In this document: positions 1 through 64,000 of the stretch, in pieces
Numbering within the stretch: position 1 is the first letter of the stretch
Layout of the letters: every line of letters starts with the position of its first letter
NCBI GenBank assembly: GCA_947470895.1
Contig: CANIVF010000016.1
Span: 1-64,000, forward strand
Direction: 5' to 3'
DNA: 64,000 bases
From: Bacteroidota bacterium
Lineage (GTDB): Bacteria; Bacteroidota; Bacteroidia; Cytophagales; Cyclobacteriaceae
Notes under the pieces: model-generated
The model's database searches: none
What the model was told of the DNA's origin: nothing
Seen by the model: only the letters and a program-made list of their open reading frames with translations
Position numbers and translations under genes: made by a program

Positions 1-2
1 CG

Positions 3-116
3 AGCTTTAAATGGACGGAGAGTATTCTACTGTTCGGAGTTTATTCTGATAAACTTTGGGACTGCTTTTCTGATTTAATGAAACAAACAGTGAATCAATT
101 ATTTACATCTCGCTAA
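3..116 (+). CDS. C-terminal fragment of an unidentified protein (5' truncated by window)
   Basis: An open frame enters at base 3 and ends at a TAA at 114-116, giving 37 residues that end in VNQLFTSR. It lies three bases before the ATG of the VOC gene, so the two are probably co-transcribed. The fragment is too short to place in a family; the only support is the open frame and the tight spacing. Confidence 0.45.
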   Translation, partial: SFKWTESILLFGVYSDKLWDCFSDLMKQTVNQLFTSR

Positions 117-119
117 GAA

Positions 120-1178
120 ATGAGTTATCGAATTAATGGAATTCAGCAAATTGGGTTAGGCGTTGAAGATGCTGAGCAGGCATGGGCCTGGTATAGAAAA
201 GCTTTTGGAATGAATGTGCCCATATTTAGGGATCATGCTACAGCTTCCCTGATGACGAGATATACGGGTGATCAAGCTCACCAGCGTTATGCGATTTTGG
301 CCATGAACCTGGAAGGAGGAGCAGGCCTGGAAATATGGCAATATACGAGTCGGAAACCTCAGGATATTTCAAATAAGATACTCCTTGGTGACACCGGTGT
401 GAGTGCAGTAAAAATAAAGGCTCGTTCAGTGCTCAAAGCATACAAGGACCTGCAGTCAAAAGGGGTGAAGGTACTAAGTGAACCAGTTTCCGGACCCGAT
501 GGTCGTTTGCATTTCTATCTCGAAGATCCTTATTCGAATCTGATTGAGGTAATTGAATCGATTAGCTGGTTTCAATATCGCAATAAGAATTTGGGTGGTG
601 TAGCCGGTTGTGTTGTGGGGGTAACCGATATCGACAAAGCACTCGAACTATATCGCGATACGCTAGGATTTAATGAGGTGGTTTATGATAAGACTCAACG
701 TTTTGATGACCTCTCAAAATTAGCAGGAGGTGGCCATCCGTTTAGGCGTGTTTTACTTCGTTCTTCTTTAACAAGAATGGGGGCTTTTGGTCGGTTGCTC
801 GGGCAGCATGAAATTGAGCTGATTCAAGTGACAGAACGGAAGGCAGAGAAAATATTTAAAAATAGATGGTGGGGAGATAAGGGATATATACACGTATGTT
901 TTGATGTATCCGGTATGGATTCACTTTCAACAAAATGCAGGAAAGCTGGCTTTGAATTTACGGTTGATAGTAGAAATTCATTTGATATGGGTAAAGCGGC
1001 TGGCCACTTTGCTTATTGTGAAGATCCGGATGGAACACTAGTTGAATTAGTAGAGACTCATAAAATACCAATCATTGAAAAAGTAGGCTGGCACCTTAAT
1101 TTGAAGAAACGCGATGCTTCAAAACCGCTTCCTAATTGGATACTTAAGCTGTTGTCTTTGAACAGTGTAAGAGACTAA
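120..1178 (+). CDS. VOC-superfamily protein with two glyoxalase/dioxygenase-like domains
   Basis: This 352-residue protein has two vicinal-oxygen-chelate repeats, roughly residues 4-150 and 158-325. Each opens with a beta strand and helix (IGLGVEDAEQAWAWYRKAFG; VVGVTDIDKALELYRDTLGF) and ends with a metal-site-like strand (FYLEDPYSNLIEVIE; YCEDPDGTLVELVE). Length and two-domain build resemble 4-hydroxyphenylpyruvate dioxygenase and extradiol dioxygenases, but the substrate cannot be read from the sequence; glyoxalase- or dioxygenase-type chemistry on a bound metal is inferred. It follows the upstream partial gene by three bases. Its TAA directly abuts the stop of the convergent coiled-coil gene, with no spacer. 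Confidence 0.82.
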   Translation: MSYRINGIQQIGLGVEDAEQAWAWYRKAFGMNVPIFRDHATASLMTRYTGDQAHQRYAILAMNLEGGAGLEIWQYTSRKPQDISNKILLGDTGVSAVKIKARSVLKAYKDLQSKGVKVLSEPVSGPDGRLHFYLEDPYSNLIEVIESISWFQYRNKNLGGVAGCVVGVTDIDKALELYRDTLGFNEVVYDKTQRFDDLSKLAGGGHPFRRVLLRSSLTRMGAFGRLLGQHEIELIQVTERKAEKIFKNRWWGDKGYIHVCFDVSGMDSLSTKCRKAGFEFTVDSRNSFDMGKAAGHFAYCEDPDGTLVELVETHKIPIIEKVGWHLNLKKRDASKPLPNWILKLLSLNSVRD

Positions 1179-2099
1179 TTATTTTACTTCAAACTGAGTT
1201 TTGCCCATCAGGTAGCCATCGGTATACACTTCAACCTGATACGTGCCTGAAGTATATTCAGATCCTTTGTCATAGGTAAAAATCAACTTTTGGCCGGTGT
1301 TGTCAAACAGGATTTCCTGTGCGGCTGTATAAAATTCTTCTTTGCCATTTATAATGAATGTGCCTGATCCCTTGGTGGTATCAAAAATGGGTTGACCATT
1401 TTCATCAATCACACGAATAAGAATTTTCTTGCCTTCCACCGGTGCCACTTTATTATCGGCAATGGCGAATTGTACTTTAATTTTCTCCAGCTGCTTCCTG
1501 CGGAATGGAGATTCTTTTTCCTTGCCTTTGGAGTTTACCGAAACCAACACCATATTCTCGGCCTTAAGTTGCGAGGCTATTGCCACTTTTGTGGCCAACT
1601 CCTCCTTATTTTTAGTTACCCGGTTGAGAGAATCGTTCAATACATTCTGTGTGGTTTTCAAGTTCCTATTTTCAGAATATAATTCTTTGTTTACGGATTT
1701 AAGTTTTGCGATCTCATCATCTTTTAAAACCAGTAATTGTTCGTAACCTGCTAAGCGATCTTTTAACTCTTTAATATCTTTTGTTCTGCGTGCATAACTA
1801 CGTTTCAGCTCTGCCGATACTTCTGACTTGGCTTTCTCAAGTTCTGACACGTCACCCCCTAGTTTGGCAATTTCTGCTATCTTTTGATCAAGCTCGAGTT
1901 TTACATCGTTGAGACGCTGCATGGTGGTTGCTAGATCTTCGCTGGTGGTGGACAGTTCTTCTTTTACTTCTACTTTCTCTTTATAATCGAGGTATATTTT
2001 GACGCTTTGTGCCAAAACAATAATCAATAGAATGGCGATAATAATACTTGATCTATTGCTTGATTTCTTTGGTTCAATAGGAGTTGTTGCTTGGCTCAT
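1179..2099 (-). CDS. membrane-anchored coiled-coil protein, function unknown
   Basis: The 306-residue protein has a short polar N-terminus, one membrane segment at about residues 17-37 (SSIIIAILLIIVLAQSVKIY), then a long charged heptad-like coiled coil to about residue 185, and a beta-rich C-terminal part ending FEVK. The pattern fits a single-pass protein with a rigid stalk and a small terminal domain outside the cytoplasm. No enzyme motif is visible and I do not recognise a named family. Start chosen at the first ATG, which leaves a normal inside-positive N-terminus. Confidence 0.75.
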   Translation of the reverse strand: MSQATTPIEPKKSSNRSSIIIAILLIIVLAQSVKIYLDYKEKVEVKEELSTTSEDLATTMQRLNDVKLELDQKIAEIAKLGGDVSELEKAKSEVSAELKRSYARRTKDIKELKDRLAGYEQLLVLKDDEIAKLKSVNKELYSENRNLKTTQNVLNDSLNRVTKNKEELATKVAIASQLKAENMVLVSVNSKGKEKESPFRRKQLEKIKVQFAIADNKVAPVEGKKILIRVIDENGQPIFDTTKGSGTFIINGKEEFYTAAQEILFDNTGQKLIFTYDKGSEYTSGTYQVEVYTDGYLMGKTQFEVK

Positions 2100-2154
2100 G
2101 GCTTATGAATAAGTGAACAAAATTAACCTTAATATGTTAGTTTTTCAATGTTAA

Positions 2155-2940
2155 TTAAACCGACCAAATGTAATGCTGTCGATTCATTGCGGGATCAAAA
2201 AATAATATACCACAGCGAAACAGGTCTACACTGCCATACACCAGTTGATGTTTACTGAGTTCTTTCCAAGCTAGGTTCATTTCTTCGGAATAATGGATGT
2301 CATCCATCACGATCACCCCCTTTTCAGCCATCCGCCTTGAAAGCAAATTGAAGTACCGCATTGTAGGCTCATACCGATGGTTGGCATCCATTAGCACAAA
2401 ATCAAGTTTAGCAGGATTCAATAGGTAATCAGAAAGTTCTGAATCAAGGTTGCCTTCTATTAGTTCTATGTTAGCGGCTTTGAAGCGTTCGAAATGGGTA
2501 AGAGCAATGTTAATTATTGACGGACTTCCTTCAAAGGTTGTCACGTGGGTATTTTTGTTGTGAGCGAGATAAAGTGTGGTAATGCCAAGAGAGGTTCCTA
2601 GTTCCAAAATCTGAGTGGCTTCTGTATAGCGAATAATCCGATCATATAATCTGCAATATGATTCAGGACTGAGGCTGGTTTCTGCAATCTTTGAAAGCAA
2701 TCTGTTTTCTTTTTTAAAGTGAGGTGATTTTGCTCCAAGATCATTGATGGTTACTACTGTTTTATTGCGAAGCAAATTTGCTCGTAGTTCTTCAATGGAG
2801 GCAAATTCAGATCGATCGGGATCGGCTTTCTTTATGACCTTATTATATAAATCAAAGAAGAAGGGCGAGTGTATGGAGTGTTCATCAACCACATTTAACC
2901 AATGATTGAAATACGATTTTATCTGGAAAAATTTAGACAC
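2155..2940 (-). CDS. class I SAM-dependent methyltransferase (O-methyltransferase-like)
   Basis: The 261-residue protein has a Rossmann methyltransferase core: motif I ILELGTSLGITTLYLA near residue 115, an acidic strand (VTTFEGSP), and a DFVLMDANHRYE segment followed by GVIVMDDIHYSE, which is typical of O-methyltransferases of the catechol/caffeoyl type. The N-terminal ~90 residues are helical and poorly conserved. Substrate unknown. It stands apart from its neighbours, 55 bp upstream of the coiled-coil gene on the same strand, with which it may be transcribed. Confidence 0.85.
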   Translation of the reverse strand: MSKFFQIKSYFNHWLNVVDEHSIHSPFFFDLYNKVIKKADPDRSEFASIEELRANLLRNKTVVTINDLGAKSPHFKKENRLLSKIAETSLSPESYCRLYDRIIRYTEATQILELGTSLGITTLYLAHNKNTHVTTFEGSPSIINIALTHFERFKAANIELIEGNLDSELSDYLLNPAKLDFVLMDANHRYEPTMRYFNLLSRRMAEKGVIVMDDIHYSEEMNLAWKELSKHQLVYGSVDLFRCGILFFDPAMNRQHYIWSV

Positions 2941-3021
2941 CGCTTACTGTTGAAGTTAAATAGGCTTTGTAGCCATCCGTAAATATAATGAAGTGAAAAT
3001 CCAAAAAGCTAAACGAAGAGT

Positions 3022-3408
3022 CTAGTTGAGACGGATAGGAGCTATCATGGTGAATTCGGGCACGATAACCTCAAATTTAACACCATCAACAATCCGCTCC
3101 ATTTGATAGGTGCCTACCATTTTACCAATCCCTGATTTGAGATTGCATCCTGATACATATTGATGATTCTGACCGGGCTCAAGTACAGGTTGCTGCCCAA
3201 CAACTCCATCACCTTCTACTTCTCGCGCTGTAAAACCGGCATCGAATATATTCCAATGCCTCCTGAGCAGTTGAATCGTATATTCACTTTGGTTTTCTAT
3301 GGTGATGCGATAGGTAAACACATAGTGATATTGGCTAGGGCTCGAGTACGAAGGTTGGTACTCAGTTTCCACGCTTACCTTAATTCCTTGTGTTATTTCA
3401 GTGATCAT
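3022..3408 (-). CDS. apaG: ApaG protein
   Basis: At 128 residues this matches the usual length of ApaG, a single fibronectin-III-like beta domain. Visible family marks are the N-terminal GIKVSVETEYQP, the central TYRITIENQSEYTIQLLRRHW, the GVVGQQPVLEPGQNHQYVSG glycine-proline stretch and the closing VPEFTMIAP. ApaG is a widely conserved cytoplasmic protein whose biochemical role is not settled; links to Co2+ resistance and diadenosine tetraphosphate metabolism were reported in enterics. It is divergent from ung, with 70 bp between the starts. Confidence 0.94.
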   Translation of the reverse strand: MITEITQGIKVSVETEYQPSYSSPSQYHYVFTYRITIENQSEYTIQLLRRHWNIFDAGFTAREVEGDGVVGQQPVLEPGQNHQYVSGCNLKSGIGKMVGTYQMERIVDGVKFEVIVPEFTMIAPIRLN

Positions 3409-3478
3409 GCGTTCAAAAATATCAATTTTTTCTATTTTTCAACCCGGTTAGTAAGTTCATTAACCGAAAATTAATTTA

Positions 3479-4147
3479 ATGAGCGTAGACGTAAAAATTG
3501 CTTCTTCCTGGAAATCAAAGCTGGAATCGGAATTTCAGAAGCCTTATTTTGATAAATTAAGTCAGTTTGTAAAGGAGGAGTATCAAACTCAGGTTATTTA
3601 TCCTCCTGGTAAAGAAATATTCAGGGCCTTCGACTGTGCCCATTTTGACCATCTTAAAGTGGTGATCATCGGACAAGACCCATATCACGGACCAGGGCAG
3701 GCCAATGGTCTCTGCTTTTCCGTGCGTGAAGGTGTCACGATGCCTCCTTCACTTAAAAATATCTTCAAGGAAATTTACAGTGATTTAGGTAAACCGATTC
3801 CAAAAAGTGGTGAATTGGAACGATGGGCCAATCAGGGTGTATTATTATTAAATGCAACACTCACCGTAAGAGCCTCTGCGCCAGGGTCTCATCAAAAAAA
3901 AGGATGGGAAACATTTACGGATGCGGTGATCAAGGAAATATCAGATCAGAAAAATAATATGGTTTTTCTGTTATGGGGTGCTTATGCTCAGAAGAAAGGG
4001 GAGATCATCGACCGAAATAAGCACCTTGTTTTAATGTCTGCACATCCTTCACCATTTTCTGCTGATCGTGGCTTTTTTGGATGCAAACACTTCAGCAAAA
4101 CGAATGAATACCTAAAAAGTAAAGGATTAAAGGAGATTGATTGGTGA
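3479..4147 (+). CDS. ung: uracil-DNA glycosylase, family 1
   Basis: A 222-residue UDG that excises uracil from DNA as the first step of base excision repair. The water-activating loop GQDPYHGPGQANGL is present with the catalytic Asp at residue 67, as is the minor-groove intercalation motif HPSPFSADRGFFG with its catalytic His near residue 190. Full length for the family. The gene is monocistronic and ends in a 14-bp perfect inverted repeat shared with the convergent lepB. Confidence 0.97.
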   Translation: MSVDVKIASSWKSKLESEFQKPYFDKLSQFVKEEYQTQVIYPPGKEIFRAFDCAHFDHLKVVIIGQDPYHGPGQANGLCFSVREGVTMPPSLKNIFKEIYSDLGKPIPKSGELERWANQGVLLLNATLTVRASAPGSHQKKGWETFTDAVIKEISDQKNNMVFLLWGAYAQKKGEIIDRNKHLVLMSAHPSPFSADRGFFGCKHFSKTNEYLKSKGLKEIDW

Positions 4148-4155
4148 AGCTTATA

Positions 4156-4195
4156 GTTGGTTATTCGTTATTCAGAACAGGAACGAATAACCAAC
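4156..4195. terminator. 14-bp perfect inverted repeat between convergent ung and lepB
   Basis: GTTGGTTATTCGTT at 4156-4169 is an exact inverted match to 4182-4195, with a 12-base loop. It sits between two convergent stop codons and probably works as a bidirectional transcription barrier, but neither side has a clear T run, so intrinsic termination is only inferred. Confidence 0.5.
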
Positions 4196-4208
4196 AAACG
4201 AACAACGA

Positions 4209-5342
4209 TTATCTGATCAACTTAAAGAATCTGCTCCAGCGAATTTTATGAATAAAGTCGGCATACTTGTCAATGGAAAGCCAAATAAAGAATCCTTTAC
4301 CCACAATATGATCTTCAGGCACAAATCCCCAATAACGTGAATCCAATGAGTTGTGGCGATTATCTCCCATCATGAAATAATAGTTTTGGTTAAACGTATA
4401 TTCAACCACTTCCTTTCCTTCAATAGTAAGTTTACCGTTTTCAATTTTTACATCTTTGTTATGGTCGTAATCACGAATCACGCCTCCATAAATCGATAAA
4501 GTTGAATCGTTCACAGGGATTTTCATTCCCTCCTTAGGTATTGAGAGAGGGCCATAGTTATCGCCATTCCAAGGTGTGAATTTAGAGCCTGGGAAAGTTC
4601 TCGAATCTGGACCTTCGCCTGTTCTGTAATCATCAGCGACAGAAATAACAAAAGGAAGTGACTTCAGTTCAGCAGCCTTTGAGGTGGTTAGAAACATTTG
4701 ATACACCGCTTTGTTGTTCTCAGGTCTTCCGAGATAACTATAGTCTTCCGGATCTAATTCAAGTTTATTGAAATTGCGCTCGCTGATCTCATCTTTTGCC
4801 GTAACCAGGTAACTATACTGCATGTTTTCCGGATTGGGTGACGGCTGACCATTAATGAAAACTTGTTTGTTTTTTATTTCCAGCACATCGCCTGAAACAG
4901 CCACGCAGCGTTTGATATAATTGGTCTTCAAGTCTATCGGGTAACTTTTCCCCTCGTTGAGCTCTTTAGGAGGCACGTTGAAAACTACCACATCTTCTCG
5001 CTTTACCTCGCTGAAGCCTGGAAGTCGGTAGGTTGGAAGTTGCACCCAATCCACATAGGAAGGAACATTGGTAAACCAGATTTTTTGATGAGTAAGTGGG
5101 ATTTGCAATGGTGTGCGTGGTGTTCTTGTTCCATAATGAAACTTACTCACGAACAAAAAGTCTCCCACGAGCATGGAGTTTTCCATGGAAGGAGTGGGTA
5201 TCGTATATGCCTCCATGATAAGCCAACGAATCAATGTTGCGGCAACGACTGCAAACAAAACAGCATCCCACCATTCGCGCAAAGCTGACTTAGGTTTCTT
5301 CTCTTGCGATTGCGGCTTTTTCTCCCAAAACTTCCAATTCAT
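4209..5342 (-). CDS. lepB: signal peptidase I
   Basis: The 377-residue enzyme cleaves signal peptides from exported proteins at the outer face of the inner membrane. A membrane segment lies at about residues 27-43, followed by the box PTPSMENSM with nucleophile Ser52, the box YIKRCVAVSGD with general-base Lys144, and box E MMGDNRHNSLDSRYWG near residue 325. The long insertion between the Lys box and box E (about 180 residues) makes it larger than the E. coli type, as is common in Bacteroidota. It is the last gene of the parA-parB-DUF5683-dapB-lepB run. Confidence 0.96.
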   Translation of the reverse strand: MNWKFWEKKPQSQEKKPKSALREWWDAVLFAVVAATLIRWLIMEAYTIPTPSMENSMLVGDFLFVSKFHYGTRTPRTPLQIPLTHQKIWFTNVPSYVDWVQLPTYRLPGFSEVKREDVVVFNVPPKELNEGKSYPIDLKTNYIKRCVAVSGDVLEIKNKQVFINGQPSPNPENMQYSYLVTAKDEISERNFNKLELDPEDYSYLGRPENNKAVYQMFLTTSKAAELKSLPFVISVADDYRTGEGPDSRTFPGSKFTPWNGDNYGPLSIPKEGMKIPVNDSTLSIYGGVIRDYDHNKDVKIENGKLTIEGKEVVEYTFNQNYYFMMGDNRHNSLDSRYWGFVPEDHIVGKGFFIWLSIDKYADFIHKIRWSRFFKLIR

Positions 5343-5397
5343 AGTGCTATAATTATTAAAAATCTGTCAAATAAAATGATTTTTGAGTTAGAAAGGG

Positions 5398-6105
5398 TCA
5401 CAACTGCAAAAAATCATCCATAGTATATATTCCTTTCTTTCCGGCAAGCCATTCGGCAACGAGCAAGGCACCCAATGCAAAACCTTCTCTTGACTGCGCT
5501 GTATGCGTGATTTCGATATCATCTACTTCTGATGAGTATTTAACCACATGTGTGCCGGGTGCTGGATCAACACGGAATGAGTTAATAACGAGTGCCTTGG
5601 GGTTTTCGGTTGTACCCAGACTCCATTCTTTCTTGCGTCTTAGGTTTTTTAAAACTCCCTGAGCAAGCGTAATGGCTGTTCCACTGGGGGCATCCTTCTT
5701 TTGAGTATGGTGTGTTTCATCGATGGATACTTCATATTGATCATACCGATTCATTAGTTCAGAAAGGTATTCGTTCAGTTTGAAGAACAGATTAACACCG
5801 AGGCTGAAATTCGATGAATATAAAACAGTACCACTTTTTAGTTTGCAATAAGCTTCGATCTCGTCTTTATGCTCCAGCCATCCAGTCGTTCCGCACACAA
5901 CAGGGATTCCGGTTTCGAAGCAGGTTTTTAAATTATGAACAGCGGCTTCAGGTTGAGTAAATTCAATGGCAACATCAACAGGTTTTTCAAACCGGGCAAT
6001 ATCATCACCAACATCAATTCTGCCAGCTATTTCGTGGCCACGTGAAAGGGCTATTCGTTCAATGGCCTTTCCCATTTTCCCATATCCAATCAACACTATT
6101 TTCAT
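5398..6105 (-). CDS. dapB: 4-hydroxy-tetrahydrodipicolinate reductase
   Basis: A 235-residue NAD(P)H-dependent reductase of the diaminopimelate/lysine pathway. The N-terminal dinucleotide-binding motif is IGYGKMGKAIE, followed by the GTTGW loop. The substrate-binding and catalytic region ETHHTQKKDAPSGTA holds the conserved His and Lys. It is slightly shorter than proteobacterial DapB (about 270 aa), as in other Bacteroidota. It is 31 bp downstream of the DUF5683 gene in the same operon; placement with lepB and parAB is a recurrent arrangement in the phylum. Confidence 0.96.
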   Translation of the reverse strand: MKIVLIGYGKMGKAIERIALSRGHEIAGRIDVGDDIARFEKPVDVAIEFTQPEAAVHNLKTCFETGIPVVCGTTGWLEHKDEIEAYCKLKSGTVLYSSNFSLGVNLFFKLNEYLSELMNRYDQYEVSIDETHHTQKKDAPSGTAITLAQGVLKNLRRKKEWSLGTTENPKALVINSFRVDPAPGTHVVKYSSEVDDIEITHTAQSREGFALGALLVAEWLAGKKGIYTMDDFLQL

Positions 6106-6136
6106 TTTCTGAATTGTAATAACGAATGGCCTATCA

Positions 6137-6730
6137 CTAGAACTTTATTTTCAAAGCGATGCCTGTATTGCGACCTGTCATCATGGAATTTTCCACCATA
6201 GGTTCAAGGCTTACCTGCATTTTAGGATTAAGATCAAATTCTTTGAGATGTGCATCAACGTGCGCATCCACCATTTGTAATAAGTAGAAAAGACCATTCA
6301 TGATGATGTAGAAATCTCTTTCTCTTCTGGTTTTGTCAACCTGTATTCGGATTTGCTCCTTCGTTTTTACCCCCGTGTAGGTATTGTTAATCACGTCAAA
6401 AAGTTCTTTTCTGAATCTTAAATTTGCCTTGTCGTAAAAGTTTACCACATACAGCAAGCCAGTAAAACCACCATACACCAGTGGCATTTTCCAGTATTTT
6501 TTATTGTAGAATTGACCAGCACCAGGGAAGACAGCAGAAAACATCATTGCTTTGCGCGGATCAAACCTCTTTGCATATGATTCTATCTCCACGATTTGGT
6601 TATCGCCCGATATAAAGGAAGTGTCTGTGGGATTTTTTTTGGTTGCTAAAGAGTCTTTTTTAATTTCCTGAGCCCAGCAGAACTCTACTGTTACCAAGAG
6701 GAGTGATGCTAGAAAAAAAGAAACACGCAT
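6137..6730 (-). CDS. DUF5683-type membrane protein
   Basis: A 197-residue protein with a cleavable-looking signal (hydrophobic residues 4-18 ending CWAQE), then the motif KAMMFSAVFPGAGQFYNKKYWK and two hydrophobic stretches (LVYGGFTGLLYVVNF; FYIIMNGLFYLLQMVDAHVDAH). This is the pattern of DUF5683 proteins, which sit beside parAB and lepB in Bacteroidota. The biochemical role is unknown; a membrane or envelope location is inferred. It abuts parB, with one base between the genes. Confidence 0.85.
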   Translation of the reverse strand: MRVSFFLASLLLVTVEFCWAQEIKKDSLATKKNPTDTSFISGDNQIVEIESYAKRFDPRKAMMFSAVFPGAGQFYNKKYWKMPLVYGGFTGLLYVVNFYDKANLRFRKELFDVINNTYTGVKTKEQIRIQVDKTRRERDFYIIMNGLFYLLQMVDAHVDAHLKEFDLNPKMQVSLEPMVENSMMTGRNTGIALKIKF

Positions 6731-6731
6731 G

Positions 6732-7646
6732 TTACACTTTTAGGATATCCAGAATTCGATTAAGATCTTCTACAGAAAGAAAGGGAATCCGAATCTCGCC
6801 CTTCTTTCCATCACTATTCACACTAACTTTCGTGCCAAAGTGCGATGAAAGATTAGTCTGTAGCTGACCGATTTCCTTTGAATGTGAGGATGGATTGGTT
6901 ACAGGTTTCGAAGGTTGTTCTTTGGCTTCTGCCATAAGTTGGCGTGCCAGTTCTTCCACTTTTCTAACAGAAAGATCTTCTTCCAGAATTTTTTTGAAAA
7001 CGTAAAGCTGAGAATCTGAATTTTCTATACTGACGATCGAGCGTGCGTGTCCCATCGATAGACGATTGTCACGTAGCGCAATCTGAATGTCGGGTGGCAA
7101 CTTAAGTAAGCGAAGGTAATTGGTAACGGTCGATCTGTTTTTGCCAACCCGATCACCTAATTCCTCTTGCTTCAGATTACATTCAGAAATTAGTCTTTGA
7201 TAGCTTAGCGCAATCTCAATAGCGTTTAGGTTTTCACGTTGAATGTTTTCAATCAGGGCCATCTCCAGCATCTGCTGGTCATCGGCAGTTCTGATATAGA
7301 CAGGAACGGCCTTTAATCCGGCAAGCTTTGATGCCTGAAATCTACGTTCACCTGAAATTAATTGATACTGGTGTTGTGATAATCTTCTAACGGTTATCGG
7401 CTGAATGATGCCATGTACTTTGATTGATTCGGCAAGTTCTTTTAATGCTTCCTGATCGAAATGCTGACGAGGCTGAAAAGGATTAGTCTCAATTTCATCT
7501 AACGATATTTCATTGAGGTTTTCATGGGCCGGAGCAAGTGCGTGAGAGCCTATAGGACTAGTAACATCGACATCAAGCTTTTCTTCGTCAGGAGTATCAC
7601 TTAAAAGTGCACTCAATCCTCTTCCCAATGCTCTCTTCTTGCTCAT
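6732..7646 (-). CDS. parB: chromosome-partitioning protein ParB
   Basis: The 304-residue CTPase/DNA-binding clamp loads at parS sites and works with ParA in chromosome segregation. The family opening KRALGRGLSALLSD is present, then NPFQPRQHFD (box I), the nucleotide-binding box SGERRFQASKLAG, a helix-turn-helix around QEELGDRVGKNRSTVTNYLR, and a C-terminal dimerisation domain ending RILDILKV. Its ATG overlaps the parA stop by four bases, indicating translational coupling. No parS-like palindrome was noticed in the immediate neighbourhood. Confidence 0.97.
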   Translation of the reverse strand: MSKKRALGRGLSALLSDTPDEEKLDVDVTSPIGSHALAPAHENLNEISLDEIETNPFQPRQHFDQEALKELAESIKVHGIIQPITVRRLSQHQYQLISGERRFQASKLAGLKAVPVYIRTADDQQMLEMALIENIQRENLNAIEIALSYQRLISECNLKQEELGDRVGKNRSTVTNYLRLLKLPPDIQIALRDNRLSMGHARSIVSIENSDSQLYVFKKILEEDLSVRKVEELARQLMAEAKEQPSKPVTNPSSHSKEIGQLQTNLSSHFGTKVSVNSDGKKGEIRIPFLSVEDLNRILDILKV

Positions 7647-8416
7647 TTTGACATTCCATTTTTATCCAAAATTTCGTGGGCCAGGTTAAGATAACTAATG
7701 GCCCCCTTGCTTTCTGCATCATGCACAATAACTGGTAATCCAAAACTTGGCGATTCGCTAAGCTTAACATTGCGTGGGATGATCGTGTTGAATGCAATAT
7801 TCTTAAAGTGTGTTCTTACTTCTTCAACCACTTGGTTTCCCAGGGATGTACGTGAATCATAAAGTGTCAGAAGAATTCCTTCAATTTCCAACTTGGGATT
7901 CAATCGTGTTTGAATGATTTTGATTGTGTTTAGCAACTTACCCAAACCTTCCAATGCAAAATATTCGCACTGCACGGGTATCATCACAGAATCGGCAGCG
8001 GTCAGGGAGTTGATCGTAATTAATCCAAGCGAAGGGGAGCAGTCGATGATAATAAAATCATATTGATCTTTGATTTTGGCTAGTGCCAATTTCATTTTCT
8101 CTTCACGGTGCTCAATGTTTACCATTTCTACTTCGGCACCCACCAAATCAATGTGAGAGGGAAGTATATGCAAGTATTTAAGCTCATTCTGAACGATCAC
8201 ATCGGCTGGATTTACTCCATCGACCATGCATTCATAAATACCCTTTTTTACCTCTTTAGGGTTTATGCCTAAGCCCGATGTAGAGTTTGCCTGAGGATCT
8301 GCATCAACCAGCAACGTTTTACATTCCAATACAGCCAGACTGGCGGCTAAATTAATGGCCGAGGTGGTTTTACCCACTCCGCCTTTTTGATTCGCTATAG
8401 CGATTATTTTACCCAT
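7643..8416 (-). CDS. parA: chromosome-partitioning ATPase ParA/Soj
   Basis: A 257-residue ParA-type P-loop ATPase. The deviant Walker A motif KGGVGKTTSAINLAASLA is at residues 11-28, followed by LLVDADPQANST (Walker A') and DFIIIDCSPSLG (Walker B). No N-terminal DNA-binding extension, so this is the chromosomal (Soj-like) type. It is the first gene of the parAB-DUF5683-dapB-lepB operon. A good Bacteroidota-type promoter match lies 57 bp upstream. Confidence 0.97.
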   Translation of the reverse strand: MGKIIAIANQKGGVGKTTSAINLAASLAVLECKTLLVDADPQANSTSGLGINPKEVKKGIYECMVDGVNPADVIVQNELKYLHILPSHIDLVGAEVEMVNIEHREEKMKLALAKIKDQYDFIIIDCSPSLGLITINSLTAADSVMIPVQCEYFALEGLGKLLNTIKIIQTRLNPKLEIEGILLTLYDSRTSLGNQVVEEVRTHFKNIAFNTIIPRNVKLSESPSFGLPVIVHDAESKGAISYLNLAHEILDKNGMSK

Positions 8417-8440
8417 TTTCAGGAACTCGTGATGGTTAGC

Positions 8441-8471
8441 TAAAAAAATAACCCCGAAATTAGTCGGGGTT
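8441..8471 (-). terminator. rho-independent terminator after yidC
   Basis: On the minus strand a 7-bp stem AACCCCG/CGGGGTT (8465-8471 with 8450-8456) is followed by a T run (complement of 8441-8448). It lies 71 bp past the yidC stop and just before parA, so it separates the two transcription units. Confidence 0.8.
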
Positions 8472-8472
8472 A

Positions 8473-8503
8473 CAAATATAGAGTAATGTATGGATGTACC
8501 AAC
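8473..8503 (-). promoter_or_regulatory. putative parA promoter, TTG-N19-TATATTTG
   Basis: Read on the minus strand, TATATTTG (8473-8480) fits the Bacteroidota -7 consensus TAnnTTTG exactly, and GTTG (8500-8503) lies 19 bases upstream, the expected distance for the -33 element. Predicted initiation falls near 8466, inside the yidC terminator hairpin, so the parA transcript would not contain the full hairpin. Confidence 0.55.
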
Positions 8504-8541
8504 GCGACTGAAAATCGAATTTTCAGCGTTTTGATATCTGG

Positions 8542-10347
8542 TTACTTCTTTTTAGACGCTTTTCGGGCTTCTTCGCTGGCCTTCATCGCCTGTTCCAATT
8601 TGCTCATGAAGTTCGATTTCTTGCCTGTTCCATCACCTGCCAGCATCTTCTTTTTGTGATCTTCCATCACAGCCATGATTTTGTCCTCATCGACAAAACG
8701 TTTAATAATAGCCTGTTGCGCAAAAGTTACCATGGTTGAAAAGAAGTAATAGAAACTAAGGCCTGCAGAAAATGAGTTAAGGATAAACATGAAAATCACA
8801 GGCATAACATATTGCATGGATTTCATGGGTCCTTGAACGGAGCTCAGCTGATTATTCTGCCAAACAGAAAGTAGTGAGGCACCTGTCATCAAAATCACAA
8901 AGAGACTAACATGGTCGCCATAAAAAGGAATGGCGAATGGCAGGGTGGCTATTGAATCGTAAGCAGATAAGTCCTCGGCCCATAAAAATGGCTGCTGGCG
9001 CAATTGAATGGCTACCGGAAAGAACCAAAACATGGCAAACAGAATGGGCATTTGAAGCAACAGCGGAATGCATCCACTAAATGGGTTAACACCTGCCTGC
9101 TGGTAAAGCTTCATCTGGTCCTGCTGATTTTGAGCCATATTGTCTCCGTTCTTTTCCTTGATCAGGTCAAGTTCAGGTTTCAATAATTTCATTTTAGCCA
9201 TACCGAGATATGACTTATAAGATAATGGCAACAGCACCAACTTCACGAACAACACCAACAACATAATGATGACGCCATAGTTGGTGAAGAAGCGCTCAAG
9301 AAATTTGAAAACCGGAATCAACACATACTTGGTGATCCAAAGCATGGGAGGCCAACCTAAGCTTAGATTTTTTGAAAATCCTTCGGCCACATCTGGTAAA
9401 ATATCATAATCACTTGGGCCGAAGTAATATTGGAAGGATGCTTTTTTCGATGTAAGATCTTCTGATGGAATGAACAATTCGACATTGGCATCTTTTACCA
9501 TGGATGAATCATTCAGATTGGCAAATGTTTTTACCTCGCCACCGGAGAAAGAGTTCTTGGCAATGATGGATGAAATGAAAAATTTCTGACGCACAGCAAC
9601 CCATTTTATCGGTACTGCAAGCGCATCAGATTCAAGATCGTTGGAGGTTTCTGTCAGGCCATCGAAATCGCCATTGACATCGTAATAGTTGATGGTTGTT
9701 TTATTACGACTATCATCTAGTGCTTTTTCCTGTAGGGCTACTTTGTTATTCCAACGATATGTGATGTTTTTTCCACTCAATGAAATGCCAGCGGTTTGCA
9801 ATTCATAACCAATTTGAAAACCAGCAGGAGGAATGGAATAAATATGTTTTATGAAAGAGCTTTCACTGGTTTTTGTCGAAAGCGTGATTAACGTAGTGTC
9901 AGCTTTTTTGGAAGACTCCACCTGATAATACAACTTATACAAGTCAATTTCTTTTCCTTCGAAAGTAGCAACTAGTGAGAATGTGTTATTACCACCCTGT
10001 GATAAAAATAATGGCTCTTGCGAGTAAGTCTTAAAGTTCTTGAGTTGAATTTCTTTCAGGTAACCTCTATTGGATAATGCAATTTTTAAATCATTGTTTT
10101 CAAGCGTGGTTGATTCCTCATTTCCTGATAGAAAAGATGCAAGTGAACCATATTGCTGAAGCACAATGCTATCAGCTAAATTATTAGATTTAGGAAGTGA
10201 ATCAAGTTCAATACTACCGTCCTGAGTTTGAGCTGTAACCTGAGCAGGCTGGGCCGTTTCAGGTGTTGGGGTAGGGGCAAGGAAATTAAAATAAATTAGT
10301 AGGAGTACTGCTATGAGAGTAAGTCCGATGGCTGAATTTCTATCCAT
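8542..10347 (-). CDS. yidC: membrane protein insertase YidC
   Basis: A 601-residue YidC/Oxa1 insertase for integral inner-membrane proteins. It has an N-terminal membrane anchor (residues 4-21), a large periplasmic beta domain to about residue 340, then the conserved insertase core with membrane segments near IIMLLVLFVKLVLLPLSY, GCIPLLLQMPILFAMFWF and the C-terminal pair, and a basic tail (ARKASKKK) that can contact ribosomes. Length is normal for didermic bacteria. It lies 41 bp downstream of pyrG on the same strand and ends in a terminator. Confidence 0.97.
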   Translation of the reverse strand: MDRNSAIGLTLIAVLLLIYFNFLAPTPTPETAQPAQVTAQTQDGSIELDSLPKSNNLADSIVLQQYGSLASFLSGNEESTTLENNDLKIALSNRGYLKEIQLKNFKTYSQEPLFLSQGGNNTFSLVATFEGKEIDLYKLYYQVESSKKADTTLITLSTKTSESSFIKHIYSIPPAGFQIGYELQTAGISLSGKNITYRWNNKVALQEKALDDSRNKTTINYYDVNGDFDGLTETSNDLESDALAVPIKWVAVRQKFFISSIIAKNSFSGGEVKTFANLNDSSMVKDANVELFIPSEDLTSKKASFQYYFGPSDYDILPDVAEGFSKNLSLGWPPMLWITKYVLIPVFKFLERFFTNYGVIIMLLVLFVKLVLLPLSYKSYLGMAKMKLLKPELDLIKEKNGDNMAQNQQDQMKLYQQAGVNPFSGCIPLLLQMPILFAMFWFFPVAIQLRQQPFLWAEDLSAYDSIATLPFAIPFYGDHVSLFVILMTGASLLSVWQNNQLSSVQGPMKSMQYVMPVIFMFILNSFSAGLSFYYFFSTMVTFAQQAIIKRFVDEDKIMAVMEDHKKKMLAGDGTGKKSNFMSKLEQAMKASEEARKASKKK

Positions 10348-10388
10348 GAGTAATAAGTGTGAACAAGTTTTTATTTATGAGAGGTTGA

Positions 10389-12008
10389 TTACGAATTTGA
10401 CTTTTTATGAATCATCGCAGCTTCAACAAATTTTACAAATAGTGGATGCGGATTTAATACAGTACTTTTTAGTTCCGGGTGATATTGTACACCAATAAAC
10501 CAGGGGTGATCTTTTAACTCAACAATTTCAACTAGGTTGGTGTCAGGATTGATACCCACCGCTTTTAAACCAGCTTCTTCTATCTGATCAAGATATTTAT
10601 TATTGAATTCGTAACGATGTCTATGCCTCTCCTGGATGATACTATCACCATAAACATGAAATGCTTTTGTTCCTTTCTTAATCTTACAGGTATAAGCTCC
10701 CAACCTCATGGTACCTCCCTTATTGGTGATTTTTTTCTGTTCCTCCATCATGTCAATCACCGGATGCTTCGTCTTTGGGTTCAACTCAGTGGTGCTGGCG
10801 TCAGCAAGATGCAGCACATTGCGTGCAAATTCAACAACTGCGCATTGCATGCCTAAGCAGATTCCCAAGAAAGGAATTTTATGTTCGCGCACGAATTTAA
10901 TGGCTTCAATTTTTCCTTCCAGTCCACGCTCTCCAAAACCAGGGGCAACAAGAACAGCATCCAGATTACCTAAAATGTTTTTTACTGTGTCTTTATGAAT
11001 GTCTTCGGACGAAATCCACTTTAGGTGAACCTTACAATCATTTTCGGCTCCGGCATGAATGAAAGCTTCAGCGATTGATTTATATGCGTCAGGGAGTGTT
11101 ACATATTTACCTACCAATCCGATGGTAACTTCATTGATAGGATTTTTTAGTTTACCCAAAAATACTTTCCACTGCTCAAGATCTGGTTCGTGTTTAGGCG
11201 TCACTTTTAGCTTAGCCAGCACACGCTCATCCAGCTTTTCTTTTCTCATGAGCATCGGCACATCGTAAATGGTTTCAGCATCGATGGCTTCAATCACTGA
11301 ATTGAGGTTAACGTTGCAAAACAAAGCCAACTTCTTCCTGATTTCCATGGAAAGAGCATGCTCGGTACGACAAACCAAAATATCAGGTTGGATTCCGTAT
11401 GAGAGAAGTTCTTTAACCGAGTGCTGTGTAGGCTTGGTTTTTAACTCTTTGGCTGCACTTAAGTAAGGAATAAGCGTTAGATGGATAACCAACGCATTGT
11501 TCGAACCCAAGTCCCACCGCACCTGGCGCACTGCTTCTACAAAAGGAAGAGATTCGATATCACCTACTGAGCCGCCTATTTCGGTGATGATGAAATCGTA
11601 TTTGCCACTTTCACTTAACAGGAATATATTTCTTTTTATCTCATCGGTGATGTGTGGCACCACCTGAACTGTTTTGCCAAGATATTCACCTTTTCGCTCC
11701 TTCGTAATTACATTGTTATAAATCCTGCCTGTGGTAACGTTATTGGCTTGTGAGGTGGTAATGTTGAGAAATCGCTCATAATGTCCCAGATCCAGGTCTG
11801 TTTCTGCTCCATCGTCAGTCACATAGCACTCTCCATGCTCATAGGGATTTAGTGTGCCCGGGTCGATGTTGATGTAAGGGTCAAATTTTTGGATCGTTAC
11901 TGAAAAACCTCTGGCTTGTAGCAACTTACCCAATGAAGCGGATATAATTCCCTTACCCAAAGAGGATGTAACGCCACCCGTAACGAAGATGTATTTAGCA
12001 GAAGACAT
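10389..12008 (-). CDS. pyrG: CTP synthase
   Basis: This enzyme makes CTP from UTP, ATP and glutamine. The N-terminal synthetase domain starts [20 protein letters not shown] and carries the P-loop; the C-terminal class I glutaminase domain has the nucleophile motif [17 protein letters not shown] and the His-Glu pair in [12 protein letters not shown] chose the ATG at 12006-12008 (539 aa) over an upstream in-frame ATG at 12074, because the family begins a few residues before KYIFVTGG and because a promoter-like TACCTTTG lies between the two starts. Confidence 0.97.
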
Positions 12009-12031
12009 GCGTAATCTCAGAAATTTGGTCG

Positions 12032-12039
12032 CAAAGGTA
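12032..12039 (-). promoter_or_regulatory. putative pyrG -7 promoter box TACCTTTG
   Basis: Minus-strand TACCTTTG matches TAnnTTTG exactly, 24 bp before the chosen pyrG ATG. No clean -33 TTTG is seen at the ideal distance. The remainder of 12040-12295 between pyrG and the pseudogene holds nothing else I can support. Confidence 0.4.
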
Positions 12040-12295
12040 GGTAATTGACCCTCTATACCCACGCTCGCTTTCAAAAAATATCAGATTTTTGAGGCTAGCT
12101 AAAAACAGGATAAGTAAATCCAAATCTGAAAAAAGGTATTGCCGCTTTAGCTTCAGAATCCAAGTAACTTTCTCCTGACCTTTAAATCCATTGTCTAAAT
12201 GAATGTTCAGGCGGATTACCTCAACGATCACTGAATCCCGATCATGAATGATTTTATTGAGGGTATTCTCGGACAATTCTTACCCAACCCAATTG

Positions 12296-13171
12296 ATGAT
12301 TTTTAAAAGGTTCTGGATTTTATCAATTCTACTGGTTGCATGGCTTTCCAATTTTAAAAGCTACGGTCAATGCGGAGGCACATTAGAACCAGGATTCGCC
12401 TTTTTAACCAACAGCAGGGGTTGCGCTCCCTTTTCGGTGAATATACAAACGCTCTATCTATCTTCTGTTCCGGGATTCCACCCGGGATATAAACAAAACT
12501 AGGTTTGATCGCAAAGCTAGATTTTGGTCGGGGAAATACTTCTGTTATTGTCTGCTTGGGTTTCAGTAATCTTCTGACCCGTGATATTGGAAGCACTCAA
12601 TGAAACCGTATATCGTTCTGGCTCATAGTAAGTATGTGTTGGATTGATGGAGCCAGAGGTGGACAGATCACCAAAATCCCATTCGTATATAGAATGATGC
12701 ATCGCGTTATGAATGGAATTTTGGTGATGGCAATACTTCGAATGCCTATGAGCCACAACATCAATATAAAAACGAAGGCATCTACACGATTTCCATGACG
12801 GCATTTAATCCGCAAGGCTGTTCAGATTCTACAAAACTCATCAACGTTGTTAAAGTGATTAAAGGAGGTCATATATTAATTCCCAATGCATTTTCTCCAG
12901 GTTCCACAGCTGCAGGAGGCTCATGCTCATCATCTGGCGATGGCAAGGATGATGTGTTTTTGCCGCTCACCCGTGGCTTGGTTGAGTTTGAACTTTTGGC
13001 ATTCAATCGGTGAGGCACATTGCTTTTTCAAAGTACGGATTCTGGTATCGGTTGGGATGGTACTTATCAGGGAAAGCTTTGTCAGCAGGATGTATATGTT
13101 TATAAGTTTTGGCCTCCTATGAAAATGGGAAGCGATTTGTATGGGTCGGTGATATAAATCTGATTCGATGA
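12296..13171 (+). pseudogene. decayed PKD-domain protein with gliding-motility/T9SS type B C-terminal domain, containing an inverted segment
   Basis: The plus strand starts with a signal peptide (MIFKRFWILSILLVAWLSNF) and the mature start CGGTLEPGFAFLTNSRGCAPF, then stops at 12500-12502. The block from about 12475 to 12700 codes only on the minus strand, where it gives a PKD repeat (IYEWDFGDLSTSGSINPTHT, then PRPKSSFAIKPSFVYIPGG in a shifted frame). Plus-strand coding resumes at about 12705 with another PKD repeat (RYEWNFGDGNTSNAYEPQHQ), then HILIPNAFSP and GDGKDDVFLP, the gliding-type C-terminal domain. A TGA at 13011-13013 replaces the Trp of FNRWG, and a one-base shift near 13107 precedes the true end NGKRFVWVGDINLIR. 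The product would be an exported type IX cargo; the gene is dead as sequenced. Confidence 0.8.
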
Positions 13172-14187
13172 TGAGACTCTGCACACTGGTTGTTTTTGTT
13201 TTAATGTCTGATAAGATTTTTTCTCAGGATCCTCAGTTTTCTCAGTACCATTCAGCTCCATTATATTTAAATCCAGTATTTGCTGGGACCACACAAACTC
13301 ATCGTTTTATTGCTAACTATCGCAATCAATAGCCAAACATAGCCCGTGGATTTGTAACATCTGCAGTTTCATATGACGCTGACTTGCATCAATACAACAG
13401 TGGTATTGGATTTTTATCAATGGTTGATCAGGCCGGTAGTGCCGGAATGAAATCCTCCCAGGTTAATTATCTTTATTTTTATAAATGGCAGGTGGCGAAT
13501 AAGTTGGTTATTTCTGCCGGACTTAATTTTGGTTATGCCTTCCGCTCGGTTGATATGAACAAACTTGGGTTTGGCGATCAGCTTATCTTTGATTCCAACG
13601 GTACATCGCCTAGCGATGATCCAATATTATACAACCTGGGCACTGTGGGTTATTTTGATTTTAAAACCGAAGTGCTTGCTTACAATAAAAATTTCCGGAT
13701 TGGATTTTCGGTCAGTCATCTAAACACACCAAACCGATCGCTGTTAAATCAAGAGTCGGTTATTCCGATGAAAACCAGTATTCATGGTGGTATCAGAATT
13801 CCACTATACTCGGGTCCTCAGAAAAAAGAGCACATGGCTATATTATATCCTTCGTTTGTATACAAGAAACAGGGTAAGTTTGATCAATTAGATTTGGGAT
13901 TATGTTTTATCTATGATCCGATAATGATCGGTTTCTGGTATCGGGGAATTCCGCTTAAGCAAAATGTTCGAGATAACCTCAGTCAGGATGCCATGATCGT
14001 TATTCTCGGTTTTCAGTTTTCAAAATTTGAAATTTCCTATAGTTATGGCTTAACAGTTTCAGACTTGGGTCTAAATTCGGACGGAAGACACGAACTTTTT
14101 TCAAAATATAATTTTCCCATAGTTCACAGTGCGGAGAAGAAAAAAAGGGAAAAATACATTCCTTGTCCCAATTTCATGCAAAAGTGA
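13168..14187 (+). pseudogene. PorP/SprF-family T9SS outer-membrane protein, interrupted by an in-frame TAG
   Basis: Reading from ATG 13168 gives a short signal sequence, then DPQFSQYHSAPLYLNPVFAG, the hallmark start of PorP/SprF proteins, and a beta-barrel-like remainder ending PCPNFMQK. An in-frame TAG at 13330-13332 falls in NYRNQ*PN, where the family has Trp (NYRNQWPN), consistent with a TGG-to-TAG change. The remaining 285 codons are open, so the lesion may be recent or a sequence error. The start overlaps the stop of the PKD pseudogene by four bases; such pairs of a type B cargo and a PorP/SprF protein are common in Bacteroidota. Confidence 0.85.
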
Positions 14188-14258
14188 TAGGCTATTCTGG
14201 CCTGTCACCAAATACTGAAATTAGTCCTTACCTTTAGCCCCGATTTTAGTAAAGGGGA

Positions 14259-15680
14259 ATGAACTTTAAGAGCAAATTAAATAGCAATCCAATATTTGCA
14301 GTGGTTTCCGGTGCATCCAGCAAGCTTGGTATGGAGACGTATGTAGTAGGAGGGTTTGTGAGAGATTTGATCCTGAACAGACCTTGCAAGGACATTGACT
14401 TTGTTTGCGTAGGTAGTGGAATTCAATTGGCAAGCCAGGTTGGCCACGATTTAGGTAATGAGCAGGTCACGGTATTTAAGAATTTCGGCACGGCCTTGAT
14501 CAAGCATCACGATTATGATCTGGAATTTGTTGGCGCACGAAAGGAATCTTACCGCAATGAATCTAGAAAACCGATTGTTGAAGATGGTACTCTTTCCGAA
14601 GATCAGCAGAGGAGAGATTTCACCATAAACGCAATGGCCATTAGCTTATCACCTGCCACGTATGGTGATTTAATTGATCCCTTTGAAGGCGTTGAGCATA
14701 TCCGGCAAAAGCTCATCAAAACACCTCTTGACCCGAATATCACTTTTTCTGATGATCCGCTCAGAATGATGCGGGCCATTCGTTTTGCATCACAGTTGAA
14801 TTTTGATATTGAAGCCGATACATACGAAGCCATCATCAAAAATACTCATCGGCTTTCCATTGTGTCGATGGAACGCATTATTGATGAATTGAATAAGATT
14901 ATTTTATCACCGGTGCCTTCTTATGGATTTAAATTGCTTTTCCAGTGTGGATTATTACAACAGTTTTTTCCTGAGATCGTGGCTTTGCACGGAGTAGAGT
15001 ATCAGGACAACAAAGCACACAAGGATAACTTTTTTCATACCCTTCAAGTGTTGGATAACGTATCAAAAGTTTCTGATGATCTTTGGCTACGATGGTCTGC
15101 CATCCTTCATGATATTGCCAAACCGGCTACCAAACGATTCGATAAAACTATCGGATGGACTTTTCATGGCCACGAGGACAAAGGAGCCCGGATGGTGCCC
15201 GGCATTTTTAGGCGGCTCAAATTGCCCTTGAATGAAAAGATGGAGTTTGTAAAAAAATTAGTTCGTCTTCATCTTCGCCCCATAGCGCTGGTGAAAGAAG
15301 TTTCTGATTCTGCCATCAGGCGTTTACTCTTTGAAGCAGGAGATGACATTGAAGGGCTCATGATGCTTTGTAAGGCTGACATCACTTCGAAGAATAATGA
15401 AAAGGTGGCGAGGTATTTGCGAAACTTCGAACATGTTGAAAAGAAGATGATTGAGTTGGAAGAAAAGGATCAGGTTAGAAATTTTCAACCGCCTGTTTCT
15501 GGTGATGAAATGATTAAGTTGTTTAATATTTCACCAGGCCCGGTTATTGGAGAAATAAAAGAGGAAATTAAAGAAGCCATTCTGGAGGGGATTATTAAAA
15601 ACAATAGGCAGGAAGCCTATGAGTTGCTAATGAAAATAGCCCATCGTAAAGGATTAGTGAGTAGTGAAATCAATTCTTAA
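14259..15680 (+). CDS. cca: CCA tRNA nucleotidyltransferase / poly(A) polymerase family with HD domain
   Basis: A 473-residue class II nucleotidyltransferase. The head domain has YVVGGFVRDLILNRPCKDID with the metal-binding DxD (DIDFVCVG), then RRDFTINAMAIS and the RRM-like DDPLRMMRAIRFASQLNFDI motif. From about residue 265 an HD phosphohydrolase domain follows (FFHTLQVL; ILHDIAKP; HGHEDKGARM). It adds or repairs the 3' CCA of tRNAs. It stands alone on the plus strand after the decayed PorP gene and is followed 22 bp later by the TPR gene. Confidence 0.93.
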   Translation: MNFKSKLNSNPIFAVVSGASSKLGMETYVVGGFVRDLILNRPCKDIDFVCVGSGIQLASQVGHDLGNEQVTVFKNFGTALIKHHDYDLEFVGARKESYRNESRKPIVEDGTLSEDQQRRDFTINAMAISLSPATYGDLIDPFEGVEHIRQKLIKTPLDPNITFSDDPLRMMRAIRFASQLNFDIEADTYEAIIKNTHRLSIVSMERIIDELNKIILSPVPSYGFKLLFQCGLLQQFFPEIVALHGVEYQDNKAHKDNFFHTLQVLDNVSKVSDDLWLRWSAILHDIAKPATKRFDKTIGWTFHGHEDKGARMVPGIFRRLKLPLNEKMEFVKKLVRLHLRPIALVKEVSDSAIRRLLFEAGDDIEGLMMLCKADITSKNNEKVARYLRNFEHVEKKMIELEEKDQVRNFQPPVSGDEMIKLFNISPGPVIGEIKEEIKEAILEGIIKNNRQEAYELLMKIAHRKGLVSSEINS

Positions 15681-15702
15681 TGTGTTTAACAAATTTTAAT
15701 CT

Positions 15703-16476
15703 ATGAAAATGCGCGTAATTGTCTCTTTCGTTTTAGTGTTCATCTCCCTTCAGGTTTTCTCTCAGGCACAAAAGCAGCCTGCTAAAACCGATACTAAACA
15801 ACCAGTAAAAACAGATAATAAACAACCGGCTGCAGCTTCTCAAATTGGAGAAAAGAAGCAGGAAAGTCCTCTCACCGAACACTTTTATAAAAAGTATATC
15901 ACAGCAGTTCAGTGGAATGATTTTGATGTAGCCAAGGATGCCTTATATGACTTGATTATCGAAAATCCTTTAAATGATTCTCTGATTTATAGCTTGGCCT
16001 ATTTTTACTATGAGAATCAAAAATATGTTCCGGCTGTTTTAGTGTCCCAACAGCTTCTAGCCCGTGATCCGAAAAGCATTTCGGCTTTAGAAATTTCTGC
16101 ATTAGGTTATGAGGCAATGGGCGTAAAGGATCGCGCATTGCAAAGCTACGAGAGCCTTTATTTAATTTCCAACGGCATCGGTACATTATACAAAATGGCT
16201 TTTTTGCAATATGAATTAAAACGATTCACCGAGAGCCTGGCAACCATTGATATAATATTTGCGAACAAAGAACTTGAGACTACCAAAGTGGTTTTTACAG
16301 ATGCTCAGAATAAATCTAAAGAGTATCCTATGAAAGTTTCAATCTTGAATCTGAAAGGGCTGATTCAATTGGATCATTTTGGCGACAAGGTTGCGGCCAA
16401 GAAATTTTTTGATGAGGTATTGGCAATAGCACCAGATTTTGTGTCTGCGAAGGAAAATCTTGCCAAAGTAAAGTAG
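15703..16476 (+). CDS. secreted TPR protein with a K/Q/P-rich linker
   Basis: The 257-residue protein has a signal peptide ending VFSQAQ (about residue 23), a low-complexity linker with three near-repeats of KQPxKTDxKQP (residues 24-45), and then TPR-like helical repeats from about residue 60 (NPLNDSLIYSLAYFYYENQK; GVKDRALQSYESLYLISNG; KKFFDEVLAIAPDFVSAKEN). A periplasmic protein-interaction role is likely; no specific partner is indicated. It shares its strand with cca upstream and the sigma factor 51 bp downstream. Confidence 0.75.
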   Translation: MKMRVIVSFVLVFISLQVFSQAQKQPAKTDTKQPVKTDNKQPAAASQIGEKKQESPLTEHFYKKYITAVQWNDFDVAKDALYDLIIENPLNDSLIYSLAYFYYENQKYVPAVLVSQQLLARDPKSISALEISALGYEAMGVKDRALQSYESLYLISNGIGTLYKMAFLQYELKRFTESLATIDIIFANKELETTKVVFTDAQNKSKEYPMKVSILNLKGLIQLDHFGDKVAAKKFFDEVLAIAPDFVSAKENLAKVK

Positions 16477-16527
16477 TTGATGCAACCTCGTGTAGGCTGG
16501 CTTGTCTGTAACCTAAGTTAGGTTTGC

Positions 16528-17073
16528 TTGGAGGCTCAGGCTATACATATTCATCAGGAACTCATTGATCGGTGCCGCCATGGCGACCAGGCAGCATACT
16601 ATGAACTTTATAAATTATATAGCCGCAGCATGTATAATGTGAGCTATCGTATCGTTAATGATGAGGTGGATGCGGAGGATGTATTGCAGGAATCATTTAT
16701 CAGTGCTTTTAACAGTCTTCATCATTATCGTGGTGATTCTACGTTTGGTGCCTGGCTAAAGCGGATTGTCATTAACAAAGCGATTAATCAACTTCATAAA
16801 AAGAAGTTGGAGCGGATACCGGACGATGATCGTTGGGATGTTAAGGAAGATGAAGAAGTGGATGCGCTGGAGGGATATCCCTTCACGGTGGAGAAAGTTA
16901 AAAAAGCCATTGAGCTTCTTCCTGATGGATACCGATCCGTGCTTTCGATGTATTTGTTTGAAGGATACGATCATGCTGAGATCGGAGAAGTGTTGGGTGT
17001 TTCTGAATCAACCTCAAAATCTCAGTTCAACAGAGCGAAGAAGAAATTGAAGGAAATACTTGAATCAAATTAA
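16528..17073 (+). CDS. ECF-type RNA polymerase sigma factor
   Basis: A 181-residue sigma-70 family factor with only regions 2 and 4. Region 2 is the stretch LYSRSMYNVSYRIV and DAEDVLQESFISAF; region 4 is LPDGYRSVLSMYLFEGYDHA followed by the helix-turn-helix EIGEVLGVSESTSKSQFNRA. The start is the TTG at 16528: an in-frame TAG at 16519-16521 blocks anything further upstream, and the next ATG falls inside region 2. The gene directly after it encodes a small membrane protein likely to be its regulator. Confidence 0.92.
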   Translation: MEAQAIHIHQELIDRCRHGDQAAYYELYKLYSRSMYNVSYRIVNDEVDAEDVLQESFISAFNSLHHYRGDSTFGAWLKRIVINKAINQLHKKKLERIPDDDRWDVKEDEEVDALEGYPFTVEKVKKAIELLPDGYRSVLSMYLFEGYDHAEIGEVLGVSESTSKSQFNRAKKKLKEILESN

Positions 17074-17074
17074 T

Positions 17075-17593
17075 ATGATGGATTCATTGAAAAACTTTAT
17101 CAACCAACATCGCGAAGAGTTTGATGACCGACCACCTTCTGATAAAGCCTGGGCTAAGATTCAAAGCAACTTACCCGCAAGACAAATCACGCTATGGAGC
17201 AATGTGCAGGTATGGCGTGCTGCCGCTATTTTGTTTTTGGCAATTTCGGTTTATTTACTAATCTCCAAAAACTTAATTCAAACGGTTGGTGGAGATCATG
17301 CTAAACTTCAGGTTGAGTTCTATGATTTAGAGAATTTCTACAATGAGCAAATTGCCGATAAGGTGGACTTAATTAGTAACATTCAGGAATTTAATGACGA
17401 TGATTCCTTTGCTCAGGATCTGGAAAAATTGGATGCTATGTATGAGGTACTACGGGAGCAAATGAAGTCCAATCCTTCAGAAAAGATAAAAGATGCACTC
17501 ATCCTCAATATGCTGGTGAGAATCGATTTTCTTAATCAGCAAATTAAAAACCTTGAAGACTCTGAAAAGAAAACAAAGGAAGTAACTATCTAA
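17075..17593 (+). CDS. small membrane protein, probable anti-sigma partner
   Basis: The 172-residue protein begins one base after the sigma factor stop (TAATATG); I prefer this ATG to a TTG 15 bases upstream. It has a cytoplasmic N-terminus with DDRPPSDKAWAKIQSNL, one membrane segment (WRAAAILFLAISVYLLIS, about residues 48-65), and a coiled-coil-prone periplasmic part. Position and one-TM topology are those of ECF anti-sigma factors, but no zinc-binding HxxxCxxC motif is present, so the role is inferred from context. Its stop overlaps that of the convergent ftsE-like gene. Confidence 0.68.
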   Translation: MMDSLKNFINQHREEFDDRPPSDKAWAKIQSNLPARQITLWSNVQVWRAAAILFLAISVYLLISKNLIQTVGGDHAKLQVEFYDLENFYNEQIADKVDLISNIQEFNDDDSFAQDLEKLDAMYEVLREQMKSNPSEKIKDALILNMLVRIDFLNQQIKNLEDSEKKTKEVTI

Positions 17594-18312
17594 AATTCTT
17601 CATCGCTTTTGAATTCAAATGGTGCTGTATTTGAGTCAACTATGTTGCCGTCCTCACACTTCAATACACGTGCTGGAAACTTTCTGATCAAACCATAACT
17701 GTGAGTGGCCATAAAAATGGCCGTTCCACTTTTATTTATTTGCTGAAATAATCTAAGGATTTCACTCGCTACTTTCGGATCTAAATTTCCAGTTGGTTCA
17801 TCTGCAATTAGAATTAACGGCTCATTAATGAGTGCCCGTGCAATCACCACTCGCTGCTGTTCGCCACCGGAAAGTTGATGGGGCATCTTCTTTTCAACTG
17901 AACCAAGACCTACTTGCATCAACACTTCGGCCAGACGATTTTTCATTTTAGCACCATCTTTCCAGCCTGTTGCTTTCATGACAAAATTCAGATTTTCACC
18001 TACCGTGCGATCTGGAAAAAGTTGGAAATCCTGAAATATAATTCCGATTTTTCTTCTTAAAAGCGGTACCTGATTGCTTTTAATTTTTCGGATATCAAAT
18101 CCGGCCACCGAAATCTCACCCATCTGGAGGGGAAGATCGGCATATAAGGTTTTGAGTATAGAAGATTTTCCAGATCCGGTTCGTCCGATTAGAAAAACAA
18201 ATTCTCCTTTATCAATTTTAAAACTGATATTATTAAGAACAGTATTGTTGTCTTGAAATATGCTTGCCTCTCTTACACGTACTACGGGATCGTTTGAAAA
18301 CATATTCTCCAT
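17590..18312 (-). CDS. ftsE: cell-division ABC transporter ATP-binding protein FtsE
   Basis: A 240-residue ABC ATPase. Walker A is GRTGSGKSS, the signature is LSGGEQQR, and Walker B is LILIADEPTGNLD, with the switch His in FMATHSYG. The FtsE-type stretch IGIIFQDFQLFPDRTVGENL is present. With FtsX it couples ATP hydrolysis to peptidoglycan hydrolase activation at the septum; no ftsX is adjacent, which is usual in Bacteroidota, so LolD-like alternatives cannot be fully excluded. Its stop shares four bases with the convergent gene. Confidence 0.85.
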   Translation of the reverse strand: MENMFSNDPVVRVREASIFQDNNTVLNNISFKIDKGEFVFLIGRTGSGKSSILKTLYADLPLQMGEISVAGFDIRKIKSNQVPLLRRKIGIIFQDFQLFPDRTVGENLNFVMKATGWKDGAKMKNRLAEVLMQVGLGSVEKKMPHQLSGGEQQRVVIARALINEPLILIADEPTGNLDPKVASEILRLFQQINKSGTAIFMATHSYGLIRKFPARVLKCEDGNIVDSNTAPFEFKSDEEF

Positions 18313-18377
18313 TTCAATTTTACTGAGAGATATTCAGAGATAGTTTTACATTAACCACCATACTACGCCTTGAATGT

Positions 18378-19034
18378 TTAACCGTTTGTTTTCTTATGAT
18401 CAGCCAGGAATTTCTCCAGGCCGCTATCGGTCAGAGGGTGTTTCAATAACGCCATGATTACGTTGAGAGGGCAGGTGGCAACATCAGCACCAATTTCTGC
18501 GCACTTGATTAAGTGAATAGTATGTCTTACACTGGCTGCTAAAATTTCTGTTCCGTAGCCATAGTTATCATAGATTAAACGAATCTGGGCGATCAGATCC
18601 AAACCATCCTGAGAGATATCATCCAAACGACCAATGAAAGGAGAAACGTAACTGGCACCGGCTTTTGCAGTTAACAATGCCTGACCTGGTGAGAAGACCA
18701 ATGTGCAATTAGTACGGATACCTTCGCTCGTAAATTTCTTAATTGCTTTTACACCGTCCTTGATCATCGGGATTTTCACTACAATCTTATCATCAATCTT
18801 GGCTAGTTCTCTTCCTTCTCTCATCATTCCTTCGAAATCCGTGGCGATGACTTCTGCGCTTACATTATTATCTACGATGTTACAAATCGTCTTGTAGTGA
18901 GCCATTATTTTTTCTTTGCCTCCAATGCCTTCTTTGGCCATGAGTGAAGGGTTGGTGGTTACTCCATCCAATACACCCAAGTCGTAAGCTTCTTTTATTT
19001 CATTAAGATTGGCGGTATCGATAAAAAACTTCAT
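18378..19034 (-). CDS. fsa: fructose-6-phosphate aldolase / transaldolase (TalC-type)
   Basis: A 218-residue short transaldolase of the MipB/TalC family. It starts [16 protein letters not shown] and has [13 protein letters not shown], the Schiff-base lysine in VVKIPM, and the phosphate-binding region [13 protein letters not shown]. Members carry out transaldolase or fructose-6-phosphate aldolase reactions linking glycolysis and the pentose phosphate pathway; the two cannot be distinguished by sequence alone. The family's usual length (about 215-220) is kept. Confidence 0.93.
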
Positions 19035-19118
19035 AGATAAAATGGCTTGTGAGATGCAAAACTAATTCAAAAAATGAAAAAACCTTGGTGGTTTTAGTTG
19101 GGAGAGGGGTAAAAAAAG

Positions 19119-19212
19119 TGGCAAACCGAACATCGCACCGCTACAACCGCCTACCCTTGCTACCTTCCGGTCCTGGGGGAGTTCAGCAGGAGCTGGTCGT
19201 GCCGATTTGCCG
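19119..19212 (-). ncRNA. ffs: signal recognition particle RNA, small bacterial type (4.5S)
   Basis: On the minus strand the diagnostic SRP domain IV sequence CAGGACCGGAAGGTAGCA is present with its GGAA tetraloop and asymmetric internal loop. Flanking arms pair to a long hairpin: the 5' part GGCAAATCGG pairs with the 3' part CGGTTTGCC. About 94 nt, normal for the short bacterial form. The ends are estimated from the pairing. The RNA binds Ffh and is required for cotranslational membrane targeting. Confidence 0.93.
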
Positions 19213-19252
19213 CTGTAAAACTAACAAAAAGAAGTTCACTTTGAACAAATCA

Positions 19253-19492
19253 TTAAAGCAATCCTGATAAATAAATATTGAACTCCAGCGCATTCACTTC
19301 GATGAACCCATCATGTTTCAGGTCATCAAATATTTGTTCATCAAACTCCAGATCCCTGCTTTGCAGTTCACCGGATTCATCCACAACGAGTTCAGTGCCT
19401 GTAAAATGGATAGGATTTACTTTAACTAAAATTTTACCACTTTCAATTTCCTTTTTGAAGTACTGATGAACGATGTTACTGTCTTTGGCCAT
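19253..19492 (-). CDS. hypothetical protein, 79 aa
   Basis: A short acidic protein beginning MAKDSNIVHQYFKKEIESGK and ending EFNIYLSGLL. It has no signal, membrane segment or motif that I recognise. It lies just upstream of the SRP RNA on the same strand. Support is the intact frame, sensible composition and clear flanking spaces on both sides; a non-coding reading is possible. Confidence 0.55.
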   Translation of the reverse strand: MAKDSNIVHQYFKKEIESGKILVKVNPIHFTGTELVVDESGELQSRDLEFDEQIFDDLKHDGFIEVNALEFNIYLSGLL

Positions 19493-19664
19493 TGATTTTG
19501 TGATCGGGTAGCAAATTCTATTATTATTTTAACATAAGCAATCGCTGCAAGTATGCCTCGTTGCTTACCTGCAATTACGAATTGAATATTTTTTTCCGCT
19601 CTTGTAATTCTATTGGAACACCAATCCCCTATACTTAACTTAGCATCAGACCAAACCTAATTTT

Positions 19665-21317
19665 ATGAAGCTATTATTTGTCTTTCTGTTTGTTTTTAGT
19701 TCATCGTTTCTTTTTGCACAAACGGAACTTCAGCAAGTTGAAAAGTTAAAAGCCGAAGTCGTTCTTGAAATTGATAAGTTTGCAACGTTAGGACAACAAA
19801 TCAACGACATGTTGTTCAGCTTTTCAGAACTTGGGTTTCAGGAAGAAGAAACACAGAAGTATCTCACTGTATTGCTTGAAAAAAATGGTTTTAAAATTCA
19901 AAAAGGAATTGCTGGAATACCAACAGCATGGACTGCCAGCTGGGGATCGGGTAAACCTGTAATAGCGCTTGGCTCAGATGTAGATTGTATTCCCAAGGCC
20001 TCGCAGAAACCAGGCGTTGCTTATAAAGAACCCATTGTAGAAGGTGCTCCAGGTCATGGCGAAGGTCATAATTCAGGGCAGGCGCTTAATATTATTTCAG
20101 CTCTAGCCATCAAAAAGATTATGGAGCGCGAAAAGATTTCAGGTACTCTTGTTTTGTGGCCAGGTATTGCCGAAGAACAACTAGGCACCAAAGCCTACTA
20201 TGTGCGAGCTGGAGTGTTTAAGGAGGTAGACGCTTGCATCTTCACCCATGTGGCCAGTAATCTTGCTGTATCACATGGAGATGGAGGTTATAACGGAATG
20301 ATTTCTGTGAAATTTAATTTCGAAGGTGCGGCTGCACATGCGGCCGGTGCTCCATGGCGAGGAAGAAGTGCTCTGGATGCTGTTGAGTTAATGAATATCG
20401 GATGGAATTTCAGGCGCGAACACCTGGCACTTTCTCAGCGATCGCATTATGTTATTTCGGATGGTGGTGATCAACCAAACGTGGTGCCTTCCAAAGCTTC
20501 CGTTTGGTATTACTTCAGAGAGCGCACCTATCCTGAAATCAAAGCGCTTTTTGACAAAGGAATTAAAACTGCTGAAGGTGCAGCACTCATGACTGATACT
20601 AAATTTACCTATGAAATATTAGGATCAGCTTGGCCAGCACATTTTAATAAGCCGATAGCACTTGCTGCGTATTCCAATATAAAAAAGGTAGGATTGCCTT
20701 ATTGGTCGGAAGAAGATCAAACTTTGGCTAAGGCTGTACAACTGGAAATGAAGGCACCCAAGCAAACCGGATTGGCAACAAAACTGGATACGATTGGGTT
20801 GCCTAACCCTCCGGGAATGGTGAACGTTATGGGCCGCCAGCTGATGGCGCTAGTAGGAGGGTCGGATGATATTGCCGATATATCATGGACAGTGCCAACG
20901 ATCGTCCTCGGCTATCCTTCTAATATTCCGGGGCTTCCGGGCCATCATTGGTCAGATGCTATTGCTATGGCAACACCCATTGCGCATAAAGGAATTGTGG
21001 CTGGTGCAAAAGTAGAGGCCATGACATTGCTTGATTTGTTTTTATCTCCTGAGATTCTGATGAATGCTAAAAGCTACTATGTTAACGAGCAAACCAAAGA
21101 GCAACATTATATTCCGTTGATCAGTGAAAAGGATCAACCTGCGATTACCCTCAACAAAAAAATCATGGAGGATTACAAACCCAAGTTAAAACCATTTTAC
21201 TATGATCCGGCAAAATATAAAACCTATCTCGATCAACTGGGCATTAAGTACCCTGTGATTCGTCCGGATCAGAAAGAAGCGATCGAAAAAATAAACAACG
21301 CACAAAAGACTAACTAA
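19665..21317 (+). CDS. secreted M20-family amidohydrolase (AbgB-like), copy 1
   Basis: A 550-residue metallopeptidase-fold amidohydrolase with a signal peptide cleaved after FLFAQ (about residue 19). Metal-site regions are GSDVDCIPKASQKPG and APGHGEGHNSGQALN, followed by a catalytic Glu region (LWPGIAEEQLGTKAYYVRAG) and the dimerisation-domain motif AAAHAAGAPWRGRSALDAVE. This resembles aminobenzoyl-glutamate hydrolase subunit B and other M20 aminoacylases that cleave N-acyl amino acids; the exact substrate is unknown and export suggests a periplasmic one. A close paralogue follows after eight bases, so they form a tandem operon. Confidence 0.88.
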   Translation: MKLLFVFLFVFSSSFLFAQTELQQVEKLKAEVVLEIDKFATLGQQINDMLFSFSELGFQEEETQKYLTVLLEKNGFKIQKGIAGIPTAWTASWGSGKPVIALGSDVDCIPKASQKPGVAYKEPIVEGAPGHGEGHNSGQALNIISALAIKKIMEREKISGTLVLWPGIAEEQLGTKAYYVRAGVFKEVDACIFTHVASNLAVSHGDGGYNGMISVKFNFEGAAAHAAGAPWRGRSALDAVELMNIGWNFRREHLALSQRSHYVISDGGDQPNVVPSKASVWYYFRERTYPEIKALFDKGIKTAEGAALMTDTKFTYEILGSAWPAHFNKPIALAAYSNIKKVGLPYWSEEDQTLAKAVQLEMKAPKQTGLATKLDTIGLPNPPGMVNVMGRQLMALVGGSDDIADISWTVPTIVLGYPSNIPGLPGHHWSDAIAMATPIAHKGIVAGAKVEAMTLLDLFLSPEILMNAKSYYVNEQTKEQHYIPLISEKDQPAITLNKKIMEDYKPKLKPFYYDPAKYKTYLDQLGIKYPVIRPDQKEAIEKINNAQKTN

Positions 21318-21325
21318 TATTAACG

Positions 21326-22978
21326 ATGAAGAAAATCATTACACTTTTCTGTTGCCTTGCGCTTGTTCATTTTTCAAGTGCACAAACGGAAGCTCAGCAA
21401 GTGGAGAAGCTTAAGGCTGAGGCTGCACTTGAAGTTGAAAAGTATGCCACGATAGGCCAGCAGATCAACGATATGCTGTTCAGTTTTTCAGAGTTAGGTT
21501 TTCAGGAATATGAGACCTTAAATTATCTCACCACATTATTAGAGAAGCAAGGTTTTAAAATTCAGAAGGGAGTGGCTGGCGTTCCTACGGCATGGATTGC
21601 AACTTGGGCTTATGGTAGCGGAAAGCCAGTGATTGCATTGGGTTCTGACGTAGACTGTATTCCAAAGGCATCGCAGAAACCCGGTGTGGCATATGCTGAT
21701 CCCATTGTGGTAGGTGCTCCAGGTCATGGTGAAGGTCACAACTCTGGCCAGGCTTTGAATATCATTTCTGCGCTTGCCATTAAGAAAATTATGGAACGCG
21801 AAAAAATTTCCGGTACGATTATGTTGTGGCCTGGTGTGGCAGAGGAATTGGTGGGTACGAAAGCATACTATGTTCGAGCTGGATATTTTAAAGAGGTAGA
21901 TGCCTGCATATTCACACACGTTGCCAACAACCTTGGTGTGGGTTATGGTGACGCAGGTAACAACGGTCTTGTTTCTGTTCGCTTCAATTTTGAAGGCGCG
22001 GCAGCACATGCAGCGGGTGCTCCCTGGAGAGGAAAAAGTGCGCTTGATGCTGTTGAACTCATGAACATAGGCTGGAACTTCAGACGCGAACATCTGGAAC
22101 TCACGCAGCGTTCGCACTATGTTATTACCGATGGAGGAGATCAACCCAATGTAGTGCCGTCTAAAGCCGCAGTGTGGTATTATTTCAGAGAACGCACCTA
22201 TCCCAACATCAAGAAACTTTTTGACGTTGGTGTGAAAATCGCTGAGGGTGCAGCTTTAATGACAGATACTAAATTTACCTATGAAATTCTAGGCTCAGCC
22301 TGGCCCGGTCATTTTAATAAACCCATTGCCGAAGCTATGTACGACAACATGAAGAAGGTGGGACTTCCGAAATGGTCAGAAGAAGACCAATTGCTTGCCA
22401 GGGCAACTCAAATAGAATTGGGTGCACCAAAAATTGAAGGTCTGGCTGTTAAGTTGGATACATTGGGTTTGCCAACTCCCACAGGACCAGTAAATGTGAT
22501 GGGTCGTCAGTTAATGGCGATGGGTGGAGGATCGGATGATATTGCCGATATCAGTTGGACTGTGCCTACGGTGGTTTTACGCTATCCTTCAAATATACCT
22601 GGTTTGCCAGGGCATCATTGGAGCAACGCCATCTCCATGGCAACGCCTATTGCTCATAAGGGAATCGTATATGGTGCTAAAGCAGAAGTGATGACTATAT
22701 TAGACATGTTATTGAAGCCTGAAGTTTTGAAGAATGCCTGGATGTATTACAACAATGAACAGACAAAAGATTTAAAGTATACACCGTTGGTAGGAGAGAA
22801 GGATAATCCGGCCATTACATTGAATAAAAAAATTATGGAAGAGTATGCTCCCAAACTTAAGCCTTTTTACTACAACTCAGCCAAGTACAAAACCTATCTT
22901 GATCAATTGGGTATTGAGTATCCAACCCTAAGACCTGATCAGAAAGAGGCAGTGAAAAAATTATTGGAGAAGAAGTAG
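21326..22978 (+). CDS. secreted M20-family amidohydrolase (AbgB-like), copy 2
   Basis: Also 550 residues and alignable with copy 1 almost without gaps, so this is a tandem duplication that has since diverged. It keeps the signal peptide (ending HFSSAQ), GSDVDCIPKASQKPG, GHGEGHNSGQALN and AAAHAAGAPWRGKSALDAVE. Differences cluster in surface segments and around the active-site rim (SHGDGGYNGM in copy 1 is GYGDAGNNGL here; ALVGGSDDIA is AMGGGSDDIA), so a changed substrate range is possible. Expressed with copy 1 on spacing. Confidence 0.88.
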   Translation: MKKIITLFCCLALVHFSSAQTEAQQVEKLKAEAALEVEKYATIGQQINDMLFSFSELGFQEYETLNYLTTLLEKQGFKIQKGVAGVPTAWIATWAYGSGKPVIALGSDVDCIPKASQKPGVAYADPIVVGAPGHGEGHNSGQALNIISALAIKKIMEREKISGTIMLWPGVAEELVGTKAYYVRAGYFKEVDACIFTHVANNLGVGYGDAGNNGLVSVRFNFEGAAAHAAGAPWRGKSALDAVELMNIGWNFRREHLELTQRSHYVITDGGDQPNVVPSKAAVWYYFRERTYPNIKKLFDVGVKIAEGAALMTDTKFTYEILGSAWPGHFNKPIAEAMYDNMKKVGLPKWSEEDQLLARATQIELGAPKIEGLAVKLDTLGLPTPTGPVNVMGRQLMAMGGGSDDIADISWTVPTVVLRYPSNIPGLPGHHWSNAISMATPIAHKGIVYGAKAEVMTILDMLLKPEVLKNAWMYYNNEQTKDLKYTPLVGEKDNPAITLNKKIMEEYAPKLKPFYYNSAKYKTYLDQLGIEYPTLRPDQKEAVKKLLEKK

Positions 22979-23034
22979 GGGATACTAAAATGACACATAG
23001 TTAATTGTCGGGTTTTCGTTTAATTTATCGTTTT

Positions 23035-23619
23035 ATGTTCACAGGAATTATCGAGTCCATTGCCCGCATAGAAAAAATTGTATCGGAAGGAACCAACAAA
23101 CATTTTTGTTTTGCTAGTCCGATCAGCCATGAATTGAAATTGGATCAAAGTGTTTCGCATAATGGAGTATGTCTCACTGTCACCAATGTGGAGGGTAATC
23201 AACATTGGGTAACAGCCATCGATGAAACCCTGAAGAAATCAGCACTTGGATTGTTAGCTTCAGGTGATGAAGTGAATCTCGAACGTTGCATGATTGCCAA
23301 CGGACGATTTGATGGTCATGTAGTTCAAGGTCATATTGATCAAACTGGTAAGTGTATCTCTGTAGAAGATGCAGGTGGGAGCTGGATTTTTAATTTTGAG
23401 TATGATCCATCACTTGGAAATATAATTGTTGAGAAAGGATCGATCTCCATAAATGGGGTAAGTCTTACTTGTTTTAACAGTAAAGACCATGGATTTACTG
23501 TCGCGATTATTCCCTATACGTTTGAGCATACTAATTTTCATGAAATCAAAGCGGGTACTCTGGTTAACCTTGAGTTCGATATCATTGGTAAGTATGTTAG
23601 GCGATTATTAAATAAATAG
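23035..23619 (+). CDS. ribE: riboflavin synthase alpha chain
   Basis: The enzyme dismutates two 6,7-dimethyl-8-ribityllumazine molecules to riboflavin. It has the two lumazine-binding barrel repeats, starting MFTGIIESIARIEKI and, in the second half, DGHVVQGHIDQTG and EKGSISINGVSLT. I chose the ATG at 23035 (194 aa) because the family always begins MFTGII; the 30 bases upstream in frame are not conserved. It is single, following the M20 pair by 57 bp. Confidence 0.95.
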   Translation: MFTGIIESIARIEKIVSEGTNKHFCFASPISHELKLDQSVSHNGVCLTVTNVEGNQHWVTAIDETLKKSALGLLASGDEVNLERCMIANGRFDGHVVQGHIDQTGKCISVEDAGGSWIFNFEYDPSLGNIIVEKGSISINGVSLTCFNSKDHGFTVAIIPYTFEHTNFHEIKAGTLVNLEFDIIGKYVRRLLNK

Positions 23620-23678
23620 TTGAACATTTTTTCTGATTTGATTTTGCTATTTTTAGTTTCAATCTAAAACGGAGTGTT

Positions 23679-24194
23679 ATGTTAGATCAACTTGTAAAAT
23701 TAGTAGAACAGAATGCGGGAGAAGCCATTGTGAAGAATCAGGCTATTCCCAATCAATTTAATAATGCAGCTATACAGGAAGTGGCAGGTTCCATTTTTAA
23801 CACACTCAAAGGTCAGGTGGCCCAGGGAAACCTCCAACAGGTAGTTTCTATGTTTCAGGGCGGGGCAAGCCAGCATGCATTTGCGAATAATCCTATGGTG
23901 CGTGAAATGATTTCTTCTGTGGCTGGAAATTTTGCGGCTAAGTTTGGCGTTTCCTCTGCCCAGGCACAGAGCATCGTATCGAGCTTGTTGCCTACTGTGA
24001 TGAATCAGTTCGTTCAAAAGGCCAATGATCCTAAGGATAATTCTTTTGACCTTTCTAATATGATGAAAACAATGAGCGGCAATAGTAATCTGGATGTCGC
24101 TAGCATTGTTGGCCAGCTAGCCGGAGGAAATTCTAAATCAAATCCCCTTGGCACATTGGGTAGTTTGGCAGGAAAGTTTTTTGGAAAGAAATAA
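23679..24194 (+). CDS. DUF937-like protein
   Basis: A 171-residue protein without signal or membrane segments, rich in Gln, Asn, Ala and Gly. It opens MLDQLVKLVEQNAGEAIVKN and continues with helical repeats (VREMISSVAGNFAAKFGVSS; QSIVSSLLPTVMNQFVQKAN) and a flexible Gly/Ser-rich C-terminus ending LAGKFFGKK. This resembles DUF937/YidB-like proteins common in Bacteroidota, whose function is not known. A terminator follows. Confidence 0.7.
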   Translation: MLDQLVKLVEQNAGEAIVKNQAIPNQFNNAAIQEVAGSIFNTLKGQVAQGNLQQVVSMFQGGASQHAFANNPMVREMISSVAGNFAAKFGVSSAQAQSIVSSLLPTVMNQFVQKANDPKDNSFDLSNMMKTMSGNSNLDVASIVGQLAGGNSKSNPLGTLGSLAGKFFGKK

Positions 24195-24213
24195 TGCTCA
24201 CGTTAACAAGTTG

Positions 24214-24246
24214 AAAGCTCCTTCAGGCAACTGGGGGAGCTTTTTT
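24214..24246 (+). terminator. rho-independent terminator of the DUF937-like gene
   Basis: AAAGCTCC (24214-24221) pairs with GGAGCTTT (24236-24243), followed by TTT. The hairpin overlaps the last codons of the convergent PAP2 gene, so it lies partly inside coding sequence. Confidence 0.75.
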
Positions 24247-24804
24247 AAATTTATTTAGCAATACACTAGAAGCCTTATATCCAATCCATCCACAAAAAAG
24301 GCCAATGACACCACCCACCAGAATATCTCCCGGATAGTGAACTCCCAAATAAATACGGGTGTATGTCATGACGATCGCCCAAATGAAAATTAGTCCAATC
24401 CATCGATAAACAGATCGCATAGACAACCAAACAAAAAAAGCAACTCCCATGGTGTTGGCTGCATGACCGGAAGCAAAACCGTAAAGGCCACCGCGATAGC
24501 CATCAACAAGGTGTAATAGAGTTTGTACGCTTGGGTCTTGAGATGGGCGTAGCCTTGCAAAAAATGGCTTCATAAAGGTCGATGTTATCTGATCGCAAAG
24601 AAGAATGGTGATGGCAGCCCCGATTAAAATGAACCAGGCTTCTTTGCGATAGTTTTTGAAGAGTAAGAAAATCAAAAACGCATAAAGTGGTATCCAGAAA
24701 AAAGTCTTTGTAATCAGCAGCATGACCGGGTCAAGCAGCGGGGAATGAAATCCATTAAGAAAAATGAGAATTTTTTTATCCAGTTCGATCAGCTTCTCAA
24801 TCAT
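24223..24804 (-). CDS. PAP2-family membrane phosphatase
   Basis: A 193-residue integral membrane protein with about five hydrophobic segments. The three acid-phosphatase motifs are present: KPFFARLRP (motif 1), GFASGHAANTMG (motif 2, ASGH in place of PSGH) and RIYLGVHYPGDILVG (motif 3, with the catalytic His and Asp). Likely substrates are undecaprenyl pyrophosphate or phosphatidic acid/phosphatidylglycerol phosphate; the sequence does not decide between them. Confidence 0.88.
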   Translation of the reverse strand: MIEKLIELDKKILIFLNGFHSPLLDPVMLLITKTFFWIPLYAFLIFLLFKNYRKEAWFILIGAAITILLCDQITSTFMKPFFARLRPSQDPSVQTLLHLVDGYRGGLYGFASGHAANTMGVAFFVWLSMRSVYRWIGLIFIWAIVMTYTRIYLGVHYPGDILVGGVIGLFCGWIGYKASSVLLNKFKKAPPVA

Positions 24805-24974
24805 TTCAAATGTGTTTCCAGAATAGTTTTATCAATAAAATCTGATGGCCTTTCAAAGGTAAAAAGAATAAATCAGAATCATCTTTTGCATTATCATTCT
24901 TCCTGTATGCCTAAAATTAACTTGTAATTCCACCGCTTAAAATGGTAAATTGGAAGTTTAAGAGTTAAGCAACT

Positions 24975-26453
24975 ATGAAATATGATCTCATTGTAATCGG
25001 TGGTGGTCCTTCGGGATATGCAGCTGCTATGCGTGCCTTGGATTTTAAGAAGAAAGTCCTCCTAATAGAAAAGAATAAGTTGGGAGGCGCTGGTGTAACC
25101 AATGGTGCTTTGTCGTCCAAAACATGGTGGGAGTTATCTAGAGAAGCTTCTGCATTTCGCAAAAGCCTGAATCGTTACAATATTGAAATTCCATCCATCA
25201 GTTTTAAGGAAATTCAAAATGAAGTGCGCAAAGCTGTGCATGAACGCAAAAGCATGCTTGAGGAACATTTGCAGGAATTAGTCAATACTTCCTATTCAAA
25301 TTTATTGGATTTCAAAATAGGAGAAGCCAGAGTGATTGGTCAGCATGAAGTGGAAATTCTGGTTGGAGCAAAAAAAGAAGTTGTGCGAGGTGATTATATC
25401 ATTTTGGCGACAGGAAGCAGACCTCGGTATTTACCCGAATTGCCCATCGATGAAAAGCACGTGCTAACCAGCGAAGGGATTGAAGACATGACTGACTTCC
25501 CGGAGAGTATGGTGATTGTGGGGGCAGGGGTAATTGGTTGCGAGTATGCTACCATTTTCAGCGGCTTTGGTCGCACTAAGGTTCATTTGATTGATAAAGG
25601 TGATCGGATATTACCCTTTGAAGATGAAGATGTGGTGCGCATTATTGAGCGTAATATGGAAAATAACGGAGTGCTTATTCACCGCAGTTCCAGGTTAATT
25701 AGCATGCGCATTGTAAATAACCGAGTGGAATATGAACTGGAATATACGGATGGCAGTCGCGAAGTTTTTAATGTTGAAAAGGCATTGGTTTCCGTTGGCC
25801 GTGTAGCAAATCTTGAAGACTTGTGGGATGAAAAAGTGGGGATCGATATTTCAAAGCGTGGTATTCATAATAACGATACACAAACTAATGTGTCTAATAT
25901 TTATGCAGTGGGAGATTTAACGGCCGATATTTCATTGGTCAATGTGGGTGAATTGGAAGGGCGTTATGCCGTGGAAAGAATATTCGGTCTTCCTGATCGG
26001 AAATTGGTTTATGAAAACATCAGCACGATTATGTTTCTGAGTCCTGAAGTAGCCGGAGTTGGACTGAACGAAACACAAGCAAAAGAAAAGGGTATGGATT
26101 ATAAAGTAGTAACCCTTGAGTATAGCACAATCCCAAGGGCAATTGCCAAGCGAAATACACAAGGATTTATAAAGTTATTAGTAACGTGTGATAATCATAT
26201 GAAAATATTAGGCATGAAGGTGGTGGGCAATCACGCCAGTAGTTCTATTCAAGCCGTAGCAGTGCTGATCTCAATGAACAAAGGCATTGAAGAGTTGGCC
26301 GAGTGCGTTCATCCTCATCCCAGCATCACAGAAGGAATTCAGGAATGTGTGCGCATGCTGATGGGCAAGTCAATATTTAAACCTTCAGCACTTCGTGGGC
26401 GACTATCCTGTAGAAAATTCGTTGATGGATCGTACGAGGATATTGTTTTCTGA
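24975..26453 (+). CDS. pyridine nucleotide-disulfide oxidoreductase-like flavoprotein lacking the redox disulfide (SthA/Lpd-like)
   Basis: The 492-residue protein has the fold of dihydrolipoamide dehydrogenase: an FAD site (GGGPSGYAAAMRALDF), an NAD site (IVGAGVIGCEYATIFSGFG), AVGDLTADISLVN and a C-terminal dimerisation domain with the His-Glu motif ECVHPHPSITEGIQE. The segment that should hold the CxxxxC disulfide reads LGGAGVTNGALSSKTWWELS, with no cysteine. Soluble transhydrogenases (SthA) also lack one or both of these cysteines, so an NAD(P)H:quinone or transhydrogenase role is possible; lipoamide reduction is unlikely. Confidence 0.85.
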   Translation: MKYDLIVIGGGPSGYAAAMRALDFKKKVLLIEKNKLGGAGVTNGALSSKTWWELSREASAFRKSLNRYNIEIPSISFKEIQNEVRKAVHERKSMLEEHLQELVNTSYSNLLDFKIGEARVIGQHEVEILVGAKKEVVRGDYIILATGSRPRYLPELPIDEKHVLTSEGIEDMTDFPESMVIVGAGVIGCEYATIFSGFGRTKVHLIDKGDRILPFEDEDVVRIIERNMENNGVLIHRSSRLISMRIVNNRVEYELEYTDGSREVFNVEKALVSVGRVANLEDLWDEKVGIDISKRGIHNNDTQTNVSNIYAVGDLTADISLVNVGELEGRYAVERIFGLPDRKLVYENISTIMFLSPEVAGVGLNETQAKEKGMDYKVVTLEYSTIPRAIAKRNTQGFIKLLVTCDNHMKILGMKVVGNHASSSIQAVAVLISMNKGIEELAECVHPHPSITEGIQECVRMLMGKSIFKPSALRGRLSCRKFVDGSYEDIVF

Positions 26454-26507
26454 GGCTTAATTATAGAGATTCAATTTTATATTAAGTAAAATTTGAATAA
26501 TCATTAT

Positions 26508-27078
26508 ATGATGATAAGTATAATTACTACTGTAGTAATAGGCGCATTATTTGTTTCCTGTTCAGTGGATAAATGATATTCAATGAAGCAGCGGAATAAG
26601 GTTTATTATTTCGAACAGATCAATTTTCATGATCTGATGAAACGATATGTGAATAAGGAGCAATTAAGTGTAGGCGATCTCGAAGGTATCTATTCTGTTT
26701 CGATGGTGGTGTATAAGAAAGGCAAAGGAGTTCTTTCTTCTACCGAAAAAGAAAAGGTTTCGGAGAATTATAAGCAGTTGGCTATCATCAAAGTTATGGA
26801 TGGAGCAAATCGCGCATATGTAGAGGTGCATCTGGATAAAAATTTTTTACCAAGCTATTCGATTCGAGGTGAGTTTAGAAGGATGGCCCCATGCAAATAT
26901 TTTGATTTATAAAGATTTTGAGTCGCGTGGTAGAGAAGCATCCCATACGTTCACCTTTGATCGAACGAAAGACATTCTTGAAGGTGTGCGCAAATAAAAC
27001 AACGGGCAGTTTAAATATACATATCAACTCACGTACGTGGAGTTGCAGTCGAAGCAAGCGGAGAGTTCTCGAAAATAG
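26508..27078 (+). pseudogene. broken lipoprotein gene, one nonsense codon and two frameshifts
   Basis: From ATG 26508 a lipoprotein-like signal is read (MMISIITTVVIGALFVSCSV), then an in-frame TGA at 26574-26576. The same frame continues through VYYFEQINFHDLMKRYVNKE to KVMDGANRAYVEVHLDKNFL. Near 26885 coding moves to another frame (ANILIYKDFESRGREASHTF, then DRTKDILEGVRK) and near 26995 to a third (NNGQFKYTYQLTYVELQSKQ), ending at TAG 27076-27078. The continuity across three frames shows one decayed gene. Function not recognised. Confidence 0.7.
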
Positions 27079-27097
27079 TTTCAGTAAAACTTTGCAT

Positions 27098-27700
27098 TTA
27101 TTTGGTATGTCTTTGCTTTAACACCGTTAAGACATCTTTCAGTTGATATTCTTTGGCCGCGAGTAACACCAGGTAGTGATACATCAGATCAGCTGCTTCA
27201 CTAAGAAAGAGCTCTTTATTGTTGTCTTTTGCTTCGATAATTAATTCCACGGCTTCCTCACCAACTTTTTGAGCTACCTTATTGATTCCAGAATCGAAAA
27301 GTTGATTGGTATAAGATCCTGCTTTTGGGTTTTTCTTACGTTCCTGAATGATCGCTTCGAGAAATTCCAGCCCAGAAAACTCATTCGCTTCGTTAAAGCA
27401 GCTATCCGCTCCGGTATGACATGTAGGTCCTTCAGGTGTTACTTTAAAAAGAAGTGTATCGCTGTCGCAATCTGTTTTTACATCAAGTAGGTGTAAGTAA
27501 TTACCAGATGTTTCTCCTTTTGTCCAGAGTCGTTGGTTTGTACGGCTGTAGAAGGTCAGTTTATTTTTGGCAAGTGTTTTTTCCAGTGCCTCACGATTCA
27601 TGTATCCAAGCATTAAAACGGTATTTGTTTTTGCGTCTTGTACAATGCACGGAATGAGTCCTTGGGTTTTATCAAAGTCTAATTTTCGCAAATCAATCAT
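27098..27700 (-). CDS. hisIE: bifunctional phosphoribosyl-AMP cyclohydrolase / phosphoribosyl-ATP pyrophosphohydrolase
   Basis: A 200-residue fusion catalysing steps 2 and 3 of histidine synthesis. The HisI half (residues 1-105) has MLGYMNREALEKT, FYSRTNQRLWTKGETSGN and the metal-binding CDSDTLLF and CHTGADSCF cysteines. The HisE half (about 110-200) has SYTNQLFDSGINKVAQKVGE and the acidic cluster EEAVELIIEAKD. It is the last gene of the his operon, six bases after hisF. Confidence 0.96.
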   Translation of the reverse strand: MIDLRKLDFDKTQGLIPCIVQDAKTNTVLMLGYMNREALEKTLAKNKLTFYSRTNQRLWTKGETSGNYLHLLDVKTDCDSDTLLFKVTPEGPTCHTGADSCFNEANEFSGLEFLEAIIQERKKNPKAGSYTNQLFDSGINKVAQKVGEEAVELIIEAKDNNKELFLSEAADLMYHYLVLLAAKEYQLKDVLTVLKQRHTK

Positions 27701-27706
27701 GGCTAC

Positions 27707-28462
27707 TTATACCCGAACCGGTACACCGTTGGTTTGTAAATATTTTTTCAAATCTGAAATCGTCAGTTCACCAAAGTGAAATAAACTGGCAGCCAACGCA
27801 GCATCTGCTTTCCCTAAAACAAATGCCTCCAGAAAATGCTGCATGCTTCCAGCTCCTCCTGAAGCAATAACCGGAATGTCTAGAAGTTCATGGAGTTTTG
27901 CTAAAGGGTCAATGGCAAAACCTTTTTTGGTGCCATCATGATCCATACTCGTGAATAGAATTTCTCCTGCTCCTCGTGATTGCCCTTCTTTAGCCCAGGA
28001 AAATAATTTTTTACCAGAAGGATTAGAGCCGCCATGCGTATGCACTATCCATTGATTATCAACTTTTCGCGCATCGATGGCGAGTGCGACAAATTGAGAA
28101 CCGAATGCCTTTGCTAATTCATCAATCAGGTCTGGGTTTTTTACTGCGGCAGAGTTAATACTTACTTTATCCGCGCCAGCCTCGAGGAGAGGGGCAACAT
28201 CCGCTAGGCATGTGATTCCACCACCGACCGTAAAGGGTATGTTTACATAAGTTGCAATTTCTTTTACTAAGGCAGCGAATGTTTTTCTTTTTTCATTGGT
28301 GGCCGAGATATCCAGAAACACCAATTCATCGGCACCTTGAGCTGCGTAGGCTGCTCCCAACTCAACCGGATCTCCCGCATCACGAATGTCTACGAAATTG
28401 ACACCCTTTACGGTTCGACCGTCTTTGATATCGAGGCAAGGTATAATTCGTTTGGTGAGCAC
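27707..28462 (-). CDS. hisF: imidazole glycerol phosphate synthase subunit HisF
   Basis: The 251-residue cyclase subunit is a beta/alpha barrel that turns PRFAR plus ammonia into IGP and AICAR. The N-terminal catalytic Asp is in [16 protein letters not shown] and the second in [14 protein letters not shown]; phosphate loops are VGGGIT and ASGGAGS. It pairs with HisH, encoded two genes upstream. Sixteen bases separate it from hisA. Confidence 0.97.
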
Positions 28463-28477
28463 AGTTATAAATTAGAT

Positions 28478-29203
28478 TTATGAATTCTGGAAAGCTTTTA
28501 ATTCAGATAATTTTAGCTTGCCTTCATAGATGGCCTTTCCAATAATCACCCCGTATACATGGGTATATTTTAATTCTTTAAGATCATTGATAGATGTTAC
28601 TCCACCGCTGGCAACAATTTTTAATTTCGGAAAGCGGTTTACCAGTTTTTTATATAATCCAATATTAGGACCTTCCATCATTCCATCGGTTCCTATATCC
28701 GTACAGGTTAAAAACTCGAGTCCCTGTTTTTCAAATTGAGTAACTAAGTCAAATAGTCTGAATTTTGTTTCTTCCAACCACCCATTGATGGAAACGTTTT
28801 CTCCCTTTACATCGGCACTTAATACAAAGTTTTCAGGGCCATAGCGTTTAAGCCATTCCGAAAACTTTTCAGGTTCTTTAACGGCCATACTTCCTACATT
28901 AATCTGATGAACGCCCAGGTCGAGTAGCTGTTCGACATCTTCATCAGATTTAACTCCTCCGCCAAAATCAACACTCAGGGCAGTCTTTTCTTGAATTTCA
29001 CGTATTACATTCCAGTTAACGACTTTCCCTTTTTTAGCTCCATCCAGGTCAACGAGGTGCAGGCATTCCAGGTCTGCATTCTGAAATTCCAGCGCTACTT
29101 CTACAGGATCTTCGCGATACACTTTTTTCTGTTTGAAATCCCCTTGGGTAAGCCTAACACACTTTCCGTCAATAATGTCGATAGCAGGAATAATACGCAT
29201 CAC
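28478..29203 (-). CDS. hisA: ProFAR isomerase
   Basis: A 241-residue beta/alpha barrel that isomerises ProFAR to PRFAR. The catalytic Asp is in the opening RIIPAIDIIDGKCVRLTQGD, the second in TCTDIGTDGMMEGPN, and the phosphate loops are DFGGGVKSDED and VASGGVTSINDL. Its fold and sequence mirror hisF, its ancient paralogue. It is 17 bases downstream of hisH. Confidence 0.97.
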   Translation of the reverse strand: MMRIIPAIDIIDGKCVRLTQGDFKQKKVYREDPVEVALEFQNADLECLHLVDLDGAKKGKVVNWNVIREIQEKTALSVDFGGGVKSDEDVEQLLDLGVHQINVGSMAVKEPEKFSEWLKRYGPENFVLSADVKGENVSINGWLEETKFRLFDLVTQFEKQGLEFLTCTDIGTDGMMEGPNIGLYKKLVNRFPKLKIVASGGVTSINDLKELKYTHVYGVIIGKAIYEGKLKLSELKAFQNS

Positions 29204-29220
29204 TTAAAAATTTGTTCGAT

Positions 29221-29805
29221 TTACGATTTGTTTAGGAAACTTCTCAGTACTATTTCACCCATGAGTGAGGATTTCTCAGGATGAAACTGAACTGCATAAA
29301 AATTATCCTTTTTTATGGCTGAACTAAATGGCAGTATATAATCTGTAATAGCCGTTGTGTGAGGGTTTACAGGCACATAGTAACTGTGCACAAAGTAAAC
29401 AAATTGTTCGTTCACACGGTTATCGAGCCACCCGTTTGTTAGGGTAAGTGAATTCCAACCCATGTGAGGAACCTTCTCATGCTTTACTGATTGGAATAAT
29501 TTCACATGCTCATCAAAAATGCCGAGACAAGTGGTATTATTTTCTTCGGAAAAGGAACACATCAGTTGCATTCCAAGACAAATGCCAAGCACAGGCTGTT
29601 TTAATTCCTTGATCATGATATCGAGTTTATGATCCTGAAGATATTTCATCGTACTGCTGGCTTCACCTACACCGGGAAAAATCACTTGATCAGCCTTCTG
29701 AATTTCTTCATGATTATCCGTAATGGAGAATTCAACATCCAATCGCTCTAAAGCAAATGCCACCGACCGAATATTACCTGCATTATATCTTATGACTGCA
29801 ACCAT
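29221..29805 (-). CDS. hisH: imidazole glycerol phosphate synthase glutaminase subunit HisH
   Basis: A 194-residue class I glutamine amidotransferase supplying ammonia to HisF. The nucleophile elbow is [16 protein letters not shown] and the His-Glu pair is in FYAVQFHPEKSS. The oxyanion-strand motif IFPGVGEASSTM is the usual HisH PGVG. An 81-bp gap, the largest inside the operon, separates it from hisB upstream; no promoter or terminator is obvious in it. Confidence 0.97.
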   Translation of the reverse strand: MVAVIRYNAGNIRSVAFALERLDVEFSITDNHEEIQKADQVIFPGVGEASSTMKYLQDHKLDIMIKELKQPVLGICLGMQLMCSFSEENNTTCLGIFDEHVKLFQSVKHEKVPHMGWNSLTLTNGWLDNRVNEQFVYFVHSYYVPVNPHTTAITDYILPFSSAIKKDNFYAVQFHPEKSSLMGEIVLRSFLNKS

Positions 29806-29886
29806 GCCAAGTTACGAATTGTAAATTTTTATTTTATATAAATGCCTACTGCTCCTTGTCTGCTGTCTACTTTTTAGTATTCAACC

Positions 29887-31008
29887 TTACAAAGTCCCCT
29901 TGGTGCTTGGCAACTTATCGTTAAACGGATCTTTTCTAACAGCTATCTTGATCGCCTTTGCCAATGATTTGAAAATGGATTCAATCTTATGATGCTCGTT
30001 GGTTCCTTCTGCTTTGATATTCAGATTGCATTTGGCGGTATCTGAAAATGATTTAAAAAAGTGATAGAACATTTCAGTAGGCATCTCACCAATTTTCTCT
30101 CTCTTGAATTCTGCTTCCCAAACCAACCATGGTCTACCTCCAAAATCGATGGAGGCCTGTGCAAGACAATCGTCCATAGGTAAACAAAAACCATATCGTT
30201 CAATGCCATGCTTGTCACCAAGAGCATTATTAAAAGCTTCTCCCAAAGCCAGTCCTGTATCTTCGATGGTATGATGTTCGTCAATGTGAAGATCACCCTT
30301 TACTTTAATGTCAAGATCAATGAGGCCATGGCGCGAAAGTTGATCGAGCATGTGATCAAAAAAACCTAGCCCTGTCTGAATGGTTGACTTCCCCGTTCCA
30401 TTCAGTTTTATAGAAATAAAAATATCGGTCTCTTTGGTGGTTCGTTGTACTTGAGCAGCTCGTGCAGGAAGTACGGCTTCATAGATTTCTTTCCAGGTAT
30501 GTATGATCCTTTTTGTTGCTGAATCAAGCCCTTTTTCAATCAGTGCATGATGAAGGCTACCATCGTTCATTAAGATCGCTGTAGCTCCCAGATTTTTGGC
30601 CATTTCAACGTCTGTCAGTCTATCTCCGATAACAAATGAGTTCTTTAAATCATATTCATCCGAAAAGTATTTACCTAGCATGCCGACACCCGGCTTTCTG
30701 GTGGGTTTATTTTCCTGAGGCAGAGTAGGGTCTACATGAACTGCCTCGAAATGGATCCCTTCACCGGCCAATGTATTCATCACCATATTCTGAACTGGCC
30801 AGAACTTTTCTTCGGGGAAGCTTGCAGTCCCTAATCCATCCTGATTAGTCACCATCACCAGTTCAAAGTCTGTTTCGCGTGCGATTTTGCCAAGCCATGT
30901 AAATACACCGGGAACAAATTTTAGTTTATCCAGACTGTCAATTTGAGGGTCTTCAGCAGGCTCGTGAATCAATGTGCCATCGCGATCAATAAATAGAACT
31001 TTCTTCAT
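29887..31008 (-). CDS. hisB: bifunctional histidinol-phosphatase / imidazoleglycerol-phosphate dehydratase
   Basis: A 373-residue fusion. The N-terminal HAD phosphatase (about residues 1-165) has [12 protein letters not shown] and [17 protein letters not shown]; it dephosphorylates histidinol phosphate. The C-terminal dehydratase (about 185-373) has manganese-binding HFDHML-like [23 protein letters not shown] and [11 protein letters not shown]. The fused form is known from enterics and Bacteroidota. The start overlaps the hisC stop by four bases. Confidence 0.97.
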
Positions 31009-32036
31009 AGTTGGTTTAATTCATTCAGCAGAATTTGATTTTCTTGTCGTGTTCCTATGGTTATTCGAAGGCAATCCTCACACAAAATTACGTTCGACCG
31101 ATCTCTTACAATGATTCCTTTTCGCACCAGCGCTTCATAGACACCCCGCGCATTGGTAATCTTCACCAGTAAAAAGTTGGCAGCTGAAGGATAAACCTTT
31201 TTTACAGAATCGATTTTTGATAATCCTTCTTTTAATTTTTCTCTTTCAACGATGATCTCGGTTACCCATCTGTTTTTCCTTACTTCAAAATGCAATTCTT
31301 CGAATGCAGTTTGTTGTGAAAGAATACTGATGTTGTACGGGGGCTTGATCTTATTGAGTATGCTTATAATTTCTGCGCTGGCAAAACACATTCCTAAACG
31401 AATGGCGGCCAGGCCCCAGGCTTTTGATAGCGTTTGTAAAACTACCAGGTTGGGATAGGTTTTTAACAATGAAACAAAGCCCGGATAGTTTGTAAAATCG
31501 ATGTAGGCTTCATCAACAACAACAATTCCGTGAAATTGAGCAAGCACTGTTTTTATCTTTTCAGGATCGAGTAAATTCCCAGATGGATTATTGGGGCTGC
31601 AAAGGAAAATTAGTTTCGTGTGTTTGTTCCAAGAATCATTTAGCACATTGATATCAATATCGAAGTCTTCAGTGAGTTTTATGTTCTTGATTTCAATATT
31701 ATTGATTTCTGCGCTCACGGTATACATCCCGTAAGTAGGTTGCGGAATCAGTACATTGTCTGTACCTGGTTCGCAAAAAGCTCTGATTAAAAGATCAATC
31801 GGTTCATCGCTTCCATTGCCAAGAAAAATCTGATCCGTAGGAATTTTTTTTATAGTAGAAAGCTTCTCTTTCAATTTAACCTGATGAGGATCAGGATAAC
31901 GATTGAAGGATGATGGAAATGGATTTTCATTGGCATCGAGGTAGACGGATGCACTGCCTTTAAATTCATCCCGAGCGGAAGAATACGGTTTTAACCTTAA
32001 TACGTTCTTACGGACTAATTTTTCAAGTTCAAACAT
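31005..32036 (-). CDS. hisC: histidinol-phosphate aminotransferase
   Basis: A 343-residue PLP-dependent class II aminotransferase. Recognisable segments are [11 protein letters not shown] near the N-terminus, [18 protein letters not shown], the PLP-contact motif [19 protein letters not shown] and the Schiff-base lysine in [15 protein letters not shown]. It converts imidazole-acetol phosphate to histidinol phosphate. It lies four bases after hisD. Confidence 0.97.
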
Positions 32037-32040
32037 AAAA

Positions 32041-33315
32041 TTATTTTCTTCTTACCCTTACGGCCTCGGCATGACCTTTTAATTGTTCTGCCTCTGCCAT
32101 TTCTTCAACAATTGGGCCTAGTAAATCAAGTCCTGATTGAGTGATCTTCTGGATGGTAATGTATTTCATAAAACTCTCTAACGACACACCACCGAATGCT
32201 TTGGCAAATCCGTTGGTGGGCAGCGTGTGATTTGTTCCCGATGCATAATCCCCTGCCGCTTCCGGGGTGTATGGCCCAAGAAAAATGGAACCAGCATTAA
32301 CAATCTTATCGACCAATTGATCGCTGTCGGTCGTATTGATGATTAAATGTTCAGGTGCAAATTCATTAACAAAATCAACCAATTCATTTGTTGAGTCAAA
32401 CACAATGGCCAAACTATTCGTAAGCGCTTCGCGGGCGATTTGCTTTCTGGGTAATCGCTCCACCTGTACTTCAATTTCTTGAAGTACAGGTGGAATCAAT
32501 TCAGCATGTGTAGTTGCCAGGATCACCTGACTATCAGGTCCATGTTCCGCTTGCGACAACAAATCAGCTGCAAGATAAGATGGGTTAGCTGCATGATCTG
32601 CGATTACTAATACTTCTGATGGTCCTGCTGGCATATCAATAGCCACTCCTTCCTGGCTGATCAGTTGTTTTGCTTTGGTTACATATTGATTTCCTGGTCC
32701 AAATATTTTACTTACAGAAGGAATAGTTTCTGTTCCGTATGTCATGGCTGCAATGGCTTGTGCTCCACCTACCTTAAATATTTTTTTAATTCCGGTATGA
32801 TAAGCAGCAAATAAAATGGCTGGATTTATATTACCGTTTTTATCCGGTGGTGAACAAAGAACCACTTCGACACATCCCGCTAGTTGTGCCGGAACACCGA
32901 GCATTAAAACCGTTGAGAAGAGAGGGGCAGAACCTCCCGGTATATAGATGCCCACTTTCTGAATGGGCGTTCCTTTTCTCCAACAGGTTACACCCGGCAT
33001 GGTTTCCACCAAGGTAATATCACGTTTTTGGGAAGTATGAAAAGTTTCAATGTTTTTTGCTGCCGATAGTATCGCTGTCTTTAAAGTTGATGGAAGACCA
33101 GCAACGGCTTCACTAATTTCTGTTTGTTTTACCTGAATAGTATCAAGCTTTACCTTATCGAATTGCCACGTGAATTCTTTTAAGGCTTCATCCCCGGATT
33201 TTTGTACACGGTTCAAAATATTCTTCACCGCACTTTCTAAAAACTCCAGTTCGATTTGAGGCCGCTGACAAAGTTTTGGCCATTGCGAACGAGTTGGTGT
33301 TTTGATTATCTTCAT
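32041..33315 (-). CDS. hisD: histidinol dehydrogenase
   Basis: A 424-residue zinc enzyme for the last two oxidations to histidine. The sequence has YIPGGSAPLFSTVLMLGVPA, IFGPGNQYVTKAKQLI, DMPAGPSEVLVIAD, the zinc-site region DLLSQAEHGPDSQVIL, and the catalytic EFAPEHLII and GPYTPEAAGDYASGTNHTLP. Length and motifs are standard. It is five bases after hisG. Confidence 0.97.
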   Translation of the reverse strand: MKIIKTPTRSQWPKLCQRPQIELEFLESAVKNILNRVQKSGDEALKEFTWQFDKVKLDTIQVKQTEISEAVAGLPSTLKTAILSAAKNIETFHTSQKRDITLVETMPGVTCWRKGTPIQKVGIYIPGGSAPLFSTVLMLGVPAQLAGCVEVVLCSPPDKNGNINPAILFAAYHTGIKKIFKVGGAQAIAAMTYGTETIPSVSKIFGPGNQYVTKAKQLISQEGVAIDMPAGPSEVLVIADHAANPSYLAADLLSQAEHGPDSQVILATTHAELIPPVLQEIEVQVERLPRKQIAREALTNSLAIVFDSTNELVDFVNEFAPEHLIINTTDSDQLVDKIVNAGSIFLGPYTPEAAGDYASGTNHTLPTNGFAKAFGGVSLESFMKYITIQKITQSGLDLLGPIVEEMAEAEQLKGHAEAVRVRRK

Positions 33316-33320
33316 ACAAC

Positions 33321-34181
33321 TTAGGCAATCATCTTTTCAATTGGTATTACTAATATTCCTTCAGCGCCAAACGATTTCAGCAGATCAATCTTCTCCCAGA
33401 AATCATCTTCATTGACTACAGAATGCAGCGATGACCAACCTTGCCGTCCCAATGGCATAATCGTGGGGCTCTTCATGCCAGGAATAATACTGGTAATTTT
33501 TTCAATGGCGTCATTCGGGCAATTCAGCAAAATATATTTATTGTTCTTGGCCGACTGTACCGATTGAATGCGGAACAATAGTTGATCTAGTGTTTTTTTC
33601 TTTTCGGAGGCTAAATTGGGAGTGGAAATCAATACAGCCTCGGACTTCATTACTACTTCCACTTCTTTCAATCCATTACTTAATAAAGTGCTGCCAGTGC
33701 TTACAATGTCGCAGATCGCATCAGCCAGACCAATACCTGGCGCAATTTCAACGGAGCCACTGATCTCGTGTATACCGGCCTCAATATTATGTTTGGAAAG
33801 GAATTGTTTTACGATAGTCGGGTAGGAGGTAGCAATGTTTTTTCCTCCCAGCGAAGAAATTCCTGCGTACGTTTCTGACCTTGGAATGGCTATTGATAAT
33901 CTGCACTTAGCGAAATCAAGCCTGCGCACCAATTCATTTTTCTTCTGCTTTTCGATCATCACGTTTTCGCCCACAATGCCAGCGTCTGCCACCTGGTCTT
34001 CTACATACTGGGGAATATCGTCATCACGAAGAAAAAGCAACTCTACTGGAAAGTTGATTGCTTGCGTTTTAAGTTGATCCTTTCCATGGCTGAAAACCAA
34101 TCCACTTTCTTTCAAAAGCTTAAGCGATTCTTCCTGAAGTCTTCCTGATTTTTGAATCGCAATTCGTAACATACTACTCAT
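33321..34181 (-). CDS. hisG: ATP phosphoribosyltransferase, long form
   Basis: First enzyme of the pathway and first structural gene of the operon. At 286 residues it is the long form with a C-terminal ACT-like regulatory domain (about 215-286), so feedback inhibition by histidine is expected and HisZ is not needed. Motifs are LRIAIQKSGRLQEESLKLL at the start and the PRPP-binding region DAICDIVSTGSTLLSNGL. An attenuator lies between it and the leader peptide. The start may be MSSMLRI or the internal MLRI three codons on. Confidence 0.96.
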   Translation of the reverse strand: MSSMLRIAIQKSGRLQEESLKLLKESGLVFSHGKDQLKTQAINFPVELLFLRDDDIPQYVEDQVADAGIVGENVMIEKQKKNELVRRLDFAKCRLSIAIPRSETYAGISSLGGKNIATSYPTIVKQFLSKHNIEAGIHEISGSVEIAPGIGLADAICDIVSTGSTLLSNGLKEVEVVMKSEAVLISTPNLASEKKKTLDQLLFRIQSVQSAKNNKYILLNCPNDAIEKITSIIPGMKSPTIMPLGRQGWSSLHSVVNEDDFWEKIDLLKSFGAEGILVIPIEKMIA

Positions 34182-34205
34182 TATTTTAACTCGGTTAAAA
34201 ACAAA

Positions 34206-34234
34206 AAAGGCCTACCAGTTGTTGGCAAGCCTTT
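34206..34234 (-). terminator. his operon attenuator hairpin
   Basis: On the minus strand AAAGGCTTGCCA (34223-34234) pairs with TGGTAGGCCTTT (34206-34217) across a short loop, with two non-Watson-Crick positions, and is followed by TTTTTTGTTTTT toward hisG. It lies 22 bp after the leader peptide stop and about 25 bp before hisG, the position of a transcription attenuator. Confidence 0.8.
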
Positions 34235-34256
34235 TATTAATTTATTTATAAATCAA

Positions 34257-34328
34257 TCAAAACAAAGACCAGCCACTCGTGCTATATGCATGATGGTGAT
34301 GGCCGTGGATGTTTTGAACGTTATTCAT
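34257..34328 (-). CDS. hisL: his operon leader peptide, 23 aa
   Basis: A 24-codon frame with five histidine codons, four of them consecutive (IHGHHHHAY), starting at ATG 34326-34328 and ending TGA 34257-34259. It is followed by a terminator hairpin and then hisG, the classic arrangement for ribosome-mediated attenuation: stalling at His codons when charged tRNA-His is short would prevent the terminator from forming. An alternative antiterminator pairing was not worked out in full. Too short for routine gene callers. Confidence 0.85.
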   Translation of the reverse strand: MNNVQNIHGHHHHAYSTSGWSLF

Positions 34329-34365
34329 AATTGACGGTCAAAGGAAATGAGAACTTTCTATTATT

Positions 34366-34373
34366 CAAAATAA
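34366..34373 (-). promoter_or_regulatory. possible his promoter -7 box (TTATTTTG)
   Basis: Minus-strand TTATTTTG differs from TAnnTTTG at one base and lies 38 bp before the leader peptide ATG, giving a 5' leader of about 30 nt. No clear -33 element. Weak support from sequence alone. Confidence 0.3.
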
Positions 34374-34483
34374 TAAATGATAAAACGATTTAAAATAAGC
34401 TTTGCTTAGTTGATGATTTCATCGTAACCGTTTGCATTGTTGTATGTTAGGCTCATAAGTATGTAAGGTGATGTCCTTTGCTG

Positions 34484-34491
34484 TATCTTTG
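34484..34491 (+). promoter_or_regulatory. putative promoter -7 box TATCTTTG for the TPR lipoprotein gene
   Basis: TATCTTTG matches TAnnTTTG exactly, 61 bp before the ATG. The resulting leader contains a 7-bp hairpin, ATCTGGT (34502-34508) with ACCAGAT (34519-34525). No -33 TTTG at the best distance. Confidence 0.4.
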
Positions 34492-34552
34492 CAACCTTAA
34501 AATCTGGTAAACTTTTGAACCAGATGGTCGATAACAGGTTAATGTAGTTGAA

Positions 34553-35563
34553 ATGAAAAAATGGTTGGTCTTTGTATTACTCGTTGCCTGTTCCGATTCC
34601 AAGGAGTCAAAACTTCAGAAGTTTTTGCTCAGAGGTAATATCGCCTTTAAAGAAAGAAACTTTGAGCAAGCCACCTATTATTATGGCGAAGCAATAAAGG
34701 TAGATCCCTGCTATGCGGACGCCTGGAATAACCTGGGTACAGTTTATTTTGAACAAGATAGGTTTGATTTAGCCCATGAACAATATGAAAAGGCCATTGC
34801 CTGCAAGTCTGATTTTATCAATGCACTTTTTAATCATGCCAATACCAGTTACGAGCTGAAGGAGTATTACACGGCCTTGTCCGATTTGGATAAGGTTGCT
34901 AAACTCAAACCCGATACAGCATTAGTACATTTTACGAGAGGACTAGTGTATACCAAGATGCGCGAATTCGATAAAGCTCTGGAGTCTTTTGATCAGGCAA
35001 TCGCCATGGAGCCCCACAACTTAGATGGTATTGTTAACCATGCTACCGTTCAATATTATTTAAAAGCCTACGATACGGCTCGCATTGAATTACAGAAGGC
35101 CGCGAAATTGAAACCGGAGGAGCCCAATATCTACAATACACTCGCGATGATCGAAACCGAGGAAGGCAACTATGCGGAGGCATTAGATTGGGTAGCTAAA
35201 TCATTATCACTAGCTCCACGTCAGGCGTACTTTCTCAACAACAGAGGTTTTATTTACCTCAGCATGAAGGACTACGAGAAGGCAGAAGCTGATATCAATG
35301 AAAGCATTGGCCTTGATCCTTACAATGCATGGGCGTATCGCAATAAAGGGATACTCTTGTTAGAGAAAAAGGATTATGCCAATGCCGAACGACTATTGAG
35401 ACAATCTTTTGAAACGGATCCGTTTGTAGATAAGATTTATTTTTATTTGGGTCTTGCCTACCAGAAGAACGGAAACTATGCAAAAGCATGCGAGTCATTT
35501 AAGAAATCGAAGGAGATTGGTGATGGCCTTGTTAAGCCTGATGTAATGAAGGTCTGTAAATGA
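34553..35563 (+). CDS. TPR-repeat lipoprotein
   Basis: A 336-residue protein with a lipoprotein signal: hydrophobic stretch then LLVAC with Cys at residue 13, followed by a Ser/Asp-rich spacer. The rest is about nine tetratricopeptide repeats, for example EQATYYYGEAIKVDPCYADA, FDKALESFDQAIAMEPHNLD and YEKAEADINESIGLDPYNAW. It is likely a membrane-anchored scaffold in the periplasm or on the outer membrane; partner unknown. Its stop overlaps the NUDIX start by four bases, suggesting co-translation. Confidence 0.85.
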   Translation: MKKWLVFVLLVACSDSKESKLQKFLLRGNIAFKERNFEQATYYYGEAIKVDPCYADAWNNLGTVYFEQDRFDLAHEQYEKAIACKSDFINALFNHANTSYELKEYYTALSDLDKVAKLKPDTALVHFTRGLVYTKMREFDKALESFDQAIAMEPHNLDGIVNHATVQYYLKAYDTARIELQKAAKLKPEEPNIYNTLAMIETEEGNYAEALDWVAKSLSLAPRQAYFLNNRGFIYLSMKDYEKAEADINESIGLDPYNAWAYRNKGILLLEKKDYANAERLLRQSFETDPFVDKIYFYLGLAYQKNGNYAKACESFKKSKEIGDGLVKPDVMKVCK

Positions 35564-36189
35564 ATTTATCAGAATTAGTGAGTAAGCTGGAAGACCGATT
35601 AAAACTTCCCCTTCCAGGCGGGGAGGCTCATGAACCATTGCGTGCCGTGCCGGCAGGAACTTTCAAACCTAAATTTGAACATAAGACACCACCGAAGCCA
35701 GGAGCTGTACTGATATTACTTTACGAGGAAAACGGATTGGTTAAATTTCCATTGACCAAGCGCCCTGATTATTTAGGTACCCATGGAGGTCAGATCAGTT
35801 TGCCAGGTGGAAAGGCCGAACAAGACGAGGGTATCATCACCACGGCTTTGCGGGAGGCTGAAGAAGAGATTGGCATTGCCCGCAATACCATTAAAGTGAT
35901 CGGTCAGCTCACTGATTTTTTTGTGATTCCCAGCAATTTTATAGTTACTCCTGTGATTGGCTGTTTGAGAGCCCTCCCTATCTTCAATCCTGATCCCAGG
36001 GAAGTGGTAAGAGTTATCGAAGGTACGATTGATCAGTTGATCAGACATGATGCCGTGAAGACTACAGAGATTATGGCATCTAAGATTTACCCCATGATGG
36101 CTCCACACTTTGAGATTGATGGGGAAGTAGTGTGGGGTGCGACAGCCATGATATTAAATGAACTGCGCGTTTTGATTTCAGATTTCTGA
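35560..36189 (+). CDS. NUDIX hydrolase, CoA pyrophosphatase-like (NudL/YeaB type)
   Basis: A 209-residue NUDIX protein. The box GGKAEQDEG...REAEEEIG fits GX5EX7REUXEEXGU fully. The preceding LTKRPDYLGTHGGQISLPGG is the LLTKR...HxGQxxFPGG pattern of the CoA-diphosphatase subgroup (UPF0035), so CoA or acyl-CoA pyrophosphate hydrolysis is likely. It is coupled to the TPR lipoprotein gene by a four-base overlap. Confidence 0.88.
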   Translation: MNLSELVSKLEDRLKLPLPGGEAHEPLRAVPAGTFKPKFEHKTPPKPGAVLILLYEENGLVKFPLTKRPDYLGTHGGQISLPGGKAEQDEGIITTALREAEEEIGIARNTIKVIGQLTDFFVIPSNFIVTPVIGCLRALPIFNPDPREVVRVIEGTIDQLIRHDAVKTTEIMASKIYPMMAPHFEIDGEVVWGATAMILNELRVLISDF

Positions 36190-36267
36190 TGATTTCAAGT
36201 GGTGGATTTAACGATGTGGATTAACTTTCTTCTTGAAAGATTTTTTTTTGCTATCGATCTTATTTAT

Positions 36268-36408
36268 TCAGTTTCTAAAAGGATCGCCACCGAAAAGGGC
36301 AACGCGTTTATCTGAATCTGTTTTTCTAATGAATGATTCGAACATGCCACGCATCATGGATTCAAACATTGATACTGATTCTTGTCTTTTCTTATTACGT
36401 GATTTCAT
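36268..36408 (-). CDS. 46-aa conserved small protein, copy A
   Basis: A 46-codon frame starting MKSRNKKRQESVSMFESMMR and ending LFGGDPFRN, with TGA at 36268-36270. It is basic at the N-terminus, Met/Phe-rich in the middle, with no membrane segment. A second copy lies exactly 510 bp away. The two differ at only two residues, while most base differences are silent (CGC/CGT, CCC/CCT, CCT/CCA, TTT/TTC), so the frame appears to be under selection. Function unknown. A hairpin covers the start codon in both copies. Confidence 0.7.
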   Translation of the reverse strand: MKSRNKKRQESVSMFESMMRGMFESFIRKTDSDKRVALFGGDPFRN

Positions 36409-36442
36409 AGTAGTTAAATAGTTATGTTATCCTACTATCGAA
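36406..36442 (-). promoter_or_regulatory. start-codon hairpin upstream of small gene A
   Basis: On the minus strand GATAGTAG pairs with CTACTAT immediately before and including the AT of the start ATG (7-bp stem, about 19-base loop). The same structure is kept at 36916-36952 in copy B, with a single loop change. It could limit ribosome access. Confidence 0.4.
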
Positions 36443-36777
36443 TTATTGTGCCTAGACGAAAAATGTGCTTTAAACGCTAAAAAGGGTACATGAGAATAAT
36501 TTCTTCCGGATTTGGGATCGAGTAATTCCCAATAAGAAACTAATCAGCTCGTTATTCAAGTGGAGATACCATCTTGAAGTGGGGCAGAATCAAATTCGGC
36601 AAGCGTCAGTAGCGCTTTGCTGCGAGATTGAAAATGTTGTTGCGAAGAGCGTTTAGGAAAATATAAGAACTGCAATCGTCATCATTTAAGAATTAACAAG
36701 TGTAAAGGCTACCAAATTATCATCGATGAGCGTGACCTTTCTTTTCGAAAGCGGTTTGCTTACCGGTATTTCAAAAT

Positions 36778-36918
36778 TTAGTTTCTGAATGGATCGCCAC
36801 CGAAAAGAGCAACACGTTTATCTGAATCGGTTTTTCTAATGAATGATTCGAACATGCCACGCATCATGAATTCAAACATTGATACTGTTTCTTGTCTTTT
36901 CTTATTACGTGATTTCAT
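36778..36918 (-). CDS. 46-aa conserved small protein, copy B
   Basis: Same length and frame as copy A, starting MKSRNKKRQETVSMFEFMMR and ending LFGGDPFRN, stop TAA at 36778-36780. It differs from copy A at Ser11 to Thr and Ser17 to Phe. The stop codon type differs (TAA here, TGA in A) at the same position, so the reading frame length is also conserved. No known family recognised. Confidence 0.7.
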   Translation of the reverse strand: MKSRNKKRQETVSMFEFMMRGMFESFIRKTDSDKRVALFGGDPFRN

Positions 36919-37110
36919 AGTAGTTAAATAGTTATGTTATACTACTATCGAATTATTGTGCCGGGGCTAGAAAAGGGGTTTTTGAGTTAAAAAATCTACT
37001 TTGATGCACCTTTTTTCCATAAATGGGACGGGGTAATTCCCAATTAGAATCAAATCTTAAGTTTGGGATGCAAAATAAGGACAAGAATATCCATGCATCA
37101 AAACCTGGGA

Positions 37111-37146
37111 AATAAAAAAACCGAACCCACTCAGGATTCGGTTTTA
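37111..37146 (-). terminator. rho-independent terminator after aconitase
   Basis: Minus-strand AAAACCGAA (37137-37145) pairs with TTCGGTTTT (37117-37125), 11-base loop, followed by TTTATTT. It lies 22 bp past the aconitase stop. Confidence 0.85.
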
Positions 37147-37167
37147 TTGGATGAACATATCTTCCAA

Positions 37168-39669
37168 TTACTTCTTTTTCTTCGAAGCTTTCTTTACTGC
37201 TTTTTTTACATTTTTTTTCGCAGCCTTAACAACTTTCTTCACCGCTTTCTTCGCTACTTTTTTTACGGGCTTTTTAGCCACCACTTTCTTAGCCACTGCT
37301 TTTTTAGTCGCCTTTTTAGTTGGTGGCTTAGTAGTTTTCTTAACGATAACTTTCTTTGCAACAGCTTTTTTCTTTGCCTTAGGTTTAGCAGCGGCTGCCG
37401 TTGCTGCAGCTTTCGCATTGCCCATGGCATTTAAAGCAGATCCTGCCTTAAACCACACAATTTGTCCTTTATTGTAGGTATGGTTCACAGTAATAGAATC
37501 CGTACTTCCATTACTATGATTAATCACAAGCGTAAGTGGCTTTTCCGGGCTAAAGGCTGTAAGGCCGATGATATCAAATGAATCATCCTCCTTGATCTTA
37601 TTGTAATCTTCTTTGTTGGCAAATGTTAACGCCAACATACCTTGTTTCTTTAAGTTAGTTTCGTGAATTCGGGCGAATGATTTCACCAGAATGGCACAAA
37701 CTCCTAAATGACGAGGCTCCATGGCTGCGTGCTCGCGTGACGAGCCTTCGCCATAGTTTTCGTCACCGACTACGATAGAACCAACGCCTTGTGCCTTGTA
37801 AGCACGCTGCACATTGGGCACTTCGTTATATTCACCGTTCAGGCCATTCTTAACGCTATTGATTTTCTCGTTGAAGAAGTTGGTGGCACCAATCAATAAG
37901 TTATTGGAAATATTATCCAAATGTCCTCTGTATTTTAGCCACTTCCCGGCCATCGAAATATGATCTGTGGTGCACTTGCCTTTTGCCTTGATCAGCAAAC
38001 GCAATCCTTTCAAGTCGGTGCCTTCCCATGCTTTGAATGGAGCAAGCAATTGTAAACGATCTGAGGTAGGGCTTACTTTCACTTGTACTTTGCTGCCATC
38101 TTTAGCAGGAGCTTGGTAGCCCGGATCTTTTACATCAAATCCTTTTTTAGGAAGTTCATCTCCGGTAGGAGGGTCCAGTTTCACTTGCTCGCCACGCTCG
38201 TTGGTGAGGTAGTCAGTAAGCGGATTGAAATTCAAGTCACCTGCGATGGCGAGGGCTGTTACTAATTCTGGTGACCCTACAAAGGCGTAGGTGTTAGGGT
38301 TGCCATCGTTACGCGACTGGAAGTTTCTGTTAAAGGAGTGAACGATTGTGTTCTTTTCTTTTCTATCGGCACCTACGCGGGCCCACATACCGATACACGG
38401 TCCGCAGGCATTAGCAAATACCTTGGCTCCAATCTTATTGAACGTGTCAATAAATCCATCGCGCTCAATGGTATAACGCACTTGTTCTGAACCTGGAGTG
38501 ATGGTGAATACTGCTTTGGTTTTCAGTCCTTTATCCGCTACTTGTTTAGCTAAACTTGCGGCACGTGCGATATCCTCATAAGAGGAATTGGTGCATGATC
38601 CGATCAAGCCCACTTCGACTTTGGTAGGCCAGCCATTCTTAGCAGCTTCTTCTTTAAGTTTTGAAATTGGAGTTGCCAAATCAGGAGTGAAAGGACCGTT
38701 CAAATGTGGCTCTAATTCTGAAAGGTTGATCTCAATAACCTGATCAAAGTACTTTTCAGGGTTAGCATACACTTCAGGATCGGCCGTCAGGTGTTCCTTT
38801 ATTTTGTCTGCCATCTTCGCCACTTCTGCACGTCCGGTTGAAACCAGGTAGCGTGACATCGATTCATCATATCCGAACGTTGACGTAGTAGCACCAATCT
38901 CCGCACCCATGTTACAGATGGTTCCTTTACCCGTACAACTCATCGAAGTGGCACCTTCACCAAAGTATTCCACAATGGCTCCGGTTCCTCCTTTTACGGT
39001 GAGAATACCTGCCACTTTAAGGATCACATCTTTTGCGGATGTCCAACCATTTAATTTTCCGGTTAGTTTAATACCGATCAACTTAGGGAATTTTAACTCC
39101 CATGCCATGCCTGCCATCACATCTACGGCATCAGCACCGCCAACACCAATGGCAACCATACCCAACCCACCGGCATTCACGGTGTGTGAGTCAGTTCCTA
39201 TCATCATACCTCCGGGGAAGGCATAGTTTTCCAAAACCACCTGGTGTATGATACCAGCACCAGGTTTCCAGAAACCAATACCATATTTAGTTGAAACCGA
39301 AGAGAGGAAATCGAATACTTCCTTGCTCTCTGTGTTTGCTACTGTTAAATCATCTTTTGCGCCCACTTTTGCGGTGATCAGGTGATCACAATGTACCGTA
39401 GATGGTACGGCTACTTTGGGCTTACCGGCCGACATAAATTGAAGCAATGCCATCTGTGCGGTAGCATCTTGCATCGCCACGCGATCTGGAGCAAAGTCTA
39501 CATAGGATGTGCCTCGTCCAAAGTTCTCAAGCTTCTGGTAGGTATGAAGATGAGTGTAGAGAATTTTCTCTGACAAGGTGAGATGTTTGCCAACGGCCTT
39601 TCTGGCTTTGGCGATACGGCCCGGCATTGCTGCATACAGAGCATTGATCATGTCTAAGTCGAATACCAT
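37168..39669 (-). CDS. acn: aconitate hydratase with a lysine/alanine-rich C-terminal tail
   Basis: An 833-residue aconitase of the TCA cycle (citrate to isocitrate). The [4Fe-4S] ligands are in [10 protein letters not shown] and [27 protein letters not shown] and the swivel domain motif [20 protein letters not shown] are intact. The core ends near residue 748, as in the mitochondrial-type enzyme. Residues of about 752-833 (37168-37416) form a tail of Lys, Ala, Val and Thr repeats ([20 protein letters not shown]) resembling histone H1. It is in frame, with no stop or shift at the junction. The tail could bind nucleic acid or polyphosphate; this is inference. Confidence 0.95.
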
Positions 39670-39786
39670 AAATCGTTTATTTTCGATGTTTTAGGAACCG
39701 CTAAGCTAATAAAATTTTATGTTGGATGTTGCTGATCTTATTCGTTTTTACTGTTCTGATCACCTTTTCGAGGCTGACCTGCAAAG

Positions 39787-39811
39787 GAAAACCCCGCTAA
39801 GGGCGGGGCTT
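39787..39811 (-). terminator. rho-independent terminator after folE
   Basis: Minus-strand GCCCCGCCCTTAGCGGGGTTTTCC: the CCCCGC/GCGGGG stem (39803-39808 with 39792-39797) is followed by TTTT. It starts 4 bp past the folE stop. Confidence 0.8.
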
Positions 39812-39814
39812 CAT

Positions 39815-40504
39815 TTATTTATTATTAATGTAGTTGAGGAATTCTCGCTTAAAGGTCTCTTCGCTAAACTTGCCCCCAAAAAAAGCAGTCCCGGTTTTAC
39901 TATTTGTATCGCCTACACCACGGGATGCAACACACATGTGATTGGCATCCATAACCACACCAACATGTTCCGTTCCTAAAATACGTTGCAGTTCTTTTCC
40001 AATCTGAACGGTTAAGCGCTCCTGAACTTGCGGACGCTTAGCGAAGTATTGAACAATACGATTGATCTTGGATAAGCCAATAACTTTACCACTGGAGAAA
40101 TATGCTACATGCGCTTTTCCATAGATGGGCACAAAGTGATGTTCGCAATGAGAATAGAACGTGATGTCTTTCTCTACGAGCATCTGATCGTACTTGTATT
40201 TGTTTTCGAAGAGCTTTGCTACCGGACGATTCTTAGGATTCAATCCGCTGAACACTTCCTTGACGTACATCTTGGCTACTCTGTGCGGAGTTCCGTTCAG
40301 GCTGTCATCGGTAAGATCAAGGCCAAGTATTTCCATGATTTCGCGGAAGTGTTTTTCAATTTGCTCCACTTTTTCATCATCGCTTAGTACAAACGCATCT
40401 TCACGCAACGGGGTGTTCCATGATGTAACGATGTGATCATCATCAAACTCCTCATCGAGAGGATTAATGGGCCGGATATTCAACGAAATTTCTTTCTGTC
40501 TCAT
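39815..40504 (-). CDS. folE: GTP cyclohydrolase I
   Basis: A 229-residue enzyme converting GTP to 7,8-dihydroneopterin triphosphate. The zinc ligands are in FYSHCEHHFVPIYGKAHVAY and the later CVASRG; the active-site His residues are in the same stretch. The C-terminal VGDTNSKTGTAFFGG is typical. The first ~45 residues are acidic and variable. Its start lies 41 bases inside the upstream pterin synthase gene, so the two genes overlap and are translated in sequence. Confidence 0.96.
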   Translation of the reverse strand: MRQKEISLNIRPINPLDEEFDDDHIVTSWNTPLREDAFVLSDDEKVEQIEKHFREIMEILGLDLTDDSLNGTPHRVAKMYVKEVFSGLNPKNRPVAKLFENKYKYDQMLVEKDITFYSHCEHHFVPIYGKAHVAYFSSGKVIGLSKINRIVQYFAKRPQVQERLTVQIGKELQRILGTEHVGVVMDANHMCVASRGVGDTNSKTGTAFFGGKFSEETFKREFLNYINNK

Positions 40505-40883
40505 AGAGTTTGACTTTAAGGTCGTACTGATTGTCTATTTGTTGCCTCAATATCCGCCAGATCACTACGGCAAGGTTCTCTGCTGAAGGATTCAGATTTT
40601 TGAAGTATGGAGTATCTAAATTAAGATTTTTGTGATCAAAATGAATAAGGATATTTTCTTTGATGAGATCACTTAACAGTTTCATATCAAATACATAACC
40701 CGTTTCGGGATCAGGTGTTCCGATGAGCGTCACAATTAATTCATAATTATGTCCGTGGTAGTTGGGATTATTACACTTTCCAAATACAGCATCATTCTTT
40801 TCATCCGACCAGGCCGGGTTGTACAGGCGATGTGCAGCATTGAAATGTTCCTTACGGGATACGGCTATTTTCATTTGACTCAA
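40464..40883 (-). CDS. queD: 6-pyruvoyl-tetrahydropterin synthase / QueD family
   Basis: A 139-residue protein acting on the GTP cyclohydrolase product. Zinc-binding His residues are in HFNAAHRL and YHGHNYEL; the catalytic Cys is in FGKCNNPNYHGHNY. The spacing C-x5-HGH and the wording of this motif are those of eukaryotic-type pyruvoyl-tetrahydropterin synthases; QueD usually has C-x3-HGH. It may therefore serve tetrahydropterin synthesis instead of, or as well as, queuosine. It overlaps folE by 41 bp in one operon. Confidence 0.88.
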   Translation of the reverse strand: MSQMKIAVSRKEHFNAAHRLYNPAWSDEKNDAVFGKCNNPNYHGHNYELIVTLIGTPDPETGYVFDMKLLSDLIKENILIHFDHKNLNLDTPYFKNLNPSAENLAVVIWRILRQQIDNQYDLKVKLYETERNFVEYPAH

Positions 40884-41012
40884 TTATAAACCATGAATGG
40901 GGCAAATGGTTCACCCAGTTTAATAATTAGTTTAAATTTAGTTGAAAAGTTAAGTTAAATGGGTTCACGAATTTACCATATTGAAGATTGTTTTAAACGG
41001 TATTTTTGATTT

Positions 41013-42602
41013 ATGACCAACCTTGCGATCATTATACTTTTATTGGCTGTCGTTACTGCCCTGGCGCAGGTTACTGATAAAGTGCGAATACCCTATCCCA
41101 TACTTCTTGTTATTGCCGGCATTGCCATAGGTATTATTCCGGGATTGCCTGTAATGACATTGAATCCAGATGTTGTCTTCCTAATATTTTTGCCGCCTGT
41201 ATTGTATGCTGCCGCATGGAGCACCTCGTGGCCCGACTTTAAACAATCGATCAGGCCCATTTCGTTGCTGGCCATTGGATGTGTATTGTTCACGACCGTG
41301 ATTGTTGCAGCAGCGGCACATTATTTTATACCCGACTTTGGTTGGGTTGAGTCATTTGTATTGGGTGCTATTGTTTCTCCACCCGATGCCGTGGCTGCTA
41401 CAGCGGCAACGAAAGGTTTGAAAATTCCAAAACGAATTATCACCATTCTGGAAGGAGAGAGTCTGGTCAATGATGCTACGGGTTTAATTGCCTATCGCTA
41501 TGCCGTTGCTGCAGCAGCCTCCGGAACTTTTATTTTCTGGCTTGCTGGTATCAACTTTTTTTATGTGGCAGGCTTTGGTATCATCATCGGTTTGTTGATT
41601 GGCTATCTGTTTTTTTGGATTCATAAAATCACACCTCATAATGCTACAACCGATACTACATTTACCCTGCTGGCACCTTATGCCGCTTATTTACTGGCAG
41701 AAGAGTTTCATGCATCTGGTGTTTTAGCTGTAGTTGCTGCCGGTTTGTTCTTAAGCCCGCGTTCATCCGAAGTGTTTTCGAATCAAACCCGTATTCAGGC
41801 GAATGCGGTTTGGGATACCATGATTTTCATTCTCAACGGAGTAATTTTTATTCTGATCGGATTGCAACTGCCGATTATCCTGAGTCACATCACCAGTGAT
41901 TCATTGAGCACACTGTTCTGGTATGGAGCAGTGGTAAGCGTTGCAGCGGTGGTTGCTCGTATTCTTTGGGTTTTCCCTGGTGCGTATTTGCCACGCTGGT
42001 TTAGTAAATCGATTCGTGAACGTGAGCCTGATACGAATGTGAGAAGTGTTTCCATCATCGCATGGTCGGGGATGAGGGGTATTGTTTCGTTAGCTGCCGC
42101 ACTGGGTCTTCCATTAATGGTGTCTGAAACCAAAGCGTTTCCTCATCGCGACCTGATTATCTTTCTCACCTTTTGTGTGATTTTTGTGACGCTGATGTTA
42201 CAAGGAATGACCTTGAGAAAACTCATTCATTGGCTGGGGGTAAAATCGGGTGACGGCCATATTAAGGAGGAGGAACGAATTCGGGTTCAACTGGCATCAT
42301 CCGTGATCGAACATATCGAAGAGCACTATTCGTTGGGGTTGAGTGATGAAGTGCTCAACCAGATAAAGTCGAAATATGAAATACGTATTCAACGCATCCG
42401 AAAAGAAGAATCAGAAAATCGAATGACGAGTGAGGAGATTGATGAGTTACAGCGGATTCATCAGGAACTCATTAAAAGAGAACGAGAACTTATTCTGCAA
42501 CTACGCAAAGATGCAAAAGTGACAGATGAAATAGTTCGTAAAATCGAATACGAATTAGATCTGGAAGAAGCACGATTGGAGTTGGATCGGTATAACGATT
42601 AG
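41013..42602 (+). CDS. CPA1-family Na+/H+ antiporter
   Basis: A 529-residue cation/proton antiporter with about 12 membrane segments to residue ~410. Core marks are VFLIFLPPVLYAAAW, the ion-site region ESFVLGAIVSPPDAVAATA, and ILEGESLVNDATGLIAYR, with the conserved ND pair. The C-terminal ~110 residues are a soluble, charged, coiled-coil-like tail (VIEHIEEHYSLGLSDEVLNQ...), the common YjcE/NhaP-type arrangement. Specificity (Na+, K+ or Li+) is not readable. A strong terminator follows. Confidence 0.92.
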   Translation: MTNLAIIILLLAVVTALAQVTDKVRIPYPILLVIAGIAIGIIPGLPVMTLNPDVVFLIFLPPVLYAAAWSTSWPDFKQSIRPISLLAIGCVLFTTVIVAAAAHYFIPDFGWVESFVLGAIVSPPDAVAATAATKGLKIPKRIITILEGESLVNDATGLIAYRYAVAAAASGTFIFWLAGINFFYVAGFGIIIGLLIGYLFFWIHKITPHNATTDTTFTLLAPYAAYLLAEEFHASGVLAVVAAGLFLSPRSSEVFSNQTRIQANAVWDTMIFILNGVIFILIGLQLPIILSHITSDSLSTLFWYGAVVSVAAVVARILWVFPGAYLPRWFSKSIREREPDTNVRSVSIIAWSGMRGIVSLAAALGLPLMVSETKAFPHRDLIIFLTFCVIFVTLMLQGMTLRKLIHWLGVKSGDGHIKEEERIRVQLASSVIEHIEEHYSLGLSDEVLNQIKSKYEIRIQRIRKEESENRMTSEEIDELQRIHQELIKRERELILQLRKDAKVTDEIVRKIEYELDLEEARLELDRYND

Positions 42603-42633
42603 GTTTTGACAGGATGAAAACAATCATCATGAA

Positions 42634-42669
42634 ATAAAGAAAGGAGAACGCTCGCTCTCCTTTCTTTAT
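42634..42669. terminator. bidirectional terminator, 14-bp perfect stem
   Basis: ATAAAGAAAGGAGA (42634-42647) is a perfect inverted match to 42656-42669, 8-base loop, between the convergent antiporter and DUF1080 genes. The arms are A/T-rich outside, so each strand has a partial T run. Confidence 0.85.
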
Positions 42670-42683
42670 GATTATACTATATT

Positions 42684-43487
42684 TCAAAGTTTTCTAATCC
42701 AGATATTTCTGAACTGAGTTTTATTACCATGATCCTGTAAGTGGATCACATCATCGCCATGGGCAGAAGGGTAGTTATGCAATCCGATGTAGAGAGTAAG
42801 TCCATTGATCGTAGCATTGTTTTGAACCAATACGCCATTATGCAAAACGGTAATGCGGGCGGGCGCATCCAATTGTCCATCTGCTTTAAAACGGGGTGCC
42901 GTATAGATCACATCGTATGTATTCCATTCGAGCGGACCACGCATCGCATTGACTAACGGTGCCTGATCTTTATAAATACTGGCAGCCTGCCCGTTGCGAT
43001 AGGTGCGGTTGCTATAAGAATCCAATATCTGAAGCTCATATCGATCCTGGAAAAATACTCCACTGTTTCCGCGTCCTTGTCCTGCGCCTTCAACGGCATC
43101 CGGTGCACTAAACTCTATGTGCAACTGGCAATCTCCAAATTGCATTTTGGTTTGAATATCACCAGAACCAGGCACGACCTCCAAGTGGTCGTTGTTCACG
43201 ATTTTCCAAGGCGCTGGTTTTGTTTTGTCTTTTTGACTTACCCATTGATCAAGATTTTTGCCGTCAAATAAAATGATTGCATCAGAAGGGGCATCTCCTA
43301 ATTTTGTTGCAGGTGAAATCAACTTTACTTCTGGTTCCCAGATTTCTGTCATTTCCGGTTTCATGGGCATGGGCGAAACCGCTGGTGGAGTACTGGGATT
43401 ACCTTGCTGCGCCTGCGAAATTTTAGTAACAAATACACCGGTAACCAAAGTGCATAGCCAAATCGTTTTTAGTTTCATAGTAGTCAT
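42684..43487 (-). CDS. secreted DUF1080 protein (3-keto-disaccharide hydrolase-type)
   Basis: A 267-residue protein with a signal peptide ending ISQAQ. The DUF1080 lectin-like sandwich begins with ILFDGKNLDQWVSQ and continues through DCQLHIEFSAPD, GNSGVFFQDRYELQILDSY, EWNTYDVIYTAPRF and the closing FRNIWIRKL. Members are known as 3-keto-glycoside hydrolases or carbohydrate-binding proteins. It lies 240 bp from a carbohydrate-related pair (SGNH hydrolase and a glycosidase-like protein) on the same strand; 43488-43727 holds nothing recognised. Confidence 0.88.
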   Translation of the reverse strand: MTTMKLKTIWLCTLVTGVFVTKISQAQQGNPSTPPAVSPMPMKPEMTEIWEPEVKLISPATKLGDAPSDAIILFDGKNLDQWVSQKDKTKPAPWKIVNNDHLEVVPGSGDIQTKMQFGDCQLHIEFSAPDAVEGAGQGRGNSGVFFQDRYELQILDSYSNRTYRNGQAASIYKDQAPLVNAMRGPLEWNTYDVIYTAPRFKADGQLDAPARITVLHNGVLVQNNATINGLTLYIGLHNYPSAHGDDVIHLQDHGNKTQFRNIWIRKL

Positions 43488-43727
43488 GGATTTGATGAGT
43501 AATGGTCGAATTTATTATAAAAAAATTAAATTATCTCTTTCACCTGGTAGGTTCGGTTTTTATCAATTGGCAACGGTGATTAACCGAACTAGTTTAGTTT
43601 ACCGTTAGCCAATACCATACCAGTAATGATACATCATTAAAATGGAATGGGATTATACGTGATCCCCTAAAGACTGACACATACTTCCATTACCGGTGTA
43701 AAGAATTAGCAGCATGTCGGTAAAGCA

Positions 43728-44674
43728 CTAATTGCGAAGCAGGTTGATTTCCTTTTGAATATCCCTTGCTTTCTTTTTTGCCTTATGCAAAGGAAGTCCG
43801 GTATTCATGCCGGGTCTGAGATGGCCGGTCCTGGTGAGCCAGGCATCCTTCCTTATCAACTGAAGCTGGGAAACTCGTTGTAAAATACTATCTCCATTTG
43901 TTGTGTTGATTACCAAATCTGAAAGGCTTTCCACTTCATCGACATTCTTTTCTCCCAGGTAAAGTAGGATTTCTTTCGACTAATCCAATGTCCCGTTTTG
44001 CCAGGATGGACACCATCATCTGCCAATGCAAAGGTTGAATCTTTTTCAATTTGATTTTCCAGATATGTTTTCATCGCACCGTGTATGTCAGCAACGTGCC
44101 ACTGCGCTACGTCACGTTGTGTTAGCAGCCAATCAGAATAAACATCTAGCACCTGTGCGTACCCTGAATGACCTCCTTTGCGTTCATCGAAAACAGGTGG
44201 TGTTAGGAGAATAATCTTTTTTACTCTCGCTTTCACCAGTTCATCATGCAGCCAATTGATTCCTTCTTTAAATTTAATGAATCGCTCTTTATCCAGCGGC
44301 ATATAAATACCATCGTTCATTCCGTAGCAGGCGAATACCCAATCGGGCTTCGTTTGTTTCAGTACGCGAGCGAGTCGTTCGTGCAAGTCAGGCCTCGGAA
44401 ATTTTCCATCGGCATGACCAGGCTCTGATAAACCTGAAGCGGTTTCGCTGGGAAGTCCGGCATTGATAAACTCCACTTTCATTTCTGGATAGTGTGTTGT
44501 AAAATAAAACTCAAGATTGGTAATATACTCACCAGCATAAGTGATGCTGTTTCCTAGAAATAAGATTCGCTTAACATCAGAAGGAAAAGGATTGGGTTTC
44601 TTTTGCTGTCCTAATAAACTATAAGAAGTTGTCAGGATAATTAAGAGAGAAAGAATGTTAAGCCGGAATTTCAA
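43728..44674 (-). pseudogene. secreted SGNH/GDSL hydrolase with a C-terminal frameshift
   Basis: The first 230 residues form an SGNH hydrolase: signal peptide, block I LFLGNSITYAGEY with the Ser nucleophile, block III YGMNDGIY, and the catalytic Asp-His in DDGVHPGKTGH. About ten codons later, near 43975-43985, the frame shifts: the original continuation KEILLYLGEKNVDEVESLSD is in another frame and runs to 43728. In the current frame the protein ends with an unrelated tail at 43910. All catalytic blocks precede the lesion, so partial activity is possible; a sequencing error is also possible. Confidence 0.75.
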
Positions 44675-44731
44675 TTTGAATGTTTTAAGGTATTATATCG
44701 ATTGAGTTAACACTTGGAGAGTTTCATTAGA

Positions 44732-46921
44732 TCAGTCGATGACAAACCAATTATAGCTGTTGGCATCAATCGTAATCGTTATTGAAGCCTCGTAGTTACG
44801 ATTGAGCGTTATGTTAACAGGTTTACCATCTTTCTCAGAAAGAGTAGCCACATCGGCTAGGCCAGTGTAATATAAAGGCAGCTTGACTGTGCGTGTTATT
44901 CTTTCATTTGTTGGATTGTAGAACAATGCAAAGCCTTTCTGCTTGAGGAATGGATTCACATGCATGATACCATCCCAATCACGACCATCAGCTCTGCGAA
45001 GGTGGATGATATCCGAATTCAGAATGTCTCTGTATTTTTTATACCATGAAATGGTTTTGATGACAACCTGCTTCGTTTCCTCCGAGTCGTATAATCTTGG
45101 ACCGCGATAGCAGGCTTGCACACCAGCACCGTAGTACTGTATCATTAACTGTTCGTAGTCGTTGAGATGATCCTTTAAAGGCTCCAGTACTGCCTCCGGA
45201 CCGCCACCCTGATATTTAGTTAATGGCACAAAACCCCAACCCATCGATGGGGTTTTCTCAAATGTGCCATCATAGATGTTTTGCCGGTTGATGATCTTTT
45301 GCTGTTCGCGCGATAATGAAAAGTTCACTTCGCGGTAGCCGATCGCAATCTTGTGTGTGCCATCCAGAAAATACCAATCGGGTGCGTTGATATAAACACC
45401 CTGTTCGTTCAACCATCGGTACAATTCTTTTTGTATTTCCATTTGTTTCCATTGACTGTCATCTAAACCCGTATGGCCCGGGTGAACGGAAGAAGCACAC
45501 ACATCGCCAGGATAAGGCCCATCATTTTCCCAGATATCAAATCTGGTTTGTTTGTAAAAGGCTTTGATCTTATCGCGATATGCTAAACCCCATTTACTTC
45601 CAAAGCAAGGAGCGTTACCAAAAAATGCTCCTCCGGGCTTTCCGGTTTTTGCATCGATCACATCATCTTGATCGCTGATCCTTCTGCTGCTGAAGAGGGA
45701 ATAACCTCCAATGAGTATTCCTTTGTCGTGGGCATATTTGGCAAGACTTGTCCACCGTTTTAAATTTTCTGGTGAATTATCTTCCATGTTGAGATGACTT
45801 CCAAAACTTAAAATCATTGCTTCATAACCAGTGGCTGCGCATTGATCAAGGGCTGTTTTTACTTCTTCATCATTTTTGCTAACGAGGTGCATGAAAATCG
45901 GATTCTGTGTTATCCATGGTGCCACGGTGCGATACATTTTCCGGATGGCAAGTCCTCTTCGTTCGCGATCGTAACTATCCATCAACAGTTCATGGGTTCG
46001 CACGGATTTAAAAACTTCTCCTGGTTTTAGCTCAATGATTTTTACTTTTTCAGGATAGATTTCGAGTACACACGGAGTCTCATAGTTGTAATTCACTTGC
46101 GAGGTATACGTAGAATCAATTTTCCAATGGGTAGTTTGATCGCTGATGTCGTAACGCATGGCATTGTTGAATGCGTAATTGGTTTCTACATAGATGCCGT
46201 GTTGTTTTTTCATTTGCTCGGGTGATCCCACCACGGCACTTTCTTCTTCCACCAGACCCAGCACTTCGTTCACAACACGATCGATTTCAAATGTTTTGGC
46301 AGACTTGTTCTCTATTGAAACCCATTTAACGATCAAGGGAATGCCATCATACAATTCATAGTTTACGTTCACTTCCAAGCCTTTTAGCTCTGGTATTGGA
46401 GAGGTGAATGTTAGTGAAAGTAATTTTCCTGTAGCAGTTGGATAATTGGGATGCCATGTCTTTGGTTTCCAGCTTACGAAAGGGGTGAGTTCTTTGATCG
46501 TGTAGTGCTGAAAGACAAAGTCATTGTTTCCAATTTCAAACTGATCAACCCATTGTGGGATGAGGTATGCTTTTTCCTGCTGTCCTTTCAATCCTCCGAC
46601 ATTATACTTTGTTCCATTGATTGTTAACTGCGCTTCAGGTTTAATAGCACGTAATAGCTGTTGCCCGTTGGTCATGTTGGTATAATCGATGCAAGCTACG
46701 TTGGGAGTAATCCTGAATACGCGCTTTACTAATCCATTGAAAATCACAAGATTTTTTTTGTCTTGGGTTTGGTATACCTCCGCGCGACTACCAACAGGTT
46801 TTACCAGCCAGTCTTCAGATGCGTAAACATCTGGTTGATTATTCCAGACTGGTAATTCATTTTGTTGCCCATATGATTGTATGCAACCCGCGAAAAATAA
46901 AACGATTAAAATTCTTGCCAT
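44732..46921 (-). CDS. large secreted glycosidase-like protein (alpha-galactosidase/GH36-like architecture)
   Basis: A 729-residue protein with a signal peptide (ending SYGQQ). An N-terminal beta domain (to about residue 300) is followed by a barrel-like middle with the stretch AMILSFGSHLNMEDNSPENL, FDIWENDGPYPGDV and NAPDWYFLDGTHKI, and a C-terminal beta domain ending TITIDANSYNWFVID. The layout and the ENDGPYPG segment resemble clan GH-D alpha-galactosidases, with acidic residues in the right region, but I cannot name the catalytic pair with confidence. It is followed by the SGNH hydrolase on the same strand, fitting a polysaccharide-processing role. Confidence 0.65.
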   Translation of the reverse strand: MARILIVLFFAGCIQSYGQQNELPVWNNQPDVYASEDWLVKPVGSRAEVYQTQDKKNLVIFNGLVKRVFRITPNVACIDYTNMTNGQQLLRAIKPEAQLTINGTKYNVGGLKGQQEKAYLIPQWVDQFEIGNNDFVFQHYTIKELTPFVSWKPKTWHPNYPTATGKLLSLTFTSPIPELKGLEVNVNYELYDGIPLIVKWVSIENKSAKTFEIDRVVNEVLGLVEEESAVVGSPEQMKKQHGIYVETNYAFNNAMRYDISDQTTHWKIDSTYTSQVNYNYETPCVLEIYPEKVKIIELKPGEVFKSVRTHELLMDSYDRERRGLAIRKMYRTVAPWITQNPIFMHLVSKNDEEVKTALDQCAATGYEAMILSFGSHLNMEDNSPENLKRWTSLAKYAHDKGILIGGYSLFSSRRISDQDDVIDAKTGKPGGAFFGNAPCFGSKWGLAYRDKIKAFYKQTRFDIWENDGPYPGDVCASSVHPGHTGLDDSQWKQMEIQKELYRWLNEQGVYINAPDWYFLDGTHKIAIGYREVNFSLSREQQKIINRQNIYDGTFEKTPSMGWGFVPLTKYQGGGPEAVLEPLKDHLNDYEQLMIQYYGAGVQACYRGPRLYDSEETKQVVIKTISWYKKYRDILNSDIIHLRRADGRDWDGIMHVNPFLKQKGFALFYNPTNERITRTVKLPLYYTGLADVATLSEKDGKPVNITLNRNYEASITITIDANSYNWFVID

Positions 46922-46984
46922 GCAGTAATATTAAGGTAAAATCGCAAGGAGAAAAACCCCTCACCCGTCCTCATTCTTCGGACA

Positions 46985-47006
46985 CCCTCTCCCTGAGGGG
47001 AGAGGG
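46985..47006. repeat. GC-rich hairpin of dispersed-repeat type
   Basis: CCCTCTCCC, loop TGAG, GGGAGAGGG: a perfect 9-bp hairpin set in a C-rich stretch (46941-47010) upstream of the SDR gene. Sequences of this form occur as dispersed intergenic repeats in many bacteria; whether this one is repeated elsewhere in the genome cannot be seen here. Confidence 0.45.
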
Positions 47007-47034
47007 GAATGTGGGATTAGTTAAATAGTAGATT

Positions 47035-47793
47035 ATGAGATTAAAAGGAAAAGTATTTATTGTTACAGGAGCTACGAGCGGTATTGGTAAGGCGATGGCT
47101 GAGCGATTTGTAAGTGAGGGTGCTGCGGTGATTTTGAGTGGTCGTGATGAGCAGAGGGGTAAAGACCTCGAAAAGCGCTTGACGGAGCTAGGCGGACAAG
47201 CGTTGTTTGTTGCGGGAGATGTGAGCCAGATAGATGCAAATGAAACACTGGTTAGGGAAGCTGTTCGACACTTTGGAAAATTGGATGGCATAGTTACTAA
47301 TGCCGGAAAGTTAGGTTTGGGATCTGTTACTGATATTTCATTCGGGGAATGGAATGAAACCATCAGCACCAACCTGAATGCGGTGTTTTATTTATGTCGA
47401 TTTGCCATTCCGGAAATGCAGAAGAGTGGCAAGGGAACCATTCTGGTAAACAGTTCAATTGCCGCTTTTAAAAGTTTTCCGAACCATGCAGCTTATTGTG
47501 CCAGCAAAGCCGCACTCATCGCCCTGGTGAAGGAAATGGCCCTGGACTACAGCCCGTATATTCGTGTCAATGCGATTTGCCCTGGCCCGGTGGATACTCC
47601 GTTGATCTGGGATTCCGCAAAAGCATTTGAACATCCGGAAAGTATTGTGCAACAAACGGCCAATAACACCTTGATGAAACGCCTTGGCAAACCTGAGGAC
47701 ATTGCCTCATTGGCGTTGTTTCTTGTTTCCGATGAAGCCTCGTGGATTACCGGATCTGCCTTTACGATTGATGGGGGAATTCTCACGAAATAA
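47035..47793 (+). CDS. short-chain dehydrogenase/reductase (FabG-like)
   Basis: A 252-residue classical SDR. The cofactor motif is TGATSGIG at residues 12-19, followed by the NAG motif (VTNAGKLG), catalytic Ser in VNSSIAAF, and YCASK with catalytic Tyr and Lys. The C-terminus SWITGSAFTIDGGILTK is usual. NADP(H)- or NAD(H)-dependent oxidoreduction of an unknown carbonyl or alcohol substrate; an Arg/Asp switch was not assessed. It is monocistronic. Confidence 0.92.
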   Translation: MRLKGKVFIVTGATSGIGKAMAERFVSEGAAVILSGRDEQRGKDLEKRLTELGGQALFVAGDVSQIDANETLVREAVRHFGKLDGIVTNAGKLGLGSVTDISFGEWNETISTNLNAVFYLCRFAIPEMQKSGKGTILVNSSIAAFKSFPNHAAYCASKAALIALVKEMALDYSPYIRVNAICPGPVDTPLIWDSAKAFEHPESIVQQTANNTLMKRLGKPEDIASLALFLVSDEASWITGSAFTIDGGILTK

Positions 47794-48019
47794 CAATTAT
47801 ACGAATCGTAAATGATGGAGAAGGCAGTCCTCTTAATTTAGAAATGGTGATTTAACCAGGAACTCTCAAAATTTCTCTTCGGTAAAAAAACACGCTCAGT
47901 TTTCACGTCCACCAAGGAAAGCATAATGAATCCAGGACATATGCCTTTTTTTTGGGTCTCTTAGGGCACCATAGACGACAACTGTACATTCTAAAATTAG
48001 GCCCCCATGTTGATGCTGA
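47794..48019. other. gene-poor stretch, nothing supported
   Basis: No frame, RNA motif or clear repeat is visible here. With the region to 48968 it forms about 1.1 kb without an intact gene; only the small pseudogene at 48020-48358 and the hairpin at 48853-48890 can be named. The segment 48450-48850 includes a purine-rich run but no supported feature. Confidence 0.5.
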
Positions 48020-48358
48020 TCAAACTGGTTGTTGGGGCTGGTCGCTTGACACGCCACCCGGATCACAGCCATGTTGATCTAATTTGATTTTTTTCAGGAA
48101 GAAAGCCAGTGCATTATTCCATGCAGAGCCTTTACTAGCGAGAGTCTTGAAATACCGATTTTGTTCGGGGTCAATCATCGCCTTTTTGGCGAGGATCACG
48201 GCCAGTTGAAAGCGAGTGCGTTGTGTGCGTTGCAAGGTGCTGCAGCCCGCCTGACTCATGTCGGGTTATCGGGCGATAACGGTCCCCGTTTTATATTTTT
48301 TGAATACCTGGTTTCCTATTTTTCCGCGTAGGCCCAGGATGTTGGATTCTATTTTCAT
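48020..48358 (-). pseudogene. small conserved Bacteroidota protein, broken by an in-frame TAA
   Basis: From ATG 48356-48358 the frame reads MKIESNILGLRGKIGNQVFK and then KYKTGTVIAR*PDMSQA, continuing RTRFQLAVILAKKAMIDPEQ and GSAWNNALAFFLKK to TAG at 48020. The pattern of a short basic opening, a TVIARYPDMS-like motif, a helical KxAMxDPEQxxYF segment and a NxALAFF end matches a family of small uncharacterised proteins I associate with Bacteroidota. The TAA at 48266-48268 stands where Tyr is expected. Function of the family is not known to me. Confidence 0.65.
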
Positions 48359-48852
48359 GGATTATCGTTTAGTCGTGTTGTTGACGCACTATGCTCGGCT
48401 TATCCTCGGAGTACTGTCGGGTATAGCCCGGATGAACAACGAAGGATGACCGGCTTAAGGGCGGCTGATGACCGTAAAAGTAGACGCTAGGATTCGAAGT
48501 TAGAGCGGAAAAAAGAGGAAGAAAGAGGAAAATTTAGGAAGAATGAAGAAGAGAAGAAGAATTATCCAAGAAGAAAAACAAAAGTGTTGAGGTTCTGGAG
48601 TAATAGTGCAAACACTTATGTTAAGGCATTAACTAACTAGCTGTATTAAGAGGCTAACGTACCCTAAGCAGAGATGAAACCTGAAAATTCAAAGAAGCCC
48701 AGCGCTGACGACACTTCATCGTTTTACTAAGAGTACATTCCTTGTCAGGACCCACTCAGGTGCTTAAACAAAAGGAGTGCAGTTCAAATCGTATGGAGTC
48801 ATTACGGATTGGTATTTATTTGGTAGAACAGGTAACCACTAAGCTCCTGAAC

Positions 48853-48890
48853 AAAGAAAGGTATATCCAAAGCGTATACCTTTCTTTTTT
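48853..48890 (+). terminator. orphan rho-independent terminator
   Basis: AAAGAAAGGTATA (48853-48865) is a perfect inverted match to TATACCTTTCTTT (48875-48887), followed by TTT on the plus strand. No plus-strand gene is visible in the preceding kilobase, so it ends either a read-through SDR transcript or an unrecognised RNA. On the minus strand it could serve brxA, 79 bp away. Confidence 0.7.
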
Positions 48891-48968
48891 AATTATCTGA
48901 AGATTGACACTATTTTCAAAATCCGTGGATTACCATCAATCACCTCCCTGGGGATGATCTAAACATGC

Positions 48969-49385
48969 TTAGCAGAACTCATCAAACACTTCCACCAAAT
49001 GCTCACCAATCATCTGAGCATTGCGGCCTTCAATGTGATGGCGCTCTACGAAATGAACCAGCTCACCATCTTTGAAAAGGGCAATGGCTGGCGATGATGG
49101 AGGATAGGGTAGCGTGTACTCACGTGCTTTAGCAACCGCCTCTTTATCCACACCGGCAAATACGGTGGTGAGATGATCCGGCTTTTTGCCGCTCTGCTGA
49201 AGCGCCCATTTGATACCCGGGCGTGCAGCACCGGCAGCGCAACCACAAACGGAGTTGATCACCAACAAGGTAGTTCCTTTGTGGTCTTTCAGTTCGCTAT
49301 CTACTGCTTCCGATGTTTTAAGTTCTTTAAAGCCAGCTACAGTCAGATCCTGGCGCATGGGGGCTACTAGTGGTTCTGGATACAT
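48969..49385 (-). CDS. bacilliredoxin, BrxA/BrxB (YphP/YqiW) family
   Basis: A 138-residue thioredoxin-fold protein with the CGC active site (SVCGCAAGAARPG near residue 55) in place of CxxC, followed by HLTTVFAGVDKEAVAKARE and a C-terminus with VHFVERHHIEGRNA. Members reduce bacillithiol mixed disulfides in low-GC Gram-positives and occur in Bacteroidota. Usual length. It is 69 bp downstream of the suf cluster on the same strand and may share its redox role. Confidence 0.93.
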   Translation of the reverse strand: MYPEPLVAPMRQDLTVAGFKELKTSEAVDSELKDHKGTTLLVINSVCGCAAGAARPGIKWALQQSGKKPDHLTTVFAGVDKEAVAKAREYTLPYPPSSPAIALFKDGELVHFVERHHIEGRNAQMIGEHLVEVFDEFC

Positions 49386-49454
49386 ATTTATTCAAAGTTT
49401 AAGATTCAAATTTTATACCTATTATAAAACAGATCTGTCCGCGACAGCGTTCAT

Positions 49455-49805
49455 TTACATAAATCCGAGTTCTAACTTGGCCACCTCGCTCATCATATCC
49501 TGTGAGTAAGGCGGATCAAACGTGAGTTCTACTTTTACGCTATTGATGCCTTCAATTTCTTTTACTTTTTGCTCTACTTCAACGGGTATCACTTCTGCGG
49601 ATGGGCAGGAGGGTGACGTTAGTGTCATCAATATAAAAACATTATTTACCGGAAACACACTAATCTCATAAATGAGACCTAACTCGTAAACATCCACCGG
49701 AATTTCCGGATCGTAAACGGTCTTAATCGCTTCAATTACTTTTTCACGCAAGTCACTCAGCGGTGCCTTGGTGGTGGGCTGGATATTTTGAGAGGTTTCG
49801 CTCAC
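49455..49805 (-). CDS. MIP18/DUF59-family SUF-associated protein (SufT-like)
   Basis: A 116-residue DUF59 protein, last gene of the suf operon. It has the family motif VYDPEIPVDVYELGLIYEIS, the conserved Cys in LTSPSCPSAEVIP, and FDPPYSQDMMSE at the end. Proteins of this family help mature Fe-S proteins. The start overlaps the sufE stop by four bases. Confidence 0.92.
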   Translation of the reverse strand: MSETSQNIQPTTKAPLSDLREKVIEAIKTVYDPEIPVDVYELGLIYEISVFPVNNVFILMTLTSPSCPSAEVIPVEVEQKVKEIEGINSVKVELTFDPPYSQDMMSEVAKLELGFM

Positions 49806-50239
49806 GATGTTATTTCCTTTTGAGTTTTAAATGCCAGCGCGTACAATTTCATCTGTTTGGTCATGGAGGCAAAGCCATTGGAACGCTGTGTGCCAATGAA
49901 TCGTTCCATGCCTATTTTATGCATGAAGTATAAGTCGGTGGTTAAGATATGCTCCGGACTTTGTCCATTAAAAATTCTCACCAATAAACTCACCAATCCT
50001 TTGGTGATAGCCGTGTTGCTGTCTGCTTCAAAGAAGATCTTATCATCTTCCATGCGGGCCGTCATCCATACTTTCGATTGGCAACCTTTTACGATGTTAT
50101 CTTCTGTCTTCAATGCTTCTTTCATTTCAGGAAGCTTCTGACCTAACTCCATTACGTAGAAGACCGTCATCTCCATGTCTCCGTCTAACAAAGAGAATTC
50201 GTTAATAATTTCATCTTGTATAAAGTTAATAGATTTCAC
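49802..50239 (-). CDS. sufE: SufE sulfur acceptor
   Basis: A 145-residue SufE protein that accepts persulfide sulfur from SufS and passes it to SufB. The active Cys is in NIVKGCQSKVWMTAR near residue 50, and the conserved GLVSLLVRIFNGQSPEHI stretch follows. It lies 28 bases after a 62-aa small gene that separates it from sufS. Confidence 0.95.
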   Translation of the reverse strand: MKSINFIQDEIINEFSLLDGDMEMTVFYVMELGQKLPEMKEALKTEDNIVKGCQSKVWMTARMEDDKIFFEADSNTAITKGLVSLLVRIFNGQSPEHILTTDLYFMHKIGMERFIGTQRSNGFASMTKQMKLYALAFKTQKEITS

Positions 50240-50267
50240 TATTTAAAGACTGTTAATTCAAGCTTTG

Positions 50268-50456
50268 CTATGCGTTTTCATGTTCTGCTACTAATCGTAT
50301 TTCTTCTTCCAGTTTAAGAATTGCTCGCGAGTTTTCAGCCGTTTGAAGATGTAGTTTAAATATCTCGGTTTTCATGTCAGCAACCTCTTCGATGAGTTTA
50401 TCCTGACGTTTTACCATCTCGGCAAGCAATTCTCGAATCTTATCTTCGTTTTTCAT
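50268..50456 (-). CDS. 62-aa coiled-coil-like protein inside the suf operon
   Basis: A short, charged, entirely helical protein, starting MKNEDKIRELLAEMVKRQDK and continuing with heptad-like IEEVADMKTEIFKLHLQTAE. It lies 11 bp after sufS and 28 bp before sufE, all on one strand, so it is expressed with the Fe-S genes. No motif for metal or sulfur (no Cys at all). I do not recognise the family; similar small coiled-coil proteins occur in many operons. A SUF-related role rests on position only. Confidence 0.6.
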   Translation of the reverse strand: MKNEDKIRELLAEMVKRQDKLIEEVADMKTEIFKLHLQTAENSRAILKLEEEIRLVAEHENA

Positions 50457-50467
50457 GCCCGGTCGGT

Positions 50468-51709
50468 TTATTGTTTCATGAATTTAATAATTCTTTCCAC
50501 TCCCTCCGCTAACTGATCTATTTCTTCTTTCGTGTTGTATACTGAAAACGAAGCACGCACTGTTCCTTCAATACCAAAGCGATCCATTAATGGCTGAGTA
50601 CAATGATGTCCGGTGCGAACGGCAATGCCACGGGTATCCAGCATCTGGCCAATGTCAAAATGATGAATGCCATCAATCATAAAAGATTGAACACTTACTT
50701 TTTTATCAGCTGTTCCAATCAGCTTAACGTGTGCAATGGCGGATAGCTTCTTGACGGTATAACTCAATAACTCATTTTCGTGAGCCGCTATATTTTCTTT
50801 TCCTAGTTCATTGATGAATTGAATGGCTTCATTCAGTGCAACCACATCTGCGATGTTGGGCGTGCCTGCTTCAAACTTATAGGGAAGGTCGTTGTAAGTC
50901 GTTTTGGTAAACGTTACGTCTTTAATCATTTCCCCACCACCCATGTAAGGAGGCATCTTTTCGAGCAGTGCTTTCTTTCCGTACAAAATGCCGGTTCCGG
51001 TTGGGCCATACATTTTGTGCGAACTGATGCAGTAGAAGTCGCAATCTAGTTCCTGAACATCAATTGGTAAGTGTGCAGAAGCCTGAGCTCCATCAATCAA
51101 AACAACCGCTCCAACGGTATGGGCTACGTCAATAATTTCTTTTATTGGATTGATTGTGCCAAGACTATTTGAAGCATGATTAACAGCAACGATTTTCGTT
51201 TTTACGGATAGCAGTTTATGAAAGGCATCTAAATCAATTTCGCCAATATCCGTTACCGGAATAACCTTCAGAGTAGCTTTTTTCTCCTCGCAGATCATCT
51301 GCCACGGCACAATGTTGGAGTGATGCTCAAGAACAGAGATGATCACTTCATCGCCTTCATTGAGAAACGCTCTTCCGTAGGAGGAAGCAACCAAATTGAT
51401 GCTTTCTGTTACACCCCGGGTAAAGATGATTTCCTCCACATGCTTGGCGCTGATGAACTGCTGCATGGCATGGCGTGTTTGCTCGTAAGCTTTGGTAGCT
51501 CTTTCCGCGAGAGTATGAATGCCGCGATGGATGTTCGCATTGTCTCTCTCGTAATACTTCGTCAAGGCATCAATCACCCGTTTTGGTTTTTGATTCGTGG
51601 CTGCGTTGTCGAGATAGATTAATGGTTTGCCATTCGCCTGTTGGTTCAAAACCGGAAACTGTGTCCTGATCTTTTCGATGTCCAATCGGTTGATGGCTAC
51701 AGCGTTCAT
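50468..51709 (-). CDS. sufS: cysteine desulfurase SufS
   Basis: A 413-residue class V PLP enzyme that takes sulfur from cysteine. Marks are YLDNAATNQKPKRVIDAL, RGIHTLAERAT, the PLP-lysine in SSHKMYGPTGTGILYG (near residue 230), and the active Cys in VRTGHHCTQPLMDRFG near residue 365, with the short group II loop. It follows sufD by two bases. Confidence 0.97.
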   Translation of the reverse strand: MNAVAINRLDIEKIRTQFPVLNQQANGKPLIYLDNAATNQKPKRVIDALTKYYERDNANIHRGIHTLAERATKAYEQTRHAMQQFISAKHVEEIIFTRGVTESINLVASSYGRAFLNEGDEVIISVLEHHSNIVPWQMICEEKKATLKVIPVTDIGEIDLDAFHKLLSVKTKIVAVNHASNSLGTINPIKEIIDVAHTVGAVVLIDGAQASAHLPIDVQELDCDFYCISSHKMYGPTGTGILYGKKALLEKMPPYMGGGEMIKDVTFTKTTYNDLPYKFEAGTPNIADVVALNEAIQFINELGKENIAAHENELLSYTVKKLSAIAHVKLIGTADKKVSVQSFMIDGIHHFDIGQMLDTRGIAVRTGHHCTQPLMDRFGIEGTVRASFSVYNTKEEIDQLAEGVERIIKFMKQ

Positions 51710-51711
51710 GA

Positions 51712-53028
51712 TTAAAAATTATTATGAAGTCGTTCGGCAATCAGAATGTCCAGGTACGATTTCAATGTTTCGTTTTGAATAGGAGCCAGGACCTCGCTTG
51801 CGAAAGCGTATAACAACATGGCCTTTGCAAGGGTTGCTGAAATTCCGCGTGAGCGTAAATAGAACAAAGCTTCTTCATCCAATTGTCCGGATGTGCATCC
51901 GTGTGAGCATTTCACATCATCGGCCCAAATCTCTAACTGAGGTTTGGTGTTGACAGTTGATGTTTCAGAAACCAGGATGTTACGGTTTGATTGAAAGGCA
52001 TTGGTTTTCTGAGCATGTGGACGTACAAAGATTTTACCGTTGAATACACCTTTCGAGTTGCCATCCATAATTCCTTTATATATTTCATTGCTGAAGGAAT
52101 TAGGCTTCTGGTGATCAACTACAGTATGATTATCCGCCAGTGTATTTCCATTGACCAAATACAATCCGTAGAAATGTGATTCGCAATGTTCTCCATCGAT
52201 GATGATGCTAAGATTGTTACGCACCCATTGTCCGTTAAGCGTAAGCGTAAACGTATTCAACAAACTATTATCCGATTGATGAATAATGGTATTCGCGACC
52301 TGATAACTCTTCCCGACATCGTTTTGAACTTTGCAATATTCCAAATGCGATTTCTCTTTTACAATCCACTCTTCCGAGAAATTGTGAAACACGGGATTGG
52401 AACCAACCGAATCAAATTTTTCAACCACACTGAGTTGACTTCCTTTTTCCAGAATACCTAAAATCTTAGTCTGGCTGATCACCTGATTTTCTCCAGCATC
52501 ATTAAAATGCAAAATGAAAATAGGTTTGCTTACGTTGGTATTTTCAGGAACATGAATGAATAATCCATTCTGCCAGAAGGCAGCGTTCATCGCAGCAAAA
52601 GGATCACTTTCAGGAGTCAGTACTTTATCTAAATAGATTGCAATAGTAGCGCTATCCGATTTGAATGCTTCGCTCAGTGTTTTGATTTTTACTTCAGTAT
52701 CAGGACTGATGATTTTGGAAAGTGATGCGGAGTAATTACCATTGACAAATACCAGGATATTTGCATCCAGGTTTGGAATCAGAAATTCATCGATCGTGTT
52801 GATGGATGAAGTTGTTGCCTTAATATCCCAGTTGAAATTTTTCTCTAAGTTTTTTGTGATGGGAGTGAAGCGATATTCTTCCTGTTTTGTTCCGGGTAAC
52901 CCTGTTTTCTCGAAGAAAGCAAAGGCGCTTTTGCGATGATCGTTCGCTACATCAAATTTACTTTGATGGAAAGCTTCAGCGATTTCGTTTTTGATATCTC
53001 GGGTAACGGTCGTACTCATATCAGGCAA
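51712..53028 (-). CDS. sufD: Fe-S assembly scaffold protein SufD
   Basis: A 438-residue beta-helix protein of the SufBC2D complex. Family segments are NGLFIHVPENTNVSKPIFIL, CESHFYGLYLVNGNTLADNH, HAQKTNAFQSNRNILVSE and the closing SHGCTSGQLDEEALFYLRSR. The start overlaps the sufC stop by eight bases. SufD lacks ATPase motifs, as expected. Confidence 0.96.
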   Translation of the reverse strand: MPDMSTTVTRDIKNEIAEAFHQSKFDVANDHRKSAFAFFEKTGLPGTKQEEYRFTPITKNLEKNFNWDIKATTSSINTIDEFLIPNLDANILVFVNGNYSASLSKIISPDTEVKIKTLSEAFKSDSATIAIYLDKVLTPESDPFAAMNAAFWQNGLFIHVPENTNVSKPIFILHFNDAGENQVISQTKILGILEKGSQLSVVEKFDSVGSNPVFHNFSEEWIVKEKSHLEYCKVQNDVGKSYQVANTIIHQSDNSLLNTFTLTLNGQWVRNNLSIIIDGEHCESHFYGLYLVNGNTLADNHTVVDHQKPNSFSNEIYKGIMDGNSKGVFNGKIFVRPHAQKTNAFQSNRNILVSETSTVNTKPQLEIWADDVKCSHGCTSGQLDEEALFYLRSRGISATLAKAMLLYAFASEVLAPIQNETLKSYLDILIAERLHNNF

Positions 53029-53776
53029 CAGCTACTTCGTTTTTAATCCAGTCGTAACCTTTGGCCTCTAGCTCAAGGGCCAGTTCTTTGCCACCTGATT
53101 TTACAATCTTTCCTTTATAGAGCACATGAACATAATCAGGTACGATGTAATCCAACAAACGCTGATAGTGTGTGACTATAATCGTTGCGTTGTTCTTATT
53201 GCGAAGTTTATTTACCCCATTCGCTACAATGCGAAGCGCGTCAATATCCAATCCTGAATCAGTTTCATCTAAAATCGACAACTTCGGTTCAAGCATCGCC
53301 ATCTGAAATATTTCATTGCGTTTCTTTTCACCACCAGAAAATCCTTCGTTAAGAGAACGGCTTAGCAATGATTGATCAATTTCAACCAACTTCATTTTTT
53401 CTTTCATCAGTTGAAGAAAAGAAACGGCATCCAATGCCTGAAGTCCGCGGTATTCACGAATCTCATTTAATGCAGTCTTCATAAAATTGATCGTGCTCAC
53501 ACCGGGAATTTCTATAGGATATTGAAACGCCATGAAGATGCCCTCACGTGCGCGATCTTCCGGTTCTAATTCTAAAAGATTTTTACCAAGGAACTCAACT
53601 TCACCACCGGTTACTTCATATTCTTCTCTTCCGGATAATACTGAGGCAAGGGTACTCTTGCCGGATCCATTGGGTCCCATGATGGCGTGTACTTCACCGG
53701 CCTTCACGTTCAGATCTATTCCGTTGAGGATTTGTTTCTCACCAACCTTTGCCTGCAGATTCTTTATCGTTAACAT
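53021..53776 (-). CDS. sufC: Fe-S assembly ATPase SufC
   Basis: A 251-residue ABC-type ATPase. Walker A is GPNGSGKSTLASVLSG, the signature is the SufC-specific FSGGEKKRNEIFQM, Walker B is LSILDETDSGLDIDAL and the H-loop is TIIVTHYQRLLDYI. It drives conformational change in SufB-SufD during cluster assembly. It lies 24 bp after sufB. Confidence 0.97.
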   Translation of the reverse strand: MLTIKNLQAKVGEKQILNGIDLNVKAGEVHAIMGPNGSGKSTLASVLSGREEYEVTGGEVEFLGKNLLELEPEDRAREGIFMAFQYPIEIPGVSTINFMKTALNEIREYRGLQALDAVSFLQLMKEKMKLVEIDQSLLSRSLNEGFSGGEKKRNEIFQMAMLEPKLSILDETDSGLDIDALRIVANGVNKLRNKNNATIIVTHYQRLLDYIVPDYVHVLYKGKIVKSGGKELALELEAKGYDWIKNEVAVA

Positions 53777-53800
53777 CTATATAAAATTCAAAGTTTGAGG

Positions 53801-55246
<1,446 letters not shown>

Positions 55247-55279
55247 TGTGGTCTATTTAGACTAAATTCAAATAATGTT

Positions 55280-55287
55280 CAAAAGTA
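55280..55287 (-). promoter_or_regulatory. putative suf operon -7 promoter box TACTTTTG
   Basis: Exact match to TAnnTTTG on the minus strand, 34 bp before the sufB ATG. A TTTG lies close upstream, but the spacing for a -33 element is not ideal. Confidence 0.4.
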
Positions 55288-55331
55288 CAACAAAAGTGGG
55301 TGTTTAAGGTTCTGAAAACCCTGAATTTTCT

Positions 55332-55799
55332 TTATTGGGACAGTTTTAGGTTACGATCGAGGCTCTCTTCCAACGAGATCATGGTTTCAGTTCGCTCGAT
55401 TCCTTCAACCTGTTGCATTTTATCATGTAAAACCTCTTTCAGATGATTGGTATCGCGGCAATGAATTTTCACAAACATGGAATAATTGCCAGTGGTATAG
55501 TGGATGTTTGTGATCTCCGGAATGTTGCGGAGTTTGGACAATACCATGTCGTATAAAGCGCTTTTTTCGAGATAGATGCCAATGAAAGCCGTGATGTCGT
55601 AACCCAACTTGGCGTAATTGATTCGCAGAGTTGTTTTCTCCAGAATACCAGCATCTTCCATCTTATTCATTCGTACGTGTACGGTTCCCTGCGAAACATT
55701 GACCTTTCTGGCGACTTCGGTATAAGGTCTTTTCGCGTCCTGCATGAGAATTTCGAGGATTCTTAGATCGGTATTGTCAATTTCAAAATTTCGGCCCAT
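55332..55799 (-). CDS. Lrp/AsnC-family transcriptional regulator
   Basis: A 155-residue regulator. The N-terminal winged helix-turn-helix is IDNTDLRILEILMQDAKRPY...EVARKVNVSQGTVHVRMNKM, and the C-terminal alpha/beta RAM domain (about 70-145) has GIYLEKSALYDMVLSKLRNI and MFVKIHCRDTNHLKEVLH, where an amino-acid effector would bind. Its own promoter box (TATTTTTG, 55818-55825) suggests a separate transcript from suf, 85 bp away. Whether it controls suf is unknown. Confidence 0.93.
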   Translation of the reverse strand: MGRNFEIDNTDLRILEILMQDAKRPYTEVARKVNVSQGTVHVRMNKMEDAGILEKTTLRINYAKLGYDITAFIGIYLEKSALYDMVLSKLRNIPEITNIHYTTGNYSMFVKIHCRDTNHLKEVLHDKMQQVEGIERTETMISLEESLDRNLKLSQ

Positions 55800-55817
55800 T
55801 TTGCTTAATTATTTTTT

Positions 55818-55825
55818 CAAAAATA
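55818..55825 (-). promoter_or_regulatory. putative promoter box TATTTTTG for the Lrp-family gene
   Basis: Exact TAnnTTTG match on the minus strand, 19 bp before the ATG. The surrounding sequence is A/T-rich, so chance matches are likely; low weight. Confidence 0.3.
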
Positions 55826-55922
55826 TTAATAAAGTGGAAGTTTTGTTAAATATTACATAATTATTTTAGTCATTCCTTGACATATATCAGCATCAATCGT
55901 TTCTTTGATAAATAATTTATAA

Positions 55923-56040
55923 TGTAGGGATTTGAAATAGGCAGACAAGCCCTCCGATCTCGGGGGTGGAGATAACAGGACAAATTTCGGGTAACACCGT
56001 AACTAACTGCTCCGTGGAGGTTCGAGACCTTCCTCTACAG
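55923..56040 (+). ncRNA. type II tRNA-like RNA with enlarged variable region, copy 1 (118 nt)
   Basis: Acceptor arms TGTAGGG and CTCTACA pair over 7 bp (one G-U). A Leu/Ser-like D arm follows (TTG AAATAGGCAGA CAA), then an anticodon-arm equivalent CCCTC-CGATCTC-GGGGG, and a T arm GGAGG-TTCGAGA-CCTTC. The region between anticodon arm and T arm is about 50 nt, framed by a stem GGAG/CTCC; a normal type II arm has 11-23 nt. The anticodon position reads ATC, with G where U33 should be, so normal decoding is doubtful. No CCA encoded. Confidence 0.6.
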
Positions 56041-56067
56041 CGATCGTAAAACGTTCTTCATCAATAT

Positions 56068-56214
56068 TGTAGGGTGTTGAAATTGGCAGACAAGCCCTCC
56101 TGTCTCGGGGGTGAGGAGCAAAGGATAAACGCTAGGTAATGGGTTGACCACTAAAATGTTTTCTTATGCCTTGCAGCTAACTTCCTCGTGAAGGTTCGAG
56201 CCCTTCCTCTACAG
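56068..56214 (+). ncRNA. type II tRNA-like RNA with enlarged variable region, copy 2 (147 nt)
   Basis: Same acceptor stem, D arm (TTG AAATTGGCAGA CAA) and T arm (GAAGG-TTCGAGC-CCTTC, fully paired) as copy 1. The anticodon-arm equivalent is CCCTC-CTGTCTC-GGGGG: U33 is present and the triplet is GTC. The enlarged region is about 80 nt and opens and closes with GAGG/CCTC, which replaces GGAG/CTCC of copy 1 by compensatory changes. The 3' neighbour of the acceptor is G, and C38 and the GTC triplet match tRNA-Asp identity elements on a Leu-like body. A terminator follows immediately. Confidence 0.6.
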
Positions 56215-56215
56215 C

Positions 56216-56250
56216 AAAGCCTCATTTGGGAAACCTGATGAGGCTTTTTT
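56216..56250 (+). terminator. rho-independent terminator after the tRNA-like pair
   Basis: AAAGCCTCAT (56216-56225) is a perfect 10-bp inverted match to ATGAGGCTTT (56238-56247), followed by TTT. It starts two bases after copy 2, so the pair is transcribed on the plus strand as one unit. Confidence 0.9.
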
Positions 56251-56347
56251 ATGCCAGAAGTCTTTGTTGTAAAGCAGGTATTTAGAAGAACAAACGATTG
56301 CTTTGCGCCTCAATTTTGCCCTACTTGAGGTTTTAAAATCACTTCTT

Positions 56348-58021
56348 ATGCAAGACTTTTTCTGGTTCAAACACTATCCGGCTGGAACGCCAAAAGTAAT
56401 TGGCGATTTAGAGTACTCCTCCATGATTGAGCTTTTTGAAACCGCTTCTAAAAAATATGCAGACCGAATTGCCTTTGAGAACATGGGCATTGCACTCACT
56501 TTCAAACAAATAGATAAACTATCCACTCATTTTGCAGCTTATCTTCAGCAAGAATTGGGCTTACAGAAGGGTGAGCGCATCGCCATACAAATGCCCAACT
56601 TACTTCAGTTTCCGATTGCTTTCATTGGTTCGCTCAAGGCGGGATTGATCGTTGTGAACACGAACCCTTTATATACACCTCGGGAAATGGAGCATCAGTT
56701 TAAAGATGCCAACGTCTCTGCCATTGTGATTGTGGCCAACTTCGCTTATAATCTTCAAACCATTCTTCATAAAGTCCCGGCTAAACACATCATCGTCACC
56801 AACATGGGTGATATGCTTGGTCCCTTGAAAGGCGCTATCGTTGACTTTGTAGTGAAACGCGTTAAGAGGATGATTCCAGATTATTCTCTCCCCAAGGCAA
56901 TCTCATTTAAATCGGTGTTGAAGAAAGGAGCTCAACTTACATGGATACGTCCGTCAATAAATGTAGAAGATGTGGCAGTTCTTCAATATACCGGAGGAAC
57001 TACCGGTGTATCCAAAGGAGCTCAGCTTTCACATCGCAATATCATTGCGCATAATATGATGATCACCCATTGGTTCAAGCCTTATTTATCGACCGAAGAT
57101 TTGGTCATCACAGCAATACCGATGTATCACATCTTTGCACTCACGGTGAATGGTGTACTCATGTACTCATCAGGAGTAAAGAATGTGTTGATTACTAACC
57201 CGCGTGACATTCCAGGATTTGTTAAAGAACTTCGTAAGCATAAGTTCACCATCGTTACGGGCGTGAATACACTCTTCAACGGCTTATTGAACAATGAAGA
57301 TTTTAAGAATCTTGATTTCTCTCATTTGAAAGGCGCAGTAGGAGGTGGCATGGCCGTGCAGGACACAGTAGCAAAAAAATGGAGTGAGGTAACGGGCAAA
57401 GCGCTTGTTGAAGGTTATGGACTGAGTGAAACTTCACCGGTACTATGTTGTAATCCGTTGGATGGCAACCATCGCAGCGGAACGATCGGCCTTCCTATGC
57501 CAAGCACGGAGGTTGCAATTTTTGATGATGAAGGAAATCAACTTCCCATGGGTGAGTCTGGTGAAATTTGTGCCAGGGGTCCGCAAGTGATGAGCGGCTA
57601 TTGGGAGAAAGACAACACAGGAGTTTTCTTTCCAGGAGATTGGTTTCGCACGGGCGATATTGGGTTTATGGATGCCGATGGATTCTTTAAAATAGTGGAT
57701 CGCAAAAAAGACATGATCAAAGTTTCTGGATTTAATGTGTATCCCAATGAAATAGAAAACGTAATGGCCAGCCACCCGAAAGTATTGGAGGTGGCCTGCA
57801 TCGGAATTCCCGATGAAAAATCCGGAGAGGTAATTAAGGCCTTTATCGTGAAACGCGATGCTTCCCTCACTCTTGAAGAAATTAAGAAGTATTGTCATGA
57901 AAATATGACCAACTATAAAGTGCCACGCTATTTTATCTTCCGTCAGGAACTTCCTAAATCCAACGTAGGTAAAATACTTCGAAGGGTATTAAAGGAGGAG
58001 GAGCAGGCTAAAGTGAGTTAG
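56348..58021 (+). CDS. fadD: long-chain acyl-CoA synthetase
   Basis: An AMP-forming acyl-CoA ligase activating fatty acids for beta-oxidation or lipid synthesis. The P-loop is LQYTGGTTGVSKGAQLSH, the adenylate motif is EGYGLSETSPVLCCNPLD, WFRTGDIGFMDADGFFKIVD holds the hinge region, and the C-terminal Lys is in PKSNVGKILRRVL. I chose the ATG at 56348 (557 aa, MQDFFWFKHYPAGTP) since the 15 codons upstream in frame are not family-like and overlap the region after the terminator. Confidence 0.93.
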   Translation: MQDFFWFKHYPAGTPKVIGDLEYSSMIELFETASKKYADRIAFENMGIALTFKQIDKLSTHFAAYLQQELGLQKGERIAIQMPNLLQFPIAFIGSLKAGLIVVNTNPLYTPREMEHQFKDANVSAIVIVANFAYNLQTILHKVPAKHIIVTNMGDMLGPLKGAIVDFVVKRVKRMIPDYSLPKAISFKSVLKKGAQLTWIRPSINVEDVAVLQYTGGTTGVSKGAQLSHRNIIAHNMMITHWFKPYLSTEDLVITAIPMYHIFALTVNGVLMYSSGVKNVLITNPRDIPGFVKELRKHKFTIVTGVNTLFNGLLNNEDFKNLDFSHLKGAVGGGMAVQDTVAKKWSEVTGKALVEGYGLSETSPVLCCNPLDGNHRSGTIGLPMPSTEVAIFDDEGNQLPMGESGEICARGPQVMSGYWEKDNTGVFFPGDWFRTGDIGFMDADGFFKIVDRKKDMIKVSGFNVYPNEIENVMASHPKVLEVACIGIPDEKSGEVIKAFIVKRDASLTLEEIKKYCHENMTNYKVPRYFIFRQELPKSNVGKILRRVLKEEEQAKVS

Positions 58022-58092
58022 GTATTATTACCCCTTCCATGTTTATATGTAATGTTTTATTTGAAATTATATTCGCAAAAAAAATAATCTCC

Positions 58093-59193
58093 ATGATCAG
58101 TTTAAAACGCACCGGACTTCTGTCTTTCTCTCTTATACTTACTGTTGTTCTTACATCAAAGGCACAACCATCAACGACACTAACGAATATCGTTCACTAC
58201 CCTCAGGAAATACATTTTAAGAATGTTCGTCAGCTTACTTTTGGTGGCGATAATGCAGAGGCTTATTGGAGTTTTGATAGCAAGATGGTGAGCTTTCAAT
58301 CGAACAATAAACAATGGGCGCTGAATTGCGATCAGATTTTTTATATGCCTGTAGAAGGAATGGATTTGAGTGTTGCCGGAACAAAACCTCCCTTGATCAG
58401 TACAGGTTTAGGTCGTACCACGTGTTCATTCTTTATGCCAGGCAATAAGACAATACTTTATGGATCAACACACCTGGGAGGCAAGGAATGTCCTGTTGAT
58501 CCAGGCCGTGCGCCCGGAGGAAAGTACTTGTGGCCTATCTATGATTCATACGATATTTTTGTGGCCGACTTGAAAGGAAAATTCAAGAAACAACTCACCG
58601 ATGCACCCGGATATGATGCGGAAGCCACGGTATCACCGAAAGGAGATAAAATTGTATTCACATCAACACGCCAAGGCGATCTTGATTTATACATCATGGA
58701 CATCAATGGCAAAAATGTAAAGCAGATTACGAACGAAGTGGGATATGACGGAGGTGCCTTCTTTTCACCGGATGGAAAGAAACTGGTGTTCAGAGCCTCA
58801 CGCCCTAAAACCGAAGAAGTCAGGAAAGAATACCTCGATTATCTGAAGCAAGGTTTGGTGGCTCCAACAGATATGGAAATCTTTACCTGTAACGTGGATG
58901 GATCAGATATGAAACAACTGACGAAGTTAGGCAAAGCCAACTGGGCTCCATTTTATCATCCGGCAGGAAAGAAGATCATATTCAGCTCCAACCACAAAAG
59001 TTCAAGAGGTTTTCAGTTTAATCTGTATATGATTAACGAAGACGGAACTGGTCTTGAACAGATATCTTACGATGGGGTATTTGATTCTTTTCCAATGTTT
59101 TCTCCTGATGGAAAGAAAATCATCTTCTCCAGCAACAGAAATAACAATGGAACACGTGATACAAATTTATTTGTAGCCGAGTGGGTTGATTAA
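58093..59193 (+). CDS. secreted TolB-like beta-propeller protein (PD40 repeats)
   Basis: About 366 residues from the ATG at 58093, giving a signal peptide ending LTSKAQ; an ATG 54 bases upstream would add an unlikely extension. The rest has PD40/WD40-like blades: DAEATVSPKGDKIVFTSTRQ, DGGAFFSPDGKKLVFRASRP, NWAPFYHPAGKKIIFSSNHK and SFPMFSPDGKKIIFSSNRNN. TolB-type propellers act in protein interactions or, fused to peptidases, in oligopeptide hydrolysis; here only the propeller is present. The stop overlaps the convergent transporter stop by four bases. Confidence 0.88.
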   Translation: MISLKRTGLLSFSLILTVVLTSKAQPSTTLTNIVHYPQEIHFKNVRQLTFGGDNAEAYWSFDSKMVSFQSNNKQWALNCDQIFYMPVEGMDLSVAGTKPPLISTGLGRTTCSFFMPGNKTILYGSTHLGGKECPVDPGRAPGGKYLWPIYDSYDIFVADLKGKFKKQLTDAPGYDAEATVSPKGDKIVFTSTRQGDLDLYIMDINGKNVKQITNEVGYDGGAFFSPDGKKLVFRASRPKTEEVRKEYLDYLKQGLVAPTDMEIFTCNVDGSDMKQLTKLGKANWAPFYHPAGKKIIFSSNHKSSRGFQFNLYMINEDGTGLEQISYDGVFDSFPMFSPDGKKIIFSSNRNNNGTRDTNLFVAEWVD

Positions 59194-60623
59194 ATTAGAT
59201 TATCGAGTCCAAAGAATTTCTCAACGATAATTAATATCGAAAGAACTCCTAAAAGAATCGGGGCAATCCATCGAATGGTCAGGTGTAGGTAGCTTCGTGT
59301 TCTGGATTTCATGTAACTTTCGTTGCCATGAACCAATTCAGCGTCCATATTACTTATACCCCACTGTCGTGAAATAAATATGCACATCAGGCAGCCACCA
59401 ATGGTAAGGCAGATGTCGCTCATGTCTGCAATAAACGTCAAGAAATCCTGACCCCGATAAAAGGTGAGTTTATTCAATGCGGGAATCATCCCCTGACTAA
59501 CCATGCTCGGTAAACCGACAATAAAGATCAGTAGCGCTAATCCCCACACTACATTCTTTCTTTTCATTTTTTTCTGATCGACCAGATATGCGACAGGGAC
59601 CTCAAGAAGTGATATAGTAGATGTAAGGGCAGCGAAACAAACCAGTAGAAAGAAAGATCCTCCAATGATGCGACCTAAAATAGGGCCCATTTCAGAAAAG
59701 ATCTGAGGTAGCACAACAAAGATTAACGGAGGCCCTGAAGTACCGATTTGCTGAGGATCAATATTCAGTTTGAATGAGAGGAAGTGAACTAATGGAAAAA
59801 CCATTAATCCGGCAAAGAATGCAACGGAAGTATCTGCGGCTGAAATCACAATTGCCGAAGAGGTAATATTTTCCTTTTTGCCGAGATAAGATCCATATGT
59901 GATTAAAGCACCCATGCCCAACGAAAGCGAGAAGAATGCTTGTTTTAAGCCATCTACGACTGTCTTCACTTTTAACTCACTAAAATCCGGAATGAGATAA
60001 AACTTTACTCCTGAAAATGCATTTGGCAAAGTGAGTGAGTAAATGATAATACCGATCAGGATTAGATACAGAGAAGGCATCATAATTTTATTGGCTGCCT
60101 CAATACCCTTTTGAATTCCCTTCGACACGATGATAGCCGTTAGTGCCATGAAGATCAATGAAAAGATAAAATTTGAATTGGCTAACCCAGCCACCGAGCT
60201 GACGTCAAGAATATCATTTACATAACTTCCAAAGAAACCACCAAAGTCCTGGTGATTGAGCAAGTCGCCAAATGAGATGTGTAGGAAATACCCGAAAGCC
60301 CAACCCGCTACTACATTATAAAAAGAGAGAATAAAGATACCGGCCATGATTCCAAAAAGACCAAGATATCCCCACTTGCGACCTCCAAATTTACTGTAAG
60401 AACCGTAGGCATCACTATTTGCCGATCGTCCAATGGCAATTTCGCCAACCATTACAGGATAACATAATAACAGAATACACGCAAGGTAAACCAGCAGAAA
60501 AACTGCTCCGCCATTTGCCCCGGCCAGATAAGGGAAGCGCCAAATATTACCGAGTCCAACGGCTGAACCTGAGGCAGCTAATATGAAACCAATCCGTCCT
60601 GAAAAATTACCTCTTTGCGACAT
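59190..60623 (-). CDS. neurotransmitter:sodium symporter (NSS/SNF) family transporter
   Basis: A 477-residue sodium-coupled transporter with 11-12 membrane segments. The first helix carries the sodium/substrate motif SAVGLGNIWRFPYLAGANGG, split as in LeuT. The sixth-helix region is AFFSLSLGMGALITYGSYLG and the eighth-helix region VCFAALTSTISLLEVPVAYL. Substrates of bacterial members are amino acids; the exact one is not readable. It is divergent from the 481-aa gene, with 170 bp between starts. Confidence 0.93.
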   Translation of the reverse strand: MSQRGNFSGRIGFILAASGSAVGLGNIWRFPYLAGANGGAVFLLVYLACILLLCYPVMVGEIAIGRSANSDAYGSYSKFGGRKWGYLGLFGIMAGIFILSFYNVVAGWAFGYFLHISFGDLLNHQDFGGFFGSYVNDILDVSSVAGLANSNFIFSLIFMALTAIIVSKGIQKGIEAANKIMMPSLYLILIGIIIYSLTLPNAFSGVKFYLIPDFSELKVKTVVDGLKQAFFSLSLGMGALITYGSYLGKKENITSSAIVISAADTSVAFFAGLMVFPLVHFLSFKLNIDPQQIGTSGPPLIFVVLPQIFSEMGPILGRIIGGSFFLLVCFAALTSTISLLEVPVAYLVDQKKMKRKNVVWGLALLIFIVGLPSMVSQGMIPALNKLTFYRGQDFLTFIADMSDICLTIGGCLMCIFISRQWGISNMDAELVHGNESYMKSRTRSYLHLTIRWIAPILLGVLSILIIVEKFFGLDNLI

Positions 60624-60793
60624 GTTGTATGATTTGAGGGGCGCAAAATAGACCTTAAACTAAAATAAACAAAAATGCGTTTTTACCTGATGAAAATATC
60701 TTCTTCAAATTTTTCGTATCGAAACAATCAAATAGCTCGAAAAAATAGGAGAAATTCGTACCGACTTAGCGCACATATTTTTTAACCTCCAGA

Positions 60794-62239
60794 ATGGAAG
60801 AAATCAAGAAGCTGACCACGCAAGAGAAAGCACTGAGAATCAACCTTAGTAAAGCCATCTATGGATCTTTTGCCGAGATTGGTGCCGGACAAGAGGTGGC
60901 CGCAAATTTCTTTAAAGTGGGTGGTGCTTCCGGCACGATAGCCAAGACCATGTCGGCCTACGACATGAAATTCAGTGATGCCATTTATGGAGTATGCGAT
61001 CGTTATGTATGCGAAGATCGCCTCCTGCAGATGCTCGATCATGAATACACTTTACTTCCCGAACGTTTACCACATCGCAAAACGGAAACTCGGTTTTTTG
61101 CTTTCGCGGATACCGTTGAGGTACTCAATTTTGAGCGCACCAATAATGGCCATGGTTGGATTGGCTTACGTTTTCAGTTAGTACCGGAAGGCCCCGTGAA
61201 TGATTGCGTTGTTCATGTGAAGATGCACGACAATGATCCACTACAGCAGCAAATGTCGTTAGGGATATTAGGTGTGAACATGATCTACGGATGTATGTTT
61301 ATGAAAGATCCTGATCAGATCATTCATTCCTTGCTCGATGGGCTTACTTCCAAAAGGATGGAGGTAGATATGTTCCGCCTCAGTGGTCCTGACTTTGTGC
61401 ATCTTGATAATCGATTGATGGCTTTAAAGCTGGTGAAGAACGGACTCACTAAGGCTGCGATGTTCGGCCCCGAGGGAACGGTCATGCAGCCGTCCGAAGC
61501 ATTATATAAGAAAAACGTTTTGGTATTGCGCGGTCGCTTCAGACCAGTAACCCATGTAAATGTGGATATGTTGCTAGCCTCGCGCAGACATTTCAAGAAC
61601 GAACCTGATGTAGAGCGATCGCGCATTGTGGTGCTCACCGAGTTAACGCTTAATGATTTAAGTTCGAATGGGCAGATTGATGAAAAAGACTTTTTGCATC
61701 GCGCTGATATCATTTGCTCGTTGGGGCAAACGGTGTTGATATCTAATTATTTTGAATACTATCGCTTGGTGGAGTACTTATCCAAAATCACCAAGGGCAG
61801 AAAGATTGGATTGGTATTGGGAATTTATGCGCTTAAGAAAATTTTCGAAGAGAAGACCTACGAAAATCTAAGAGGCGGTATTCTAGAAAGTTTCGCTTCT
61901 TTGTTTGGAACCAATGTGAAACTATATATCTATCCAGCCTTACGAAGTCTTGATGGTGAAGAGTTATTTACCTTAAATGATTTTGAAAAGGAATTACCTG
62001 AAAAATTACGTCCTCTGTTTCGTTTCCTGATGGAAAACAACAAACTGGAAGATGTGCGGAAAGCCAATGTGAGTAATCTTCACATCATATCAGACAATGT
62101 GTTAGCGATGATTAAGCGTGGTGAAACCGGATGGGAAAAATTTGTCCCCAGCAAAGTGGAAGAAGCCATAAAAGAGCACGGCTTGTTCGATTATCCTCTT
62201 TCAAACACAAATACCCAGCAACTGGAAACCAGTATCTAG
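60794..62239 (+). CDS. conserved protein of unknown function, 481 aa
   Basis: A soluble, full-length-looking protein without signal peptide or membrane segments. The best-marked part is the N-terminal GAGQEVAANFFKVGGASGTI and AKTMSAYDMKFSDAIYG, then HGWIGLRFQLVP and LGILGVNMIYGCMF. Later parts are mixed alpha/beta. No Walker A, HxGH nucleotidyltransferase or dinucleotide motif is visible, so I do not assign a reaction. The strong conservation-like character (Gly-rich turns, few gaps in composition) suggests an enzyme. Its stop shares CTAG with the convergent symporter gene. Confidence 0.8.
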   Translation: MEEIKKLTTQEKALRINLSKAIYGSFAEIGAGQEVAANFFKVGGASGTIAKTMSAYDMKFSDAIYGVCDRYVCEDRLLQMLDHEYTLLPERLPHRKTETRFFAFADTVEVLNFERTNNGHGWIGLRFQLVPEGPVNDCVVHVKMHDNDPLQQQMSLGILGVNMIYGCMFMKDPDQIIHSLLDGLTSKRMEVDMFRLSGPDFVHLDNRLMALKLVKNGLTKAAMFGPEGTVMQPSEALYKKNVLVLRGRFRPVTHVNVDMLLASRRHFKNEPDVERSRIVVLTELTLNDLSSNGQIDEKDFLHRADIICSLGQTVLISNYFEYYRLVEYLSKITKGRKIGLVLGIYALKKIFEEKTYENLRGGILESFASLFGTNVKLYIYPALRSLDGEELFTLNDFEKELPEKLRPLFRFLMENNKLEDVRKANVSNLHIISDNVLAMIKRGETGWEKFVPSKVEEAIKEHGLFDYPLSNTNTQQLETSI

Positions 62240-63633
62240 AGCTTTCCTTCCGCCTTCATTCTGCTAAAATACGATTTTGCTTCCTTCATCACTTTAGGGG
62301 CCAGCACAAAACCTGACACCATAGTCGGAATGGCCATTAGTGCATAGGCTACATCAATGATATTGATCACCAGATCCATTGATACCACCGCTCCGAAAAT
62401 AATCGTGATCAGATAAAAGTAGTTATACCATTTGCTGGCCGGCACTCCTATTAGAAATGACAATGCTTTGCTTCCATAATAGCTGTAGGAGAACAAGGAG
62501 GTAATGGCAAAGAAGAAAGCACACAATAACAACAAGTATTTCCCAATGCCAGGCATTGAGGTGTTAAATGCAGAAGCTGTAAGCGTCACACCATTTGAGT
62601 TTGAACTTTGCCATGCGCCTGTTACTAAAATCGCAAGCGCTGTCAATGAACAAACCAATAGCGTATCAATAGCAGGACTTAACATCGAAACCAAACCTTC
62701 GCGCACTGGCTCGGTACTTTGAGAAGCTCCTAAGGCCATAGGAGCAGTACCAATTCCTGCTTCGTTAGAGAACGAAGCTCTTCGTACCCCCAGCACAATT
62801 AATCCACCTAGCATACCGCCTAAGGCCTGTTCGCCATGATAGTTTTCTGCTGAGAATGCTTCAGTAAGAATCAACATAAAATAATGCGGTACCTGATCGG
62901 CATGAATAATCAGAATGGCAAGTACCGAAAAGAAGTAAATGATGATCATCAATGGCACCATCTTTCCAGCCCAGGTGCCAATACGTTGTATACCTCCGAT
63001 AATAACGATACCTGAAATGATCATGAGGATAAAACCAATCACAAATTTCAATGTGCCGATTTCCATACCCAGAAAATTAAACGACATCGCTTTCACTTCT
63101 TCTGAGTTGACACCTATATCAATAATGGCTTGCGTAAGTTGATTAGCCTGGAAAATGGGAAGGCATCCGATCATAGCGCAAAAGCAAAATAAAACGGCCA
63201 GCGGATACCAGCGTTTTCCCATTGCTTCGCGAATCACGTACATCGGGCCTCCTTGTATTTCTCCTTCCGAATCTTTTCCCCGATACATCACCGATAGCGT
63301 GCTCGTAAAGAAGTTGGTTGACATACCAACGAAAGCGGTTACCCACATCCAGAACAACGCGCCAGGTCCTCCGATATGAATAGCAAAAGCAACCCCGGCA
63401 ATGTTGCCCATGCCAACGGTCGAAGCAAGTGCAGTTGAGAGTGCTTCGTAAGGACTAATTTGTCCAGGATCATTAGGATTATGAAACTTACCTTTTAATA
63501 TAGCAATGGAATGACCGAAGTATTTATAGTGAATGAATCCTGAATAGAGGAAGAAGAATATGCCTCCCAGCATCAACAAGAATAAAATAGGAGTCCACAC
63601 TCCGGTGGCGATAGCACTGATTAATTCACTCAT
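62236..63633 (-). CDS. alanine/glycine:cation symporter (AgcS) family
   Basis: A 465-residue sodium- or proton-coupled amino-acid symporter with about 11 membrane segments. Family marks are ALSTALASTVGMGNIAGVAFAI near residue 65-86, VTAFVGMSTNFFTSTLSVMY, GGPMYVIREAMGKRW and SFSNEAGIGTAPMALGASQ. Typical substrates are alanine and glycine. It is 48 bp downstream of the arginase-family gene and may be co-expressed. Confidence 0.94.
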   Translation of the reverse strand: MSELISAIATGVWTPILFLLMLGGIFFFLYSGFIHYKYFGHSIAILKGKFHNPNDPGQISPYEALSTALASTVGMGNIAGVAFAIHIGGPGALFWMWVTAFVGMSTNFFTSTLSVMYRGKDSEGEIQGGPMYVIREAMGKRWYPLAVLFCFCAMIGCLPIFQANQLTQAIIDIGVNSEEVKAMSFNFLGMEIGTLKFVIGFILMIISGIVIIGGIQRIGTWAGKMVPLMIIIYFFSVLAILIIHADQVPHYFMLILTEAFSAENYHGEQALGGMLGGLIVLGVRRASFSNEAGIGTAPMALGASQSTEPVREGLVSMLSPAIDTLLVCSLTALAILVTGAWQSSNSNGVTLTASAFNTSMPGIGKYLLLLCAFFFAITSLFSYSYYGSKALSFLIGVPASKWYNYFYLITIIFGAVVSMDLVINIIDVAYALMAIPTMVSGFVLAPKVMKEAKSYFSRMKAEGKL

Positions 63634-63681
63634 TCAATGGGTTTTTAAAAATTTCTGAAGCGGCTAAAGTAGGAAATAAAA

Positions 63682-64000
63682 TCAGTTCATACCAAGATGA
63701 TTATGCGAAACGCCCATCCAGTTGCACAACTCCCATAAGGTGCGTGCGCCTACGTTGGCATCCCATTCATCATTGCCCGGTGCTACTTCGCATAGGTCAA
63801 AGCCAATGATTTTTTTTCCTGACTTCACGATTTGTTTGAGCAGGTAGGAGAGTTGCTCCAATTCAAAACCACCAGGCACTGGTGTTCCGGTATGCGGACA
63901 TAACTTAGGATTCAGTCCATCAATATCGAAACTGATATAGATTAAATCAGGAAGTTCTTTGATGATTTCTTCGCACTGTGTTGCCCAACTCTTTCCGTGA
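63682..64000 (-). CDS. arginase/agmatinase-family ureohydrolase, partial
   Basis: The C-terminal 105 residues run off the window end. SFDIDGLNPKLCPHTGTP carries the metal-binding FDxD, followed by PVPGGFELEQLSYLLKQ and GFDLCEVAPGNDEWDANVGA, the family's usual Glu-containing motif, ending SHNHLGMN. Agmatinase, arginase and formimidoylglutamase are all possible. Binuclear manganese hydrolase chemistry is expected from the family. Confidence 0.88.
   Translation of the reverse strand, partial: HGKSWATQCEEIIKELPDLIYISFDIDGLNPKLCPHTGTPVPGGFELEQLSYLLKQIVKSGKKIIGFDLCEVAPGNDEWDANVGARTLWELCNWMGVSHNHLGMN

Follow-up and report, generated by a model that had tools for sequence, protein, structure and literature searches.

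Background

Asparagine can be made on a tRNA. In Deinococcus, Thermus and Bdellovibrio the synthesis uses AspRS and the amidotransferase GatCAB, and the carrier is the translating tRNA-Asn, which needs a non-discriminating AspRS. According to passages of PMC4206432, this route has been proposed where asparagine synthetases are missing, and the clades which possess AsnRS, GlnRS and GatCAB and no asparagine synthetase include Bacteroidetes; the source of their asparagine, and which of the AspRSs are relaxed, are posed there as an open question. The nucleotides concerned are described in passages of PMC9976931: G73, G34, U35, C36 and C38 are strong aspartate determinants of AspRS, the U1-A72 pair confers amidation of Asp-tRNA-Asn by GatCAB, and G1-C72 together with U20a prevents amidation in tRNA-Asp.

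Type II tRNAs with unusual arms include tRNA-Sec and the allo-tRNAs, and tRNA-Sec is also a carrier for the making of an amino acid (passages of PMC7609411). The acceptor branch of these RNAs has 13 bp or is otherwise unusual (8/5, 9/3 etc.).

Staphylococcal cell-wall synthesis uses a non-proteinogenic tRNA-Gly, ie a tRNA kept out of translation that supplies a different pathway with amino acids. In E. coli, asnC and asnA form a divergent pair, an AsnC-type regulator lying opposite an asparagine-synthesis gene.

The RNA described here lies in a window of 64,000 nt (the whole stretch of DNA that was analysed), and compares with each of these systems in part. With the tRNA-Asn route it shares the U1-A72 signal and, as we propose, the enzymes AspRS and GatCAB, but it is a separate, apparently non-decoding RNA with an Asp anticodon, for which a normal AspRS would do. 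Like the staphylococcal tRNA-Gly it would be set aside from translation; that tRNA serves another amino acid, has no giant variable arm and involves no amidotransferase. Unlike tRNA-Sec and the allo-tRNAs it has a 7/5 branch and an Asp-like loop, and seemingly does not decode. As in asnC-asnA an AsnC-type regulator is divergent from it, but here the partner is an RNA gene. The enzymes and the principle are already known (passages of PMC4206432); an RNA dedicated to the route, with this anatomy, is what would be new. No description of such an RNA was found among the open-licence PMC papers listed in literature searches, judged by title and the start of the abstract.

Two tRNA-like units at one locus

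The features of the locus are as follows.

55332 to 55799, minus strand: gene for an AsnC-like regulator of the Lrp/AsnC family (NCBIfam AsnC 169.8 bits, 3.5e-50; Pfam AsnC_trans_reg; PDB 2cg4)
55800 to 55922, no strand: divergent intergenic region, presumed from sequence to hold the promoters for both the RNA and the regulator gene
55923 to 56040, plus strand: copy 1 of the tRNA-like RNA, 118 nt, variable region 49 nt, loop CGATCTC; 120.6 bits, E 6.3e-34, with a covariance model of 22 sequences that includes this copy
55955 to 55961, plus strand: anticodon loop of copy 1, CGATCTC, read from sequence as G33, A34, U35, C36, U37, C38
55967 to 56015, plus strand: variable arm of copy 1, with GGAG/CTCC stem, CAG/CTG helix, GACAAA/CTAA internal loop and inner hairpin
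56068 to 56214, plus strand: copy 2 of the tRNA-like RNA, 147 nt, variable region 78 nt, loop CTGTCTC; 146.9 bits, E 9.5e-42, with the same model, which includes this copy also
56100 to 56106, plus strand: anticodon loop of copy 2, CTGTCTC, with the AspRS determinants G34, U35, C36 and C38, and U37 (from sequence and family composition)
56112 to 56189, plus strand: variable arm of copy 2, with GAGG/CCTC stem, AAG/CTT helix, GATAAA/CTAA internal loop and inner hairpin
56217 to 56250, plus strand: intrinsic terminator-like hairpin, GC-rich, with a T run, common to both copies (by eye)

The AsnC-type regulator gene flanks the RNA on one side, on the opposite strand, and a long-chain acyl-CoA ligase gene on the other. 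In both copies the acceptor stem has 7 bp (UGUAGGG/CUCUACA) and leads into G73 and C74. The D stem is of Leu type, with 3 bp; the anticodon stem has 5 bp and carries a loop of 7 nt, and the T stem, also of 5 bp, carries a TTCGA T loop. A first-pass annotation had described two tandem type II tRNA-like units with a Leu-type D arm, an intact T arm and variable regions of about 50 and 80 nt, and the sequence agrees with it in each respect, including the change of the closing stem from GGAG/CTCC to GAGG/CCTC, the Asp-like loop of copy 2 (G34 U35 C36, C38) on a Leu-like body and the single terminator for both copies. Copy 1 has lost U33, as was said, and additionally carries A34.

ARAGORN reported 0 tRNAs in the window. 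No Rfam 15 covariance model, RF00005 included, matched either copy at its gathering score, and none matched 55800-56320 at E<=10. The earlier opinion that no described class fits is thus upheld for the RNA families searched, and the family described below is an additional one, unreported at this locus by both Rfam 15 and ARAGORN. An ordinary Bacteroidales small SRP RNA (77.1 bits) is present elsewhere in the window, at 19116-19218 on the minus strand.

The body of the RNA resembles tRNA-Leu cag/gag of the same genome, whose D arm GAAATTGGYAGAC is nearly alike (by eye), and a tRNA-Leu is the likely ancestor of that body. tRNA-Leu has A73 whereas the RNA has G73, and the anticodon loop, acceptor end and variable arm also differ.

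A conserved RNA family

At E<=0.01, DNA similarity gave matches in 42 of 58 genomes, counting that of the window; a few of the matches are weak. The covariance model of 22 sequences (R1) was run with stricter filters on 392 genomes of the phylum and found the family in 43. The scores of members lie between about 89 and 148 bits, except for a 76-nt form with 71.7 bits; the remaining matches listed, at 63.1 bits or less, were assigned to tRNA-Leu collectively, from their length. The RNA is present in 9/9 genomes of the window's family, in 3/3 and 3/3 of two further families of the order (in one as the short form), in 8/11, 12/14 and 5/5 genomes of the families f22, f23 and f26, and in 3/3 of f66, which belongs to another class. 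The carriers named among the matches listed are Hymenobacter, Spirosoma, Dyadobacter, Algoriphagus, Cyclobacterium, Pontibacter, Flammeovirga and Saprospiraceae. Tandem copies are frequent, with five in Flammeovirga pacifica. Contigs of G001, G004 and G049 end inside the RNA (L022, L028, L034, L036, L045), probably because tandem copies break assemblies.

Structure and loop composition were assessed on an alignment (A3) of 93 matches, 91 of them distinct, from 77 loci found by DNA similarity or the covariance model. The loci found with a sequence pattern (at least 119) were left out, and loop counts were taken on A3 because that pattern contains the loop itself; 22 such members went into the covariance model. 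In A3, which was fitted to the structure of the model, 98.4% of cells pair, two-sided change occurs in 18 of 27 pairs, 0/500 shuffles match the value for pairing or for two-sided change, and slid structures pair at 55-61%. The first MAFFT alignment gave 98.3%, 15/27 and 0/500. This is therefore a large, strongly covarying RNA family, found in Cytophagales, Saprospiraceae and other Bacteroidota. The search of relatives with a covariance model proposed in the first-pass annotation thus yielded homologues whose arms covary, and covariation across the 91 homologues bears out its claim of a functional structure. The objection that the units might come from assembly errors fails, since the same RNA occurs in dozens of separate genomes. 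A decayed gene, once an option, is excluded by the covariation and conservation. Plasmids and phages were searched and no match to the RNA was found, and a mobile element was rejected on that ground.

The acceptor end does not vary, with U1-A72, G2-C71 and U3-A70 each kept in 86/86 members. The consensus branch is 7/5, with one or two extra T-arm bases in a few members. The variable arm opens with a 4-bp stem and continues through a 3-bp helix, in which 91% of cells pair, and an internal loop to an inner hairpin whose length differs widely between members. The 5' side of the internal loop is mostly AYAAA and its 3' side is CUAA, a motif that 84 of the 85 full-length members have and that lies exactly 3 nt from the stem in the 75 members in which both motifs match the search expression. 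In the same 75 members the inner helix has a mean of 5.57 pairs, compared with 1.24 in shuffles. The conserved internal loop suggests that the arm binds a partner. Kissing of the anticodon loop with a GGAUAAA motif of the variable arm was considered and dropped, since it fails in several sequences (by eye). Palindromes of the type CCCGATAACTATCGGG, which resemble a small mobile repeat, lie inside the variable arm at L012, L025, L043 and L194; at L067 one lies upstream, beside a truncated copy.

The 76-nt form, in G047 (L041:1839-1914, minus strand), has no variable arm and keeps the acceptor end and the loop, which reads CTATCTC. The short RNA and the AsnC gene of G047 lie on different contigs, and this genome also has AsnA. 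G047 bears on the idea that the RNA, itself uncharged, is a structural scaffold on which an AspRS-GatCAB transamidosome is built. A transamidosome unites the synthetase, the tRNA and the amidotransferase in one complex (passages of PMC9976931), and CUAA (84/85) could be a docking site. The invariant U1-A72, G2-C71, U3-A70, G73 and C74 argue that the 3' end is used, and in G047 the acceptor and loop outlast the arm. We consider a scaffold very unlikely.

Aminoacylation and decoding elements

The nucleotides that AspRS reads are almost constant in A3. G73 was found in 88/88 members, U35, C36 and C38 in 90/90, and G34 in 83/90, the exceptions being five A (copy 1 of the window among them), one U and one C. 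G2-C71, kept in 86/86, also counts towards the AspRS set. The U1-A72 pair distinguishes the RNA from the 11 tRNA-Asp genes compared (10 from genomes carrying the RNA), all of which have G1-C72, and the window's genome has it in tRNA-Asn as well. By our own numbering of an enlarged D loop, position 20a is A in 90/90, so there is no U20a. The G1-C72 of bacterial tRNA-Asp, which is said to help AspRS, is absent from the RNA, and the long variable arm may get in the way of a class II synthetase.

No CA follows C74 in the units, as in 29 of the 35 tRNA genes of the window's genome, where C74 is encoded without CA; five of the others encode CCA and one is of unclear register. C74 was found in 197 of 198 units (203 less five dropped), a unit count that the search expression biases for G73 and not for C74. 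The agreement with the genome's own tRNAs fits tRNA-like processing of the RNA.

A purine at position 37 is needed for decoding; the RNA has a pyrimidine there in 90/90 (U 88, C 2). Position 33 is U in 70, G in 9, A in 7 and C in 4 of the 90. On this reading of the sequences, the features used by AspRS appear mostly kept and those needed by the ribosome do not. If an Asn-loaded GUC anticodon did decode, it would write asparagine for aspartate, so a loss of U33 and of the purine at 37 would make sense. The complete cloverleaf, the T-D loop contacts and the GUC anticodon of most copies would also suit an unusual but decoding tRNA, of Asp or suppressor type, which had been among the options first raised. 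The pyrimidine at 37, the unfixed U33, the misreading of Asp codons by an Asn-charged form and the canonical tRNA-Asp typed in 10 relatives that carry the RNA make it extremely improbable. No tRNA-Asp was seen among the 35 tRNAs of the window's genome, a draft assembly of 167 contigs; given that draft state and the tRNA-Asp of the 10 relatives, the idea that the RNA is this genome's sole tRNA-Asp was rejected.

Altered loops were compared with the presence of AsnA, since G222 (C34) and the armless G047 (A34) both have this enzyme. AsnA was rejected as the cause, because G422 (C34) lacks it and G044, whose AsnA is just under the cut-off, has a normal loop. Neither AsnA nor AsnB was found in G053 and G054 (A34), G372 (U34) or G422.

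Two further readings turn on the loop and arm. The loop sequence UCYC is invariant in 90/90, ie more constant than position 34, which would suit a small RNA that pairs with mRNAs through GUCUC and has a tRNA fold for stability only. Such a function leaves the invariant U1-A72 and G73, the co-occurrence with gatB and the absence of AsnB unexplained, and we think it highly improbable. SerRS does not read the anticodon, yet the loop is nearly frozen, and no serine link to gatB or AsnC is evident. That the RNA is a SerRS substrate acting as a seryl donor has an almost negligible probability, although SerRS does read a long variable arm and G73 (passages of PMC7609411).

Co-occurrence with gatB

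The search for gatB was made as a test after the AspRS determinants and the regulator had been recognised; the role of U1-A72 was considered only afterwards. The test covered 46 genomes, with gatB alone standing for GatCAB. All 24 genomes carrying the RNA have gatB, compared with 5 of the 22 which lack it. Within the window's own class the figures are 21/21 and 1/18 (Fisher 3.5e-10, shared ancestry ignored), and outside it gatB is present in 4/4 RNA-less genomes. Four of the five RNA-less genomes with gatB have no GlnRS over the cut-off (G098, in the class, and G137, G113 and G060, outside it) and would need GatCAB for Gln-tRNA; the fifth, G235, has GlnRS. GlnRS was over the cut-off in 17 of the 24 RNA-carrying genomes. 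Among genomes with GlnRS over the cut-off, gatB is found in 17/17 with the RNA and in 1/18 without it, namely G235.

PF00152 gives at least three matches in all 24 RNA-carrying genomes, which by their length and score were taken to be AspRS, LysRS and AsnRS. With gatB, GlnRS and the presumed AsnRS present, GatCAB would have no evident translation role in those 17 genomes. A dedicated second AspRS was not found, PF00152 giving three proteins in most of the 46 genomes, with or without the RNA; the exceptions are four matches in G222, G422, G005 and G285 (some short or split) and two in G113. The first anticodon-domain motif of AspRS is RDKGS in three RNA-carrying and two RNA-less members of the window's genus, and RDLGG in two RNA-carrying and three RNA-less members of f22. 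In this one motif, AspRS of genomes with the RNA looks like that of relatives with neither the RNA nor gatB.

Asparagine synthetases

AsnB and AsnA were tested in 80 genomes. E. coli-type AsnB (NF006949 over the cut-off) was found in 0/44 genomes with the RNA and in 20/36 without it (Fisher 2e-9, shared ancestry ignored). In the 34 genomes new to the test, ie unused when the pattern was first seen, the counts were 0/20 and 8/14. The AsnB of G086 has two internal stops and was counted as present; that of G110, which lacks the RNA, is just under the cut-off and would be the 21st. AsnA was found in 3/44 genomes with the RNA (that of G044 just under the cut-off) and in 6/36 without it. Of the 36 RNA-less genomes, 23 (G110 included) have at least one of AsnB and AsnA, and 13 lack both.

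The same exchange is seen between close relatives. In the window's genus, 15 RNA-carrying genomes tested have no AsnB, and G031 and G005, which lack the RNA and gatB, have it. In f22, G316 and G136 have the RNA and gatB and no AsnB, and G059, G401 and G178 have AsnB and neither of the others. The pattern looks more like several independent swaps than a single inheritance. G074 and G171, in f23, show none of the RNA, gatB, AsnA or AsnB over the cut-off, and are possible asparagine auxotrophs or use another route. The RNA, AsnA and AsnB are all absent from G036, G037 and G041, which are outside the gatB sample.

The main doubt comes from AsnB-like proteins. A protein of the AsnB superfamily over the cut-off of TIGR01536 ('asparagine synthase') occurs in 22/24 genomes with the RNA and in 17/22 without it. 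Six of those from RNA-carrying genomes (G000, G304, G324, G242, G136 and G316) are all under the AsnB equivalog cut-off; the best family is of exopolysaccharide or lasso type for four and TIGR01536 for G136 and G316. The genes in G136, G316 and G242 adjoin genes for glycosyltransferase, ABC-2 transporter, Wzz or UDP-sugar dehydrogenase. Those in G000 and G024 lie near S1/P1 nuclease and FAD-oxidase genes, with no polysaccharide genes among the neighbours scanned, which suggests that AsnB-like proteins may make asparagine in the window's genus, to which both genomes belong. Both are stand-alone proteins of about 630 residues over the TIGR01536 cut-off, encoded beside the nuclease gene (G000:C27:16053-17729, L375; G024:C1:3574678-3576351, L376), and RNA-less genus-mates also have an AsnB-like protein of this size. 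Such proteins would not explain why the RNA, gatB and AsnB swap.

They do bear on a different role for the RNA, that of a sensor or regulator whose charging state, or whose binding to AspRS or GatCAB, reports the asparagine supply. Asparagine itself would then be made by AsnB-like proteins, which 22 of the 24 genomes have, or would come from tRNA-Asn through the Bdellovibrio route, with GatCAB and an AspRS that is non-discriminating (passages of PMC4206432). The AsnC-like neighbour and the co-occurrence with gatB suit a sensor, and the U1-A72 of tRNA-Asn in the window's genome means that tRNA-Asn could share the work if AspRS is non-discriminating. With such an AspRS, however, the tRNA-Asp anticodon determinants on the RNA would be needless; the AspRS motif is the same in RNA-carrying genomes and in RNA-less relatives devoid of gatB, and tandem copies suit a carrier. 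We regard a sensor as unlikely, though it deserves to be kept in mind.

A proposed role for the RNA

We are fairly confident that the RNA is a dedicated, non-decoding carrier which is aspartylated by AspRS and amidated by GatCAB, and which provides a route to asparagine in place of AsnB. The proposal starts from the fold, the determinants, the co-occurrence and the neighbouring gene, all read from sequence; charging, amidation, the fate of the Asn-RNA, the inability to decode and the regulation are inferred from them. It also seems probable that the RNA, in which tRNA-Asp identity is combined with the first pair of tRNA-Asn, is made only for bulk asparagine synthesis, and that with the housekeeping AspRS and GatCAB it replaced AsnB in Cytophagales, Saprospiraceae and related lineages.

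As envisaged, the RNA would be processed in the manner of a tRNA and loaded with aspartate by the ordinary AspRS, which would read G34, U35, C36 and C38 together with G73. GatCAB, reading U1-A72, would then convert Asp-RNA to Asn-RNA, from which asparagine would be released by hydrolysis or passed on by transfer. The lack of a fixed U33, the pyrimidine at 37 and the giant variable arm would keep the RNA off the ribosome; the arm may help to keep it away from the translation machinery, or may bind a partner. Because the RNA bears an Asp anticodon, AspRS need not be relaxed.

If the proposal is correct, this would be, as far as we know, the first RNA reserved for carrying an amino acid while it is made, and a living case of RNA-bound metabolism, and deletion of the RNA is predicted to give asparagine auxotrophy. 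The first-pass annotation was right about the structure, the selection and the Leu-like body; absent from it were the pointers to function, ie the AspRS set combined with U1-A72, the neighbouring AsnC-like gene, and the occurrence of the RNA together with gatB and without E. coli-type AsnB.

The divergent regulator

The regulator falls below the NCBIfam AsnC equivalog cut-off (169.8 against 227 bits), and AsnC is still its nearest family. Its best PDB match is E. coli AsnC, 2cg4, at 1e-35, the next being at 2.8e-24. Among 165 distinct loci the gene is divergent from the RNA in 98, at a median distance of 148 nt; in 15 the sequence stops short of any upstream gene, and in 52 a different gene lies upstream. 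The divergent arrangement is also found in f66. What we take to be Bacteroidota-type promoter elements, TTTG...TANNTTTG, were seen by eye in the divergent region of many relatives. The regulator probably tunes the RNA to the asparagine supply.

All 11 RNA-carrying genomes tested have the regulator, at 54-63% identity apart from the window's own, and in Algoriphagus and Saprospiraceae, where the RNA is located elsewhere, it is still in the genome. Three RNA-less genomes of f22 have it too (54-56%), and the other RNA-less genomes of this comparison gave none, or one of at most 44% identity, at the cut-off used. The RNA-less genome G031 has an AsnC relative, 50% identical, that faces asnB across about 160 bp; this relative is 67-68% identical to those of the RNA-less f22 genomes, and so was perhaps acquired with asnB. 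In G110 an AsnC relative faces the AsnB gene at about 120 bp. An AsnC gene was near asnB in only 2 of 10 stretches examined, and near asnA in 0 of 5. An AsnC-type regulator can thus pair with asnB or with the RNA, the pairing with asnB being rare in this sample.

Two minor observations concern AsnC-family genes in RNA-less genomes. In G392 (C54:82137-83714) an AsnC-family paralogue lies tail to tail with an AsnRS-like gene. At L211, L212 and L213, in RNA-less f22 genomes, a conserved stretch TTATAATTGGTT with a strong terminator-like hairpin lies divergent from the AsnC ortholog, and is perhaps another small transcript.
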